Shown here one piece after another: positions 1 to 64,000 of a DNA stretch of 64,000 nucleotides (the stretch's first letter is position 1; the number at the start of each line of letters is the position of its first letter). Position numbers and translations under genes: made by a program. This DNA comes from Pelistega ratti (GTDB lineage: Bacteria > Pseudomonadota > Gammaproteobacteria > Burkholderiales > Burkholderiaceae_B): assembly GCF_009833965.1 (NCBI RefSeq), contig NZ_CP047165.1, positions 620,001 through 684,000 of the forward strand, given 5' to 3'. Below the pieces are notes generated by a model. The model was not told where the DNA came from and searched no databases. It was given only the letters and a program-made list of their open reading frames with translations.

Positions 1-223
1 CTAATACTTCAAAACATTTAGGATTGGCTTGATAAACATCATAAATAGCTTGTTCAATATCAGATTGCCCTAATAAGTAATTCAACTGATTAAGTTGAAG
101 CTCAATCTTTTTGACATTAGTGCGTACTTTATCAAAATCCGTAAAATCAGATAATTTAACATTTGTTTGAGAAAAACTATCTAAAAATTTATTAAAATCC
201 TTACTCACTTTATATTTCTCCAT
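1..223 (-). CDS. DpnII-family type II restriction endonuclease (GATC), N-terminal part, cut by window edge
   Basis: Partial gene; 74 codons are visible, starting at the ATG at 223 and running off the left edge. The start overlaps the end of the upstream Dam-type methylase by 14 bp, the usual coupling in a restriction-modification operon. From memory, the visible protein aligns along its length with the start of DpnII endonuclease: an N-terminal acidic/aromatic stretch, then TDF-KV--NV-KIE, a conserved L-LN-L-G segment and a D-YQ-NP motif near residues 64-70. The family cuts unmethylated GATC. The catalytic region lies outside the window, so intactness cannot be judged. Family assignment is fairly sure, activity unknown. 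Confidence 0.8.
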   Translation of the reverse strand, partial: MEKYKVSKDFNKFLDSFSQTNVKLSDFTDFDKVRTNVKKIELQLNQLNYLLGQSDIEQAIYDVYQANPKCFEVL

Positions 224-1121
224 TGTTAGTAATGAGAAGTTCAGTTAATACCCCTCGTTTATCTGCTTTAGCATTAATCATTCGCTTTGCCAAAACTCTA
301 TTAATAAGAAATGATTGATACAATTCATCAAAAAACTGATCTTCTGGATTAATATTTTTAGGGTCAGAGTTACTTAATATCCACTTATATCCTAATCTAT
401 CAATATATTTACAAAACTCTGCTAACCTTATCTGAGCCACATCATCAAAAACATCCTTTGCATAAGCATTAAAGCTAGAGGTCTCTGTTAATGGACGATA
501 TGGTGGGTCAAAATAAAATAAAGCATTATCTTTATTAACTTCTTTCAATACTTCTTGGTAATCGCCATTCAGAATAGTTACCTTCTGTAATTGTCGGTGA
601 ACTGCCTGTATATTTTCTTCATCACAAATAGTTGGATTTTTATAATCTCCCATTGGAACATTAAAAGATCCCGATCTATTAACTCTGTATAAACCATTAA
701 AGCAAGTACGATTTAAAAATATAAATAAAGCAGCTTGTTCTATATCATCTGATATTCTTTGGTTATACATTTCCCTTTCTTGATAATAATACTCTTTTTT
801 TTGCTCTTTATCCTCCCCCAATAGGATAAATTTATCCTGTTTTTTTCTTAATTTTTCAATTAAATCATCTGGACTATACTTAATTACACGATAAACGTTA
901 ATAAGATCGGTATTAATATCATTAATAACAACCTTAGTAAGATGGGGGAAATGATTTAATACCCAAAACAATACTGCTCCACTTCCAACGAAAGGCTCTA
1001 TATATATAAAATTTTCATTCTTAAACTGTTTAGGAATTATATTAGCAATTTCTGGTATCAACTGAGTCTTACCACCAGCCCATTTTAAAAAAGGTTTTGC
1101 TTGCGTTATCGTTGCATTCAT
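210..1121 (-). CDS. DNA adenine-N6 methylase, Dam/DpnM type (GATC), restriction-linked
   Basis: 303 residues, the normal length for D12-class adenine methylases. The SAM-binding motif FLKWAGGK is at residues 11-18, followed by EPFVGSGAV at 42-50, and the catalytic DPPY motif is at 205-208. The class methylates adenine in GATC. Overlap with a DpnII-like endonuclease immediately downstream points to the protective methylase of a DpnII/MboI-type system rather than a housekeeping Dam. Classical DpnII loci carry a second methylase (DpnA); none is visible here, though it could lie beyond the left edge. Transcribed in the same direction as the protease/ATPase pair, after a 250-bp gap that contains a terminator-like hairpin, so probably a separate transcript. 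Confidence 0.9.
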   Translation of the reverse strand: MNATITQAKPFLKWAGGKTQLIPEIANIIPKQFKNENFIYIEPFVGSGAVLFWVLNHFPHLTKVVINDINTDLINVYRVIKYSPDDLIEKLRKKQDKFILLGEDKEQKKEYYYQEREMYNQRISDDIEQAALFIFLNRTCFNGLYRVNRSGSFNVPMGDYKNPTICDEENIQAVHRQLQKVTILNGDYQEVLKEVNKDNALFYFDPPYRPLTETSSFNAYAKDVFDDVAQIRLAEFCKYIDRLGYKWILSNSDPKNINPEDQFFDELYQSFLINRVLAKRMINAKADKRGVLTELLITNNGEI

Positions 1122-1228
1122 TTAAATAATCTTTGTATTATTAATAAATAGCCATTTTAATAAAATATCTATATTTTAGGCATATTATCCCAATTTGTAA
1201 AAATAAAGTATCAGAAAGAGAAAACAAT

Positions 1229-1259
1229 AAAAAACTGATAAATTAATTTATCAGTTTTT
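1229..1259 (-). terminator. Palindromic terminator between protease gene and methylase gene
   Basis: A perfect inverted repeat (AAAACTGATAAA / TTTATCAGTTTT) with almost no loop and T-runs on both strands. It lies about 110 bp past the stop of the S8 protease gene and would separate that transcript from the methylase. Confidence 0.6.
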
Positions 1260-1371
1260 CCCTAAAAATATACACTTATATAAGATTACTACAGAAATAA
1301 TTCAAGTAATAGAGAGTAATTTTAATTATCCTCATAAAGTATTTGATTTTAATAAGTATACTTTCAATATT

Positions 1372-3627
1372 TTATTCAAATTCAATTTCTTCTTCTGATG
1401 TATTATAAATATCAATTCTATTTTCCACATCAATTTTATTCACCAACCAACCTCTAAACAAACATTGTTGTATAAATTCTTGTATTCGATTTATACCATT
1501 TACTTCTTTTAAAGTAACTACCATACCAAATTTGAGATTTTCTCCATCACCAGAGTTCAATCGTTCCTTTGTTTTAATACTTATACCCCATAAACCATTT
1601 GCTTTTTTTATTTTAGGTTTTTTCTGTTTTCCTGAAGGTGTTCTTATATTTTCCCGAATATGTTTAACATTATCCCATTTTCTATATAACTGACGTGCTG
1701 TTCCTTCATATAATAGCAGTTTCCCCTCATCAGATTGTTTATTATCATTAATAGAATCAATACTCTCTTTCCCATTCTTTGTTTTTTTTAATCTACCAAA
1801 ATGAATATCCATCTCTGTATTTGTATAGTCTACTCCCTGATTTCTAGAACAATTAGGGAAATAACACAAGGTAGCCCTTGAAACAAACGGCTGTTTTTGT
1901 TTATCCTCTGGAATAGGAATATTATAATTATAAGTATCAAATTTTTCTGAAATTCCATTAATCATAAATTTGATTTCATCATCTGGAGTTTTGATAATGT
2001 CATTAATATTAATAGGAACAACACCATATCCTATTAATTGGGAACTATATAGCTGATTCTTCCAACCAGTTGCTGAATCAATTATTAACGCTTTTGCTAA
2101 CTCTCTTGTTAATCCTAATATATTTATCAGGTAAGCTAATTTTCTTGCTATCCATGGAGCAGCAAATGAAGTTCCTTTAACAAAAGTTTCACCAACGGGA
2201 GAACATGTTCTTATTCTTTGCGTATTGTCTCCCCCATAATAACTTACATCAGGTTTATTAAAAAAAGATAACACTAGCCCTTCTCTTGAGTAGTCAACAG
2301 GTTTATTATCAAATCCTACAGAATTAACAACTAATGAATTAATAGAATCCGCTGGGGCACCAATTCTCTTAATATTCAAATTTCTGGATTTATTTGTACC
2401 AGCTACAACAAATATAACATCATTTTCATATTGAATCTTATCTAAAATAGCCGCTTCAGGAGAAATAAAATTTGTATTTATTTCCATTGAAGACCCTAAC
2501 GATAAATTCCAGACTTTAATATCTTTATTAGACTCAACTATCTCTTTAATAGCTCTTAAAACTGTAAATGAACTAAATCTTCCACTAGTAGCAACCCCAA
2601 AATGTCTTGCTCTAAATCGACCACATCCATCATTCAGATTTGGATTTATACTTGCACCATCAACAATAATAGATGTTACCATCGTTCCATGCCTATAATC
2701 CTCTTCAGATAGTTCAATTTCACTATCAAGCATATTTTTAAATTCAACCCACTCCGAAAAATATACATTCTTATCAAACATAGTGTCTATAACACCAATA
2801 GTTGGTTCATTATTAGGGCTGGGTATAGAATATGCTAAATTTTCACCATTATAAAAATCTTCCTTATCTAAAGATGAAATATCACTTACAGCCATTGAAA
2901 TTAAATATGGCGCTTTAGATTTCAATAAATTATATTGATCTGGTGTAAGCAAAATAGTAGTTTCGTCAATACTTCGTACATCTAAAAAATTTATATTTAG
3001 CTGATCCATTATATCAGCAGTTTTAGTCCCTGTATCATAGATTGTTATTATTGCATTTTCTTGCAAATTACTAGTATCTCTTTCAACCCCAAATTTTTCT
3101 AAATAATACGAATCTACTACAATATTAACAAACCTACTTTTTGAAATTTCAACTCCATCTTTACTTTTAAAAAGAGGTTTTAACGTATTGTGATTAATAT
3201 CAGATATATTACTATAAGTAATCTTATCACCAAAATTATTCCTGATTATAGAAATCACTATATCAAGATTATTCACTGCCTCTCTTAAAATTTTATAATT
3301 TACACAATGAGTTATAATGTGTTTTTTACTTTCTCCTTGAGTGAATTTAGCTCCTACGATAGAATTATTATTTTTTCTACTACTACTTTCTAATATTCCC
3401 TTTATTCTATTACTTTTTGCTATAACGTCTGTATAGTATGCACTTACAAGTGGCTTTATTGATAACTTCTCCTTATCCCAAAATGCAATAACATTTAGTA
3501 AATTTTGTTTTAAATTCATCAGATGTTCAATAGTAACATATTTATCCTTAGGGATATTTGATGGTCCTAGTTTACTGCCAAAATCTTTTTGTTCAAATCT
3601 ACCTTTTAATTGAAGAATTTCATTCAT
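1372..3627 (-). CDS. Subtilisin-like (S8) serine protease, partner of AAA+ ATPase; putative defence protein
   Basis: 751 residues with no signal peptide, so probably cytoplasmic. The S8 catalytic triad is visible: Asp281 in IGVIDT, His313 in RHGT and Ser487 in GTSFAAPW. An AGTN motif at 409-412 probably supplies the oxyanion-hole Asn (N412). About 270 residues precede the protease domain and about 230 follow it (Cys587 and Cys592 near the start, then a Lys-rich linker); I do not recognise either part. The gene starts 6 bp after the stop of the AAA+ ATPase gene, so the two are co-transcribed. Cytoplasmic subtilases paired with AAA+ ATPases recur in bacterial accessory and defence loci, and the neighbouring DpnII system supports a defence role here by inference. 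Substrate unknown. Strongly AT-rich compared with the core genes. Confidence 0.85.
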   Translation of the reverse strand: MNEILQLKGRFEQKDFGSKLGPSNIPKDKYVTIEHLMNLKQNLLNVIAFWDKEKLSIKPLVSAYYTDVIAKSNRIKGILESSSRKNNNSIVGAKFTQGESKKHIITHCVNYKILREAVNNLDIVISIIRNNFGDKITYSNISDINHNTLKPLFKSKDGVEISKSRFVNIVVDSYYLEKFGVERDTSNLQENAIITIYDTGTKTADIMDQLNINFLDVRSIDETTILLTPDQYNLLKSKAPYLISMAVSDISSLDKEDFYNGENLAYSIPSPNNEPTIGVIDTMFDKNVYFSEWVEFKNMLDSEIELSEEDYRHGTMVTSIIVDGASINPNLNDGCGRFRARHFGVATSGRFSSFTVLRAIKEIVESNKDIKVWNLSLGSSMEINTNFISPEAAILDKIQYENDVIFVVAGTNKSRNLNIKRIGAPADSINSLVVNSVGFDNKPVDYSREGLVLSFFNKPDVSYYGGDNTQRIRTCSPVGETFVKGTSFAAPWIARKLAYLINILGLTRELAKALIIDSATGWKNQLYSSQLIGYGVVPININDIIKTPDDEIKFMINGISEKFDTYNYNIPIPEDKQKQPFVSRATLCYFPNCSRNQGVDYTNTEMDIHFGRLKKTKNGKESIDSINDNKQSDEGKLLLYEGTARQLYRKWDNVKHIRENIRTPSGKQKKPKIKKANGLWGISIKTKERLNSGDGENLKFGMVVTLKEVNGINRIQEFIQQCLFRGWLVNKIDVENRIDIYNTSEEEIEFE

Positions 3628-3633
3628 TATTAA

Positions 3634-4668
3634 TTATTCCTTTAACTCTCTTGATACTTGACTTTTAGAAACACCTGTTAATATTTCAATTTCTCTAACT
3701 GTAAAACCATGATTTTGTAAATTTTTTAAACTTTTTCTACTATTTGTAGATACCACTGAATACAATCTTCTCAGATAATCATATTCATCGTTAGGATTAC
3801 TAAACGCTAATGATGTTTTAATAATATTTTTTAACTCTCCTGGGTATGGTATGACCTCCATCAAAGAAATTATTTTTTTAAATAAACGAATATTTCTAGC
3901 AACATTTTTAAATTTAGACAGATAGTGATTTAATATAATTTCTGATATATCAATCAAATCTTCTCGTGAATATCTATTAAAATCTATAATAGAGTCAAAC
4001 CTACGTACCAATGCTTTATCAAAATGTTTATACAAATTGGTTGTAGCTATAAGTAGAGTTTTATTATTTAACTCATCTAAACCTTTTAATACTGAGGTTG
4101 TTGCTCTACCCATTTCTCTAAGATCTTTTGAATCAATTCTATCTAATGCTAAAGCATCTATTTCATCAAATAAAATTACTATTTTTTCAGGAGTAAGTAA
4201 ACTGTTAATTTCATTAAATAACTCGGCTATATTCTTTCCTGTTTGACCTAACTTACTATCTATTAAAGAAGCAAAGTCCACCATAAAAAGATCTCTTCCT
4301 AATATTCGTGCTATATGCTTAACAGTTTCTGTTTTACCTGTACCAGGAGCACCTTGAAACAAAAACCGATTTACACCAATTCCATACTCAGCAGCATTAA
4401 CTATTCCTACAATATCCGCTTTTATTTCTTCAGGAAGAGGCAGTGGATCTCCATTCACCTCTATTTTTCTAACAAATATCAAATCTTCTTTATTTATTTG
4501 TGGAATAAATGTACTTGCATTAGAAAGAAGAGCCATTATATATTCTGATAATTGATAGTCTCCTAATTTATCAAACTCATTAGCAATTTGGTATGCTTCA
4601 TTTCTAAATCCTGAATCATTATTTTCAACATAGTACTTTATTAAATTAATAATATTAGCCTTTTTCAT
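3634..4668 (-). CDS. AAA+ ATPase with C-terminal helix-turn-helix, paired with S8 protease
   Basis: 344 residues, first gene of the two-gene operon. Walker A GAPGTGKT is at 106-113, Walker B VILFDEID at 164-171, a sensor-1 TTN at 209-211 and an arginine-finger-like RRFD at 222-225, giving a complete classical AAA+ core. Residues 323-343 (VREIEILTGVSKSQVSRELK) read as a helix-turn-helix, unusual for a plain AAA+ unfoldase, so the protein may also bind DNA. It could remodel substrates or gate the partner protease, and could autoregulate through the paired GGGACA sites upstream; both are inferences. The N-terminal 80 residues are unassigned. Base composition is foreign-looking, like its partner. 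Confidence 0.85.
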   Translation of the reverse strand: MKKANIINLIKYYVENNDSGFRNEAYQIANEFDKLGDYQLSEYIMALLSNASTFIPQINKEDLIFVRKIEVNGDPLPLPEEIKADIVGIVNAAEYGIGVNRFLFQGAPGTGKTETVKHIARILGRDLFMVDFASLIDSKLGQTGKNIAELFNEINSLLTPEKIVILFDEIDALALDRIDSKDLREMGRATTSVLKGLDELNNKTLLIATTNLYKHFDKALVRRFDSIIDFNRYSREDLIDISEIILNHYLSKFKNVARNIRLFKKIISLMEVIPYPGELKNIIKTSLAFSNPNDEYDYLRRLYSVVSTNSRKSLKNLQNHGFTVREIEILTGVSKSQVSRELKE

Positions 4669-5731
4669 TTAAATTACCTACCACACTACTTTATCTATAA
4701 TTCTAACACAAAAGGGACAAAAAATAATATTTTGGGACACTTTTGATTATAAAACATTTGAAACTGAAGTAGATTAACCTTAAATATCACTCTATTTTTT
4801 CAGTTTTTAGTTATTCTTTTAATATTTTCATTTATCAAATTAAGCTGAAACTCATCTTCTTTTAAAATAAAGTACTTTCGATTTATATCATTATATTTTC
4901 AAATTTCAAGTTTCCTAGACTTAAAATTATTCAACACTTTTTATCTATCATCTCAAAAACCCAAAACACCAACTTTCCTAACTGTATCTCACTCTCTTTC
5001 CCCTTTATTATAAGCATTAAAATAACTTTCATCTAACTCAAGTTTTCCTCAAAATATCATCAGATTCAAAGAATAAATAATAGTAATAATTTAATGAATT
5101 TTATATAAAATATCAGTAACTAAACAAGCAGTAGCTTTTAACGCCAAAATTTAAGAAACTTTTTCTGTATAAATTTCTTTACTTTAAAATAACCTATCTT
5201 CATTTTTATAGATTAGGTATGTCTTCAATTTAAAAATAACAAAAATCTATCGCATAATAATCAATATAACCTTTATAAACAACTAAAATTATAATCAGAA
5301 TTGTCTTAATAGATCATCATTAAGAATAGCTTGAAATAACCCATGAAAAATCACAGCTACTATTAATAGAAAAATAATCACATGGTAATAGGAACTATTT
5401 TATGGAAATAATATACAAGTACATCTTGACAAAATATTCCAGAAACACTTTATCCTTAAAAGACAGCCTATAATCGTTTTAATTACAATATAAATAAAAG
5501 TTCATTGAAGAAACTAGCACAAAACATTAAGGGAACACTGTATGTTGCCTGTATAATTATTCATTATGAAATTGAATTGTAAGTTATCTAATAACCCCCA
5601 TCCTTCAAATAAATATATTTTTTCTCACCCTTAATAAACACCTCATCTCTTCCCCCAAAGCATGTCCCTTTCTTGTCATATTACTTCGCTAGAATAACCA
5701 TTTCTTACTTAAACTATCAGGTTATTCATTT
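4669..5731. other. 1-kb AT-rich gene-free stretch
   Basis: No open reading frame with codon structure, no RNA gene and no clear IS end is seen. The DNA is extremely AT-rich with frequent stops in all frames. The left end holds the candidate promoter/operator of the ATPase operon; the right end must carry the promoter of the secreted protein at 5732, but no convincing -35/-10 pair was found there. It probably marks the decayed boundary of the island. Confidence 0.6.
4714..4739. promoter_or_regulatory. Two GGGACA direct repeats upstream of the ATPase/protease operon
   Basis: GGGACA occurs at 4714-4719 and 4734-4739, exactly 20 bp apart (about two helical turns), 45-70 bp upstream of the ATPase start. 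On the minus strand a plausible -35 (TTGTCC, within the proximal copy) and -10 (TAGATA) with 17-bp spacing follow. The arrangement suggests an operator; the HTH of the ATPase is a candidate binder. Weak evidence. Confidence 0.3.
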
Positions 5732-6952
5732 ATGAAAAAGATTCTTTTTTCTTCTATTATCCTTAGTACATTATCATTTGCACTTCACACTACTGCAAAA
5801 GCCGATAATACCACCCTTATTGCTTTTGCTAAATTAGATGCTGAAACCTATGCAGAAGGCCCTCAATCAGGCAAAGCAACTAAAGCAGCAAATGGTATTG
5901 CCCCTCCCTTTAAAAGCCAGCCTGTACAGGGCTTTTCAGCCGTATTAAAAAACAAAGATGGTACGTATATGGCAATGTCTGATAATGGCTTTGGCACTCA
6001 AGATAACTCTAGTGATTTTTTACTTCGTATCTATCACATTAAACCAAATTTTAAAACTTCCCAAGGTGGAACAGGCAATGTAGAGGTGCTTGGTTTTATT
6101 TCATTACGTGACCCTAATAAACTCATTCCATTTCCTATTGTTAATCAAGAAACCAATGATCGATTACTAACAGGAGCTGATTTTGATATTGAATCCTTAC
6201 AGCAAGCCGAAGATGGTAGCTATTGGATTGGTGATGAGTTTGGTCCTTATCTTTTACACTTTAGTGCTGATGGCATATTACTAGATGCCCCAATTACTTT
6301 ACCTAACCCTTATGTTAAAGGTCAAGAATTACGCTCACCTCAAAATCAATTTAATAAAACTCAAAAAGAGATAATTGAGCCTTTAGTACAACGCAGTGGT
6401 GGCTTTGAGGGGATGGCTCTTTCAAAAGATAAACAATTCTTATACCCTATTTTAGAAAAACCGCTTACTAATGCTGATAAAAAACAACTCATTATTTTTC
6501 AGTTTAATATAGCTAAAAAAGCCTATACCGACAATTATTACTTATTTGATTTAGATGACAAGGCAACAGCTATCGGTGATTTTCAGCTTTTTGATCATCA
6601 ATCGGGTATTATCATTGAACGTGACGATACTGAAAATGATTTAACAGGTCATAAAAAACTTATCTTAGTAAAACTTGGCGCATCTGGTCAAGCAGTTGAA
6701 CGTAAAGAACTAGTTGATTTAATGCGCATTCATAATCCTCACTCATTATATAGTCCCTACCGTGAAGGGGATATTGGAACAGGTAAAGATTTCGCCTTTC
6801 CTTTTATAACAATTGAGGATATTGTGATTGAATCACCAGATACATTAACCATCTTTAATGATAATAATTTCCCCGGTTCATCAGGACGCAATGCCAAACT
6901 AGCAGATGATAATGAAATCATTCAGATTAAGCTAGATCAACCATTATTTTAA
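5732..6952 (+). CDS. Secreted esterase-like/phytase-like beta-propeller protein
   Basis: 406 residues with a clear Sec signal peptide (MKKILFSS, hydrophobic core, cleavage near AKA-DN at about residue 24). The mature part matches the 'esterase-like activity of phytase' family: AEGPQSG near the start, an NG-FGTQDNSSDF segment, the FDIESL...DGSYWIGDEFGP block around residues 150-170, GGFEGMAL near 220 and an ERDD block near 290. Members are periplasmic or secreted and predicted to form beta-propellers; substrates are mostly unknown. Monocistronic, with a terminator immediately downstream. Family fairly sure, reaction not assigned. Confidence 0.8.
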   Translation: MKKILFSSIILSTLSFALHTTAKADNTTLIAFAKLDAETYAEGPQSGKATKAANGIAPPFKSQPVQGFSAVLKNKDGTYMAMSDNGFGTQDNSSDFLLRIYHIKPNFKTSQGGTGNVEVLGFISLRDPNKLIPFPIVNQETNDRLLTGADFDIESLQQAEDGSYWIGDEFGPYLLHFSADGILLDAPITLPNPYVKGQELRSPQNQFNKTQKEIIEPLVQRSGGFEGMALSKDKQFLYPILEKPLTNADKKQLIIFQFNIAKKAYTDNYYLFDLDDKATAIGDFQLFDHQSGIIIERDDTENDLTGHKKLILVKLGASGQAVERKELVDLMRIHNPHSLYSPYREGDIGTGKDFAFPFITIEDIVIESPDTLTIFNDNNFPGSSGRNAKLADDNEIIQIKLDQPLF

Positions 6953-6970
6953 ATACCCATAACATAACGT

Positions 6971-7020
6971 AAAAATCCCATAGTAACACCATGATTTTTT
7001 ATGCTTCTATGGGATTTTTA
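6971..7020 (+). terminator. Bidirectional terminator after the phytase-like gene
   Basis: Stem AAAAATCCCATAG (6971-6983) pairs with CTATGGGATTTTT (7007-7019) around a 23-nt loop, with A-rich and T-rich flanks. It follows the stop codon by 19 bp. Confidence 0.75.
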
Positions 7021-7165
7021 TATACCTCTTTGATTTATAAAAAACATTAAATAATACATAGATAATATAAGGGTAAATACCACACTTTAAATCTACCTCT
7101 TATCGAATTATAGTTATGACTTCCTATTGATCACCACTATTATTGCCCTATCAATGACACACTAA

Positions 7166-7203
7166 AATACAATGCTTATACTTGATATTAAGCGTATTGT
7201 ATT
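7166..7203 (-). terminator. Imperfect hairpin downstream of the VirB9-like lipoprotein gene
   Basis: AATACAAT-CTTA pairs with TAAG-ATTGTATT with a small bulge; read on the minus strand it ends in a short T-run. It lies 54 bp past the stop of the lipoprotein gene. Modest support. Confidence 0.4.
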
Positions 7204-7257
7204 CATTATTAGAAAGATAGAAATTAACAAGACATAAACCCTAACAATCCACACGTA

Positions 7258-7644
7258 TTAGGGGCGTTGTTTGAGCCATACTTGCCTATCCCCCTCTTGT
7301 AATCTCAATTGTGTATATTGCCCTTTTAGTACAATATACGGGGGATTATGATAGTATTTCAACACCTCTACTCGACTATCTTTATCGACTTTAAAAATAA
7401 CAGGGATAGTTGCATTTTCCTTTAATTGAATCCACACTTCATCTTGTGTACTAAAGACTTGTTGGGGAAAAATAGTTTCATCTCCTATCATATCCCATTT
7501 AAAAGAATATTGATTCACAGTCCTTGTACTAAACTCCCAGTCAGGGTAATGCCTCTTTTTCTGTAACCAATCTGCTTGAGTAGAACACGCACTCAGTAAT
7601 AATATTCCCATAAACCCTGTTAAGTATCGTTTTGATAATGACAT
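7258..7644 (-). CDS. Lipoprotein resembling the VirB9/TrbG C-terminal domain, orphan
   Basis: 128 residues. The N-terminus is a lipoprotein signal: basic start, hydrophobic core and lipobox LSAC with Cys20. The mature part reads like the C-terminal domain of VirB9/TrbG/CagX outer-membrane channel proteins: Y-F-W---GD near residues 46-56, P--VF-T at 60-67, a Trp-containing strand, IPVIFKVDKDSR at 79-90, a YIVL strand, then LRL--GD. No other type IV secretion gene is nearby, and VirB9 is normally about 250 residues with an N-terminal domain missing here. It may be a domesticated lipoprotein. Resemblance judged by eye; function unknown. Confidence 0.6.
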   Translation of the reverse strand: MSLSKRYLTGFMGILLLSACSTQADWLQKKRHYPDWEFSTRTVNQYSFKWDMIGDETIFPQQVFSTQDEVWIQLKENATIPVIFKVDKDSRVEVLKYYHNPPYIVLKGQYTQLRLQEGDRQVWLKQRP

Positions 7645-7944
7645 GATATTTTCCTTTAAAAGTCAATATCCATATATCATGGCAAAACTTTATATCATTG
7701 TGAACCACTAAAATTACTGATGGCTATTTTTAACCTAGTATTAAATCACTATAACTTATTAATTATTATTAATTTTTTAGCTGAAATATTGATATATTAT
7801 TATCAGTTTACTTATACAACACCTTATCTACCAACACAAAGACATCAATCATTAAAACTAATTTACCTTTTAAATAAAAAGATTCTCAATAAAATTAACG
7901 ATTTTTTAATATCTCTATCTTTCTACTAAATAATAAAAAACTAA

Positions 7945-7980
7945 TAAAAAACGGTGCAACTACACTTGTAATAACACCGT
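7945..7980 (-). terminator. Terminator of the SnoaL-like gene
   Basis: ACGGTG (7951-7956) pairs with CACCGT (7975-7980); on the minus strand the stem is followed by T6. It lies 57 bp past the stop codon of the gene at 8037-8480. The rest of 7645-8036 is AT-rich and carries no supportable gene. Confidence 0.7.
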
Positions 7981-8036
7981 CTCTTTTAAACAAATAGTCG
8001 TTTACTATCTACATAAGCGTATTATAAGCAACTCTC

Positions 8037-8480
8037 TTAGAACATTCCTCGACCACTTTCTGTTTTTTCGGGGACAGCTTGAATAACATCCCAATGTTCT
8101 ACAATTTTACCATTTTCATCAAAGCGGAAAATATCCACAACAGCTTCACCCCTATCTTGTTCATCTAATTGGCTATGTACATGTACCGCCACCAAATCAC
8201 CATCGGCTAATACACGTTTAACTGTCGCACGAGAATTAGGATGTTCTTTTAAAAACGGGGCAAACGCATCAATAAACGCCTGTCCACCATCAGCAACACT
8301 GGGATTATGTTGTAAATACTCTTTACCAATATAAGTATCGACCGCTTCCTGTAATTTATGCTGATTAAATGCCATTTCATAAAAAGCTAATGCATTCGCT
8401 TTATTTTGTTCTGGTGTGGTTTGAGCTACCGCCAGTGTTGATGAAAAGAGTGCCACTAAGAGTATAAGTGATTTTTTCAT
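8037..8480 (-). CDS. Secreted SnoaL-like (NTF2-fold) protein
   Basis: 147 residues with a Sec signal peptide (MKKSLILLVALFSSTLAVAQ, cleavage after AVA/AQ near residue 19-20). The mature domain has the SnoaL/polyketide-cyclase-like NTF2 pattern: N-K-NALAFYEMAFN, a YIGKEYLQHNP segment near residue 55, DGDLVAVHVH near 95-104, and a final VDIFRFDENGKIVEHWDVIQ block. Such proteins are predicted small-molecule binders or isomerases, and exported stand-alone copies are common and uncharacterised. Monocistronic. Confidence 0.75.
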   Translation of the reverse strand: MKKSLILLVALFSSTLAVAQTTPEQNKANALAFYEMAFNQHKLQEAVDTYIGKEYLQHNPSVADGGQAFIDAFAPFLKEHPNSRATVKRVLADGDLVAVHVHSQLDEQDRGEAVVDIFRFDENGKIVEHWDVIQAVPEKTESGRGMF

Positions 8481-8658
8481 TTAGGTTTCCTTTATAAATG
8501 ATGTTTTACAGTACAGCTACTGTTGCGGCATATTATAGTAAACTTTATAGTGATTTAACTATATCAATCTATACCCTATTTTGTGATAAATCGTTAAAGT
8601 ATTTAGCAATAATTTTATCGTTAGTTTATTTTATATACTTATTTTTAGGCTAGCACTC

Positions 8659-9024
8659 TTAAAAAGGTACATCCTCTACAGTATCATCATCAAAAGCAGA
8701 AAACACCTCTTTCTGTGAACGATTTGTATATTGATTAGAAGATAATTCTTGACTAAATGAAAAACCATCTTCATCATCTTCCTGTACCGTACCTTCTTCG
8801 ACACTTCCCTCTAAAGGTTGTAATAAATTATTCTGAAGCACTTGGATTTGTTGATTAGCCGCATCTAATTTTTCTTGACATACGCGTGCTAATAAAACCC
8901 CTCTTTCATAGGCTTTAAGTGATTCTTCCAAACTCAGCATATCATCTTCCATCCCTTGTACAATCTGTTCTAACTCACTGAGTGCCTCTTCAAAGCTAGC
9001 TGGGATTTTGGCTGTTTTCTTCAT
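8659..9024 (-). CDS. xseB: Exodeoxyribonuclease VII small subunit
   Basis: 121 residues from the ATG at 9024. A TTG two codons upstream (9030) is also in frame, but the AGGA ribosome site lies 6 nt before the ATG and abuts the TTG, so the ATG is preferred. The family core FEEALSELEQIVQGMEDDMLSLEESLKAYERG is clear in the first 50 residues; the last 50 residues are an acidic tail longer than in typical 80-residue XseB. With XseA it forms the single-strand exonuclease VII. In many Burkholderiales xseB is followed by ispA and dxs; here neither follows, so the usual trio is broken. The divergent Rieske gene upstream is the usual neighbour. Confidence 0.85.
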   Translation of the reverse strand: MKKTAKIPASFEEALSELEQIVQGMEDDMLSLEESLKAYERGVLLARVCQEKLDAANQQIQVLQNNLLQPLEGSVEEGTVQEDDEDGFSFSQELSSNQYTNRSQKEVFSAFDDDTVEDVPF

Positions 9025-9227
9025 TGACAATCCTAAATTAATGCTATTTTATTGACCAAAACCTTATTTTACGAAAAAAGTTGTCTTATATGACAAAATA
9101 AGCCTACTTTCTATAGAGAAATACCGTTTTTCTCCTATTTTTAGCTATAATAACACCTTCTTTTAACTCACGACTTATGACCCTTGGTAAGTCGTCTTCT
9201 TTTTTTAATATAAAGCGGGGGATCCCA

Positions 9228-10373
9228 ATGTCTATTACCGACAAATACCTTACACCGGGCAAATCACAGCTTGCTGCTAGTGCCTATTTTGATGAAGAAG
9301 TTTTTGCACTTGAACAAGAACTTATTTTTAAAAACGCCTCTATCTATGTAGGCAATGAAAAAGCCGTTCCAGAACTTGGTGACTGGCGAACATTACCACA
9401 AGAAAATGCAGGACGTATGCTTGTACGAAATGAAAATGGCGTTGAACTTATCTCTAATGTTTGCAGACACCGACAAGCTATTATGCTAGGTGGACAAACG
9501 GGTAATGTTACAGATCACAATAATAACTACGGCAATCTTAGTCAAACAGGTGGTAATATCGTCTGTCCACTACACTGTTGGACATATGACAACCAAGGCG
9601 ATTTAATTCATGCTCCTCATTTTGAACAAAATCCCTGTTCCAACTTAAACAAATACCCTATTCAAAACTGTCATGGTTTACTCTTTGAAGGTCCTCGTAA
9701 TCCTGCAAAAGATATGGCAGCTTTTTTTAATCTCCCGAATATGGATTTTTCTGATTACGTTCTGGATCATGTGGAATACCATGAATGTAATTATAACTGG
9801 AAAACCTTTATTGAAATTTACTTAGAAGATTATCATGTTGAACCATTTCACCCCGGTTTAGGCAAGTTTGTTACCTGTTCTGACCTAAAATGGGATTTTG
9901 ATTCATGGTTTAGCATTCAACGTGTTGGTGTTCACCAAGCATTAGCTAATCCCGGCACAAAAGTGTATCAACGTTGGCATGATGAGTTACTCAAGTTCCG
10001 TGGTGGAGAAAGCCCTGATTTTGGTGCTATCTGGGGAACATACTACCCAACCCACATGATTGAAATTTACCCACATGTGTTGGTACTTTCTACCTTATAC
10101 CCTCTTGGTCCACAAAAAACGATCAATATGGTGGAATTTTATTATCCTGAAGAAATTGCTGCTTTTGAGCGTGATTTTGTAGAGGCACAACGTGCTGCCT
10201 ATATGGAAACAGCCATTGAGGATGATGAAATTGCTGAACGTATGGATGCAGGTCGTCTTGCACTGATTAACCGTAAAGACAATGAAGTCGGACCTTACCA
10301 ATCACCTATGGAAGATGGCATGGAACACTTCCACGGTTGGTATCACCGAGTCATGAGTGGTCAGAAAGATTAA
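9228..10373 (+). CDS. Rieske non-heme iron oxygenase, alpha subunit
   Basis: 381 residues from the ATG at 9228, preceded by a GGGGGA ribosome site; an upstream in-frame ATG at 9177 has no such site. The Rieske [2Fe-2S] ligands are Cys79-X-His81 and Cys113-X2-His116; 31 residues separate the two pairs instead of the usual 15-17. The mononuclear iron site is EDYHVEPFH with His203 and His208. The residue equivalent to the bridging Asp of naphthalene dioxygenase is Glu200, a feature known from carnitine/quaternary-ammonium oxygenases (CntA type). The substrate cannot be named from sequence. It needs a reductase; the ferredoxin-reductase at 51279-52328 is a possible but unlinked partner. Confidence 0.8.
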   Translation: MSITDKYLTPGKSQLAASAYFDEEVFALEQELIFKNASIYVGNEKAVPELGDWRTLPQENAGRMLVRNENGVELISNVCRHRQAIMLGGQTGNVTDHNNNYGNLSQTGGNIVCPLHCWTYDNQGDLIHAPHFEQNPCSNLNKYPIQNCHGLLFEGPRNPAKDMAAFFNLPNMDFSDYVLDHVEYHECNYNWKTFIEIYLEDYHVEPFHPGLGKFVTCSDLKWDFDSWFSIQRVGVHQALANPGTKVYQRWHDELLKFRGGESPDFGAIWGTYYPTHMIEIYPHVLVLSTLYPLGPQKTINMVEFYYPEEIAAFERDFVEAQRAAYMETAIEDDEIAERMDAGRLALINRKDNEVGPYQSPMEDGMEHFHGWYHRVMSGQKD

Positions 10374-10397
10374 TTTTATTAATCATTTTTTTAATTT

Positions 10398-10424
10398 ACC
10401 CCATCATAACATTTATGGTGGGGT
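10398..10424 (+). terminator. Terminator of the Rieske oxygenase gene
   Basis: ACCCCATCAT (10398-10407) pairs with ATGGTGGGGT (10415-10424) with one mismatch, 24 bp past the stop; the T-tract is interrupted. Confidence 0.5.
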
Positions 10425-10438
10425 TATTTATTTGAAAA

Positions 10439-10466
10439 GAGAGATAAAGAATATTCTCTATCTCTC
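10439..10466 (-). terminator. Terminator of lon
   Basis: GAGAGATA (10439-10446) pairs with TATCTCTC (10459-10466) around a self-complementary loop. On the minus strand it is followed by TTTTC. It lies 16 bp past the lon stop codon. Confidence 0.65.
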
Positions 10467-10482
10467 TTCTTATTACCTGTTT

Positions 10483-12960
10483 TTAGTGTCTTGCAGAAGG
10501 ACTTTCAATATTACCAGCAGACACATGAATAGCTTCACTCGCTAACTTGGCAATTTCTTCCTCACTTAACGGAGTGGGCATTTTTTCTAGCGCTACCTCA
10601 AGCACTTGATCAATTCGGCGAACAGGAATAATTTCAAGATTATTTTTGACATTATCAGGAATATCTACTAAATCCTTCACATTTTCATGAGGTATTAATA
10701 CAGTTTTAATACCACCACGATGTGCTGCCAATAACTTCTCTTTCAATCCACCAATTGCTAATACTTCACCTCGTAAAGTAATCTCGCCTGTCATTGCCAC
10801 ATCCGCACGAACAGGGATACCTGTAAAGGCAGAGACCAATACGGTCGTAATAGCAATCCCCGCAGAAGGACCATCTTTAGGTGTTGCACCATCAGGGACA
10901 TGAATATGAATATCTTTTTTCTCAAAAAGATTATCTACCAAGCCAAATCGGTGAGCACGTGCACGAATAACAGTACGAGCAGCTGCCATTGACTCTTTCA
11001 TCACATCGCCTAGTGAGCCTGTGTATTGGATAGCTCCTTTACCTGGAACAACAGCTACCTCAATATTTAATAAATCACCACCAACTTCTGTCCATGCTAG
11101 ACCTGTAACCTGTCCTACTTGGTTTTCTTTTTCCGCTAAGCCAAATGAGAACTTACGTACACCAAGATATTTCTCTAAGTTACGGCTATCCACTTTAACT
11201 GTTGTTGGTTTATTACTTGTACGCACTGCTGTTTTACGTGGTTTAGTGGTTTTAGTCGTTGCTGTTGCTTTAGTCACAATTTCTTTTACCACTTTACGAC
11301 AAATTTTACCAATTTCACGTTCTAATGAACGAACTCCTGCCTCACGTGTGTAATAGCGAATAATATCTAAAATAGCAGAGTCATGGACTCTTAGCTCATC
11401 TTCACTCAGACCATTATTTTTCATTTGCTTAGGTAACAAATGATCTTTGGCAATATGCAATTTTTCATCTTCGGTATAACCTGAAAGACGAATCACTTCC
11501 ATACGGTCTAATAATGCTGGAGGAATATTCAAGGTATTACTTGTTGCCACAAACATGACATCTGACAAATCATAATCTACTTCCACATAATGGTCTTGGA
11601 AAGTATGATTTTGCTCAGGGTCTAAGACTTCAAGTAATGCAGAAGCAGGATCGCCTCTGAAATCCATTCCCATCTTGTCTATTTCGTCTAATAGGAATAA
11701 GGGGTTTCGTACTCCGACCTTACTCATATTTTGCATAATCTTACCAGGCATAGCACCGATATAAGTACGGCGATGACCTCGAATTTCTGATTCATCACGC
11801 ACCCCACCTAATGCCATACGAACATATTGACGGTTGGTCGCTCGAGCAATTGATTGACCTAAAGAGGTTTTACCTACCCCTGGAGGACCAACTAAACACA
11901 AGATAGGCGCTTTCACTTTGGATACACGTTGCTGAACAGCTAAATACTCTAAAATGCGTTCTTTCACTTTTTCTAAACCATAGTGATCCGCCTCTAGGAT
12001 TTCTTCAGCATGTGATAAAGAATTATCTACTTTAGATTTTTTCTTCCATGGAATACCAACTAATGTATCCACATAATTTCGTACAACAGATGCCTCTGCT
12101 GACATTGGAGACATTAACTTGAGTTTTTTCAATTCAGATAGGGCTTTTTCTTTTGCCTCTTTAGGCATACCTATTGAATGAATTTTTTTCTCAAGTTCTT
12201 CAATATCTGCACCATCTTCACCATCACCAAGTTCTTTCTGAATGGCTTTAATTTGCTCATTCAAATAATAATCACGTTGGCTTTTTTCCATCTGTTTTTT
12301 AACACGACCTTGGATTTTACGCTCTACTTGCATAATATCCATTTCTGACTCAAGAATATCTAGCAACATTTCCATACGAGCAGAAACATCAAACAAAGCT
12401 AAAAGCTCTTGTTTTTGCTCTTGCTTGATAGATAAGTTAGCAATAATTGAGTCTGTTAGATGGCTGGCTGTCGAGATATTTTGGATTGAGGTCAAAATAT
12501 CTGAAGAAATTTTCTTGCTTGCCTTCACATATTGTTCAAATTGTGATGTTAGCATACGCATCATCGCCTGCTCATGTGCATCACCTTGTTCTTCAATCTC
12601 AACTGTTTGAACTGTGGCACTATAATATGAGTCAGTTTCTTTGACTTGCTCAATCGTAACGCGTTGTAAACCTTCTACTAAGACCTTAACTGTTCCGTCA
12701 GGTAATTTGAGTAATTGCAAAATGTTCGCTAAAACACCGACAGAGTAAATGTCATTAGGACCTGGATCATCATCATTAGGCGATTTTTGAACAACTAAAA
12801 TCACATGATGCTGTTTCTCAGACATAGCTCTCTCTAGTGCACCCACTGAACGTGGACGACCAACGAATAAAGGAAGAACCATTTGTGGAAACACCACCAC
12901 ATCCCTTAAAGGAATTAGGGGCAATTCAAGTGTTTCTTGATGTTTGCTTTTCGTCGTCAT
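10483..12960 (-). CDS. lon: ATP-dependent protease Lon (La)
   Basis: 825 residues, slightly longer than E. coli Lon. The N-terminal LAN substrate-binding domain starts LPLIPLRDVVVFP (14-25); Walker A GPPGVGKT is at 358-365, Walker B LFLLDEID at 421-428, and the catalytic dyad is Ser699 in DGPSAG and Lys742. Between the AAA+ and protease domains (about 565-590) sits a Thr/Lys-rich low-complexity insert, common as a variable linker in betaproteobacterial Lon. It degrades misfolded and regulatory proteins in the cytoplasm. Directly follows clpX with a 64-bp gap, the usual tig-clpP-clpX-lon order. Confidence 0.97.
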   Translation of the reverse strand: MTTKSKHQETLELPLIPLRDVVVFPQMVLPLFVGRPRSVGALERAMSEKQHHVILVVQKSPNDDDPGPNDIYSVGVLANILQLLKLPDGTVKVLVEGLQRVTIEQVKETDSYYSATVQTVEIEEQGDAHEQAMMRMLTSQFEQYVKASKKISSDILTSIQNISTASHLTDSIIANLSIKQEQKQELLALFDVSARMEMLLDILESEMDIMQVERKIQGRVKKQMEKSQRDYYLNEQIKAIQKELGDGEDGADIEELEKKIHSIGMPKEAKEKALSELKKLKLMSPMSAEASVVRNYVDTLVGIPWKKKSKVDNSLSHAEEILEADHYGLEKVKERILEYLAVQQRVSKVKAPILCLVGPPGVGKTSLGQSIARATNRQYVRMALGGVRDESEIRGHRRTYIGAMPGKIMQNMSKVGVRNPLFLLDEIDKMGMDFRGDPASALLEVLDPEQNHTFQDHYVEVDYDLSDVMFVATSNTLNIPPALLDRMEVIRLSGYTEDEKLHIAKDHLLPKQMKNNGLSEDELRVHDSAILDIIRYYTREAGVRSLEREIGKICRKVVKEIVTKATATTKTTKPRKTAVRTSNKPTTVKVDSRNLEKYLGVRKFSFGLAEKENQVGQVTGLAWTEVGGDLLNIEVAVVPGKGAIQYTGSLGDVMKESMAAARTVIRARAHRFGLVDNLFEKKDIHIHVPDGATPKDGPSAGIAITTVLVSAFTGIPVRADVAMTGEITLRGEVLAIGGLKEKLLAAHRGGIKTVLIPHENVKDLVDIPDNVKNNLEIIPVRRIDQVLEVALEKMPTPLSEEEIAKLASEAIHVSAGNIESPSARH

Positions 12961-13024
12961 TTAAATCCTTTGATCTATTCTTTAATAGAAAGTTAGATGG
13001 GGATAAAATACTCTATTTCAAGTT

Positions 13025-14278
13025 TTAATCACGTACTAAAATCGGCTTACCACCATCTAAAGCATCTGCATCTAAAATGACCTTTTTCACTTCTTTTTGA
13101 GAAGGTAATTCATACATGGTATCCATTAATGCCGCTTCTAGAATTGAACGTAATCCTCGCGCGCCCGTCTTACGTTTTAGGGCTTGTTTGGCAATCGCTT
13201 CTAATGCAGAAGCCGTTACTTCTAACTCAACCCCTTCCATCGCAAATAATTTTTGAAACTGTTTTAATAATGAGTTTTTAGGTTCAGTTAGAATTCTGAC
13301 TAAGGCACTTTCATCCAATTCTTCTAGGGTTGCTACCACAGGTAAACGCCCTACTAATTCGGGGATAATGCCAAATTTAATAATATCTTCTGGTTCAACC
13401 TGACTAAAGACTTCACCCACTTTTTTCTCAGTCTTACTATGAACAGTCGCTCCAAAACCAATACCTGATTTTTCAGTACGATTCTGGATAACTTTTTCAA
13501 GACCATCAAAAGCACCACCCACAATAAAAAGAATATTAGTAGTATTTACCTGAATAAACTCTTGATTAGGATGTTTACGTCCACCTTGTGGTGGTACAGC
13601 AGCAACAGTTCCTTCAATTAATTTTAAAAGAGCTTGTTGTACCCCTTCACCAGATACATCACGCGTAATGGAAGGGCCATCCGATTTACGTGCAATCTTA
13701 TCGATCTCATCAATATAGACAATAGCACGTTCTGCTTTTTGTACATCAAAATCACAATTTTGCAATAATTTTTGTACAATATTTTCTACATCTTCACCCA
13801 CATAACCCGCTTCTGTTAATGTTGTTGCATCTGCCATCACAAAAGGTACATTTAACTGACGAGCTAATGTTTGAGCAAGTAATGTTTTACCTGATCCTGT
13901 AGGCCCAATCAGTAAAATATTACTTTTACTCAGTTCAACATCATCACCCACTTCACTTGCTCTTTCTTCTGCATAACGAATACGTTTGTAATGGTTATAG
14001 ACAGCTACGGCTAAATTACGCTTAGGGGTATCTTGTCCAATCACATATTGATCTAGAAATGCTTTAATTTCGACAGGTGTTGGTAAGGCTGACTGTGCTT
14101 GCTCTGATGTCATATCACTCGCTTTATTCTCTTTCATCAAGGCTAAGCTATCATCTACACAAATATTACAAATAAATAAACCAGAAGGACCAGAAACCAA
14201 TTGTTGAACTTCTGGTTTTGTACGATTGCAAAAAGAGCAACGTTTTTCTTTTTGAGAAGAAGATGTTGTATCAATCAT
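13025..14278 (-). CDS. clpX: ATP-dependent Clp protease ATP-binding subunit ClpX
   Basis: 417 residues, normal length. The N-terminal zinc-binding domain has Cys14, Cys17, Cys37 and Cys40. Walker A GPTGSGKT is at 125-132, Walker B IVYIDEID at 186-193. It unfolds tagged substrates and feeds them to ClpP, encoded 97 bp upstream on the same strand. A hairpin in the clpP-clpX gap may attenuate read-through. Confidence 0.97.
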
Positions 14279-14311
14279 ATACTTTTCTTAAAACTTATAA
14301 TCTTAAATAAA

Positions 14312-14337
14312 AGAGGTCGGCTTTAACACCGACCCTC
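14312..14337 (-). terminator. Hairpin between clpP and clpX
   Basis: GAGGTCGG (14313-14320) pairs with CCGACCCTC (14329-14337) with one bulged base; on the minus strand it is followed by CTTTTATTT. It may be a partial terminator setting the ClpP:ClpX ratio. Confidence 0.5.
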
Positions 14338-14375
14338 CGCCTAATTATTTCCTATTTTATAAGTACTACTCTATA

Positions 14376-15032
14376 CTATAGCATACTACGTTTTTCTAGG
14401 ATTTTGTCAATTAGACCAAATTTCAATGCTTCATCAGGCGCCATGAAATTGTCTCGTTCGGTATTCACTCGAATATCTTCAATGGCTTGACCGCTATGTT
14501 TAGCCATTAATTGATTAAGACGTTCACGTAAATCCAAAATCTCACGGGCTTGAATTTCGATCTCTGTCGCCTGACCACGCGCACCACCCAAAGGTTGGTG
14601 AATCATAATACGAGAATTAGGTAAGCTATAGCGTTTACCTGCTTGTCCTGCATTGAGTAAGAATGCTCCCATACTAGCAGCAAGTCCTGTACACAATGTT
14701 GATACCTCAGGCTGAATAAACTGCATCGTATCATAAATCGCTAATCCTGCATAAACGCCACCACCAGGTGAGTTAATATACAGAGAAATATCTTTTTCTG
14801 GATTTTCAGACTCTAAAAAGAGTAATTGTGCCACGATCAAGTTAGCGGATTGATCATTAACAGGACCAACCAGAAAGACGATACGTTCTTTTAGTAAGCG
14901 AGAATAAATATCATACGCACGCTCACCACGACCGGATTGTTCTACTACCATAGGCACATAGCCCAATCCTGTCGGTGTTACAGACTTACCGCCATGCATT
15001 GAAGCATAAAAATCGGTAAAACGATCCATCAT
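14376..15032 (-). CDS. clpP: ATP-dependent Clp protease proteolytic subunit
   Basis: 218 residues. The catalytic triad is visible as Ser120 (AASMG), His145 (IMIHQP) and Asp194 (ERDNFM). It forms the tetradecameric serine protease barrel. Start ATG overlaps the tig stop codon by one base (TAATG), indicating translational coupling with trigger factor. Confidence 0.97.
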
Positions 15033-16336
15033 TATACTTGTCCCATGATTTCTTTGAAATCAACTTTAGTTTCTGTTACTTTTGCTTTAGATAATACGAA
15101 CTCAACCACATTATCTTCTAAAGCAACATTTTCCATATCACTACGGCTTTGTGCATTACTTAAATAATATGCTACAACCTCTTCAGGTTTTTCGTAGTTT
15201 TGTGCAATTTCTTCAATACGCGCACGTACTTGTTCCATTGTTGGACGAAGTTTTTCTTTTTCAACCACTTCACCCACTAATAAACCTAGACGAACACGGC
15301 GCTCTGACTCGGGTTCAAATGTTTCTGCAGGAATTGGAAATTTCTCTACATCTTTCATACCACGAGCTTTAAGCTCTTCACGCGCTTGAGCAACACGAGC
15401 ATTCACATCATCTGCAATTAATGCTTTAGGAATATCAAATGTTGCTGCTTTTGCTAAGGCATCAAACACATTTGATTTAGTACGTGCCAATGCACGTGCT
15501 TTTGCTTCACGTTCAATATTTTTGAAGATTTCTTCTTTCAGTTTAGCAACATCACCTTCTGCCTGACCTAAAGATTTAGCAAATTCCGCATCCACTTCAG
15601 GTAATACTGGAGCAGCAACTTCTTTCATGGTAATGGTAAACTCTGCTGTTTTACCAGCAACATCTTTACCTTGATAATCTTCTGGGAAAGCTAATGGGAA
15701 TGTTTTTTCTTCACCTGCTTTTAAGCCTTTAGCTGCGGCTTCAAACTCAGGTAACATACGACCTTGACCAAGAACAAATGGGAAATTATCTGCCTTACCA
15801 CCAGCAAACTCAACACCATCAATTTTACCTACAAAATCTACCGTAACACGGTCTTCGTCCTGAGAAGCACGATCTACTTTTTCATAAGTAGCACGTTGTT
15901 TACGAAGAATATCTAACGTGCTATCTACTTCGGCTTGACCTACTTCAGTGGTAAAGCGAGTTGCTTCAATTGCAGTGAAATCAGGTAAAGTAATCGTTGG
16001 GAATACTTCAAATTTAGCAGTAAAAGCTAATGAGCCTTCTGCAGCACCTTCTTTAGGTTCGATAGAAGGTACACCTGCAACACGAATATCTGCTGCTTTT
16101 ACAGCATCATCAAACGCTTGACCAACTTTGCGGTTTAATACGTCATAGCGAACACTTGGCCCATGACTACGTTCAATAACAGATAAAGGGGCTTTACCTG
16201 GACGGAAACCTTGTACTTTAGCTGTGCGTGCTACACGTTGTAATTGCGTTTTTACTTCTTTTTCGATGTCTTCTAAAGACACAACTAATTCAACTTGGCG
16301 CTCTAGGCCTTCTAATGTTTCTACTGTTGGTTGCAT
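15032..16336 (-). CDS. tig: Trigger factor, ribosome-associated chaperone
   Basis: 434 residues, the typical length. The N-terminal ribosome-binding domain carries the signature GFRPGKAP near residues 44-51 (G-F-R-x-G-K-x-P); the central FKBP-like prolyl isomerase domain shows [13 protein letters not shown] (about 161-173) and [17 protein letters not shown] (about 217-233); a helical C-terminal chaperone domain follows. First gene of the tig-clpP-(clpX-lon) group. The start is ATG at 16336. Confidence 0.97.
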
Positions 16337-16764
16337 TTAATAACCTACTTTTTAATAACAAAGAGAAAATATGTAATCTATTATTTTACCTATAATTTCT
16401 AAAGAAATACACTATTTTGATGTTTTCCTAAAAACTTTTGATAAGAATACATTACCTTTAAGGGGATTTACTCTATTTTTCTATTTAATTTCAGTCCTCT
16501 TTTATGATTTTTTCTATATAAAATACGCTGTAAATTTTTCTTAAATTAAAAAATATCACTATTCACCAAATTTTAATAAAAATACTTTATTTTAATAACA
16601 GACTAGAAAATCTATACCTATCCACACTATCTATTGTTATCAAAAAACATCTACCCTACTCTGTTACTAAGGAGGTAAAATCTAAAAACCTTATTCCCCC
16701 TATTCTATTCAATGTCATAATTCATTGTTATAATATACCTTAACCCTATTTTTGGAGTATAAAG
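16337..16764. other. Gene-free divergent region between tig and a small membrane protein gene
   Basis: About 430 bp of AT-rich DNA with no coding or RNA gene seen. It must hold the divergent promoters of tig and of the gene at 16765, but no -35/-10 pair stands out. A perfect ribosome-site-like TAAGGAGGT at 16668-16676 has no start codon behind it. Confidence 0.5.
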
Positions 16765-17220
16765 ATGCAAGATTCTACCGAACAACAAACCCCAGAAACA
16801 CCATCAATTGAACAAGAAACTCAACATAAAGCAGAACAAAAAACCTCTCTTTTTAGTAATGGTTCTTTTGTGATTGTTTTAATAGTGCTAGGTTTATTTA
16901 TTGCCCTTATTACATGGTCCGTTAGCTTTTCAGGATTATTCTTTGGTGCAGTAGGCACACTACTTTCTGTCGCTTCATGCTGCTTTGATCATCATCATTT
17001 ACGTTTTAAATCTTCTCAAGATTTACCTAAACTAGAAGATGAAAATTGGGCTTATTTCTTAATGCGTGCTTTAGTAGGTTCTGTATTGGGAACAGCTACC
17101 GCTTTATTTGCTCTACACTCTATTGAAGCTAGTCCTTGGGCAAATATTGCCGTACTGTCAATGGCAGGAGCATTTGTATTTGATTATATTCTTTTCAAAC
17201 GTCATTGTCATAAAGACTAA
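16765..17220 (+). CDS. Small inner-membrane protein of unknown function
   Basis: 151 residues. The first 28 are hydrophilic and Glu/Gln/Thr-rich, followed by four hydrophobic segments (about 33-50, 53-71, 97-115 and 122-141). A His/Cys cluster (CCFDHHHLRF, near residues 72-81) lies in the loop after the second segment. The start is supported by GGAG 9 nt upstream, and a terminator follows, so the gene is monocistronic. No family recognised. Confidence 0.65.
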   Translation: MQDSTEQQTPETPSIEQETQHKAEQKTSLFSNGSFVIVLIVLGLFIALITWSVSFSGLFFGAVGTLLSVASCCFDHHHLRFKSSQDLPKLEDENWAYFLMRALVGSVLGTATALFALHSIEASPWANIAVLSMAGAFVFDYILFKRHCHKD

Positions 17221-17242
17221 TGCTATACAATTGCGAAGACTA

Positions 17243-17270
17243 AAAAAACGGAGAATATTCTCCGTTTTTT
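17243..17270 (+). terminator. Intrinsic terminator after the small membrane protein gene
   Basis: AAAAAACGGAGAA pairs with TTCTCCGTTTTTT with almost no loop and a T-tract, 22 bp past the stop. Confidence 0.85.
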
Positions 17271-17309
17271 TATACTCTTTTAATTTTAAAATAAAAGAGT
17301 AATAATTTA

Positions 17310-17352
17310 ATTAATAAGTTGATAATATACGATATGCAGTATTGCACTTCAA
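17310..17352 (+). repeat. Left copy of direct repeat flanking TA module 1
   Basis: Begins ATTAATAAGTTGATAATATA and ends GCTTCAA-like; an imperfect copy with a 5-bp deletion is at 18240-18277. The two copies bracket the toxin-antitoxin genes and nothing else. Confidence 0.7.
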
Positions 17353-17468
17353 CTTTAAATTTTTCTCCTAATAAACATTATCATTTCTATAAAATTCAAT
17401 TAGAAATTTTATAAAGTAATATCTAAAAATTTTTCACTCAATTTGACAAATAAAAAAACAAAATTAAA

Positions 17469-17497
17469 TTGATTATTTGTATTCTATCGAATACAAT
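17469..17497 (+). promoter_or_regulatory. Promoter of TA module 1
   Basis: -35 TTGATT (17469-17474), 17-bp spacer, -10 TACAAT (17492-17497), 27 bp before the toxin start. The operator palindrome below covers most of the spacer and the -10. Confidence 0.65.
17477..17496. promoter_or_regulatory. Palindromic operator of TA module 1
   Basis: TTGTATTC (17477-17484) and GAATACAA (17489-17496) form a perfect 8+8 inverted repeat with a 4-bp centre, overlapping the -10. TA modules are normally autorepressed by the HTH antitoxin, so this is the likely binding site. Confidence 0.6.
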
Positions 17498-17523
17498 TAG
17501 ACTAATGATATAGGAATTTTGTC

Positions 17524-17820
17524 ATGTTCAAGGTTATACAACACCCCGAGTTTAGTAAGTGGTTAAATAGTATTAAAGACACAGTAACTAAGATTAGATT
17601 AAAAAAGCGACTAGATAAAGCTCAGCGCGGTAATTTAGGTGATGTAAAAGCTGTAGGGGAAGGAGTTTATGAAATGCGTGAATTTTTTGGATCGGGGTGG
17701 CGTATGTATTATATAAAAAGAGATGATGTATTAATTATTATGCTTGGTGGTGGTGATAAAAATACACAATCTAAAGATATTCAAAATGCGATAGAACTTT
17801 CAAAACTTTTAGGAGATTAA
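17524..17820 (+). CDS. RelE/ParE-superfamily toxin, HI1419-type, of TA module 1
   Basis: 98 residues. It matches the short 'addiction module killer' family: F--WL--IKD near the start, KRLD-A--GNLGDVK (about 28-43), the GVYEMR-FFGSGWRMYY core (about 47-62) and GGGDK-TQ-KDI (75-85). Members are typically ribosome-dependent mRNA nucleases or related toxins; the target here is untested. Antitoxin gene follows after 2 bp. Unlike classical parDE or relBE order, the toxin comes first, as in higBA-like modules. About 30-35% identical by eye to the toxin at 31108. Confidence 0.85.
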   Translation: MFKVIQHPEFSKWLNSIKDTVTKIRLKKRLDKAQRGNLGDVKAVGEGVYEMREFFGSGWRMYYIKRDDVLIIMLGGGDKNTQSKDIQNAIELSKLLGD

Positions 17821-17822
17821 TT

Positions 17823-18143
17823 ATGATAATTAATGGTATAGAATTTAAACCCTTTGATATGGCAGAAGAGCTTCAAACAGAAGAAGACATTCAGGTTTAT
17901 ATTAATTTAGTGATGGAAGAAGACGATCCAGCAGAATTAGCTCATGCCTTAGGAGTAATTGCTAAAGCAAGAGGAATGACACAAATAGCAAAGCAGGCGG
18001 GAATAGGTAGAGAATCACTTTATAAAGCATTAAGAGAAGGAGCTAACCCACGTTATGGGACTATAGCAAAAGTATTAGGTGCTTTAGGATTAAAGCTAGT
18101 TGCTGTTCCTGCTAATAATACACATCAAGAGTCATTAAGTTAA
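17823..18143 (+). CDS. HTH antitoxin, HI1420-type, of TA module 1
   Basis: 106 residues, ribosome site GGAG overlapping the toxin end. The N-terminal half carries F-MAEELQTEEDIQ-Y and ALGVIAKARGMTQIAK; the HTH is roughly residues 53-85 with the family hallmark GIGRESLYKALREGANPRYG. It should neutralise the toxin and repress the operon through the palindrome at 17477. Paralogous to the antitoxin at 31409. Confidence 0.85.
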   Translation: MIINGIEFKPFDMAEELQTEEDIQVYINLVMEEDDPAELAHALGVIAKARGMTQIAKQAGIGRESLYKALREGANPRYGTIAKVLGALGLKLVAVPANNTHQESLS

Positions 18144-18150
18144 TTAATAC

Positions 18151-18215
18151 CCCTTCCTAAAAGACAAAGTTTTACAGCACTAACTGATAACTTATTTTAT
18201 GAATTAGGAAGGGAA
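18151..18215 (+). repeat. Inverted repeat just after TA module 1
   Basis: CCCTTCCTAA (18151-18160) and TTAGGAAGGG (18206-18215) are perfectly complementary with a 45-nt loop. It could be a long-loop terminator or a vestigial mobile end. Confidence 0.5.
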
Positions 18216-18239
18216 GATAATTCATTGGAAATTACAATA

Positions 18240-18277
18240 ATTAATAAGTTGATAATATATACAATATTACGCTTCAA
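18240..18277 (+). repeat. Right copy of direct repeat flanking TA module 1
   Basis: Shares the 20-bp core ATTAATAAGTTGATAATATA and an imperfect downstream part with the copy at 17310-17352, about 930 bp away. Confidence 0.7.
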
Positions 18278-18310
18278 TAATCAACTCCTATATAACCAAT
18301 TTAGAATACC

Positions 18311-19699
18311 TTAACACTCTGGTATATTTACTGCCAATCCTGCACGAGAGGTTTCTTTATAGGTTGATTTCATATCTTCACCCGTTTGTTTCATCGTTAA
18401 AATAACTTTATCCAAAGAAACAAGATGCTGACCATCTCCTCTTAATGCTAAACGTGCTGCATTAATTGCCTTAACCGCCCCCATAGCATTACGCTCAATA
18501 CAAGGCACTTGTACAAGTCCCCCTACTGGATCACACGTCATACCCAGATTATGTTCCATACCGATTTCAGCTGCATTTTCAACTTGTTGTGTTGTTCCCC
18601 CTAGAACAGCCGCTAATGCACCAGCCGCCATAGAGCAAGCCACACCCACTTCACCTTGGCAGCCCACTTCCGCCCCTGAAATAGACGCATTTTCTTTATA
18701 TAAAATACCAATTGCCCCTGCTGTGAGTAAGAAGTCAATAATCCCTTGCTCATTGGCATGGGGGATAAACCGTTCATAATAATGTAAAACCGCTGGAATC
18801 ACACCAGCTGCCCCATTTGTTGGTGCGGTCACAACACGTCCACCTGATGCATTTTCTTCATTCACCGCAAGGGCATATAAATTTACCCAATCCAACATAG
18901 AAAGCGGATCACGTAAACACTCTTCAGGTCGATCACGAAGACGTTGATATAAAGCAGGGGCTCGGCGTTTTACCTTAAAACCACCGGGTAAAAAACCCTC
19001 TTTGGTATAGCCCCTTTTCACGCACGCTTGCATCACTTCCCAAATATGCAGTAGTTTTTCTCTTACCTCTTCTTTAGAGCGATAGACTAGCTCATTTGCC
19101 ATCATCAGTTGAGCAATACTTAATTGGTGTTGCTCACTTAATTTAAGCAAATCTTCTCCTGAATTAAAGGGATATGGGACAGGTTTATCAGGGCTTAAAT
19201 TAACTTTTAAACCATCACAGTTCACTACAAAACCACCACCGATAGAATAGTATTCTTTTTTCATTAATTGCTGACCATTCTCATCAAATGCTTTAAATCG
19301 CATCCCATTAGAATGTTGGGGTAATGTTTCTCGCAAATTAAACACTAAATCTTTATCAGGATCAAAAAACACAGGAAATTGATTTAATAATAAAACTTTT
19401 TTCTCTTGGCGAACCTGCTCAACTAAAATAGGAATCAGTTCACAATCAACTTGATCGGGTAAATGCCCAAAAAGTCCCACCATAATGGCCGTATCACTCG
19501 CATGACCAAATCCTGTTGCCCCTAATGAACCAAATAGTTCAATATGTAGTCGTTTTACTTGTTGCAAAAGATTAGCTTCTTCTAGGCGGCGAACAAACCG
19601 TACCGCTGCAATCATAGGTCCAACGGTATGTGAACTAGATGGCCCTACGCCTACTTTAAAAATATCAAAAACACTTAATGTCATGAATGATTGTCCCAT
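18311..19699 (-). CDS. sdaA: L-serine ammonia-lyase (L-serine dehydratase)
   Basis: 462 residues, single-chain SdaA type. The N-terminal [21 protein letters not shown] is diagnostic; ligands of the oxygen-labile [4Fe-4S] cluster are probably Cys347, Cys389 and Cys400, and TAPTNGAAG at 291-299 forms part of the active site. It converts L-serine to pyruvate and ammonia. Two starts are possible: the ATG at 19699 and an internal ATG at 19684 that aligns better with E. coli SdaA; the first is kept because neither has a strong ribosome site. Divergent from glnE. Confidence 0.95.
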
Positions 19700-19887
19700 T
19701 TAAATAATCAATATCCCTATTTGGATATATTCTTTTGAAAAAGCGATAACCTTTCTCATGAGCCGTGATTTTACCCTATATTTATCACCAATTGATGAAT
19801 AGCCTTATTCACCTGATACAAATAGACGTTAAACTATTTTAACGATATGATATAGGCTTAGTCAGGCATTACATTTGGTTATTACAT

Positions 19888-22641
19888 ATGCAAAACTTCC
19901 TTTCTCGCCCCTTAAATTGGTCTTTTTATCTCAAACGATACATAGATACACGACCAGCCGCTATAGAACCTTTATACATTGATAGTCAAACACCTATTAC
20001 CCCAGAGCGTATTGATACATGGTTAGCCGAACTAGGCACATCAACAACCGCTTTTCCTCCTCCTGATGTTACAACTTGCCGTTCTGTACTTCGTCAATTA
20101 AGAACACGTATATTTAATACGTTAATTGTCCGTGATATTAACCAACTTGCCTCACTTGAAGAAGTATTCAGTAGTATGAGCTACCTAGCCGATATCGCCG
20201 TACAGATGGCTTATCGTACGGTAATGCATACAATGGTCGAAAGTTTTGGGATACCGACTAGCTATAGCACAGGCTTACCCATGGAAATGATTATTCTTGG
20301 TATGGGAAAACTAGGGGGTAAAGAACTTAATGTTTCTTCTGATATTGATTTAATTATGCTTTACGGGGAAGAAGGCGAAACCAGTGGCGCACGCCGTTCA
20401 TTAAGTTACCATGAATTTTATGGTCGTGTTACACAACGGATGATGCCTGTTCTGGCTGAATTTGATGCTGAAGGATTTGTTTTCCGAACAGATTTACGTT
20501 TGCGACCAGATGGTGATGGTAGTGCTCTAGCATGGAGTCTTTCAGCCTTAGAGCATTATTTAATCACTCAAGGTAGAGAATGGGAACGTTACGCATGGCT
20601 AAAAGCACGGGTTATTCCTGTTAAATACTTTAATGAAAGTCAGCCTATTGATGATATTCGTCTCTTAGAAAGTTTACGCAAACCATTTGTCTATCGAAAA
20701 TACTTTGATTTTGATGCCCTTTCTGCCTTACGTCAATTACGAGAACAAATTCGCCAAGAGTGGACACGTCAAGTAAATGCTAAAGAAGGCTTACAAAGCA
20801 CACAAAATATCAAGTTAGGTGAAGGGGGAATTAGAGAAATTGAATTTATCGTACAACTTATCCAATTAATTCGAGGTGGGCGACAAGCCAGCTTACAACA
20901 ACGCCATCTACTTGATGCACTACAGGCTGAACGTAATGCAGGATTACTAACACCCGAAATAGCAGAAAACCTTGAAAAAGCCTATCGATTTTTACGGCGA
21001 TTAGAACATATCATTCAATACAAAGAGGATGCACAAACCCATCTTCTACCAAATACAGAAGAAGGATTAACCGCACTTGCCACCGCCATGGGTCTTAATC
21101 GAGAAACCTTTGATTCACATTTAAAATATTATAGAACATGTGTATCAGAGACATTCCATAATATTTTCCGCCTACTTGGTATGCAAGAGGAACAAGATAT
21201 ATTACCAACTCCCTCTCCTTTATCGAATGACGGTACACTAACAGAAGATGAGCAAGCCCCTATTCAGCAGCGTATTGATTTAATGTTAAACAATCGCCGT
21301 ATTCTACAGCTAAACCCTACCAATCGAAAACGTTTAGATAATTTAATTCCTCTTTTACGATCTGCTGCTTATGCCACTAAAAACCCTATCCAAGCAACCC
21401 ATTATCTAACAGAACTGATTGAAACCATTGCACAGCGTAGTGCCTATATTGCTTTACTGGTTGAGTATCCTGAAATTTTACAACGTGTTGCTCGGATTAT
21501 GACCGCTAGCCCCGTAGCCGCTCAATTACTCATCAAAAACCCTATTTTATTGGATAGTCTTATTGATTGGCGTACCCTCTTACAGCCGATTGATTTATCA
21601 GCTATTGCTGAACAATTACATAAAGATCTTGATGCTTGCCTCATCCATGAAGGCGAACCCGATATAGAACGGCAAATGAATCTTATGCGTGATACACATA
21701 AAATGGTGGCTTTCCAATTATTAGCTCAAGATTTAGAAAATACATTAAATGTAGAATATTTAGCTGATTATCTCTCTGCCCTTGCTGATATGCTACTCGA
21801 AGAAAGCCTATTTCGTGTATGGCAGCAACTGCGTAAAAGTAGTCGCTATGATTTACCCGAGTACCCTCGATTCGGGATTATTGCCTATGGTAAATTAGGG
21901 GGGAAAGAACTCGGTTATTTTTCTGATCTGGATCTTGTCTTAATTTTTGATGATGATCACGATTGGGCTCCTGAGGTCTATGTCAAACTCGGCAGACGAC
22001 TGAGTACATGGCTATCCACAATGACCTCTTCTGGACGTTTATATGAAATTGATTTACGCCTACGTCCCGATGGAGAAGCTGGATTATTAGCCGTTTCAAT
22101 AGAAGGTTTTGCGAAATACCAACGAGAAATGGCATGGACATGGGAACATCAAGCACTTACCAGAGGTCGTTTTTGTGCAGGTGATACAGCAATAGGCGAA
22201 AAATTTGAAGCCATTCGCCAAGAAATTTTATTAAGACAACGTGATTTAAATACGTTAAAAGATGATATTATCGCCATGCGCATCAAAATGCGGGAAGGAC
22301 ATCCTAATCCTACCCCGCTTTTTGATGTTAAACATGATCAAGGAGGCATGGTAGATTTAGAATTTATCACACAATACCTTGTACTTGCCTATAGTCATCA
22401 GCATCCTGCTTTACTCGGCAACTGGGGAAATATTGCTTTATTACTCTTAGCCGCTCAAGAAGGACTAATCCCTGAACAATTGGCAAAACAATGTGTAGAA
22501 GCCTATCGGGTTTATCGTAAAATACAACATGAAGAACGACTACAAGGTAAAGAGGTAACACGCGTAGAGGCATCCTTACTGGATAAAGAAAGAACGGCTG
22601 TTACCCAACTTTGGAACAATCTTTTTGCAAATCTGCGTTAA
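19888..22641 (+). CDS. glnE: Bifunctional glutamine synthetase adenylyltransferase/deadenylyltransferase
   Basis: 917 residues, near the usual 930-950. The two nucleotidyltransferase halves are both complete: GMGKLGGKELNVSSDIDL at 138-155 in the deadenylylating half and YGKLGGKELGYFSDLDL at 667-683 in the adenylylating half. Both keep the paired Asp metal ligands. It controls glutamine synthetase activity by reversible AMP addition in response to PII. Together with gdhA at 29098 it covers the ammonium-assimilation functions of this window. Confidence 0.97.
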   Translation: MQNFLSRPLNWSFYLKRYIDTRPAAIEPLYIDSQTPITPERIDTWLAELGTSTTAFPPPDVTTCRSVLRQLRTRIFNTLIVRDINQLASLEEVFSSMSYLADIAVQMAYRTVMHTMVESFGIPTSYSTGLPMEMIILGMGKLGGKELNVSSDIDLIMLYGEEGETSGARRSLSYHEFYGRVTQRMMPVLAEFDAEGFVFRTDLRLRPDGDGSALAWSLSALEHYLITQGREWERYAWLKARVIPVKYFNESQPIDDIRLLESLRKPFVYRKYFDFDALSALRQLREQIRQEWTRQVNAKEGLQSTQNIKLGEGGIREIEFIVQLIQLIRGGRQASLQQRHLLDALQAERNAGLLTPEIAENLEKAYRFLRRLEHIIQYKEDAQTHLLPNTEEGLTALATAMGLNRETFDSHLKYYRTCVSETFHNIFRLLGMQEEQDILPTPSPLSNDGTLTEDEQAPIQQRIDLMLNNRRILQLNPTNRKRLDNLIPLLRSAAYATKNPIQATHYLTELIETIAQRSAYIALLVEYPEILQRVARIMTASPVAAQLLIKNPILLDSLIDWRTLLQPIDLSAIAEQLHKDLDACLIHEGEPDIERQMNLMRDTHKMVAFQLLAQDLENTLNVEYLADYLSALADMLLEESLFRVWQQLRKSSRYDLPEYPRFGIIAYGKLGGKELGYFSDLDLVLIFDDDHDWAPEVYVKLGRRLSTWLSTMTSSGRLYEIDLRLRPDGEAGLLAVSIEGFAKYQREMAWTWEHQALTRGRFCAGDTAIGEKFEAIRQEILLRQRDLNTLKDDIIAMRIKMREGHPNPTPLFDVKHDQGGMVDLEFITQYLVLAYSHQHPALLGNWGNIALLLLAAQEGLIPEQLAKQCVEAYRVYRKIQHEERLQGKEVTRVEASLLDKERTAVTQLWNNLFANLR

Positions 22642-22680
22642 AATAGTTATTTAGTATTTATTATCTTGACGATTCTTATC

Positions 22681-23343
22681 ATGGTTACAGTATGTGATAT
22701 ACAAAGACCTCAGCTTTCTTTACCTGACGGTCGCCAAAAACTACTGCTACACTCCTGTTGTGCGCCTTGTTCTGGTGAGGTAATGGAAGCATTGCTCGCC
22801 TCTGGTATTAGCTATACTATTTTCTTCTATAATCCGAATATTCATCCTGTTAAAGAATATGAAATTCGTAAAAGGGAAAATATCCGTTTTGCTGAAAAAC
22901 ATGGCGTTCCTTTTATTGATGCGGATTATGATGTCGATAATTGGTTTGCTCGTGCTAAGGGACTTGAATGGGAACCTGAACGAGGTGAACGTTGCACCAT
23001 GTGTTTTGATATGCGTTTTGAGCGAACTGCTTTGTATGCCCATGAAAATGGATTTGATTGTATCACTAGCTCCCTTGGTATTTCTCGTTGGAAAGATATG
23101 AATCAAATTAATGGGTGTGGTGTTCGTGCGGCAGAACGCTACCCTGGCCTCACCTACTGGACTTATAACTGGCGTAAAGGGGGTGGATCAGCTCGAATGA
23201 TTGAAATCAGCAAAAGAGAAGAGTTTTATCAACAAGAGTATTGTGGTTGTGTTTACTCTTTACGCGATACGAATCGCCACCGTCAGAGTCAAGGTAGAGA
23301 ACGCATTGAAATTGGGGTTAAGTTTTATCATAAAGAAGCCTAA
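22681..23343 (+). CDS. queH: Epoxyqueuosine reductase QueH
   Basis: 220 residues from the ATG at 22681; an in-frame TTG at 22666 is less likely. The DUF208/QueH pattern is complete: HSCCAPCS (Cys26, Cys27, Cys30), a NPNIHP segment near 48-53, [11 protein letters not shown] around 101-111, and YCGCVYS near 185-191. It carries out the last step of queuosine synthesis in tRNA (epoxyqueuosine to queuosine), as a non-homologous replacement for QueG, using Fe-S and probably a second metal site held by these cysteines. Lies 39 bp after glnE and may share its transcript. Confidence 0.92.
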
Positions 23344-23375
23344 TATCTTATATCAGTTTCTACCATTTCACGAAA

Positions 23376-23410
23376 ATAAGGGGTTAATTTTATACAACCC
23401 CTTATATTTT
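23376..23410 (+). terminator. Bidirectional terminator between queH and bioD
   Basis: ATAAGGGGTT (23376-23385) pairs with AACCCCTTAT (23396-23405), followed by ATTTT; it serves the convergent glnE-queH and bio transcripts. Confidence 0.8.
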
Positions 23411-23438
23411 GACTAGAGAAAATCATTTCAACTATAAA

Positions 23439-24092
23439 CTATCCCTTTACCCTCTCAATATAATCTAATTCCTCATAAGTACCATTAGGAAAATGTTTTA
23501 GAAAAAATGCCTGTAAATATTGACGAGTCTCCATACCAATAATTAAATCTTCCTCTATATAAGCGTTATAAATTAGCTTTTCGACATGGATATGATTTAA
23601 TCGGCATATTTCCAGACTTAATAAGGTATGATTAATACTCCCCAGTTTTCCTGATGTGACTAACCATAAGGGGTAACGAGATTGGATAAGATAATCTAAA
23701 GTGGTTCGGTTTTCTTGATAAGGAACCATCAAGCCCCCTGCTCCCTCTAATAAAACAATATCATAGCGTTGAACCAATTGCTGTGTAGCCGATTCAATGA
23801 CATTTTCTTGAATATTCTCATTGACCAGTTTTGCTGCCAAATGCGGTGAACAAGGATATGGAAAAACATAGGGACACGTTAGACCCTCCTTATCCTCCTG
23901 CATTAATGGTATGCCTTGAATCTGACGATGTACCATAATATCTTCAGATAAGCCCTGACAACCTGTTTGAACCATTTTTTGGGTAACGACAGAAAACCCT
24001 TTATCCATTAATTGCTTAGCATAAACACCTGTTGCAACTGTTTTACCCACATTGGTATCAATACCCGAAATAAAAATAACCTTACCTACCAT
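23439..24092 (-). CDS. bioD: Dethiobiotin synthetase
   Basis: 217 residues. P-loop at the start (FISGIDTNVGKT, about 7-18), catalytic Lys in KMVQTGC near 39-45, and LLEGAGGLMVP around 114-124. It makes dethiobiotin from 7,8-diaminopelargonate, CO2 and ATP. Last gene of the bio operon, 4 bp after bioC. Confidence 0.95.
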   Translation of the reverse strand: MVGKVIFISGIDTNVGKTVATGVYAKQLMDKGFSVVTQKMVQTGCQGLSEDIMVHRQIQGIPLMQEDKEGLTCPYVFPYPCSPHLAAKLVNENIQENVIESATQQLVQRYDIVLLEGAGGLMVPYQENRTTLDYLIQSRYPLWLVTSGKLGSINHTLLSLEICRLNHIHVEKLIYNAYIEEDLIIGMETRQYLQAFFLKHFPNGTYEELDYIERVKG

Positions 24093-24096
24093 ATCC

Positions 24097-24870
24097 TTAT
24101 CCTTTCTTTTTCGCTATGATAAAAATTGGGCTATATGTTAAAGAAACCCCTTGATTTTCAACCTTAAATAGTATCCGATAATCTTGCTGAAATTGACTTA
24201 ATCGTCCCTTTGTCCAGTGGTAATTACCAATACCATTTACGCCCGTTTGTTGTAAATGCCTTAAAACATCAATAGGGGAAGAAAAATAACACGGTATCAT
24301 TTGCTCTTTCAATAATAAAATCTCAAAATCCTGTTCTAACCATTTTTGCCACTGCTCAATACTGACATAATCCAATCCCACACCCGTTAGTTGAACAATC
24401 TCGCTTAAATTATTTGGTGAAAAAGTGCTTAATACTAAATACCCCTCTTGTTTTAATGCTTTTGTACAATGCTGAATAAAACGTTCTGGCTCATGAAACC
24501 ATTGAATTACAGAAGCACTCACAATAACATCTAAAAACGATAATTGCTTTAACCATAAACTATGTTCAGCATCTTCACAGCTAAAAATATAATTTTGCTG
24601 TTCTAATAAGGGAGCGATATAGGTGCGAGTATCACATAAATCATTTAAATACCATTGTTTAGCATAAATAGTCTGTTGTAATAACTGCGTCAAACCACCT
24701 GTTCCACACCCTATTTCTAAAATACATTCCATCTGATCTGGCAAATTATAATATTGCCAATAATTTATCAATCGTTGTTGAATTTCTTGTTGTATCACTG
24801 CCTGTTTCGTATAACTGGGTAATGCTGTTGTAAAACAATGCTTAATCTTTTGTTTATCTGGTTTTACCAT
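24097..24870 (-). CDS. bioC: Malonyl-ACP O-methyltransferase
   Basis: 257 residues from the ATG at 24870, supported by GAAGGA just upstream; the frame stays open further upstream but that would run far into bioG. It overlaps the bioG stop by 7 bp. SAM-binding motif ILEIGCGTGGLTQLL lies near residues 53-67, DVIVSASVIQWF near 116-127. It methylates malonyl-ACP to disguise it as a primer for pimeloyl-ACP synthesis; BioG later removes the ester. Confidence 0.92.
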   Translation of the reverse strand: MVKPDKQKIKHCFTTALPSYTKQAVIQQEIQQRLINYWQYYNLPDQMECILEIGCGTGGLTQLLQQTIYAKQWYLNDLCDTRTYIAPLLEQQNYIFSCEDAEHSLWLKQLSFLDVIVSASVIQWFHEPERFIQHCTKALKQEGYLVLSTFSPNNLSEIVQLTGVGLDYVSIEQWQKWLEQDFEILLLKEQMIPCYFSSPIDVLRHLQQTGVNGIGNYHWTKGRLSQFQQDYRILFKVENQGVSLTYSPIFIIAKKKG

Positions 24871-25517
24871 AATTCCTTCCATTGTGTGAAATAAGGAAAG
24901 AGATAATGTGGTGCATTTATTTCTACTATAGGCACTGCCTTTTGAGACCAATACGTTCTCAAATGATCTACAGGGAAAATACGATCCTGTAAACCAATAA
25001 CCGCCCGTGTCCATGGAAAATTACTCACTGATTTATCCTTCGGTATTTGTAATAAATCATATAAATGCTGTAGTTCTTGTTTGGCTTGTTCAAAAGGGAT
25101 AGCAGGAAACTGATTGTAATACTGAAAAAGCGACTCACACATTCGCCGTTCAAACTTGCGTCGTGATATAGGGGTTAATTGCGTTAGTGTCCCCTCAAAA
25201 ACAGCATGAGGAATACCAAGCGTATCATGACAAGGAAAACTTGTTCCATTGACTGCCGTTGCTGAAGCCAATGGAAAAGAAGATATCACTTGCTCTGCCA
25301 CCCAAACACCCATAGACCATGCGACAACATGGATAGATTGATAAACAGAAAAATCAATATTCAGTGTTAAATCTCGATAATCTGAACATAAAAGTACATC
25401 ATAATCCAAAGGAATAGATAAGTGTGATACCAGTTCAGGTGGTGTCGCCCAACCCGAAAAATACACGATCAAATGGCTTGAGGGTATAGTATGTCGTTGA
25501 ATAAATTGTGTTTTCAT
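24864..25517 (-). CDS. bioG: Pimeloyl-ACP methyl ester esterase BioG
   Basis: 217 residues, the DUF452/BioG type known from Haemophilus and Neisseria rather than BioH. Diagnostic stretches: LIVYFSGWATPP (16-27), VVAWSMGVWVAEQV (64-77) with nucleophile Ser68, TAVNGTSFPC (87-96) and NAPHYLFPYFTQW (201-213) with His204; Asp178 in GLQDRIFP is the likely third triad member. It cleaves the methyl ester of pimeloyl-ACP, ending the BioC-primed chain. Overlaps bioC and abuts bioF. Confidence 0.92.
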   Translation of the reverse strand: MKTQFIQRHTIPSSHLIVYFSGWATPPELVSHLSIPLDYDVLLCSDYRDLTLNIDFSVYQSIHVVAWSMGVWVAEQVISSFPLASATAVNGTSFPCHDTLGIPHAVFEGTLTQLTPISRRKFERRMCESLFQYYNQFPAIPFEQAKQELQHLYDLLQIPKDKSVSNFPWTRAVIGLQDRIFPVDHLRTYWSQKAVPIVEINAPHYLFPYFTQWKELW

Positions 25518-26699
25518 CTATATCCCCACTTCCTGATGATTTAAGCAGCTAATTAAGGTATTAAGCTCTTGTTCTGTCATATCTGCTGTTAAGGAAAAAC
25601 GAATTCTTGCTGTTTCTTTAGGTACTGTAGGTGGTCGAATAGGTAAGCAATAAAATCCTTGTTGTTGTAATCGTTCAGCTCTTTTAACAGTAGTAAGATT
25701 GTCTCCAATCATATAAGGCACGATACACGTTTGGCTAAGTACATCTTGCCCTAACAAGCGAATAGCGGACTGTAACTGTGTACTTAGCTGGTATAAGTGC
25801 TGACGTTGTTGCGTAAATGAGGAAAGTTGCTCAATAAGGAATAAAGTCCACGCCACACAGATAGGTGGTAAAGCCGTTGAAAAAATAAAAGAACGTACAG
25901 TATTGATTAAGTATTGTTTCACTACCTCATCACAAATAACATAAGCACCCATAGAGGCTAATGCTTTACCAAACGTTCCAACTAAAAAATCAATATCAGC
26001 AATACACGCTTGTTGATCAGCCATACCTAATCCATTTTCACCATACACACCAATAGCATGAGCCTCATCCACATAAAGTAAGATAGTCGGAAATTCTCGT
26101 TTTAAAGCGACTAATTGCGGTAAATCTGCTATATCGCCATCCATACTAAAGATACTTTCCGTCACAATAATAATGCGTTCATATTGAGCATAATATGTTG
26201 TTAATAGTTGCATTAAGTGTGTATAGTCATTATGACGATAGCGTAAAAACTTTGCACCACTTAATCGAATCCCATCAATTAAACTTGCGTGTACTAATTT
26301 ATCCGCTATGATTAAAGTTTGACGATCTGCAATAGCAGGTAAAATACCGATATTGGCATGGTAACCACTATTAAATAATAGACAGGCTTCTCGTTGAAAG
26401 ATCGTTGCCATGACCGTTTCTAATTGTTTATGCTCTGTAAATGCACCTGTTAATAAACGAGATGAAGAGGTACTAAAAGCAGGAAAAGATCGCCCTTTAT
26501 ATTGATCCCAAAAAGCCTCTCTAAGTGCTTGATTACTCGCTAGTCCTAAATAATCATTAGAAGAAAGGTTAAGCATTCTTTTCCCTTCTTTTTCAATCCA
26601 TTTTCCCTGATGTTGTATCACAGGGATACTTCTATACTGTCCCATATCTGTAAGGGTATGTAGGGCTTTTTCAAAAGACTGTAAATGTAGCTTAGACAT
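25518..26699 (-). CDS. bioF: 8-amino-7-oxononanoate synthase
   Basis: 393 residues, PLP-dependent alpha-oxoamine synthase. The PLP lysine is Lys245 in [19 protein letters not shown] is at 211-220. It condenses pimeloyl-ACP with L-alanine. Its start overlaps the bioA stop by 8 bp. Confidence 0.95.
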
Positions 26700-27981
26700 G
26701 ATACTCTTCTTTTAAGGCTTCAATTAACTGCTGGATCAATTGATTCAGTTCATCAGGACGAATAATAAAAGGGGGCATCACATACACTAGGCGACCAAAG
26801 GGGCGAACCCAAATCCCCTTTTCAACAAACCGAGCCTGTAATGATGCCATTTGAACAGGCTCATTCATTTCAATCACCCCAATAGCACCTAATACACGAA
26901 CCTCTTTAACACAAGAAAAATGACGAACAACATTTAAGGTATGTAGTAATTGCTGTTCAATAGATTTAACTTTTGCTTGCCAATCACTTTCAATAAGCAA
27001 ATCAATAGATGCACTTGCTATCGCACAGGCTAGTGGGTTACCCATATAGGTAGGTCCATGCATAAAACACTTTGCCTCACCTGAGCAAATTATTTGAGCA
27101 ATAGATGCAGTCGTTACTGTGGCGGATAAGGTCAGATAACCACCCGTCAAAGCTTTTCCTAAACATATAATATCGGGTGTAATAGACGTATATTCTGTTG
27201 CAAATAATTTACCTGTACGCCCAAAACCTGTAGCAATTTCATCAAAAATCAGTAATACCCCATATTGATTACATAAAGCACGTGCTTTTTCTAAATAAAC
27301 TGGTGAATAAAAATACATTCCACCAGCTCCTTGCACAATAGGTTCTAGGATTAAAGCGGCTAACTCATGCCCTTTTTCCTCAAGTAAAGCCTCTAAGGGT
27401 TCAATAGCTTGCTCTTGCCATTCTTCACCAAATTTCACACTAGGTTGCGGTAAAAAATACTGTACAGGTAATCCTTTGGCAAATAAACTATGCATACCTG
27501 TAATAGGATCACAGACAGACATTGCATGCCATGTATCACCATGATAACCTGATCGAATAGTCGCAAATTTATATCGTTGCATCTCCCCTTTTGCCTGTTG
27601 GTACTGTACTGCCATTTTCATGGCAACCTCTATTGCCACAGAGCCACTATCGGCAAAAAAGATTTTATCTAAGCCATCAGGAAGTATAGATACTAAACGT
27701 TGAGCCAATTCAGCCGCTGGTTCATGTGTTAATCCCCCAAACATGATATGACTCATTTTTTGAAGTTGCTGTATAGCCACTTGATTCAGTCTAGGATGGT
27801 TATAACCATGTAATGCCGCCCACCATGAGGACATACCGTCAATAAGTTGCTGTCCATTTTTAAGGGTAATCATCACCCCTTCTGCCTTTTCTACCGCATA
27901 TAAGGGTAAATCATTTGGCATAGCGGCATAAGGATGCCAGATATGTTGGCGATCAAATGCCAGTAATTCTTGTTCGTTCAT
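26692..27981 (-). CDS. bioA: Adenosylmethionine-8-amino-7-oxononanoate aminotransferase
   Basis: 429 residues, class III aminotransferase. HIWHPYA at 13-19, [12 protein letters not shown] at 49-60, [16 protein letters not shown] with Asp247 and the PLP lysine Lys276 ([10 protein letters not shown]) identify BioA. It transfers an amino group from SAM to KAPA. First gene of bioAFGCD, preceded by a strong GGGGGGA ribosome site. No clear BirA operator was found upstream. bioB is not in the window. Confidence 0.95.
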
Positions 27982-28131
27982 CTATCCCCCCTTTTATTAA
28001 AAGTCATTATTGTAGAGAGAATATTTATGCTTTCCTAATTAAATTTTAAATAAATTAAAAAGCTTTTTATTGAATTTTAAACAACTATAAAGAAAATAAA
28101 AGGAAGTTATATACTTTTACGCATTAAATAC

Positions 28132-28165
28132 AAAAAAAGAGATAATGAAAACCCATCATCTCTTT
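28132..28165 (-). terminator. Terminator of the membrane protein gene at 28242
   Basis: AGAGATAATG pairs with CATCATCTCT with one mismatch; on the minus strand it is followed by T7. It insulates the bio operon from upstream transcription. Confidence 0.7.
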
Positions 28166-28241
28166 AATAATATATTGGCTTATATATAGAATTATCGTTA
28201 TCAAAACACCTTCTATGATAGTAATAATAACTTACCAACTA

Positions 28242-28685
28242 TTATTTAGGCTTACGAATAGATAAACCATCTCGTATCGATAAAATCATTAAGAATAAAT
28301 TACAAGCACCAACAACCAACTCTACTATCTGCACTATATAAAAATTCATATCAAACGCTAAATGGCTGGCTTTATCTGCCAAGTAAAAAGCACAAGGTAA
28401 TAAAATCAATAAACCATTGGCAGCTATAAATGGCATACGGAATTTTTTTGCCAAAATTTTAGGATGTTTCGCTTTACCTGCCATCTTAGCACCTGTAGCT
28501 CCTGTTGCTATCATTGCAATAATCAGTACAAATACACCATAGATAATACTTTGTTTCACGACTACAACGGCTTGCTCTGAAAGAAATAATTCACTTATTA
28601 AGGTACTACTCCAAAAAGTAGCGATTAATAAAGTTGCTAATATCGCAAAGGTTCGATGGATTTTACGCAATGTTGCACGCTCCAT
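28242..28685 (-). CDS. Small four-helix membrane protein of unknown function
   Basis: 147 residues with four hydrophobic segments (about 11-31, 42-63, 85-105 and 115-136) and a basic Lys-rich cytoplasmic loop (about 66-83: KMAGKAKHPKILAKKFRM). The N-terminal ATLRKIHRTFAI resembles heme-free cytochrome-b561-like or DUF2269-like proteins only vaguely, so no family is claimed. Monocistronic with its own terminator. Confidence 0.6.
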   Translation of the reverse strand: MERATLRKIHRTFAILATLLIATFWSSTLISELFLSEQAVVVVKQSIIYGVFVLIIAMIATGATGAKMAGKAKHPKILAKKFRMPFIAANGLLILLPCAFYLADKASHLAFDMNFYIVQIVELVVGACNLFLMILSIRDGLSIRKPK

Positions 28686-29097
28686 TAGAAACTCCTATAA
28701 AGTATGTCACAATAGAAAGTGCTATTTTAGAGTAATATTATAATTTTTTCTTTTAAAATTATAGGGTTATCGATATAAAAACAAGCCAAAAAGTAAGTAA
28801 TTGTTAATTAAATATCTCTTAAATAGCTATTATCTGTTTTATACATAATCACCACTCTTTATTGTTTAAATATGAGGATCTTTATACTTAGTCCTTTCTT
28901 TTTAGATTAAAAATATTTATCTTAAAGAATAAAGTATATTTTGGGGAATACCCATAATTTTTTTACTGATTTTACCAATAAAGACAGGAATAAATCATTT
29001 ATGGTGTAAGATTAAAGAGTGTTTTTACACAGTGTTGCTTGATTTTATAATCAAATCATCACTTTTGTTTGTTTATTTGTTTATTGGAAATTTAATT
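28686..29097. other. Divergent gene-free region upstream of gdhA
   Basis: About 410 bp, AT-rich. Reading in frame upstream of gdhA stays open to a TTG at 29032 but has no coding character. No clear operator seen; the likely gdhA promoter lies near 28980-29015 (a TAAGAT-like -10 around 29008) but is not convincing. Confidence 0.4.
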
Positions 29098-30447
29098 ATG
29101 TCTCTTAACATTTTATCGAAAATTCAGAGGTCTAGTCCTGGCGAACCAGAGTTTTATCAAGCGGTTGAAGAAGTCGTTCAATCGCTTGAGCCATTATTTG
29201 CAAAAGAAAAAAAATATCTTGAATACAATATTCTTGAGCGTATTGTTGAACCAGAACGTGCCATTACTTTTCGAGTAACGTGGATTGATGATCAAGGTCG
29301 CCTACAGGTTAATAAAGGCTATCGTATTCAATTTAGTTCAACATTAGGCCCTTATAAAGGTGGATTACGTTTTCACCCTAGTGTGACAAGTGGTACGATT
29401 AAATTCTTAGGATTTGAGCAAATTTTTAAAAATGCATTAACAGGACTTGCTATTGGTGGTGCTAAAGGTGGATCTGATTTTGATCCTAAAGGAAAATCAA
29501 ATAATGAAATTATGCGTTTCTGCCAATCTTTTATGACTGAACTTTATCGTCATATTGGTGATACGATTGATGTTCCCGCTGGTGATATTGGCGTAGGTGG
29601 TCGTGAAATTGGTTATCTATATGGTCAATACAAACGGTTAACTGGCAGCTATGAAGGGGTATTAACCGGTAAGAAAATCGCTTGGGGTGGTTCACTTGCG
29701 CGTACAGAAGCCACTGGATATGGTGCGGTATATTTTGCCGAAAATCTTTTAGCCAGCCGCAATGATACCCTAGAAGATAAAGTAGCAACGGTTTCAGGTT
29801 CAGGTAATGTCGCTATTTATACTATAAAAAAACTGTATGAATTAGGTGCAAAACCCGTTACTTGCAGTGACTCTCGTGGCACTATCTACCATGAAGCAGG
29901 TATTCATTTACATACACTTCAACAATTAAAAGAACAAGGCAAAAATGAATCTCTTGAAAAATATGCTGAAATTCACCCTGATGCAAAATATACGCCTGCA
30001 AGCCAATACCCTGAAGGTCGCCACCCTGTATGGTCTGTACCATGCCAATTAGCATTCCCTTGCGCAACACAAAATGAATTAAACCTAGAAGATGCAAAAG
30101 CACTATTAAATAATGGTTGTATTCTTGTGGCTGAGGGTGCCAATATGCCTTCTACTCCAGAAGCTGTACATGCTTTCCTAGAAGCCAAAATTCTTTATGG
30201 TCCGGGTAAAGCGGCTAATGCAGGAGGCGTTGCAACAAGCCAGTTAGAAATGGCTCAAAATGCCAGTATGATTCAATGGTCATTTGAAGAAGTAGATGCC
30301 CGATTAAAAGGTATTATGCAAAATATTTACCTCACTGCTTCACAAACCGCAGAGGAGTTTGGTCAGCCTCATAACCTTGTTTTAGGCGCAAATATTGCGG
30401 GTTTCCGTAAAGTAGCCGATGCGATGATTGATCAAGGCGCAGTATAG
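29098..30447 (+). CDS. gdhA: NADP-type glutamate dehydrogenase
   Basis: 449 residues from the ATG at 29098, matching the 447-450 length of hexameric GdhA; an upstream in-frame TTG would add 22 hydrophobic residues not seen in the family. Conserved blocks: YRIQFSSTLGPYKGGLRFHP, FEQIFKNALTGLAIGGAKGG with the catalytic Lys in the GGAKGG segment, DVPAGDIGVGGREIGY and VSGSGNVAIY (nucleotide binding). It aminates 2-oxoglutarate to glutamate. Terminator directly downstream. Confidence 0.96.
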   Translation: MSLNILSKIQRSSPGEPEFYQAVEEVVQSLEPLFAKEKKYLEYNILERIVEPERAITFRVTWIDDQGRLQVNKGYRIQFSSTLGPYKGGLRFHPSVTSGTIKFLGFEQIFKNALTGLAIGGAKGGSDFDPKGKSNNEIMRFCQSFMTELYRHIGDTIDVPAGDIGVGGREIGYLYGQYKRLTGSYEGVLTGKKIAWGGSLARTEATGYGAVYFAENLLASRNDTLEDKVATVSGSGNVAIYTIKKLYELGAKPVTCSDSRGTIYHEAGIHLHTLQQLKEQGKNESLEKYAEIHPDAKYTPASQYPEGRHPVWSVPCQLAFPCATQNELNLEDAKALLNNGCILVAEGANMPSTPEAVHAFLEAKILYGPGKAANAGGVATSQLEMAQNASMIQWSFEEVDARLKGIMQNIYLTASQTAEEFGQPHNLVLGANIAGFRKVADAMIDQGAV

Positions 30448-30470
30448 TTATATTTAGGTATATTTACATT

Positions 30471-30514
30471 AAACTACCATTTTATTTCTTTATGAAATAA
30501 TGGTAGTTTTTTGT
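30471..30514 (+). terminator. Terminator of gdhA
   Basis: AAACTACCATTTTATTTC pairs with GAAATAATGGTAGTTT (one bulge) and ends in T6. The next base begins the TGGGTAATCG motif that marks the left edge of the tRNA-Val element remnant. Confidence 0.85.
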
Positions 30515-30605
30515 GGGTAATCGAATATTATTACTCTCTGCATAACTCACAAAATGATACGTTTTCATAACGTTATAAAAATAACCTAATAGATTAAACA
30601 TAAAA

Positions 30606-30632
30606 ACTAGTAAAATCAACGTTCTTACTAGG
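30606..30632 (-). repeat. Second copy of the tRNA-Val terminator hairpin
   Basis: CTAGTAAAATC...TTCTTACTAG; 23 of 27 bases match the hairpin at 33230-33256 downstream of tRNA-Val, in the same orientation and followed by TTTTTA on the minus strand. It is 2.6 kb away, on the other side of the TA/integrase remnant. Confidence 0.65.
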
Positions 30633-30638
30633 CCTATA

Positions 30639-30668
30639 ATTAGATTATAGACTGCTTTTTATACAGTA
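30639..30668 (+). repeat. 30-bp direct repeat, copy A
   Basis: ATTAGATTATAGACTG followed by CTTTTTATACAGTA; copy B at 30980-31009 differs at a few positions. Each ends in a small ACTG/CAGT inverted pair. Confidence 0.55.
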
Positions 30669-30979
30669 CATAACCTATATAAAACTAATCATATATTGAT
30701 TTACTTTATTATTTTTCTAATAATCTAATTATTAGATATGAGAGTGAAATTTAATGAATAGGGTTATTTGGTCTTTTCAGGCTTTAAAGTGTATAAATAC
30801 TTACAAGTTGTTTTTCTTGTTTATCTCTTCTTTGTTTTTGTTTTGCTTTCTCAAGGGTTGTTAGTGGTCTAATTATCATTTCTAACCTATGCCAAAAGGT
30901 GATCGCCAAATGTTAAAGGGTGGGTATTGTCAAACACTTTGGCGGGGTGTCTTTCAGTAGCTAGCCTATACAATACCCG

Positions 30980-31009
30980 ATTAGATTATATACTGTTTTT
31001 CTATACAGT
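30980..31009 (+). repeat. 30-bp direct repeat, copy B
   Basis: ATTAGATTATATACTG followed by TTTTTCTATACAGT; 341 bp after copy A and 44 bp before the TA module 2 promoter. Confidence 0.55.
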
Positions 31010-31052
31010 GTAATGTATGATGATTTTTGTATAGGTTAGATACTAAATTTAT

Positions 31053-31081
31053 TTGATATTATGTAATCTATAGTTTACAAT
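31053..31081 (+). promoter_or_regulatory. Promoter of TA module 2
   Basis: -35 TTGATA (31053-31058), 17-bp spacer, -10 TACAAT (31076-31081), 27 bp before the toxin ATG: the same architecture and the same -10 as TA module 1. Confidence 0.65.
31062..31079. promoter_or_regulatory. Palindromic operator of TA module 2
   Basis: TGTAATCTATAGTTTACA is an 18-bp inverted repeat with one non-complementary pair of positions, overlapping spacer and -10. Its arms differ from those of TA module 1, as expected if the two antitoxins recognise different sites. Confidence 0.55.
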
Positions 31082-31107
31082 ATAGTAAGTTATAAAGGTT
31101 TTTCATT

Positions 31108-31407
31108 ATGTACATCATCAATCAAACAGAAGATTTTGAAAAGTGGGTCTCTAGTATTAGGGATATAAAGGCTAAGACTACTATAGCTATGAGATTAAGA
31201 AGAGCGGCACTTGGTAACCTTGGAAATGTAAAGAGCCTAGGCGGTGGTGTGTATGAAATGAAAATCGATGTTGGGGCTGGCTATCGTTTATATTATGGTC
31301 AAGAAGGAAAATATATTTACTTGATGTTTTGGGGTGGTAATAAATCCACTCAGGAAAAGGATATAAAAATAGCTCGCAATTTATGGAAAGAAATTAAAGG
31401 GGTTTAA
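31108..31407 (+). CDS. RelE/ParE-superfamily toxin of TA module 2
   Basis: 99 residues, same HI1419-like family as the toxin at 17524: EDFEKWVSSIRDIKAK, RLRRAALGNLGNVKSLGGGVYEM, GAGYRLYYG and WGGNKSTQEKDI are shared in order. The Arg/Tyr of GYRLYY and the terminal KST-KDI block are intact, so it is probably functional. Followed by the antitoxin gene after 1 bp. Confidence 0.85.
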   Translation: MYIINQTEDFEKWVSSIRDIKAKTTIAMRLRRAALGNLGNVKSLGGGVYEMKIDVGAGYRLYYGQEGKYIYLMFWGGNKSTQEKDIKIARNLWKEIKGV

Positions 31408-31408
31408 T

Positions 31409-31729
31409 ATGTCAAACTCAAGAATTAAAATCAAGCCTGTAGATATTTCTGAATATCTTGATAGTGAAGAAATGATAGAAGAATATCTAAAACAAGCAAT
31501 AGAAGAAGGCGACCCGATATTATTGGCTCATGCCTTGGCTGATGTTGCAAAAGCTCGTGGAATGTCTGAGGTTGCTAAAAAATCAGGGCTAAGCCGTGAA
31601 GGTCTATACAAGGCTTTATCAGGTGATACAAAGCCTAGATATGAAACACTTCAAAAAGTATTAGGGGCTTTAGGCTTTGGCTTATCTATAAAACCATTAC
31701 AGAAAATAGAAAATTATCATCAGATATAA
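31409..31729 (+). CDS. HTH antitoxin of TA module 2
   Basis: 106 residues, HI1420-like. KIKPVDISEYLDSEEMIEEY at the N-terminus, HALADVAKARGMSEVAKKSG (about 47-66) and the HTH hallmark LSREGLYKALSGDTKPRYE (67-85). It should autorepress through the palindrome at 31062. Intact. Confidence 0.85.
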   Translation: MSNSRIKIKPVDISEYLDSEEMIEEYLKQAIEEGDPILLAHALADVAKARGMSEVAKKSGLSREGLYKALSGDTKPRYETLQKVLGALGFGLSIKPLQKIENYHQI

Positions 31730-31758
31730 AGCCTAATTGTATAGTTAAGGTCTTAAAT

Positions 31759-32001
31759 ATGCCCTATTCATGGATTAAATTAAAACCGTTCTATAGTGCT
31801 GATTACTTTACATCTGATGAGGAAATAGAATCATATATCAAGCAAGCAATAAAAGAGGGTGAAAAGTGGCTATTACTCCATGCCCTTGTTGATGTGGGTA
31901 ATGCTCAAGGTTTGCATGATATAAAAGTGATGTTTGATAGTGATGTGGGTGTATTTGTGGCTGATAGTTCTAGCCTTTGTGGCTTAACATCTTTTCAATG
32001 A
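31759..32001 (+). pseudogene. Truncated duplicate of the TA module 2 antitoxin
   Basis: 80 residues as read. The first 52 or so (IKLKPFYSADYFTSDEEIES-IKQAI-EGE--LL-HALVDVGNAQGL) align with the start of the antitoxin at 31409; after that the similarity stops, the HTH is missing, and the frame runs into DNA complementary to the end of the integrase. It is a partial tandem duplication, broken at the junction with the integrase remnant. Confidence 0.75.
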
Positions 32002-33100
32002 CTGCACTATATTCTGGGTGTTGCTCGTTTAGCCATGTACTGGCTAACCCTCTAAAGCCATGTATATCCTGTTTATCACTGGGTATTATTTGCCTTAGTG
32101 CCTTGTTTAAAGTGCCATCACTCATTACTTTCCCCTCTCCCTTTGTGCTTGGTAATAGATAACCACTAGGAATATGTCCAGTAAGTGCCTGTAATTGCTC
32201 TAATAGCCTTATAGCTTGGGTTGATAGTGCTATGGTATGGGTCAATGCCCCTGTCTGCTTTAGTAGCTTTGTGCCTTTCATTAGGTGGCTTGGTATGGTT
32301 AAGGTCTTTTGCTCCCAGTCGATATATTCCCATTTACAAAATCTAAGCTCCCCTTGTCTAGGAAATATCAATATAAGCAATTTAAGGACTATTAAAGTTA
32401 TAGGGCTTGCTTTGATATTCTCTAACTTAGGTAAGTAATAGGCTAGTTCTTTAATGTCTATATGTGGGTGGTGTATATCAGGGTATTTTTTTAGATATTT
32501 CCCTAAGCCGTTGGTATTGGGTAAGTTATCCGCTAACCCTGAATCAATAGCATATCCAATACTTGCTTGATTAATGTTAGGCTAGCTATTGGAATATTCC
32601 TTAGTCCTTTATTATCTATGGCATTGATAGCATTTACTAAGTCTTTCCTTGTTATGTCATTAATATTCATATCCCCTATTTCAGGTAATACATGGTTATG
32701 TAAAACCCCTGTTATTTTTTATAGTGGTTATTTCCTACATTATAAGAATGTTTTTCTAACCATTCTAAGGCTATAGCCTTAAAGGTGTATTTGTCCTTGT
32801 TCTGCTCTCTGGCTTTTTCCTGTAATGTTGCCTTGTCGTGTTGTTTAGGGTCTATCCCATCAATAATTAGCTGTTTTAATTCACTCGCTTTTATGCGTGC
32901 CTCTAATAAGCTAATCATAGGGTATTGCCCTATATGGTGTAGGTGTCTTCTTTATTATCTGTAGGTCGTCTATATCTGTATAAAAAGCTCTTTACTGTAC
33001 CTTTAGCATTAATTCGTATATATAGATTATCCCTATCTAATATTTTTTGTGGTTTGCCTGTGCCTTGTAGGGCTTTTATTTGCTTGTCTGTAAGTGCCAT
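31970..33100 (-). pseudogene. P4-type tyrosine integrase, frameshifted and truncated
   Basis: Read from an ATG at 33100 the fragments assemble into a P4-like integrase: MALTDKQIKALQGTGKPQKI, then LYIRINAKGTVKSFLYRYRR; then MISLLEARIKASELKQL and GIDPKQHDK; then a core domain with PRQGELR (catalytic Arg) and HGFR (His/Arg). At least three frameshifts break it: an extra TA near 32930, a short homopolymer at 32714-32720 and one near 32570-32590. The C-terminus stops at MLSHKG, before the segment that should hold the catalytic Tyr, where antitoxin-derived sequence begins. Non-functional. The start lies 184 bp from the tRNA-Val 3' end, the usual position for this family. Confidence 0.85.
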
Positions 33101-33110
33101 AATAAATAAA

Positions 33111-33167
33111 TGGGTAATGATGGTTCTTTAATGGGTAATCGTAACCCGTTACCCACAATATTACCCA
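33111..33167. repeat. TGGGTAA arm-type repeats between integrase and tRNA-Val
   Basis: TGGGTAA occurs at 33111-33117 and 33132-33138, and its complement TTACCCA at 33149-33155 and 33161-33167. Another copy (TGGGTAATCG, a 10-bp match to 33132-33141) is at 30514-30523 at the far end of the element. The pattern fits integrase arm-binding sites. Confidence 0.5.
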
Positions 33168-33221
33168 CAAAATTACTCGGCCTCAAGCATTATCTAATAT
33201 CATCTAAAATACCTATTTAAT

Positions 33222-33256
33222 AAAAAAAACCTAGTAGAATCAATATTCTTACTAGG
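33222..33256 (-). terminator. Terminator of tRNA-Val
   Basis: CCTAGTAGAATC pairs with the TTCTTACTAGG half (33230-33256); on the minus strand it is followed by T8. It lies 28 bp past the CCA end. Confidence 0.85.
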
Positions 33257-33283
33257 TTCATATATTATCTAAAAATGTATGCT

Positions 33284-33360
33284 TGGTAGGCGATACTGGA
33301 GTCGAACCAGCGACCTCTACGATGTCAACGTAGCGCTCTAACCAACTGAGCTAACCGCCT
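33284..33360 (-). tRNA. tRNA-Val(GAC)
   Basis: 77 nt with encoded CCA. Acceptor AGGCGGT pairs with ATCGCCT; the anticodon stem CTACG/CGTAG encloses TTGACAT, giving anticodon GAC (valine). D-arm GCTC/GAGC and T-loop TTCGACT are standard. It is the likely integration target of the decayed element at 30.5-33.2 kb. Confidence 0.95.
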
Positions 33361-33372
33361 AATAAGCTAGCA

Positions 33373-33402
33373 ATTATAGGGTAGAACAGTTATCTTTGTC
33401 AA
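33373..33402 (-). promoter_or_regulatory. Consensus promoter of tRNA-Val
   Basis: -35 TTGACA (complement of 33397-33402), 18-bp spacer, -10 TATAAT (complement of 33373-33378), 12 bp before the mature 5' end. Confidence 0.85.
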
Positions 33403-33556
33403 GTATTTTCTTAGTTATTGTTAGTCTATATAAGAAAAACGGCTATCTATAAAATTTACCTTATCAAATAAAGCCATAAAGACTTCTATATATCAACAAA
33501 ATCCCCCATCTTGTTGCCAAGATAGGGGATTTATTAGGTTATATTACAGACAGTAA

Positions 33557-36500
33557 TTAGATAATTTGGATACCTTGTTGGATATAGACTTCTTCACCAT
33601 GTGCAGATCCATTATATGTATATTTATCATATACAACACCATCTTTAACAATGTCTGAATCTACTTTTTGCCATACATTCCAATTGCCTTTTTCAGTAAG
33701 ATTTGTACCGCGATTATCACGATATTCCTTACCATTAACACCATCTCTAGCACCGTTATTATTACCATCTCCACCATTATTACCAAAGTCAACGGTATCA
33801 CCAACATCACCTTTAATATAAAGTTCTGTAATAGTATCACCGCCTTGTTGAAGATCTTCTAACGTTAAGGCAACTTTTTGATTACCTGTACCACCAGTAA
33901 CAGCACGCATATCAATGGTTTCAACATTTAATACTTTGCTCATCTCTAATTTGAGATCCTTGCCTTGTAAGAAAATAGTATCATTACCATTTCCACCGTT
34001 AATAGCACCCTTACTAGTATCAATTTGCGTTCCTGTAATGGTTATGGTATCGACTCCCTCACCCATATTCAGCTTAATATTATCAATACCTGATGTATTA
34101 ATAGTACCAACAGTTAGGCTGTCATCTCCAGCACCAAAGGTAAATTTACCACCTTTCAAAGTACCTTTAATATTGACGGTATCAACACCACTACCAAAAG
34201 TAAATGAACCATCGGTATCAATATTTCCACCTACTTCGATAAAGTTATCACCATTACCTAAATTAAATGTTTGTGGGTAAGCTCCTTCTTTTCGAATATC
34301 ACCTTTAACCGAGATAATATCATTACCTTGACCACTGACAAAATTTGTACCATAGAGAAGGTCTGAGCCACCAGCAGCACCATAGCCTACTCGAAGCTCA
34401 TTATTACCACCACCTAAATCAATGTTTTTAAGACCATTAAAAGTACCATCTATGCGGACACTATCATTACCAGCACCACCATATATGTTATGAGTAAGTA
34501 TTCCATTAGCTACATTTCCACCAATATAAAGAATATTCGTATTACCTGAAATATCCTCAGCTTTCCCTAAGTCAAATGTATAATCACCAATTACAATATC
34601 ACCTGCAACTGAAATTCGATCATTACCCGCACCCATTTTAAAGGCTTGCCCTGTCATTGATTGCGCTTCCCCACGGAATTGGATGCTATCATCACCCGCA
34701 CCAAAAATGGCTCCTCTGAAATCTGATGATCCAGCAGTACCACCAAATGTACCATTAAACTCACCAAATTTACCAAATTTTTTATGCTCCAGACCAACAA
34801 TAAAGGTATCATTGCCCGAAGTGCTGACAAAACCACCCTTACTAGCATTGGTTGTTGGTTGTTTTGGTGCTACAATACTTGGATCATCAAAACCAAAGTT
34901 ACCAAAAGTAAGTGGTGCTCCAAGTTTATCACCTACTCTTGATGGATCTGGCCCTTCTTGGGTATTAATCACAGACGTTAAGTTACGCAATAAACTCACT
35001 TTAGTTTCAGAAACATTACCTGCCGCATCAGTGATACGTAATTCAATTGCTCCTGATACTTTACGGTTAAAGTTATTTAATTGCAGATTATATCTACCAT
35101 CTGCCCCTGCAATTGCCTTACTCCAACTACTTTTACCCATACTACCTGTTGCATAGCGATACTCAATCGTTGCTCCTACCTCTGATAAACCAGTAGGCAC
35201 AAAGACTACTCTACCTGTATCAATATCAAATTTTTCTACAGACATCTGTTCTACTAAGGTATCAAGACGGAAATCAAATGTCCCTTTACTACCCGTAGAA
35301 AGATTATCACTATTTTTATCACTTACGACTACTTCATAACGATAGTTTTGCGTATAGGTATCGCCCAATACATTATCACCTTTGGGCGTAACAGTATAAG
35401 TTAATCCATCTGCAGAAACCATATCGCCCGTTACTTCTGTCTTACCATGAGTGGTATATGGGTTATTCTTATCGGCACTTTCAGATAGCGTATAGCGATA
35501 TACTTTGACTTCTTGACCAGCGGTTGGAGCTTTATCAAGCGTAAACTCTAATACAGCATCCTTATCATTGGTCAAACCAGTGGCTAAACTATTGGCAGCT
35601 GATAGATTATCTGCATGGGTAACATCACCAACGTATTTTGCATCACCATCTGCATAGTAGTTAGTGTATTCGTATGTTCCATCAACAAGTGGTTCATCGG
35701 TTAAATTATCTTTTAATTTAATTGCCGTCACTTGAGGTGTTGATGCAGTTAAGTCAATATCTTCTACTGCTGTTCCATCAGCAGATGAACCTGTTGCTTT
35801 TACCTCATACTCTTTCGTTATTTCGTATCCAGTTAAAGCATTCGCCTCAATATTGACACTCCAAGTACCATCTTCTTTAGGTGTTACTGTCTTAGTCACA
35901 ATGGCACTGCCATCTTTCTCTGCAATAGTAACAGTAATATCACCTGCAATATCTTTACTTGTACCACTAATTAAGAAACCTGCAGCTGCTTCAGCTGGGC
36001 TAATTTGTGCATAAACATCACCAGCACTTGTGCCATCATCTGTCGCATCAGCTGCTTGGCTATCTCCGGCAATCTGCGTAATATCAATTTTTGCATTTTG
36101 TGGTGCTAAAGAAGTATCATTTACGGTCACTTCATTACCTACCACATCACCGGCTTTTACCTTACCAGTTTCTGCCCCTTCCGTAGTATTATCAGGTTTT
36201 GCTGTATGTTCAACTTTTAACTCAGTGACCCCTGCAGGGACATTGTATGTACCATCTGAATTAGGGGCTAGGGTTTTTGCTGAACCATCTACTGGATCGG
36301 TATATGTTACCACTGGGGTATCAAAGTCATCCCCAGAGACCGGTGCCGTACCTGAACCAACCACCTGAATCGGTAAATTATCCGCCCCGTTGTTATTATC
36401 CAAGGTAATGGTTGTCGTCACTTTATTGTTATCACCTGTTTCATCAATAACCGCAGGCGTACTGACCACCCCATCAGGGTTGCCATCATTATCCTTATCT

Positions 36501-39500
36501 TCGGCGATAGGTTTGGCATTTTTAGCATCGGTATCGGTGGTGACTGGCTGACCATCTTTATCGGTTTTACCAGTTTCTTTACCTGTTGCATTAACTTGCG
36601 CACCATCTTTCACCGCATCAGGTGCAATGGTCACTTTACCCGTGGTAGGATCAATTGTTACCCCCTCAGGTACAGTTCCTTCTGGTTTCCACTTGCCATC
36701 ATCACCTTTTTTCACGGTAACGGTTTGTGGTTGGTCTTTTTCATCAGTGAAAGTCACTACCATCGCGGTATTATCTGCCCCCGGGGTAACAACGGCACCA
36801 CCTTGATGATCAGGATCTTTTGCTAAGGTCGGCGCATTAGCTTCTTCGGGTAATGGGCTGGTTGACGTATCATTCACGGTCACTTCATTACCCACTACTT
36901 CACCGGCTTTTACCTTACCAGTTTCTGCCCCTTCCGTAGTATTATCAGGTTTTGCTGTATGTTCGACTTTTAACTCAGTGACCCCTGCAGGGACATTGTA
37001 TGTACCATCTGGATTAGGGGCTAGGGTTTTTGCTGAACCATCTACTGGATCGGTATATGTTACCACTGGGGTATCAAAGTCATCCCCAGAGACCGGTGCC
37101 GTACCTGAACCAACCACCTGAATCGGTAAATTATCCGCCCCGTTGTTATTATCCAAGGTAATGGTTGTCGTCACTTTATTGTTATCACCTGTTTCATCAA
37201 TAACCGCAGGCGTACTGACCACCCCATCAGGGTTGCCATCATTATCCTTATCTTCGGCGATAGGTTTGGCATTTTTAGCATCGGTATCGGTGGTGACTGG
37301 CTGACCATCTTTATCGGTTTTACCAGTTTCTTTACCTGTTGCATTAACTTGCGCACCATCTTTCACCGCATCAGGTGCAATGGTTACTTTACCCGTTGCT
37401 GGATCTACTGTCACACCGGTAGGGAGATTGCCTTCAGGTTGCCATTGACCATCATCACCTTTTTTCACGGTAACGGTTTGTGGTTGGTCTTTTTCATCAG
37501 GGAAAGTCACTACCATCGCGGTATTATCTGCCCCCGGGGTAACAACGGCACCCCCTTGGTGAGCAGGATCTTTTGCTAAGGTCGGCGCATTAGCTTCTTC
37601 GGGTAATGGGCTGGTTGACGTATCATTCACGGTCACTTCATTACCCACTACTTCACCGGCTTTTACCTTACCAGTTTCTGCCCCTTCCGTAGTATTATCA
37701 GGTTTTGCTGTATGTTCGACTTTTAACTCAGTAACCCCTGCAGGGACATTATATGTACCATCTGGATTAGGGGCTAGGGTTTTTGCTGAACCATCTGCTG
37801 GATCGGTATATGTTACCACTGGGGTATCAAAGTCATCCCCAGAGACCGGTGCCGTACCTGAACCAACCACCTGAATCGGTAAATTATCCGCCCCATTGTT
37901 ATTATCCAAGGTAATGGTTGTTGTCACTTTATTGTTATCGCCTGTTTCATCAATAACCGCCGGTGTACTCACCACCCCATCAGGGTTGCCATCATTATCC
38001 TTGTCTTCGGCGATAGGTTTGGCATTTTTACTATCTGTTCCTACCGTACCTTTACCTTCATCACCAGTATTACCTGTGGTGTCCGTTGCTTTTGCGGTTA
38101 CTTCCGAACCATCTTTCACATTATCTTGTGGGATAGTTACTTTACCCGTAGCAGGATCGACTACAGTACCGTTTGGTACATCACCTTCGGCTTTCCATTG
38201 ACCATCATCACCTTTGGTTACGGTGATCGTTTGTGGTTGGTCTTTTTCATCTGTATAAGTAATTTCTACTTTTTCAACATCTGCATCTGTTGGTGGTGTT
38301 ACATCTACTGAACCATCTGTTTTACTAGGTATCACAGTCGGTGCTGTTGGTAAAGTAGTATCTACTGTTACTGTTTCGGTTGCTGTTGCCGATTCATTTC
38401 CTGCTTTATCAATCACTTTTGCTGTAACGGTAATATCACCATCTTGAATAACTTCTACAGGAATAGTTGTATAGCCTTTATCAACCATTTCATCTGTAAC
38501 TGGAATAGATTGCTCTTTACCATTAACCGTTACGATTAAGGTATCACCAGCTTTGGTATGATCAGGAATGGTAATTTGTACAGGCGTACTATTATCATCA
38601 CCAATTTCTGTTTTATTTAAGAAATCGTCACCATTGCGGTTTTCAGTGAAAATAATATTTGGTGCACCATCCGTATTTTTATCGACTTTAATGGTGCTTT
38701 CATTACCATCATTATCAATGATAGGTACATTAACGGTATCTTTACTATCATCAGCATTATCTGGTGTACCATCTTCATTTGTATCACCCGGTACAGTGGT
38801 ATCAACTTCAACTGTTTTTTTAGCCTCATTAGAAGACTGCCCTGCTGTATCCGTTACTTTTGCAGTCACCTCAATAATACCATCACCCGTTACAGGAACA
38901 TCAACTTGTGTAAAGCCCTTTTCAATCATTTCAGGTGTAACTGGAATAGATTGTTCTTTACCATTAACAGTAACAATTAGGGTATCACCTACTTCTGTAT
39001 TTTCTGGAATAGTAATATACACAGGTGTAGTATCTTTACCATCTTTACCCGTAATTTCTTTCGCGTTTAAGTAACCATCTGAATTTTCATCTTCACCAAA
39101 CACGATATTTGGGGCACCATCGGTATTACGAGGGATTTCTTTTCCATTTGGTAAGGTTACATTATGGTTAGAATCATCATCACCATCTACCTTCCCATCT
39201 CCATTACTATCGCCGGGGATTTTATCTGCTGCAAATTTTTCATCTGCATCAGCTGTATTATCTTTATCATCCGTACCTTTTGCATTGATAACCCCACCAT
39301 CTTTTACTTTATTCTCAGGAATGGTAATCACACCAGTATCTGGATCAATCGTTGCACCTGTATCGCCTGCATCAGGAATCGTCCATTTACCGTCTTCACC
39401 TTTTTCAGCGATAACTGTCTTATCTATTCCCTCTTCATTTTTGAAGCTGACTTCTACTTTAGTATTATCAGCACCGGGTGTAACAGTCACAGAACCATCT

Positions 39501-40045
39501 TTATTAGCAGTAATTTCTGGTTTATCTGCTGTCGTATCAGCTGGGCTACCTTTACCGCCACCACCATTACCACCGCTACCTGCAGCAATGGCAATTCCTG
39601 CTATCGGTACTAATGCTAATAACCACCATGGGTTAAATGCCCAGAATGCCGAACTTAATTCTTCACCCCCTAAGGCTTGTGGCGCGGCTACTTCATCTGC
39701 TAGCATACTCACCGCATCAAGTTTTTCACCTGACTCGGGGACATACGCATAAATATTACCATTCTCATGCTGACCTACGATAAGGTTGCTGACTTCTTCA
39801 TTTTGGTCATCACCGTAATAACCTTGGATAACAATATCCGCATTCAAATTGCCATCTTCTAAGAAGATTTTTAGGTCTTTCCCTTCACGTTTAGCAATAA
39901 TATTTTGTGGGGCAAAACCAGTTGCATCATCAATAAGTTGATAGTTTGAATTGGCTCTGGCATCAATCACTAATACTTCACCTTGATTGATGTTGTGGTT
40001 AGCAATGACTTTCTTGGCGCTTAATACTTTTAATGTTACTGACAT
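33557..40045 (-). CDS. Giant BapA-like Ig-repeat adhesin, probable type I secretion substrate
   Basis: 2162 residues. The N-terminus (1-130) is a BapA-prefix-like domain without a Sec signal, followed by a hydrophobic stretch (AFNPWWLLALVPIAGIAIAA, about 135-154) and a Gly/Asn/Asp-rich linker. Residues 170-1330 are tandem bacterial Ig-like units with motifs such as DKDGQP and GDDGQW; residues about 671-1313 include near-identical 251-residue units. The C-terminal third has Gly/Asp-rich RTX-like turns (GAGDDS, GAGNDR, GGAGNDS, GGNGNDT, about 1790-2040) and ends VYIQQGIQII, like type I secreted adhesins. It should mediate surface attachment or biofilm. Its OmpA-type partner gene lies 25 bp upstream; no type I transporter is in the window. 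Exact function inferred. Confidence 0.85.
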   Translation of the reverse strand: MSVTLKVLSAKKVIANHNINQGEVLVIDARANSNYQLIDDATGFAPQNIIAKREGKDLKIFLEDGNLNADIVIQGYYGDDQNEEVSNLIVGQHENGNIYAYVPESGEKLDAVSMLADEVAAPQALGGEELSSAFWAFNPWWLLALVPIAGIAIAAGSGGNGGGGKGSPADTTADKPEITANKDGSVTVTPGADNTKVEVSFKNEEGIDKTVIAEKGEDGKWTIPDAGDTGATIDPDTGVITIPENKVKDGGVINAKGTDDKDNTADADEKFAADKIPGDSNGDGKVDGDDDSNHNVTLPNGKEIPRNTDGAPNIVFGEDENSDGYLNAKEITGKDGKDTTPVYITIPENTEVGDTLIVTVNGKEQSIPVTPEMIEKGFTQVDVPVTGDGIIEVTAKVTDTAGQSSNEAKKTVEVDTTVPGDTNEDGTPDNADDSKDTVNVPIIDNDGNESTIKVDKNTDGAPNIIFTENRNGDDFLNKTEIGDDNSTPVQITIPDHTKAGDTLIVTVNGKEQSIPVTDEMVDKGYTTIPVEVIQDGDITVTAKVIDKAGNESATATETVTVDTTLPTAPTVIPSKTDGSVDVTPPTDADVEKVEITYTDEKDQPQTITVTKGDDGQWKAEGDVPNGTVVDPATGKVTIPQDNVKDGSEVTAKATDTTGNTGDEGKGTVGTDSKNAKPIAEDKDNDGNPDGVVSTPAVIDETGDNNKVTTTITLDNNNGADNLPIQVVGSGTAPVSGDDFDTPVVTYTDPADGSAKTLAPNPDGTYNVPAGVTELKVEHTAKPDNTTEGAETGKVKAGEVVGNEVTVNDTSTSPLPEEANAPTLAKDPAHQGGAVVTPGADNTAMVVTFPDEKDQPQTVTVKKGDDGQWQPEGNLPTGVTVDPATGKVTIAPDAVKDGAQVNATGKETGKTDKDGQPVTTDTDAKNAKPIAEDKDNDGNPDGVVSTPAVIDETGDNNKVTTTITLDNNNGADNLPIQVVGSGTAPVSGDDFDTPVVTYTDPVDGSAKTLAPNPDGTYNVPAGVTELKVEHTAKPDNTTEGAETGKVKAGEVVGNEVTVNDTSTSPLPEEANAPTLAKDPDHQGGAVVTPGADNTAMVVTFTDEKDQPQTVTVKKGDDGKWKPEGTVPEGVTIDPTTGKVTIAPDAVKDGAQVNATGKETGKTDKDGQPVTTDTDAKNAKPIAEDKDNDGNPDGVVSTPAVIDETGDNNKVTTTITLDNNNGADNLPIQVVGSGTAPVSGDDFDTPVVTYTDPVDGSAKTLAPNSDGTYNVPAGVTELKVEHTAKPDNTTEGAETGKVKAGDVVGNEVTVNDTSLAPQNAKIDITQIAGDSQAADATDDGTSAGDVYAQISPAEAAAGFLISGTSKDIAGDITVTIAEKDGSAIVTKTVTPKEDGTWSVNIEANALTGYEITKEYEVKATGSSADGTAVEDIDLTASTPQVTAIKLKDNLTDEPLVDGTYEYTNYYADGDAKYVGDVTHADNLSAANSLATGLTNDKDAVLEFTLDKAPTAGQEVKVYRYTLSESADKNNPYTTHGKTEVTGDMVSADGLTYTVTPKGDNVLGDTYTQNYRYEVVVSDKNSDNLSTGSKGTFDFRLDTLVEQMSVEKFDIDTGRVVFVPTGLSEVGATIEYRYATGSMGKSSWSKAIAGADGRYNLQLNNFNRKVSGAIELRITDAAGNVSETKVSLLRNLTSVINTQEGPDPSRVGDKLGAPLTFGNFGFDDPSIVAPKQPTTNASKGGFVSTSGNDTFIVGLEHKKFGKFGEFNGTFGGTAGSSDFRGAIFGAGDDSIQFRGEAQSMTGQAFKMGAGNDRISVAGDIVIGDYTFDLGKAEDISGNTNILYIGGNVANGILTHNIYGGAGNDSVRIDGTFNGLKNIDLGGGNNELRVGYGAAGGSDLLYGTNFVSGQGNDIISVKGDIRKEGAYPQTFNLGNGDNFIEVGGNIDTDGSFTFGSGVDTVNIKGTLKGGKFTFGAGDDSLTVGTINTSGIDNIKLNMGEGVDTITITGTQIDTSKGAINGGNGNDTIFLQGKDLKLEMSKVLNVETIDMRAVTGGTGNQKVALTLEDLQQGGDTITELYIKGDVGDTVDFGNNGGDGNNNGARDGVNGKEYRDNRGTNLTEKGNWNVWQKVDSDIVKDGVVYDKYTYNGSAHGEEVYIQQGIQII
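36106..38030 (-). repeat. 753-bp near-identical tandem repeats inside the adhesin gene
   Basis: The unit occurs at 36106-36858 and 36859-37611, with a third partial copy at 37612-38030. The reading TTTGGCATTTTT falls at 36512, 37265 and 38018, exactly 753 bp apart. Each unit encodes a domain of about 145 residues (KNAKPIAEDKDNDGNPDG to NEVTVNDTS) plus, in two copies, an Ig-like domain of about 106 residues. Long stretches differ by only a few bases, so copy number could change by recombination and short-read assembly may collapse it. Confidence 0.9.
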
Positions 40046-40070
40046 AATGTTTATTCCTTAATCGATACAA

Positions 40071-40958
40071 TTACTGTTGTTGACCGTAAACAGTGATTTC
40101 AACACGGCGATTTGGCTGGTTACACGCTTGTTTTGCTTTTCCTTCTAATGCACCGCAATGTGTTACCACTGGTTGGCTTTCGCCATAACCCACCACTTCA
40201 ATTGGTAAGCCAACGCCTGCATTGACTAAAGCTGCTTTAACCGTTTCGGCACGTTGTTGTGATAAACGTTGGTTATACGCGACTGAACCCTCTGGATCGG
40301 TATGACCACTCACAACTAATTTACTCACCCCACTTAATGAGGCAATCCCTTGTGCAAAGCTAATAATTTCTTGTTTTCCGTTAGGAAGAATGTCGTTATA
40401 GCCTGCTTTATTAAAGGCAAATAAGGCACTAGCATCTAATTCGGCATTGGCTAATACAGGCTCACCACACTGCTCTGGGGCTGGTACACGTGATAAAGTT
40501 TGGTTTTCTTTGGGTAATTGGTTAATCGCCATTTGTGCTTCTTGCTCATTAACACGCACAAATGTCAATTGACCGCGTTGATCTTGAATGACTTTAACAA
40601 AAGTCGTTTGTCCTACTGGTAGGGTATAGTTCACCCCATATGTGCGATTACCAAACGCGGCATTTGTACTAAAAGATGAGCTTATCAATGTTTTAGCGGC
40701 ACAAACCGTTACAGGCGTAAAGGCATTTGGTAATAAAGAGGCTTGGTAATTACCATTAATGTAAACATTCACCGCTGGACCTTGAATATCATCTTGACGG
40801 AAGAACACGATTTGGGATTGGTTTTCTTCAAGCTGTGGTGTACTTACTGATGATGAGGTAAAGTTATGCCATTTTTCAAGTGGTTGCCCTAACTCTTTTG
40901 GCGTTGTACAAGCACTTAATGCTGCTAATAGTGCTACGCTAAGTAGGCTTTTTTTCAT
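40071..40958 (-). CDS. OmpA-family peptidoglycan-binding lipoprotein, partner of the adhesin
   Basis: 295 residues from the ATG at 40958, which has GGAG 9 nt upstream; an in-frame ATG five codons earlier lacks a ribosome site. Lipobox LSAC with Cys17. Residues about 30-160 form an unrecognised N-terminal domain; the OmpA/MotB-like C-terminal domain occupies about 180-295, with VSGHTDPEG, YNQRLSQQRAE, GYGESQP and NRRVEITV. The gap to the adhesin gene is 25 bp, so they form an operon. It may anchor or export the adhesin at the outer membrane. Confidence 0.85.
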   Translation of the reverse strand: MKKSLLSVALLAALSACTTPKELGQPLEKWHNFTSSSVSTPQLEENQSQIVFFRQDDIQGPAVNVYINGNYQASLLPNAFTPVTVCAAKTLISSSFSTNAAFGNRTYGVNYTLPVGQTTFVKVIQDQRGQLTFVRVNEQEAQMAINQLPKENQTLSRVPAPEQCGEPVLANAELDASALFAFNKAGYNDILPNGKQEIISFAQGIASLSGVSKLVVSGHTDPEGSVAYNQRLSQQRAETVKAALVNAGVGLPIEVVGYGESQPVVTHCGALEGKAKQACNQPNRRVEITVYGQQQ

Positions 40959-41061
40959 ATCAAAGTTCTCCATAGATAAACTTATTTATTGTTGAAAAAA
41001 TATTTTTAATTCTTAATCTATAAGTCATAAGGAATGAAATAAGAGCATCAATAACTGTATT

Positions 41062-41106
41062 AAAAAAAAGAGTACCCCAACTAAATAAAATTAGCTGAGA
41101 TACTCT
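41062..41106 (-). terminator. Distal strong terminator in the leader of the OmpA/adhesin operon
   Basis: On the minus strand a 16-bp stem (including three G-U pairs) beginning AGAGTATCTCAGCTAA, loop TTTTAT, then T8. It lies about 105 bp upstream of the OmpA-like gene, in the same direction. No annotated gene ends here. Confidence 0.8.
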
Positions 41107-41160
41107 TTATATGAAATATTGATACTATTTTATTACTTATAATTAAATGATTAGAAATAA

Positions 41161-41210
41161 AAAAGGACAAAGTAAAAACGATTAAATCATCGTTTTTACT
41201 TTGTCCTTTT
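41161..41210 (-). terminator. Proximal 22-bp perfect hairpin terminator after the 13-codon ORF
   Basis: AAAAGGACAAAGTAAAAACG plus AT (41161-41182) pairs perfectly with 41189-41210 around a 6-nt loop, with a T-rich tail on the minus strand. It begins 3 bp after the stop codon of the small ORF. Confidence 0.85.
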
Positions 41211-41213
41211 AAT

Positions 41214-41255
41214 TTAGTCGAATAAGAAACTTTGCTGCTTGCTTAATTTACCCAT
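41214..41255 (-). CDS. Candidate 13-codon leader peptide (MGKLSKQQSFLFD)
   Basis: ATG at 41255, TAA at 41214. A weak GAGAG sequence lies about 7 nt upstream. It sits between a consensus-like promoter (41289-41317) and a perfect terminator hairpin, so it would be the only reading frame on a transcript of about 125 nt. It may be a leader peptide or a chance ORF in a small RNA. Too short to judge by codon use. Confidence 0.3.
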   Translation of the reverse strand: MGKLSKQQSFLFD

Positions 41256-41288
41256 GACAAACTCTCTACTTCTCTCTATATATATAAT

Positions 41289-41317
41289 ATTATATTGCCT
41301 AATGTATTTATTTACAA
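41289..41317 (-). promoter_or_regulatory. Strong promoter for the adhesin leader or small RNA
   Basis: -35 TTGTAA (complement of 41312-41317), 17-bp spacer, -10 TATAAT (complement of 41289-41294). The first genes downstream on the minus strand are the 13-codon ORF and then the OmpA/adhesin operon. The rest of 40959-41728 is AT-rich, without other genes. Confidence 0.7.
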
Positions 41318-41676
41318 TAATAAATAATTAGAAATATTTATGATTCTGTTTATTTACAACAAAATTATCTATCTTTCATCTTAGACAGGTAAATTTATTT
41401 ACCTACTTTTATATAAACTTTTTAGTTATTTCAAGGACTAGCTTAAACCGGTATTTATTTTTCTATAATAGTGATAATATGAAACTTGAATTATTGCTCG
41501 CTATTTAATTTTGCTTATTTTTATCTCCTATTATTCTCTTTTTAAAAATTTATCCGTTTAACAGAAAAATATTTCACATCAAATGGATTAAACCGTATTT
41601 TCTATATCCCTCATTTTTTATCGTCTTAATAAGAAATAGCTATATTATTGGTTTAATTTTATAAATGAGGAAGAAT

Positions 41677-41710
41677 AAAAAAAGCTGTATGATTTCCTCA
41701 TACAGCTTTT
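41677..41710 (-). terminator. Terminator of rpoD
   Basis: AAAAGCTGTATGA pairs with TCATACAGCTTTT (13 bp, 5-nt loop), T-rich on the minus strand, 19 bp past the rpoD stop. Confidence 0.9.
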
Positions 41711-41728
41711 TATCTTTGGTCAATCTAC

Positions 41729-44089
41729 TTAGTTATTTTCTAAGAAGCTTTTTAGTTTGTCTGCTCGACTAGGATGACGCAATTTACGCAGTGCTTTTGC
41801 CTCAATTTGACGAATACGCTCACGCGTTACATCAAATTGTTTACCAACTTCTTCAAGGGTTTGATCCGAACTCATTCCAATACCAAAACGCATACGAAGA
41901 ACTTTACCCTCTCTTTGCGTTAAGGAATTAATTACCTCTTCAAAAACCTCACTCATTGAACGTTGTAAAGCAGAATCAGCAGGTGCTAATGTACCCACAT
42001 CTTCAATGAAATCGCCTAAATGTGAATCATCATCATCACCAATCGGTGTTTCCATTGAAATAGGTTCTTTCGCAATTTTTAAAATACGGCGAACCTTATC
42101 AACAGGCATTTCCATTTTTTGAGCCAAGGTAGCTGGATCAGGTTCTACCCCTGTTTCCTGTAAAATTTGACGATTAATACGGTTCATCTTATTAATCGTT
42201 TCAATCATATGCACAGGAATACGGATAGTTCTCGCTTGATCCGCAATAGAGCGAGTAATGGCTTGTCGAATCCACCATGTAGCATAAGTCGAGAACTTAT
42301 AACCTCGGCGGTATTCAAACTTATCAACTGCTTTCATCAAACCAATATTACCCTCTTGAATTAAATCCAAGAATTGCAAACCACGATTGGTATATTTTTT
42401 GGCAATCGAAATCACCAAGCGTAAGTTAGCTTCAATCATTTCTTGTTTGGCTTTCTTCGCTTTGGCTTCACCATTTGCCATACGTTTATTGACATCTTTC
42501 AGATCTTGAATAGGAAGAATAACTTCTTTTTCTAATTCAATAAATTTTTCTTGAATTTCATGAATATCAGGAATAAAACGTTCTAGTCTTTCAGCATAAG
42601 GAGCGCCTGATTGGATTTCTTTATGAACCCATTCTAAATCTGTTTCATGCCCTGGGAAAGAGGCAATAAAATGCTCACGAGGCATCTCAACACGATCAAC
42701 ACAAACCGCTAGCATTTGACGCTCTAAATGACGAACTTGTTCTACTTGTCCTCGCAATGTATCGGCTAAACGCTCAACAATTTTTGCTGTAAAACGTACC
42801 CCTAATAACTCATCATAAATAATTTGATGGGCTTTTTCATAAGTATCAGATTGATAAGCACCTTTTTCGCACTCTTCTTTCATGATTTTGAAAGCTTTTT
42901 CTACACGATCAAACTTCTCTAATGCCTGTTCATGTAGCATTTCAATTTGCTTACTACTCATACCACCAGCAGGTACATCATCCGATTCATCTTCTAACGT
43001 AACACCAGAACCCGCATATTCTTCACCATCTTCAGAGATTAAGCCATCAACAATTTCGTCAATTTGTGCTTGACCATCACGAACACGCTGAATATGACGT
43101 AAAATTTCTTCTACTGTCGTAGGTGATGCGGCAATTGCCATTACCATCGCCTTTAAGCCATCTTCGATACGCTGTGCAATTTCAATTTCGCCTGAACGAG
43201 TGAGTAGCTCTACTGAACCCATTTCACGCATATAAATACGCACAGGATCCGTGGTTCGACCAAACTCAGAATCAACTGTGGTTAATGCTGCTTCTGCCTC
43301 ATCTTCCACATCGTCATCATCACTGATAGGCGTATTATCATTAAGAATTAAATCTTCAGCAGATGGGGCTTGATCATAAACAGGAATACCCATCTCATTA
43401 AATGTGCTGATAATACTGTCTAAGGCATCAACATCCACCAAATCATCAGATAAATGGTCATTAATCTCCGCATAAGTAAGATAACCACGATCTTTACCTT
43501 GCTTAATTAATTGTTTCATCTGTGCGCGACGTGCTTCTATTTGCTCTGGAGAGATATTTCGTCCACCCGCATCACCACGCCGTTTTGAGCGATTAGATTT
43601 TACATCTGAAAAATCAATATCAACGCTGTCATCATCTCCATTATCATCATCAAAATCTAAGTCATCTGATGAAATAGTTGATTTAGGACGACCGGGTGAT
43701 TTTTTACTTTTAGGCGGTGTATCAAAATCATCATCAAAGCTATCAAAGTCATCATCTAAATCATCATCTAGGTCTTCAATGACTTTTTTAGCTGTCTTTT
43801 TGGAGGCTTTAGATTTTTCCGCTTTAGAAGCTGCTGGTTTAGTCGTTTTACTAGCCTTAGCGGTCGATTTTGTTGATTTAGTATCTGCCTTTACTGTTTC
43901 TTCTGCTGATTCAACTTTTTCAACTGCTGTTTTTTTAGCCGTATTTGCACTTGTCTTTTTGTCTGTCATAGGGAGTTCTTTTTTAAGAGATTTATTTGTC
44001 GTACTGCTTTCTGTTGCATCGGCTTTTGCGCTTACCTTTTTGCTTGTAGAACCCGTTTTCTCTGCCGTTCGTTTACTTACCTTAGCCAT
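41729..44089 (-). CDS. rpoD: RNA polymerase primary sigma factor (sigma-70)
   Basis: 786 residues, longer than E. coli (613). Region 1.1 starts near residue 180; before it lies a Lys/Ala/Thr/Ser-rich and then Asp-rich low-complexity extension (residues 1-170, with blocks such as [15 protein letters not shown]). Regions 2-4 are canonical: [47 protein letters not shown] (2.1-2.4) and [20 protein letters not shown] (4.2). Lys/Ala-rich N-terminal extensions are usual in Burkholderiales. Follows dnaG after 218 bp. Confidence 0.97.
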
Positions 44090-44307
44090 ATTTCATTACC
44101 CTTTTAGGAGTTAATCAAGAAAGCACTACTCAAATGATGGGAAATATTTAGATAACCCTTTATTATACAGAACTCTATATAAAAACTGTAGAATAAAAGG
44201 TTTTATATAAAACATTATAGGATGCCTTCCATATCATCGGAATAATTTGCTGTTTACTCTCCTATATGGGGACAACTCCTATGATATTCAATAACTGATA
44301 AATAGAA

Positions 44308-46152
44308 TTAAATCATATTATTTAAGTATTTTAGTCGCATACTTAACTGACGATAACGTTTTTTATTCGTTTCATCTTGCATATCCGCCGTTTGCATCAG
44401 TTCTTTTAGGATGCGTTTAATATCCTCTATTTCAACCTTATGCATTATTCCTATCCACTCTGCCTTAGGGTTGCTTAGGATTTCATCTTGTATAATGGGA
44501 TTATTTACAATAGACATAACAATACGGTAAATATCTTCATGTTCTTTTAATTTATGCTCTATTGTCCCCAATGTCGCTGTTCCGCTAGCAATACAAATAG
44601 CAAGAAACTGTGCAACTAATGCATATTGTGTTTGATGGGCTAATAATTCTAACTGCCTTTCTGTGATACATGTCAGTATATCCGGATGATTTAAAATCAA
44701 ACGAAAAATCTTCATACTCAAAGGATCTACCGTACGCTTTTGATGCCAAGAAGATACTTTTTTCTTTTCTTTTATCTCTTTCTTTACTAAAGGAGAAAAA
44801 ACTTCTTCTGTGTGCATAAAGGCTTGTACATTAGCCTGCCGTTGTTGTTGACTTTCTATATAGCTATGTAGATTACTTTTCAGCTCTTCATGTGTTAATC
44901 CTAATAGCTTGGCCATATCCTTTTCGATTTGTACTCGCATAACGGTCGCATCAGGAAGCTGTACAAGTAATTCTCGTATCTCATGCAAACACGTTGCTCT
45001 TCCCTCTGCCTCATCAAGTCGATAATGACGTTTTAACTCTTCAATAAAGAATGTCGATAGAGGTAGCGAAGATTGTACTTGTTCTCTAAACTTTTCTTGT
45101 CCAAAAGCACGAATATAGGTATCTGGGTCATGCTCTTCTGGTAGAAAAAGAAAGCGTATTGCAATATCATCTCGCAATAAAGGAAAACACGTTTTTAACG
45201 CTTTCCATGCGGCTCTTCGCCCTGCTTGGTCTCCATCAAAACTAAAAACTATTTTATGCGTAATACGCATCAGTTTGGTAATATGCTCTGCTGATGTCGC
45301 TGTCCCCAATGTAGCTACTGCATTTTCTAATCCCAGTTGTGCAAGACTAACTACATCCATATAGCCTTCAACAACTAAGACAAATCCCTCTTTATGGATA
45401 CCTGCTCGATTTTCAAATAAACCATAAAGTTCCAATCCTTTATGAAAAATAGGCGTTTCAGGTGAATTTAAATATTTGGGCTGACCACTACCAATAATCC
45501 TCCCCCCAAACCCAATAATTTTGCCTCTGGCATTATAGATAGGGAAAGTAATTCTCTCACGAAAACGATCGTATTTACGCAAATCTTCATTTTGAATAAC
45601 TAAACCCGCCTCAACTAAATCGGGGTTATCATAATTTTCAAAGACTTGTTTTAGACCTTGCCTATCTCGGCCACTCCAACCCAAACCAAATTTAAGGGCT
45701 GTTTTTCCATCTAAACCTCTATTTTTTAGATAGTCAATCGCTTCAGGGGCTTGTTTTAGCTGTTGTTTATACCATTTTTGTGCTTTTTCTAAGCACTCAT
45801 GTAATAAATCAGTTTTGGTTTTTCGCTCTATTTCTTGTGCAATTTGACGTGATGATCGTTTTTGTTCGGGTACTTGTAATCCAACACGACTGGCTAATGT
45901 TTTAACTGCCTCAGGGAAAGTCATTCCCAAATGCTTCATCAGAAAATCAATAGCATTACCGCCTTGACCACAACTAAAGCAATGAAAAAACTGTTTTTGG
46001 GGGCTTACTGAAAAGGAAGGGCTTTTCTCTTGATGGAAAGGACAGAGGCCAAATAAACTTGTACCTCTTTTTTTTAGCTGTACATACTGCCCAACCACGT
46101 CTTCAACATGAACGCGGTTGAGCACTTCCTGAACAAAGGATTCAGGAATCAT
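44308..46152 (-). CDS. dnaG: DNA primase
   Basis: 614 residues. The N-terminal CHC2 zinc finger has Cys37, His40, Cys58 and Cys61; the Toprim core shows VVEGYMDVVSLAQ (about 258-270) and FSFDGDQAGRRAA (about 302-314). The C-terminal DnaB-interacting domain is present. It makes RNA primers for replication. Lies 9 bp after rpsU, the start of the macromolecular-synthesis operon rpsU-dnaG-rpoD. Confidence 0.96.
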   Translation of the reverse strand: MIPESFVQEVLNRVHVEDVVGQYVQLKKRGTSLFGLCPFHQEKSPSFSVSPQKQFFHCFSCGQGGNAIDFLMKHLGMTFPEAVKTLASRVGLQVPEQKRSSRQIAQEIERKTKTDLLHECLEKAQKWYKQQLKQAPEAIDYLKNRGLDGKTALKFGLGWSGRDRQGLKQVFENYDNPDLVEAGLVIQNEDLRKYDRFRERITFPIYNARGKIIGFGGRIIGSGQPKYLNSPETPIFHKGLELYGLFENRAGIHKEGFVLVVEGYMDVVSLAQLGLENAVATLGTATSAEHITKLMRITHKIVFSFDGDQAGRRAAWKALKTCFPLLRDDIAIRFLFLPEEHDPDTYIRAFGQEKFREQVQSSLPLSTFFIEELKRHYRLDEAEGRATCLHEIRELLVQLPDATVMRVQIEKDMAKLLGLTHEELKSNLHSYIESQQQRQANVQAFMHTEEVFSPLVKKEIKEKKKVSSWHQKRTVDPLSMKIFRLILNHPDILTCITERQLELLAHQTQYALVAQFLAICIASGTATLGTIEHKLKEHEDIYRIVMSIVNNPIIQDEILSNPKAEWIGIMHKVEIEDIKRILKELMQTADMQDETNKKRYRQLSMRLKYLNNMI

Positions 46153-46161
46153 AATACGACA

Positions 46162-46374
46162 TTAGTATAAGCGTGGAGGTAATTGTTGGCTACGGATACG
46201 TTTGTAATGACGTTTTACCGCAGCTGCGTGTTTACGTTTACGCTCTGTTGTTGGTTTTTCATAAAATTCACGAGCACGTAAATCAGTCAATAAACCTGTT
46301 TTTTCAATAGTACGTTTGAAACGACGTAAAGCAGCCTCAAATGGCTCATTTTCTTTTAGACGAACGCTTGGCAT
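46162..46374 (-). CDS. rpsU: 30S ribosomal protein S21
   Basis: 70 residues, normal length: [21 protein letters not shown] at the N-terminus and basic [15 protein letters not shown] near 45-60. First gene of rpsU-dnaG(-rpoD). gatB-yqeY, often downstream of rpsU in Burkholderiales, is absent between rpsU and dnaG. Confidence 0.95.
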
Positions 46375-46511
46375 TCAAAAATCCTTTAAATTTAATATAT
46401 TGATTATATATAACAAATAATCAATGGTAATCTATAAAAAATACAAGACTAACCCTGTAAAGGGTTATTAATGTTTGGGGGTAATCAAACTATTTTACCC
46501 AACAAACAGCT

Positions 46512-46559
46512 AAAAAATCACCTGACCTTTTGAGTATGATGTAATGATCAAAGGTGAAT
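46512..46559 (-). terminator. Probable terminator of the hisZ-purA-phosphoribosyltransferase operon
   Basis: Imperfect stem of ATTCACCTTTGATCA-type with TCAAAAGGTCAGGTGA, followed by T6 on the minus strand, about 100 bp past the phosphoribosyltransferase stop and before the rpsU operon. Confidence 0.45.
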
Positions 46560-46656
46560 AAAACGCTATCATAATAGTTAAAACACTATTGTTATCACTA
46601 TCATTCACCTAAAATCAATTACTTAATTTTAGAATAATCTGCCATTTTAGCAGAAA

Positions 46657-47202
46657 TTAATCGTTTTGTACACCTTTTCGGATCCAAGCCTCTAATTGAT
46701 GAGGACGTAAACTATCATAATCTTCAAAGGGTTGATGAATCCATGGATTAGTTGGTAATTTATCAACATAGTAAAAAGGTTCTACTTTAGAGTGACCTTT
46801 CCACCATAATACCGCTGAACGCATTTCTTCAATATCCGGAAATTGTGTCAATAAATGATCATAGACCTTACTAAAAGTTAATCCTGTATCTACCATATCA
46901 TCTACAAGTAATACACGTCCCGATAAAGTACCACGGGTAATTGTGATAAATTTTGCAATATCTAACTGCCCCTGTTGTGTACCTGCTGCTTCACGATAAG
47001 AACTGGTCGCCAAAATACCTAAAGGAACATCAAAAATCCGTGATAAGACATCCCCTACTCGCACACCACCACGTGCTAGGCAAATAATCGTATCAAATTT
47101 CCAACCTGATTGATAAACAGTTAATGCTAACCGTTCTATGAGACGGTTATAGCTATCCCAACTCACCCATAAATCTGTATCTGTACTCTGAGGAAGACTC
47201 AT
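46657..47202 (-). CDS. Purine-type phosphoribosyltransferase
   Basis: 181 residues. The type I phosphoribosyltransferase PRPP motif VLLVDDMVDTGLTF is at about 97-110 and CLARGGVRVGDVLSRI at about 41-56. Similar proteins are annotated as Gpt-like (xanthine/hypoxanthine-guanine) transferases; the exact base is not decided by sequence. It follows purA by 5 bp, fitting purine salvage next to AMP synthesis. Confidence 0.85.
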   Translation of the reverse strand: MSLPQSTDTDLWVSWDSYNRLIERLALTVYQSGWKFDTIICLARGGVRVGDVLSRIFDVPLGILATSSYREAAGTQQGQLDIAKFITITRGTLSGRVLLVDDMVDTGLTFSKVYDHLLTQFPDIEEMRSAVLWWKGHSKVEPFYYVDKLPTNPWIHQPFEDYDSLRPHQLEAWIRKGVQND

Positions 47203-47207
47203 TATTA

Positions 47208-48512
<1,305 letters not shown>

Positions 48513-48563
48513 TTAAAAAAAAAACGGGTTCTTGTTTTCACAAGTCTAAAAATAAGCGTTAAT

Positions 48564-49736
48564 TTAATCAGCAATTTTTTTGAGTTGCCACTCACCTTGC
48601 TCAAAAACTAACTCTTGCTCAAAAATAAATTCATCTACAGAGATATGGCTATTGGGTAACTCTTGAACAACAATATACCCTGCCTCTCTTAATGCATTAA
48701 TCTGACTATTTAATGCTTTATCATTTAGCCAAGGGGCTTTGATTGCCTTACTAGGACTAGCTGGCGTTAAGTGTGTTGATAATTTACGCAAATCCAAACT
48801 AAAACCTGTTGCCGCCCTTGCACGACCAAAGGCTTCACTCAGATTATCATAACGCCCACCTCGTACCAATGCTTCATGCCAACCATCAGCATAAAGGGCA
48901 AAAATAACGCCTGTATGGTAAGCATAGCCTGTTACATCCGCTAAATCAATACTTAGCTGCGCAGTATTTAATTCTGCTACTATTGCTCTTAGTGATTGAA
49001 TACCTTTTTGTACCTCTGCTAGTGGAGGTAATATTTCCTGCGCTTTATCAAGAATCTCTACCCCACCATAGAGTGTAGGTAAAGCAAGCAAACCCGATTT
49101 GATCTGCGCGGGTAATGTAGGATATTGATCTAATAGCAAAGCAAGAGAAGTCTTATCCTTATCTTTGAGATAGGTATAAATCTCAGTTACCGTATCTTGG
49201 TTAAAACCAGAAAATGCTTGAATCAATGCCCTTGTAATACCGGGATAATTTAAATCAACACGAACAGCAGAAACACCTGCTGTCATAAGACTTTCAAGGG
49301 CAAGTTGGATTACTTGAATATCAGCCTCTACCCCTTCATATCCATAGATTTCTGCGCCAATCTGCATCAATTCTCGATCAGATAATAAGCCTGCTGGGCG
49401 TGCATGAAGCACTGTTCCACAATAACAAAGACGTGTAACACCCTCACGATTGAGTAAATGGGCATCAATCCGCGTGATTTGTGGTGTCATATCTGCTCGC
49501 ACACCAATATTTCGCCCAGATATTTGATCAACCAATGTACAAGTCTGTAAAGAGAGTGAATCACTTTGCCCAACAAGCAGAGAATCTGTATATTCTACTA
49601 ATGGAGGTGTTACCATCTCAAAGCCATGCGCTCGATATAAGTCAAGCAATCGCCGTCTTAACTCTTCGATACGTCGCGCTTCAGCTGGTAAAATATCTGA
49701 TAAATAGTCTGGTAGTAACCAGTTTTGTATTTTCAT
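48564..49736 (-). CDS. hisZ: ATP phosphoribosyltransferase regulatory subunit
   Basis: 390 residues, histidyl-tRNA-synthetase-like without an anticodon domain: LPDYLSDILPAEARRIEELR at the start, RADMTPQITRID near 118-129, and GGRYDNL near 291-297 in place of a synthetase-type HisA motif. It partners the short form of HisG, found elsewhere. The ATG lies only 14 bp from the T-tract of a strong terminator and has no good ribosome site, which suggests leader control. Confidence 0.93.
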   Translation of the reverse strand: MKIQNWLLPDYLSDILPAEARRIEELRRRLLDLYRAHGFEMVTPPLVEYTDSLLVGQSDSLSLQTCTLVDQISGRNIGVRADMTPQITRIDAHLLNREGVTRLCYCGTVLHARPAGLLSDRELMQIGAEIYGYEGVEADIQVIQLALESLMTAGVSAVRVDLNYPGITRALIQAFSGFNQDTVTEIYTYLKDKDKTSLALLLDQYPTLPAQIKSGLLALPTLYGGVEILDKAQEILPPLAEVQKGIQSLRAIVAELNTAQLSIDLADVTGYAYHTGVIFALYADGWHEALVRGGRYDNLSEAFGRARAATGFSLDLRKLSTHLTPASPSKAIKAPWLNDKALNSQINALREAGYIVVQELPNSHISVDEFIFEQELVFEQGEWQLKKIAD

Positions 49737-49750
49737 CTTAAAACAATAAT

Positions 49751-49785
49751 AAAAAACGACCTATTTGCGTAAGCAAGTAGGCCGT
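49751..49785 (-). terminator. Intrinsic terminator immediately upstream of hisZ
   Basis: On the minus strand ACGGCCTACTTGC pairs with GCAAATAGGTCGT (one mismatch, one G-U) around a TTAC loop, followed by T6. A promoter with an extended -10 lies about 25 bp upstream, so the hairpin is in the hisZ leader rather than at the end of another gene. Confidence 0.75.
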
Positions 49786-49810
49786 ATTTGCAATTCTTAA
49801 CTTACAACAC

Positions 49811-49839
49811 ATTATAGCAAAGTTTCTCTACTTTTACAC
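49811..49839 (-). promoter_or_regulatory. Extended -10 promoter of the hisZ-purA operon
   Basis: TGCTATAAT (complement of 49811-49819) is an extended -10; a weak -35 (TGTAAA, 16 bp upstream) is present. Predicted start near 49804 gives a leader of about 68 nt containing the terminator at 49751. Confidence 0.55.
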
Positions 49840-50009
49840 ATTCATTTACCAGAAAAATAATCTATTTTACATTTAGCGTTAATAACTTACGCTATTCAAG
49901 GATAAAAACTTTAAAACACTATCGATTTTTAATTGTTTTTCGTAAACTTTGGATTTTTTACAAATTTTTCTAACTATTTTTGAAGAGGCATAAATAGCAT
50001 TACGCAACT

Positions 50010-50816
50010 CTACCAATCTTCACTTTTAAAATCCTCTGCTTTGATATTATGTTTACGCATTAATTCCCAAAAGGCTCTTCTATTTTTGCTGGCTAACTGC
50101 GCTGCCGCACAGATATTACCTCTTGCTTGCACAAGTGAATATGTAATATAACGTTTTTCAAAATCTTCCACCACTTTCATCTTCGCCTCACGGAAAGAAT
50201 CCTGATACTGGACAGCTTGCTCTACGGTTAGCATCGCTAGTAATGATTTTCTTTTTTTAGTCATCGCATAGCGTGATAATGCCTTGATACTTTTTTCTCG
50301 AGAGATTTGCCGTTTTTGGGGATTATCATGTACACCAGATAATTCTATATTATGAGAAGCATAGACTCGTTGTTGAGTATATCGATACACTTGATTACGC
50401 AACCGTACATGAATAAGTGCCATATTATCATTCTCTAATAAAAAATCACTTACACCCAACCCAACTAAATCTAAAAAAGCAACGGGTTGAATATGATGAG
50501 CTAATACAACAATAGGAACTTGAGGTATCGGCTGTAATTGAGATAGCATTATTCTTGTCCAAACTAAACTTTCTTGTTCAACAGGAACAATTAAACAGTC
50601 ATATCGCTCAAATAAAACAGCCAAATCATTTATAACGGTTGGATTAGGAAATGACTGTCCCCCTATATCAAAAGTATCCCCAATCACAAAATTGAATATA
50701 TCAATTTTGAAAAACTTTAAGCGATCCGATTCCTTTTGTGCCTCCCCTAGAAAACGATCTAGCCATGAATCAAACATAGGTAGGGTTAATACACCACACT
50801 CTATTTTTTCACGCAT
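50010..50816 (-). CDS. Fis-type DNA-binding regulator with degenerate receiver-like domain
   Basis: 268 residues. The C-terminus (about 213-262) is a Fis/NtrC-type HTH: FEKRYITYSLVQARGNICAA followed by AQLASKNRRAFWELMRKHNI. The N-terminal 140 residues have alternating strands and helices (CLIVPVEQ, IPIVVLAHH, GVSDFLLEN) like a response-regulator receiver, but I see no clear acidic pocket/phospho-Asp arrangement. No AAA+ sigma-54 domain. Probably a transcriptional regulator with unknown input; no sensor kinase nearby. Monocistronic. Confidence 0.7.
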   Translation of the reverse strand: MREKIECGVLTLPMFDSWLDRFLGEAQKESDRLKFFKIDIFNFVIGDTFDIGGQSFPNPTVINDLAVLFERYDCLIVPVEQESLVWTRIMLSQLQPIPQVPIVVLAHHIQPVAFLDLVGLGVSDFLLENDNMALIHVRLRNQVYRYTQQRVYASHNIELSGVHDNPQKRQISREKSIKALSRYAMTKKRKSLLAMLTVEQAVQYQDSFREAKMKVVEDFEKRYITYSLVQARGNICAAAQLASKNRRAFWELMRKHNIKAEDFKSEDW

Positions 50817-51278
50817 TATGTTCCCCTTTTGTGTCCTATTAAAATGAATTAAAAATTAAGAGAATAAAACTGATACCATTTTATAGAGCCATCATGACTG
50901 CAATATTGCCTTTATTTTATAATAAAACTTGCTCAAATTGTAATAATTATTAATTATATTAAACCAAATGTAATATTTGATGCTATATCTCTTGATCTGA
51001 AATACTGTTATTTTTATCTATTTTTAAACAATATATCACAATAGCCTATTAATCAAATTTGATACGACATTAACCCAGCATAAGTTTTAAATAGATGGTG
51101 CTTTTAAAAACCATTTGATAGACGCTACTAAGAGGGAAAGTAAAAGGATAAATAAGCAAAACAACAAAATAATAGTATCAGATAACGTAGATTTTATGAA
51201 CGTATTCACCACAAAAATAATGTACCATAAAGCACAAAGGGGCTACTATTTTAGCCCCTTTATTTGAATCAATTTTCT
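50817..51278. other. Gene-free region between two minus-strand genes
   Basis: About 460 bp, AT-rich. It holds the terminator at 51236-51261 and presumably the promoter of the Fis-type regulator gene; nothing else is supportable. Confidence 0.5.
51236..51261 (-). terminator. Terminator of the ferredoxin-reductase gene
   Basis: AAAGGGGCTA (51236-51245) pairs with TAGCCCCTTT (51252-51261), 17 bp past the stop codon. Confidence 0.8.
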
Positions 51279-52328
51279 CTATTTATCCTGCTCTTGATGA
51301 ACTAAATCAGCAGCAGAAGTAAAGGAATCTGCATAAAATTCTTCTGTTGGTAATCCTGCCTGTGCATAAGCTGTACGTGCACTGGAAACAACAATAGGTG
51401 CACCACAGGCATAAACTTGATAGGCACTTAAATCAGCAATATCATCAAGCACTGCCTGATGAACAAATCCTGTACGCCCCTGCCAATTATCTTCAGGTAA
51501 AGCATCAGAAACAACAGGAATAAAGGTAAAATGAGGTAAGCGAGCATCCCACTCTTTACATAAATCCATCATATAAATATCAGCGGGGCGACGCCCTCCC
51601 CAATACAAAGAAACAGGACGCAAAATACCACTTTCTATGATTTCTTCTACAATCGCTTTAATGGGAGCAAATCCTGTACCGCTAGCCAACAAAACGATAG
51701 GTTTATCCGACTCTTTACGCAAGAAAAATGATCCTAATGGCCCTTCTATTCGTAAAATTTCTTTTACTTTCATCGCCGTATTACCTGTACCAAAGACATG
51801 GTCTGTAAATAGTCCACCCTTCATATGACGGATATGTAACTCTATCGGTGCTTTTTCGATAGGACGCGTGGCTAATGAATAAGCTCGGCGAGAACCATCT
51901 TTTAAAATAAATTCAATATACTGACCTGCTTCATAGAGAAAAGTATCTGAACTAGGTGTTTGTAATTTAACCACCATCACATCATCCGCTTTTTTCTCCA
52001 TTTCAGTAACACGGACAGGTAGCTTTTTAACTTGAATAGCAGATGCTAATTTAACAATTTGTGTTTGAATGGTTAAATCAGAACGTGGCTTAGTCTCACA
52101 GAATAAACAAGCTCCCTCTGCTCGTTCCTCTTCAGGGATTAAATTAGTTGTCCCTAATCCTGACTCATACTCCCCTGAAACAACCTTACCTTTACAGCTT
52201 AGACAGGCACCCGCACGACAGCTATAGGGTAGAATAATGTCATTTGCCAGAGCAGCATCCAGAATAGTCTGCCCCTCATTTACCTCAAAAGTATGATTAC
52301 TTGATTCAATGGTTACTTTATAAGCCAT
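51279..52328 (-). CDS. Ferredoxin-NAD(P)H reductase fusion, AscD/oxygenase-reductase type
   Basis: 349 residues. An N-terminal plant-type [2Fe-2S] ferredoxin domain with Cys37, Cys42, Cys45 and Cys77 is followed by an FAD-binding domain (SRRAYSLATRP, about 149-159) and an NAD(P) domain (VLLASGTGFAPIKAI, about 212-226; YACGAPIVV near 312). Such proteins are often named CDP-6-deoxy-glucoseen reductase in Burkholderiales but are best described as electron-transfer reductases for oxygenases. It could serve the Rieske oxygenase at 9228; that is inference only. Confidence 0.85.
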   Translation of the reverse strand: MAYKVTIESSNHTFEVNEGQTILDAALANDIILPYSCRAGACLSCKGKVVSGEYESGLGTTNLIPEEERAEGACLFCETKPRSDLTIQTQIVKLASAIQVKKLPVRVTEMEKKADDVMVVKLQTPSSDTFLYEAGQYIEFILKDGSRRAYSLATRPIEKAPIELHIRHMKGGLFTDHVFGTGNTAMKVKEILRIEGPLGSFFLRKESDKPIVLLASGTGFAPIKAIVEEIIESGILRPVSLYWGGRRPADIYMMDLCKEWDARLPHFTFIPVVSDALPEDNWQGRTGFVHQAVLDDIADLSAYQVYACGAPIVVSSARTAYAQAGLPTEEFYADSFTSAADLVHQEQDK

Positions 52329-52379
52329 GGCTAATCCTATCGAACGAAGAGTAAAAGTGGTGATTGTACTCTATTTTAT

Positions 52380-54683
52380 CTATAACGGTAATAAAGTTGC
52401 CTGCTTCATGCGTAAGTTTAGCGCCTTACCTTTACGCGCTCTTTTACCAATAAACTCCTGTAAATCACCTAGTGCGATTAAATCTTCAACATCTTTATTA
52501 CGGTAAACACCTGTCGCCATAATACCTTGTTCACTTACCGCTAGAATCTGAGTAAAAGTATCTTTGGTATCAAAACTCATCAGAATAGTTCCTCGACCAC
52601 CACCACTCAACGTTTTCACTTCAGCGATATCAATCATCAAGAAACGATTGGTTTTACTTAACATACCTATATAACGCGTATTTTCAGGCAATGCAACGGG
52701 TCGGATAATCTTTGCCTTTTCCTCAAGATTGATAAATGCTTTACCCGCTTTTTGTCTGGTCATCATATCACTGATTAACGCACTAAACCCTAGACCATTA
52801 TCCTGACAAAGTAGCCAACGACTCTTCTCCGCACCAGCAATAATATGTACAATATGCGTACCACTTTCTAAATCAATCATTGCCGTAATCGGTTGCCCAT
52901 CACCCCGTGCTGAGGGTAAATTAGCAACAGGAACAGAATACACTCGACCATTTGAACCTATACCGATTAAGGTATCCACACTACGGCACTCAAAGCTCGC
53001 ATAAAATTTATCCCCTGTTTTAAAGTGTAATCCACTCAAATCATGCCCATGTCCTTGACGAGCGCGTAACCACCCTTTTTCAGACACAATCACTGTAACA
53101 GGCTCATCAACTACTTTATTTTCTACAATAGCTCGTTCAGCTTCTTCGATAATTGTTCTACGTTCATCACCAAACTTCTTAGCATCAGCCTCAATTTCCT
53201 TGATAATTAAACGTTTTAAACTAGAAGGATTAGCTAAAAGTTCCTCTAGTTTTTCTTGTTCTTTTCGTTTATCTGCTAATTCTTGTTCAATCTTAAAACT
53301 TTCTAATTTAGCCAATTGACGAAGACGCATTTCAAGAATATCTTCTGCCTGACGCTCACTTAAATGAAAACGAGTCATTAAGGCTTCTTTAGGATCATCC
53401 GATTCACGAATCGTATGGATTACCTCATCCACATTTAAATAAACCAATAATCGTCCTTCTAATACATGAATACGATCATTGACTTTATCTAAACGATACT
53501 GACTACGGCGAGTAACGGTCTGTGTACGGAAAGCTAACCACTCTAAAATAATCTCTCGAATACTTTTTTGCTGAGGTCTGCCATCAATCCCAATACAAAC
53601 AAGATTAATAGATGCACTTCCCTCCATACTGGTACTAGCCAATAAAGCATTTACAAACTCATCTCGATTAATTCGAGAGGATTTCGGTTCAAAAACCAAC
53701 CGCACTGCCGCTTCTTTACCCGATTCATCACGAACCGTTTCTAATAAAGCAAGCATCGCTGCTTTAGCTTGTTGTTGCTCTTGTGTTAATGTTTTTTTAC
53801 CTGTTTTTACTTTAGGATTTGTAATTTCTTCAATTTCTTCTAAGACTTTTTGACAAGAGGTATTCGGTGGAAGCTCATTCACCACTAATTGCCACTGACC
53901 TCGAGCCATTTCTTCAAAAGTCCAACACGCACGAACTTTTACTGAGCCCTTACCACTTGTATAGATTTGTTGAATTTGTTCTGGAGAAGAAATAATCTGC
54001 GCACCACCATGAAAATCGGGGCCTGGTAAAAGCGTAAATAATTCTTCATCTGGCAATTGAGGATTACGCAATAAAGCAACACTAGCTGCAGCAATTTCTT
54101 GTAAATTATGCGAAGGAATCTCTGTTGCCATACCCACCGCAATACCAGAAGCTCCATTTAAAAGCATCATTGGTAAGCGAGCAGGTAATACCTCTGGTTC
54201 TTGCTCTTGTCCATCATAGTTAGGGATAAAATTAACCGTTCCTTCCCCTAATTCTTCTAGCAATAATTCAGCAATCGGTGTTAAACGTGCTTCCGTATAA
54301 CGCATCGCTGCTGCACCATCACCATCACGCGAACCAAAGTTACCTTGACCATCAATTAAAGGATAGCGTAGGGAAAAGTCTTGTGCCATACGCACCATTG
54401 CATCATAAGCCGCTTGATCCCCATGTGGATGGTATTTACCTAATACATCTCCCACGACACGTGCAGATTTAACGGGCTTTGCTCCTGCTCGCAACCCCAT
54501 TTTATCCATCGCATATAGAATACGGCGTTGTACAGGTTTTTGACCATCCCCCACATCGGGTAAGGCACGCCCTTTCACCACTGACACAGCATAATCAAGG
54601 TAGGCTTTCTCGGCATACAACCCTAGGGTAATACTAGGCTCTCCATTTTCTTCTACAGTTAATAATTCGTTTTGATTACTCAT
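52380..54683 (-). CDS. parC: DNA topoisomerase IV subunit A
   Basis: 767 residues. Catalytic Tyr129 in [10 protein letters not shown]; the QRDR is [15 protein letters not shown], with Gln90 where E. coli has Ser80 and Asp94 where it has Glu84. The C-terminal beta-pinwheel domain is present. With ParE it decatenates replicated chromosomes. The start overlaps the parE stop by one base (TAATG). Confidence 0.96.
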
Positions 54684-56653
54684 TACACATCCAATTCAGC
54701 TAAATTACCCTTTTCTTCAATCCAAGAGCGGCGTTGAGCAGACTCACTTTTTCCCATTAGCATATCAAACATAGCCACTGTTTCTTGCCCATCCATTTGT
54801 CCATAGGCAACGCGTAATAAACGGCGAGTATCTGGGTTCATTGTGGTCTCCCAGAGTTGTTCTGCACTCATTTCACCCAACCCCTTAAAACGGCTAATGC
54901 TAATCGCTGTTTCTTTGATATTTTCTTTATGAATAAGCTTTTCTTGAACACTTGCTAATTCATCTTCATCTAAACAATAAAACTTACGAGCAGGTCGTTT
55001 ACCTTGTGCCGAAACATCTACACGGAATAATGGTGGTTTTGCGACATAAACAAAACCATTTTCGACCAGTTTAGGAAAATGACGGAAAAATAATGTCAGC
55101 AATAATACTTGGATATGTGAACCATCTACATCCGCATCTGACAAAATACAAATACGACGATAGCGTAAACCCGATAAATCAGGGTTATCCGTTGCGGAAT
55201 GCGGATCTACGCCAATTGCAACAGAAATATCATGAATTTCATTGTTTGCAAATAAACGATCTTTTTCCACTTCCCAGGCATTTAATACCTTCCCTCGTAA
55301 GGGTAAAATGGCTTGGAACTCTTTATCACGCCCCATCTTAGCTGAACCACCTGCTGAATCACCCTCGACTAAAAAAACTTCTGTCCGAGTTACATCATTA
55401 GACTCACAATCGGTGAGTTTACCGGGTAGTACAGCAACACCTGAACCTTTACGTTTTTCAACTTTTTTAGCAGAGTTTGTTCTTGCTTGTGCTTGTTTAA
55501 TGGCAAATTCAGCTAGTTTTTTAGCGTGTTCAACGTTAGAATTCAACCATAATTCAAATGCAGATTTCACAAAACCTGAAACTAATCGTACGGTATCTCG
55601 GCTATTTAAACGCTCTTTTACCTGTCCTTGGAACTGTGGATCAAGGACTTTGGCAGAAAGAATAAAACTAGCACGAGCAAAAACATCTTCGGGTAATAAT
55701 TTAATCCCTTTCGGTAAAAGGCTATGTAACTCTGCAAATCCTTTTAAAGCACTAAAAAGCCCTTCGCGCAAACCAGATTCATGTGTTCCTCCATTTGTTG
55801 TTGGAATCAAATTCACATAAGATTCTCTTACTATCGCTCCCTCTGTTGTCCATGCGACAACCCATGCAGCACCTTCACCTTTAGCAAAGGTATCATGGTG
55901 TTGATCTGCATAATCTTCACCAGCAAATAAAGGAATCAACAATTCAACATCGGATAGCGACTCTGTGAGATAGCCTTTTAATCCATCTTCATAACACCAC
56001 TTACGCGTATCGCCTGTTTTTTCGATATGAAGTACTACTTCTACACCAGGCATTAATACTGCCTTACTACGCAAAAGGTGTACTAACTCATTCAAAGGAA
56101 TTTGTGCACTATCAAAATATTTAGCATCTGGCCAAGCACGAACAAGTGTACCTGATTTGCGTTTTGGTGCTGTTCCTACCGTATGTAAAGGTGTTTTAAC
56201 CTCACCGCCATTTGCAAAGATAATTTCATGGGTTTCCCCTTCTCGTGTTACGACTACTTCAAGCTGTGTTGATAATGCATTTGTTACTGATACCCCTACA
56301 CCATGTAAACCACCAGAAAAGGCGTAAGCACCCCCTGATTTTTTATCAAATTTTCCCCCTGCGTGCAGTTGTGTAAAGACAATTTCTACCACAGGAATTT
56401 TTTCTTCAGGATGCAAACCTACTGGAATGCCTCGCCCATCATCTTCTACCGTAATACTCCCATCAAGATTAAGACTGACACTGATTTTTTTGGCAAAACC
56501 CGCTAATGCTTCGTCTGCCGCATTATCAATAACCTCCTGAATAATATGCAGGGGGTTATCTGTACGAGTGTACATACCCGGGCGTTCACGAACAGGTTCT
56601 AGCCCCTTCAATACCCGAATGGAACTTTCATCATAATTTTCTTTACTCGCCAC
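54683..56653 (-). CDS. parE: DNA topoisomerase IV subunit B
   Basis: 656 residues, starting with GTG at 56653 behind an AGAG-type ribosome site. GHKL ATPase motifs: [14 protein letters not shown] (about 39-52), DDGRGIPVG (about 73-81) and [14 protein letters not shown]; Toprim motif [15 protein letters not shown] near 430-445 and DADVDGSHI near 502-510. Coupled to parC. Confidence 0.96.
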
Positions 56654-56837
56654 TTTTAATCTCTACTGTGTAAAAAAACAGTCCTATTTTAATGTGATTA
56701 TTATCTATTTGTCTGACATTTCAACAAATTTTATGTATTCTATTATTAAATTGTATTCAAATAAAAAAACATTGTAAAATACAAAAAATTTTAAGAAGTA
56801 TCGCTATACTTAACATTAATCTTTTTACCTGCTTCAA

Positions 56838-56865
56838 AAGTGTATAATACTAATAAAGTACACTT
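56838..56865 (+). promoter_or_regulatory. Operator-like inverted repeat over a TATAAT upstream of trxA
   Basis: AAGTGTA (56838-56844) and TACACTT (56859-56865) flank a TATAAT -10 candidate, about 90 bp upstream of trxA. A second perfect inverted repeat, CTAAATGA/TCATTTAG (56894-56915), is in the leader. Suggests regulation; the binder is unknown. Confidence 0.4.
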
Positions 56866-56952
56866 AGTTTGAAAGCAATTTTCATAAATAATCACTAAAT
56901 GACCTACATCATTTAGTCTCTCTATTTTTATTCTTAACAGTCTTTATATATT

Positions 56953-57279
56953 ATGAGTGACATTATTAAACATGCAACAGCAGATAGCTTTGATGCTGAC
57001 GTATTACAAGCCGATAAACCTGTCTTAGTCGATTACTGGGCTCCTTGGTGTGGTCCTTGTAAAATGATTGCCCCTATTCTTGATGATGTATCTAAGGAAT
57101 ATACTGACAAAGTCCAAGTGGTTAAAGTTGATGTTGAACAATTCCCAGAAGTAGCTGCCCGCTTTGGTATCCGTGGTATTCCTACCTTAATGATTTTTAA
57201 CAACGGTCAATCTGTTGCGACCAAAGTAGGTGCGGTTGATCGCACAGGTCTTGTTAATTTTATTGAAGCTAACATCTAA
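56953..57279 (+). CDS. trxA: Thioredoxin 1
   Basis: 108 residues. Active site Trp32-Cys33-Gly34-Pro35-Cys36 and the cis-proline motif RGIPTLMIF near 74-82. Cytoplasmic disulfide reductase. Lies just upstream of rho, as in many Burkholderiales, with a hairpin between them. Confidence 0.97.
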
Positions 57280-57290
57280 TTATTCATCGC

Positions 57291-57311
57291 GTGGGTTATT
57301 CACTAACCCAC
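57291..57311 (+). promoter_or_regulatory. Hairpin between trxA and rho
   Basis: GTGGGTTA (57291-57298) pairs with TAACCCAC (57304-57311), loop TTCAC. No T-tract follows; instead a C/T-rich stretch leads to the rho start. It may end trxA mRNA partially, stabilise it, or take part in Rho autoregulation. Confidence 0.5.
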
Positions 57312-57332
57312 CACTTTCCTCTCAATACGATA

Positions 57333-58589
57333 ATGCATTTAAACGAATTAAAATCACTACACGTGTCTGCCCTTCTTGACATTGCGGCAGGTCTAGAAAT
57401 TGAAAACGCTAACCGTTTCCGTAAACAAGAATTAATGTTCCAAATTATGAAGCGCCGTGCTAAATTAGGCGAACAAATTTTTGGAGATGGTGTTTTAGAG
57501 GTACTTCCTGACGGTTTTGGTTTTTTACGATCACCAGATTCCTCTTACTTAGCTAGCACTGACGATATTTATATCTCACCTTCACAAATTCGCCGTTTTA
57601 ACCTACATACTGGCGACTCTATTGAAGGAGAGGTGCGTGTCCCTAAAGATGGGGAACGCTACTTTGCTTTGGTTAAGGTCGAAAAAGTAAATGGGGTTGC
57701 ACCAGAAGCGATGAAACATCGCATTATGTTTGAAAACTTAACTCCTTTACACCCTGATCAGCCACTCATTCTAGAACGTGATATAAAGAGTGATGAAAAT
57801 CGTACAGGGCGTATTCTTGATATTTTTGCCCCCATTGGTAAGGGTCAGCGTGCATTGATTGTAGCAAGCCCTAAATCAGGTAAAACAGTGATGATGCAAC
57901 ATATTGCACACTCGCTTACCACCAATTATCCTGATGCAACCTTAATTGTATTATTAGTAGATGAGCGTCCTGAAGAAGTTACTGAAATGCAGCGTACGGT
58001 ACGAGGTGAAGTTGTAGCATCAACCTTTGATGAGCCTGCTACACGCCACGTACAAGTAGCTGAAATGGTTATTGAACGTGCCAAACGATTAGTTGAACTT
58101 AAAAAAGATGTCATTATTTTATTAGACTCTATTACTCGTCTTGCCCGTGCTTATAATACGGTTGTCCCTTCCTCTGGTAAGGTATTAACGGGAGGTGTAG
58201 ATGCTAATGCTTTACAACGTCCTAAACGTTTTTTTGGTGCTGCTCGTAATATTGAAGAAGGTGGTTCTCTTACTATTATTGGTACTGCACTGATTGAGAC
58301 AGGTAGCCGTATGGATGAAGTTATCTACGAAGAGTTTAAAGGTACTGGTAATGCAGAAATTCACCTAGAACGCCGTCTTGCTGAGAGACGTCTCTACCCT
58401 GCAATTAACCTAAATAAATCAGGTACTCGCCGAGAAGAACTCTTAATGAAACCAGAAACACTACAAAAAACATGGGTACTTCGTAAATTTATCCATGAAA
58501 TGGACGAGGTAGAAGCAATGGAATTTATTCTTGACAAGATTCGTTCTACCAAAACCAATGATGAGTTTTTTGAATTAATGAAACGTTAA
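57333..58589 (+). CDS. rho: Transcription termination factor Rho
   Basis: 418 residues from the ATG at 57333, the standard Rho length; the frame is open to a GTG at 57291 but that lies inside the hairpin and adds 14 unlike residues. RNA-binding: [15 protein letters not shown] (about 60-75); Walker A SPKSGKT near 178-184, Walker [17 protein letters not shown] near 257-272, and SGTRREELL near 366-374. Confidence 0.97.
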
Positions 58590-58674
58590 TTTTCTCATTT
58601 ATCACAAGGCACTGTGGATATTTTATTTTTATTGGTATTTCCCTGTAAAAAACAAAACCTCCACAGAGCCTATC

Positions 58675-58720
58675 ATCTCAATATTATTTAAAGATTAAAA
58701 TAATATTGAGATTTTTATTT
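58675..58720 (+). terminator. Terminator of rho
   Basis: ATCTCAATATTATTT (58675-58689) pairs perfectly with 58698-58712, followed by a T-rich tail. Upstream, AGGCACTGTGGA (58607-58618) and TCCACAGAGCCT (58660-58671) form an additional imperfect long-loop stem. Confidence 0.8.
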
Positions 58721-58769
58721 TAAAAATAAATAAACTTCTTCTAAATTTAAATCAAATTATTCATATAAA

Positions 58770-59549
58770 ATGACATTAGGTATTATTGCTGCTTTACCTC
58801 AAGAAATAGCCGTTTTTTTAGAAAAAATGTCTTCATCCATGAAACAATACACTATTGGACAGAGAGTTTTTTATCAAGGCAAAATTTACAATCAAGACTG
58901 CGTTATCGTACTCGCCCGTATTGGTAAAGTAGCTGCTAGTGCAACATGTACTACCCTTATCCAAACCTTTGGTGTAGATAGAATTATTTTTACAGGTTTA
59001 GCAGGTGGTTTACACCCCTCTGTTAATATTGGTGATATTGTGATTGGTACACACTTTTGCCAACATGATTTAAATGCAGAACCTCTTTTTCCTCGCTATG
59101 AAGTACCTCTTCTTGGGAAAAGTATTTTCTCATCTGACCATACCCTTAATACCGCATTACATCATAGTAGTTTAGCGTTTACACATTCATTAAACACCTC
59201 AGATCTATCTCACCTAATACCATCTCATATTATTGATAGTTTTAAACTTAAACAGATTCAAATTCATCAGGGTTTAATTATCAGTGGCGATCAATTCATT
59301 CATAAAGATGATGCCGTTACTGATTTACAAAATCGTTTCCCCGATGCCCTCTGTACCGAAATGGAAGGGGCTGCTATTGCACAAATAGCAGAAGAATATC
59401 AACTACCCTTTGCTGTTATTCGTATTATTTCTGATAAAGCTAATCATAAAGCAACGGAAGATTTTTCTACTTTCCTCACAAAAGTTGCTCCCTTTATTTC
59501 TTCAAATATTTTATTTAATTTTTTACAAAATCATAATTTTGCGTTATAA
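58770..59549 (+). CDS. mtnN: 5'-methylthioadenosine/S-adenosylhomocysteine nucleosidase
   Basis: 259 residues, longer than E. coli MtnN (232) by an insertion around residues 115-150. MTLGIIAALPQEIAVF at the start, GLAGGLHPSVNIGDIV near 73-88, TEMEGAAIAQIA near 197-208 (catalytic Glu region) and IRIISDKAN near 219-227 (catalytic Asp). It recycles SAM by-products and feeds AI-2 precursors. Its 3' end overlaps the promoter of the next tRNA. Confidence 0.9.
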   Translation: MTLGIIAALPQEIAVFLEKMSSSMKQYTIGQRVFYQGKIYNQDCVIVLARIGKVAASATCTTLIQTFGVDRIIFTGLAGGLHPSVNIGDIVIGTHFCQHDLNAEPLFPRYEVPLLGKSIFSSDHTLNTALHHSSLAFTHSLNTSDLSHLIPSHIIDSFKLKQIQIHQGLIISGDQFIHKDDAVTDLQNRFPDALCTEMEGAAIAQIAEEYQLPFAVIRIISDKANHKATEDFSTFLTKVAPFISSNILFNFLQNHNFAL

Positions 59550-59550
59550 T
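59522..59550 (+). promoter_or_regulatory. tRNA promoter embedded in the end of mtnN
   Basis: -35 TTTACA (59522-59527), 17-bp spacer, -10 TATAAT (59545-59550); the -10 contains the mtnN stop codon. 14 bp before the mature tRNA 5' end. Confidence 0.7.
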
Positions 59551-59564
59551 AGACAGCTTATGTT

Positions 59565-59641
59565 CCCCCTGTAGCTCAGTTGGTTAGAGCAGAGGACTCA
59601 TAATCCTTTGGTCGCCCGTTCAAGTCGGGCCGGGGGGACCA
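59565..59641 (+). tRNA. tRNA with CAT anticodon (elongator Met or lysidine-modified Ile2)
   Basis: 77 nt with encoded CCA. Acceptor CCCCCTG pairs with CGGGGGG (one G-U); anticodon stem GAGGA/TCCTT encloses CTCATAA, anticodon CAT; T-loop TTCAAGT. The C1-G72 pair excludes initiator tRNA. Met versus Ile2 cannot be settled by eye. Confidence 0.9.
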
Positions 59642-59659
59642 TAAATTGTCAATTAAATC

Positions 59660-59692
59660 AATCACTTAGAGACTTTCTTTAAGTGATTTTTT
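59660..59692 (+). terminator. Terminator of the CAT tRNA
   Basis: AATCACTTA (59660-59668) pairs with TAAGTGATT (59680-59688) followed by T4, 18 bp past the CCA end. Confidence 0.8.
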
Positions 59693-59872
59693 ATTGCTTT
59701 TTATCCCCTTTTAAACAAAATATTAGACAGTGTCTAATATACAGTACTGGATAAAGAGGGCAAAGGTCAACTTTTTTGATTTGGCTCTATCGTCTCTATC
59801 CACCTTGATTTTACGTACTTTTCTGTCGTTGTAACGCTCTCGTGCCCATATATCCCTTACACCGTTACCCTT
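59693..59872. other. Possible decayed remnant downstream of the CAT tRNA
   Basis: Contains a near-perfect palindrome TATTAGACAGTGTCTAATA (59721-59739). On the minus strand, about 59740-59875 reads as an open, basic fragment (RERYNDRKVRKIKVDRDDRA) with no start and no recognised family. Could be what is left of an integrated element at this tRNA. Confidence 0.3.
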
Positions 59873-60190
59873 TCACCGTAAAAAGCGTTGCTCCATCCCT
59901 GATAAAAATGTTTCCATCGCTTTTTCTAAATCAATATCCATACGTTTAGAAAGTACCGCTAACCACCAAACACACTCTGCTAATTTATGTTCTAATTCAG
60001 GCATAGTATCTTTACTCATTACCCAACGTTCTTGTTGAGACATGGTTAGACGACCTACTAGACCAGCATCAGTCAGAAATGCTAAAGCATCTTCAATAAC
60101 AGACCATTCTTTTTGATGATTTATTCGTTCTAATTGATGATATTTTTCTCGAATAAGATGTGAACGTTCAATAATTTGTTGCAAATTCAT
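59873..60190 (-). CDS. MazG-like nucleotide pyrophosphohydrolase family protein
   Basis: 105 residues, all-helical. The segment ELEHKLAECVWWLAVLSKRM followed by DIDLEKAMETFL (about 66-97) resembles the second half of MazG-like all-alpha NTP pyrophosphatases, and EWSVIEDALAFLTDAGLVGRL (28-48) the first half. The metal-binding acidic pattern is not the full ExxE...ExxD of classical MazG, so activity is uncertain. Monocistronic. Confidence 0.6.
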   Translation of the reverse strand: MNLQQIIERSHLIREKYHQLERINHQKEWSVIEDALAFLTDAGLVGRLTMSQQERWVMSKDTMPELEHKLAECVWWLAVLSKRMDIDLEKAMETFLSGMEQRFLR

Positions 60191-60315
60191 TATTTCTATA
60201 TATCCTCAACACTATATAATACGACTTTTACAAAGTACATCTAATCTACAGTAACAATAAGCCTACTCAATCTTATTACTGGTTTAACTGTATTTATTTT
60301 AATATATTTCATCAA

Positions 60316-61617
60316 ATGGAAAATATGATATTATCACGTCGAGAATTTTTAATGATAAGTGCTGGGACTGCCTTAACAGTTAGTTTTCCTACTTTTGCTA
60401 CTACTGGGGTAAAAGCTAAACAAGCAACCGCAATAACCCAAGTATTTGGTGATGGTGTTCGTTTAACAGCCATTGCTCTTGAATACGATCAATCCATAAC
60501 AAATGAACAGGTTAATATTAAAGATTTTAATGTTGAAGGACGCACGATTACCGATATTTTTATCAGTGATTCTATTGGTTTAGATAAAACAAATTCTGGG
60601 CATTTTGTGATTATTCAGCTATCACCTGACGATACTAATCTATCTTTATCAGAAATGATCCCAATGGATAATGCGACTGTTCGTCCTAAACCGACAGATG
60701 GTGGAAAACCTTGGGTAGCAGGCGATAAACCTGCCAGTAATTTAATTTTCAAAGATCCTAAAGCAACCATTAAAACAAATCAGACAGAACTAACAACCAC
60801 TTCTGTTAAAAATCTCATTGTAGATGATTTTCAGCAACTCGTTTTTAATGATCCAGAGACAGGAAAATCCTTACGTTATAACCTCTATATTCCTAAAAAC
60901 CATCAAGATAAACCTCTACCGCTTGTTTTATTCATGCATGATGCTGGTGTTACCAGTGAATTTCACCGAGCTACATTATTACAAGGATTAGGTGCTATTG
61001 CATGGGCAAGTCCAGAAGACCAAGCTAAACGTCCCTGCTTTGTACTTGCTCCACAATTTGATGAAATTATTGTTGATGATAAATCTCAAGCATCACCTAT
61101 GCTAGAAACAACTATTCATCTTATTGAATCATTGAGCAAATCATACAATATTGATAAAAACCGTCTTTATGCAACAGGTCAATCTGGTGGGTGTATGATG
61201 ACCATTGCAATGAATATAAAATACCCTGATTTATTTGCAGCTTGCTTTCTTGTCGCTGGACAATGGGATCCAGAACTGGTTACACCACTCACTAAGAAAA
61301 AACTTTGGATTTTAGTATCTGCTGATGATTTGGGTGCATTCCCGGGACAAAATGCTATTACTGAAAAGTTAGAGCAAGAAGGTGCTAAGATCAGTCGTGA
61401 TATATGGGATGCTCGATGGACTACCGATGAATACCGTTTTGCTTATGATAAGATAATCGCTGAGAGTAATACAATCAACTATACTGTTTTTGCAAAAGAT
61501 ACTGTTTTTTTACCAGGTGCAGATAAAGCAGGAGCAAGCGGACATCGTAATACATGGCGTGTTGCCTACACTATCGAACCTATCCGTGAGTGGATCTTCC
61601 AACAAGTTAAAAATTAA
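60316..61617 (+). CDS. Tat-exported alpha/beta hydrolase (PHB-depolymerase/esterase-like)
   Basis: 433 residues. The N-terminus has a twin-arginine-like signal SRREFLMIS (7-15) followed by a hydrophobic stretch ending near residue 28. Residues about 35-165 look like an Ig-like beta domain; the alpha/beta hydrolase follows, with LPLVLFMHDAG (201-211), nucleophile Ser290 in GQSGG and GAFPGQNA near 340. It resembles predicted peptidase/esterase pairs of an N-terminal Ig-like and a C-terminal Esterase_PHB-like domain. The likely His of the triad is in SGHRNTWR near 415. Substrate unknown. Confidence 0.75.
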   Translation: MENMILSRREFLMISAGTALTVSFPTFATTGVKAKQATAITQVFGDGVRLTAIALEYDQSITNEQVNIKDFNVEGRTITDIFISDSIGLDKTNSGHFVIIQLSPDDTNLSLSEMIPMDNATVRPKPTDGGKPWVAGDKPASNLIFKDPKATIKTNQTELTTTSVKNLIVDDFQQLVFNDPETGKSLRYNLYIPKNHQDKPLPLVLFMHDAGVTSEFHRATLLQGLGAIAWASPEDQAKRPCFVLAPQFDEIIVDDKSQASPMLETTIHLIESLSKSYNIDKNRLYATGQSGGCMMTIAMNIKYPDLFAACFLVAGQWDPELVTPLTKKKLWILVSADDLGAFPGQNAITEKLEQEGAKISRDIWDARWTTDEYRFAYDKIIAESNTINYTVFAKDTVFLPGADKAGASGHRNTWRVAYTIEPIREWIFQQVKN

Positions 61618-61629
61618 TATGTTAAAAAT

Positions 61630-61674
61630 AAAGCGATAGGGTTAAAATAATACTATTCAAATCCTATCGCTTTT
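61630..61674. terminator. Bidirectional terminator between the hydrolase gene and pgsA
   Basis: AAAGCGATAGG (61630-61640) pairs with CCTATCGCTTT (61663-61673) around a 22-nt loop, serving the two convergent genes. Confidence 0.8.
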
Positions 61675-61738
61675 AGACTATTTTGGTATGATTAAAATAT
61701 AAATTATCGATACCTTATTAAAAAGAAGCTACCATTTA

Positions 61739-62308
61739 TCAAAATTGATTAATAATCGGCCAAGCCTTATTTAAATAATAAAACATAGACCATACAGTAA
61801 GAATAGCCGCTATATAAATAAGCACTTGGCCAAGTAAATACGTATCTATACCCAATAAAGGCTGTGCAAACATTAATAAGGGAATAGCCGTCATTTGTGC
61901 TGCCGTTTTAAACTTACCCAATCGGTGTACGGCAACACTATCTCTAGCACCGACCGTTGCCATCCATTCTCTTAATGCGGTAATCGTAATTTCTCGTCCA
62001 ATAATGATTAATACGATAAAAGAATCTACCCTATTTAAATCTAATAAAATTAATAATGCCGCACAGACCATTAATTTATCAGCAACGGGATCTAAAAAAG
62101 CACCAAATGATGTCGTTTGATTCCACCGCCGAGCTAACCAACCATCAAACCAATCTGTTAATGCGGCTAAAACAAAGGCTAAAGCACCTATTAAATCACG
62201 AAAATAAACGCCCATCCATTCTGTTGGTAAATAATATAATGCAACCACTAAAGGAATCATTGCAATACGTGTCCATGTCAGAATAATGGGTATATTTAAA
62301 TTTTTCAT
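61739..62308 (-). CDS. pgsA: CDP-diacylglycerol-glycerol-3-phosphate 3-phosphatidyltransferase
   Basis: 189 residues with several membrane helices. The CDP-alcohol phosphotransferase signature D-G-x2-A-R-x8-G-x3-D-x3-D is complete in DGWLARRWNQTTSFGAFLDP plus VADK (about 54-77). It makes phosphatidylglycerophosphate. Follows uvrC after 46 bp, the common uvrC-pgsA pairing. Confidence 0.93.
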   Translation of the reverse strand: MKNLNIPIILTWTRIAMIPLVVALYYLPTEWMGVYFRDLIGALAFVLAALTDWFDGWLARRWNQTTSFGAFLDPVADKLMVCAALLILLDLNRVDSFIVLIIIGREITITALREWMATVGARDSVAVHRLGKFKTAAQMTAIPLLMFAQPLLGIDTYLLGQVLIYIAAILTVWSMFYYLNKAWPIINQF

Positions 62309-62354
62309 CTCACGCTTTTCTCATTTCGTTAACATCTTTTCTACTATGCTACCA

Positions 62355-64000
62355 CTAACGCAAAGCTTCGTATATTTTTTCCGCTAATTGTTGCGAAATA
62401 CCATCAACTGAACGAAGATCTTCAATACTGGCATTAACCACACCAGAGAAACCTCCAAATCTTGCTAATAATTTTTGTCGGCGTTTAGCACCAACACCTT
62501 CAATCTCTTCCAGCCGAGAAATATTACGCTGTTTTGCTCGTTTTGCTCGCATTCCTGTAATAGCAAAACGGTGTGCCTCATCACGTATCTGTGCTATCAG
62601 CATCAAGGCAGGTGAACCAACACCTAGAGATAGAGGTTCTCTTTCATCGGTAAACACTAAGGTCTCTAAACCTACTTTACGCCCCTCTCCTTTAGCAACA
62701 CCAATAATTTTACTCGTATCTAATCCATATTCTTCAAAGACTTGGCGAGCCATTTCTATCTGCCCTTTTCCACCATCAATCAATACAATATCAGGCATTT
62801 GATGACTATCTTCATTTACTTTAGCATAACGGCGTTGTAGTGCTTGTTTCATTGCCGCATAATCATCACCTGGTGTAATACCCGTAATATTAAACCGCCG
62901 ATAACGTGATGATTGCATATCATGGTGCTGATACACAACGCAAGAGGCTTGTGTTGCCTCACCCGCACTATGGCTAATATCAAAGCATTCTATCCATAAT
63001 TGACTTAAACTCTCTGGGTCTTGAGGTAACCCCAATAATTGAGCTAAATCTAGTGTTCGGGCTTCTTTCACGGTTGATTCTGATAAAACTCTTCCTAAAG
63101 CTAAATATGCATTTTTCTGGGCTAATTCTAACCATACTTTCTGGGTATCATTTAAGCGTTGCAATACTCTCACTTTACGAGATTGTTGCTCCATAAGTAA
63201 AATCAATAATTCCTTATCAGGCAAAGGATGTGACAATATTAACTGTGCGGGTAGCTGATTATCCAAATAATGCGAAGCAATAAAGGCACTCAATACCTCA
63301 CTTTCTGTATCACCATTCACTTGGGTTGGAAAAACCGCTTTATCCCCTAAATGTCGCCCCCCTCTTACCATTGCTAAATTAATACAACATTTGCCCGATT
63401 GAAAAACAACGGCAATAATATCCACATCAACTTGTGCGCTAAGTTCCATCGATTGGTTATGCATCACTGTTGCTAAGGACTGCATTTGGTCTCGATAGAT
63501 AGCCGCTTGCTCAAACTGTAGGTTTTCAGAGGCATTGAGCATTTTAGTTTCGATATTTTTAATAACATCTGTTGCCTGACCATCTAAAAATTTTAGCGCA
63601 TTTTGTGTATCCACCTGATAATCTTCTGCTGAAATTAAGCCTACACAGGGAGCAGTACAACGGTTAATCTGATATAACAAGCAAGGTCGTGAGCGATTAT
63701 TAAAAACCGTATCTTCACACGTTCTTAATCGAAAGACTTTTTGAAGAATTTGAATCGAGTCTCTTACCGCATAAGCGTTAGGAAAAGGGCCAAAAAAACG
63801 CCCTGGCTTATTTGTTGATCCACGGTAGTAAGCTAATCTAGGAAACTCATGGTGACTAAACATTAAATAGGGATACGACTTATCATCCCTAAACAAAATA
63901 TTATATTTAGGGTGTAAGGTTTTAATCAGATTATTTTCTAAAATAAGTGCTTCAGCTTCTGAACGCGTTACCGTCACTTCTGTTCGTACTGTTCTTGCGA
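62355..64000 (-). CDS. uvrC: Excinuclease ABC subunit C, N-terminus cut by window edge
   Basis: About 548 residues are visible, open to the right edge; the true start lies beyond 64000. The GIY-YIG nuclease end ([23 protein letters not shown]), four Cys of the Fe-S-type cluster region (C near [23 protein letters not shown]), the UVR motif ([18 protein letters not shown]), the RNase H-like endonuclease and the C-terminal helix-hairpin-helix pair ([30 protein letters not shown]) are all present. It makes both incisions in nucleotide excision repair. Confidence 0.95.

Follow-up and report, generated by a model that had tools for sequence, protein, structure and literature searches.

A divergent ietAS pair of Pelistega ratti with a conserved promoter repeat pair that is probably read by its ATPase

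The ietAS pair, an AAA+ gene directly upstream of an S8 protease gene, was reportedly named as a defence system by Gao 2020. SgiAT, of Salmonella genomic island 1 (SGI1), and IetAS, of pTiC58, have the gene order and protein kinds of the pair described here but belong to a separate clade. According to the excerpted text of PMC5006074, SgiT is toxic in E. coli and is neutralised by SgiA, and the regulation of SgiAT is yet to be identified; neither these excerpts nor those of PMC9927553 describe an operator bound by the ATPase. How ietAS works is yet to be described, according to part of a 2023 paper (PMC9958689).

A pair of this kind lies near one end of the window, the whole 64,000-nucleotide stretch of Pelistega ratti DNA that we analysed. 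The genes and their annotated neighbour are as follows.

1372..3627, minus strand: ietS, S8 subtilisin-like protease of 751 aa, proposed toxin (ORF, profile, alignment, model).
3634..4668, minus strand: ietA, classical AAA+ ATPase (344 aa) that is proposed to act as guard (antitoxin) and to bind DNA (ORF, profile, alignment, model).
210..1121, minus strand: D12 adenine methylase of a DpnII system, neighbour (ORF, profile).

The two ORFs (4668-3634 and 3627-1372) share the minus strand and are separated by 6 bp. GC content is 0.28 across positions 1-6000, compared with 0.31-0.47 in the remainder of the window. The DpnII system, confirmed on 606-625 kb of the genome, comprises three genes: a PF04556 endonuclease (E 1e-89), which starts at 223 and continues beyond the window edge, the D12 methylase and a second N6/N4 methylase. 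The first-pass annotation had described a two-gene ATPase/protease cassette with a 6-bp gap, in very AT-rich DNA and with a DpnII system next door, and all of this was borne out. Of 87 loci, 84 have IetA immediately before IetS in the same orientation; the 84 include the window's own locus and one near copy (L088), and two of them, L023 and L079, are represented by a partial IetA. Among the three exceptions, L056 and L089 start at a contig end and L075 is without IetA. The pairing is not chance.

Both genes match the PADLOC profiles, judged by E-value (IetA 7e-42, IetS 1e-59), yet they score far below the curated NCBI equivalog cut-offs (NCBIfam NF042959 and NF042956, IteA/IteS; 111 of 510 and 143 of 900 bits). 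For this reason we place them in a divergent ietAS clade and do not file them as NCBI IteA/IteS equivalogs. As in the NCBI-named pairs, the AAA+ gene directly precedes the S8 gene, the ATPase ends in a tail that resembles a helix-turn-helix by eye, and the protease with its C-terminal region is homologous across about 470 residues: profile-profile comparison with 22 IteS of the NCBI-named clade gave a match of 99.9% probability over residues 266-738, and the C-terminal piece alone gave 94.6%. Apart from the cut-offs, the difference lies in the N-terminal 262 residues, for which no confident alignment to that clade was obtained (probability 0.8%, E 0.07). A colinear motif, AKSNR/AKSHR, is conserved within each of the two clades. 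The window pair is a distant, divergent-clade version of the known ietAS.

By record titles, the clade occurs in Bacillota, mycoplasmas, Patescibacteria, Methanobrevibacter and others, besides the proteobacterium of the window. Named copies from Faecalicoccus, Streptococcus and mycoplasmas share 81-86% identity with the window proteins, which points to a probably recent transfer. A housekeeping role for this AAA+/protease pair is extremely improbable: nothing was found in its support, the distribution is patchy and crosses phyla, and besides the own genome only 1 of 60 relatives gave a strong match (one further at E 1e-4). Neither a conserved core locus nor a housekeeping substrate, which the first-pass annotation had named as arguments against defence, was found. 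Several relatives of the pair lie beside restriction genes, on plasmids or in viral contigs. PADLOC families reach 5 members among 139 nearest neighbours versus 1 among 102 genes about 7 kb away, and 296 versus 71 families are matched at all; because these are family counts, not per-protein counts, and the sets are unequal in size, we claim this enrichment of defence families as a tendency only. Of 151 nearest neighbours, 141 were within the size limit and 139 were used (L005's own IetA and the giant L006 protein were left out), as were 102 of 104 distant genes (without two L088 copies).

The same distribution bears on the possibility, which we regard as somewhat unlikely, that the pair is a selfish maintenance module of plasmids and islands whose anti-phage effect is incidental. 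Some clade members are plasmid-borne, among them Macrococcus L094 next to a replication gene, and others (L086-L088) accompany terminase-like genes, named by eye, in viral contigs. Moreover, toxin-antidote systems stabilise pTiC58 and sgiAT is reported to maintain SGI1, according to the excerpts of PMC4231840 and PMC5006074 respectively. The window copy, however, sits on a 2.3-Mb contig, the nearby ORFs inspected by eye showed no recognisable integrase, it adjoins a restriction system, and PADLOC counts the family as defence. We also looked for an empty insertion site. The genes lysS and a phytase-like gene flank the DpnII-ietAS block, yet no clean insertion is demonstrable from the congeners because the two genes are separated there: they are about 31 kb apart in G006, far apart on one contig in G005, and on different contigs in the other four (two with weak phytase-like matches).

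The first-pass annotation had proposed a proteolytic defence module in which the ATPase senses or presents a target. What stands is an AAA+/S8 module of the defence kind, with HMM matches to ietAS and with several relatives in the settings named above; what changes is that it is of a known kind (ietAS/SgiAT) and that its ATPase would first of all be a guard, since in the tested relative SgiAT the protease is the toxin and the ATPase the antitoxin. Alternatively, IetA could be a loader that recognises specific phage or host proteins and feeds them to IetS, in the manner of the ATPases that serve Lon, FtsH or the proteasome, the helix-turn-helix then only setting expression. The fold of an ATPase shows no function. 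S8 proteases are not closed chambers, which speaks against it. Together with the toxicity of the SgiAT protease alone and its removal by the ATPase (excerpts of PMC5006074), this makes a loader unlikely, and we retain the guard. The pair also seems to differ from TRIP13 of CBASS: inspection by eye of ORFs near it, most of them without a profile scan, revealed no HORMA or nucleotidyltransferase gene.

The regions of IetS are given below.

3073..3627, minus strand: residues 1-185, an N-terminal alpha/beta region that contains the AKSNR motif (model, comparison).
2872..3063, minus strand: prodomain-like region (residues 189-252), beta-alpha-beta-beta-alpha-beta (model).
2023..2811, minus strand: protease domain (residues 273-535) with the triad D281/H313/S487 (profile, alignment).
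1510..1995, minus strand: C-terminal beta domain (about residues 545-706), resembling that of KP-43/SubHal and common to NCBI-named IteS (model, profile comparison; the left boundary is our reading of the model).

The S8 domain was identified as PF00082 (E 5e-32, residues 273-535). D281, H313, S487 and N412, at the oxyanion position, are invariant in 96 aligned IetS, and no signal peptide was seen by eye at the N-terminus, in agreement with the complete triad and the missing signal peptide of the first-pass annotation. The same text had called the protease termini the least described parts. This now holds for residues 1-185; in the confidently predicted model, the chain from residue 189 is placed like a subtilisin prodomain and, up to residue 706, like the C-terminal domain of KP-43. 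The prodomain-like fold is docked onto the protease domain, and both align jointly, from model residue 189, to pro-subtilisin E (3whi) and EpiP S393A (3t41); the C-terminal domain resembles 5fax and 1wmd. IetS differs from subtilisin precursors, KP-43 and SubHal in being cytoplasmic by eye, in its extra N-terminal 185 residues, in having an ATPase partner and in the residues after the prodomain-like part, which show no conservation and no conserved processing site. The Pfam I9 prodomain family matched none of 17 and none of 22 sequences, so IetS is not filed as an I9 protein. A sequence search found no solved structure of any IetS, the best matches covering the protease domain. The model suggests that IetS may be under prodomain (zymogen) control.

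The features of IetA and of its upstream region are listed here.

4330..4353, minus strand: IetA Walker A, GAPGTGKT, residues 106-113 (alignment).
3640..3711, minus strand: helix-turn-helix at the C-terminus of IetA, residues 320-343, with the highest conservation among six segments compared (model, alignment).
4714..4739, minus strand: putative operator upstream of ietA, formed by a direct repeat of TGTCCC at 4739-4734 and again at 4719-4714, with starts 20 bp apart (upstream counts).
4700..4705, minus strand: -10-like hexamer TAGAAT just 3' of the second repeat (our reading of the sequence).

The AAA domain of IetA matches PF00004 (E 9e-25). Across 89 aligned IetA, the Walker A residues G106, P108, G109, G111, K112 and T113, the Walker B residues D168 and E169, the sensor T209-N211 and the arginine fingers R222/R223 are all invariant, and the model ends in helices 314-319, 324-331 and 335-343; complete Walker motifs, an arginine finger and a terminal helix-turn-helix had indeed been read in the first pass. 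Mean conservation is 0.85 for the helix-turn-helix versus 0.79 for the AAA core, with R325 present in 89/89 and K335 in 86/89 sequences. Searched alone against the PDB, the helix-turn-helix gave no firm match. The Macrococcus copies L094 and L142 are without the repeat and also without Arg325 and Lys335 of the helix-turn-helix. This loss of motif and helix residues is a single event in related copies.

An exact TGTCCC pair at 20 or 21 bp was present in 59 of 84 ietA upstreams and in 0 of 931 control upstreams, that is those of mechanical ORFs of at least 100 aa in the same loci. With at most one mismatch per hexamer, the counts were 81/84 and 4/931. No exact pair was found on either strand in 1.34 Mb of flanks. 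Successive sites are spaced by 20 bp in 50 intervals, 21 bp in 29 and otherwise in 8, and in a single orientation (TGTCCC in 82/84, GGGACA in 1/84). The 84 loci were drawn from 90 (L004-L094, less L088 as a near copy of L086; L001-L003 are duplicate or unrelated), leaving out L056, L075, L079 and L089, in which the IetA start was incomplete or the upstream DNA too short, as well as L091 and L092, of the other clade; L142 is also outside the 84. They include near copies (e.g. L013/L014, L022/L036, L040/L044/L045 and L066/L069) and are not 84 independent events. As raw counts without a shuffled control, a -10-like hexamer follows site 2 in 76 of 81 loci, and -35 and -10 hexamers bracket it in 57 of 81; the window, whose ietA promoter has no good -35, is not among the latter.

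The pair at ietA is the only exact one in its own genome, where the control pattern, read backwards, also occurs once. Among seven genomes of the genus, exact pairs are confined to the two that carry ietAS: both have one at ietA, and G001 has one more elsewhere. The five congeners without ietAS have none. The backwards control is commoner than the real pattern (7 places in 5/7 genomes versus 3 places), so within the genus the place of the pair is telling and its number is not. No description of the repeat pair was found in the open-licence PubMed Central literature.

Because the repeat pair is conserved, the helix-turn-helix is the most conserved segment and both were lost together in Macrococcus, we infer that IetA binds its own promoter. 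The link between IetA and the repeats is one of sequence, which leaves room for a host regulator that binds the TGTCCC pair instead of IetA. We consider this very unlikely, as the motif travels with the cassette across Bacillota, mycoplasmas, Patescibacteria, Methanobrevibacter and a proteobacterium, for which no common host factor is expected, is absent as an exact pair from the five congeners without ietAS, and changes together with the helix in Macrococcus. The repeat pair is probably a conserved switch read by the guard protein IetA.

Use of the repeat pair alone as a finder of ietAS was rejected. Its 8-base version matched at least 120 loci in viral contigs, and as 0 of 120 encode IetA or IetS, the pair by itself is not diagnostic. 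Several of these viral loci carry TTGTCCCA arrays. In L200, the one locus opened, the array and the end of a helicase/primase-like ORF (named by eye) overlap, and the idea that phages titrate IetA was dropped on this ground.

In other ietAS clades, no TGTCCC pair was noticed in the few promoters examined. The best repeat spacing was 20/21, seen in 10 of the 18 loci whose IetA tail resembles a helix-turn-helix versus 3 of the 12 without an evident one, and in 11/18 versus 3/12 over a narrower spacing range; the remaining adjacent spacing pairs gave 0-6, apart from 21/22 (9), a pair that also contains spacing 21. The groups were sorted by eye on IetA tails, some members are related, and the upstream of L131 is only 74 bp. 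The 18 loci come from 21 fetched (L140 and L136 were dropped as near copies, L132 as unannotated). These counts are suggestive, not proof, of paired repeats in other ietAS clades.

Together, these results lead us to a reading that we hold to be probable: divergent-clade ietAS would be a mobile toxin/guard pair in which IetA restrains IetS and reads its own promoter repeats, and which is triggered by phage or by element loss. IetS would be a cytoplasmic, prosubtilisin-shaped protease, harmful to the cell when free, and the AAA+ ATPase IetA would keep it harmless, by analogy with SgiAT, for which toxin/antitoxin behaviour has been shown. The C-terminal helix-turn-helix of IetA would bind both TGTCCC direct repeats of the ietAS promoter and so set the level of both proteins, presumably by repression rather than activation. 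Simple repression is poorly suited to the relative, since, according to the excerpts of PMC9927553, the sgiAT promoter seemed to become more rather than less active in two backgrounds when SGI1 was present. A phage or the loss of the element would disturb IetA, IetS would act, and the infected or cured cell would stop; the window pair may thus have anti-phage activity.

A more specific version is put forward tentatively, and we think it rather doubtful. IetA would be a DNA-reading AAA+ guard, several subunits of one ring sitting on direct repeats two helical turns apart in their own promoter while the same ring silences the prodomain-shaped protease. Displacing or depleting IetA, through phage takeover or element loss, would open the promoter and free the protease, and this toxin-antitoxin logic of a DnaA-like ATPase/helix-turn-helix could operate in several ietAS clades, the repeat word differing between them.

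The TGTCCC repeat pair and the structural reading of IetS as prodomain-like and KP-43-like appear to be new. Present, by record titles, in hosts as different as Methanobrevibacter, Patescibacteria, mycoplasmas and a proteobacterium, the clade is a widely travelled protease module. Through its repeat pair and the conserved residues of the helix-turn-helix, regulation by the ATPase can be tested directly, and the prodomain-like structural reading points to a region that may hold the protease silent.

The pair under study and the repeats that precede it are all encoded on the minus strand.

4668-3634, minus strand: ietA, AAA+ ATPase of 344 residues, with its ATG at 4668
3627-1372, minus strand: ietS, S8 protease of 751 residues, 6 bp after ietA
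4739-4734 and 4719-4714, minus strand: the two TGTCCC repeats upstream of ietA

In a PADLOC profile search, the ATPase matched IetA (E 7e-42) and the protease matched IetS (E 1e-59). NCBI equivalog models match both window proteins, far below their own cut-offs. A profile of 96 relatives matched a profile of 22 IteS proteins from the NCBI-named clade with a probability of 99.9% over residues 266-738, that is, the protease and C-terminal region of IetS together. The first 262 residues alone gave no convincing match to this clade (probability 0.8%). Because of this combination, the window pair is, judged by sequence, a member of ietAS broadly defined but not of NCBI's equivalog; relatives already known include IetAS of pTiC58 and SgiAT of SGI1. 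IetS of both clades keeps a colinear AKS[N/H]R motif. The key AAA+ residues are invariant in 89 aligned IetA proteins, as are the triad and oxyanion asparagine in 96 aligned IetS proteins. In 84 of 87 loci IetA immediately precedes IetS, the loci in this and the other counts not being independent of one another.

Within the 250 bp that precede ietA, 82 of 84 loci carry TGTCCC on the operon strand; one carries the reverse complement. Successive sites, taken as TGTCCCA with at most one mismatch, are spaced by 20 bp in 50 intervals and by 21 bp in 29, all other spacings together accounting for 8. With at most one mismatch per hexamer, a pair at 20/21 bp was detected in 81/84 ietA upstreams and in 4/931 upstream regions elsewhere in these loci. 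The exact pair was present in 59/84 versus 0/931, and was absent from 1.34 Mb of flanks searched on both strands. In the 2.33-Mb genome of P. ratti, the exact pair occurs once, upstream of ietA; a control pattern read backward also occurs once. Of 7 genomes compared within the genus, only the two with ietAS contain the exact pair, at ietA; G001 has it at one further place as well. Since five of these seven genomes contain the backward control, at 7 places in all, it is the position of the pair that counts in the genus, not its number. Downstream of the second repeat, 76/81 loci have a -10-like hexamer, and in 57/81, the window not being one of these 57, a -35/-10 pair flanks this repeat, both counted with no shuffled control. 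In the viral collection, the repeat pair alone led to ietAS in none of the 120 matches listed. Four viral contigs (L159, L178, L185 and L200) carry TTGTCCCA arrays in both orientations, and the array of L200 overlaps the end of a helicase/primase-like ORF.

The repeats are linked to a helix-turn-helix, located at the IetA C-terminus in the predicted single-chain structure. Residues 320-343 show the highest conservation of six segments compared (mean 0.85 vs 0.79 for the AAA core); the linker just before them has a mean of 0.45. R325, S336 and R340 are found in 89/89 proteins and K335 in 86/89, with R in the other three. Two Macrococcus loci (L094 and L142), which form one lineage and hence one event, have no repeat; their IetA has S or N in place of R325 and I in place of K335, and retains S336 and R340. 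A tail that reads the repeat would be expected to show such a joint change. In other clades whose IetA has a helix-turn-helix-like tail, different words recur at the same spacing, most clearly in Hymenobacter (12/12 identity at 21 bp). A best spacing of 20/21 was obtained in 10/18 loci with a tail vs 3/12 whose IetA has no evident tail, suggesting that paired repeats may accompany other tail-bearing ietAS clades. Relatives of the same class (L111-L122) have an IetA with no evident helix-turn-helix and promoters with no clear preference for 20/21-bp repeats. A direct-repeat spacing of two helical turns would suit several subunits of one ring bound to one DNA face, an arrangement with some likeness to DnaA.

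The ietAS region has a GC content of 28% vs 31-47% across the remaining window. Downstream of the pair are a three-gene DpnII system (D12 methylase, PF04556 endonuclease and second methylase), mostly beyond the window, and then a lysS-like gene. On the other side, about 1 kb of AT-rich DNA with no convincing gene (4740-5731) separates the ietA promoter from a phytase-like gene. C5-methylase-like genes lie near ietAS in four loci (L006, L022, L036 and L077), and in one protein (P0232, 447 residues) a terminal piece of a C5 cytosine methylase continues in frame into IetA. A HAD-type phosphatase gene (PF12710) is found downstream of ietS in L040, L042, L044, L045, L047, L056 and L059, immediately after it in all of these except L042 and L059. 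The L040 protein, the sole one scanned alone, corresponds to the PADLOC candidate PDC-S34. This phosphatase is a possible third partner of ietAS.

Among 60 relatives besides the genome itself, the only strong match was in G001, of the same genus (50% identity); G008 gave a weak one (E 1e-4). The Faecalicoccus pleomorphus and Amygdalobacter indicium copies of IetS are 81-82% identical to that of the window; other sources give values up to 85%. For IetA, identity is 82-86% in Faecalicoccus, Streptococcus anginosus, S. rubneri and Metamycoplasma equirhinis, with a maximum of 88% in another source. In a quick tree built from 96 IetS sequences, the window copy clusters with those of Amygdalobacter and Faecalicoccus and the G001 copy lies elsewhere, which suggests that ietAS arrived at least twice in the genus. 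According to record and bin titles for the best 80 of 165 loci, bins that may contain stray contigs, the clade occurs in Bacillota, Mycoplasmatota, Patescibacteria, Gastranaerophilales, Treponema, Desulfovibrio and Methanobrevibacter. It was detected in five plasmid-collection records in which the match spans 80% or more of the protein (one record is chromosome-sized), and at five places in viral contigs. Prophages seem to carry this clade, because three viral contigs (L086, L087 and L088) have genes downstream of ietAS that were identified by eye as terminase-like. NCBI-named iteAS of E. coli M1 (L141) lies amid genes that are prophage-like by name (ydaV, DUF1627, DUF1367), and an Acidovorax query matched in 77/5426 E. 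coli genomes.

The toxin/guard relation proposed for the window pair is borrowed from SgiAT. According to section 4 of PMC5006074, expression of the SgiAT protease lowered transformation by a factor of 100 to 1000 and proved toxic to E. coli in under 30 min, an effect that the ATPase abolished. PMC9927553 describes no LexA shift and leaves self-regulation of sgiAT open. The activity of the sgiAT promoter seemed there to increase with SGI1 in two backgrounds, which argues against simple repression. We infer a scheme in which IetA bound to the TGTCCC repeats would set the level at which IetA and IetS are co-produced. At rest, IetA would keep IetS harmless. Phage action or loss of the element would remove or occupy IetA; IetS would then cut cell proteins, and the cell would stop.
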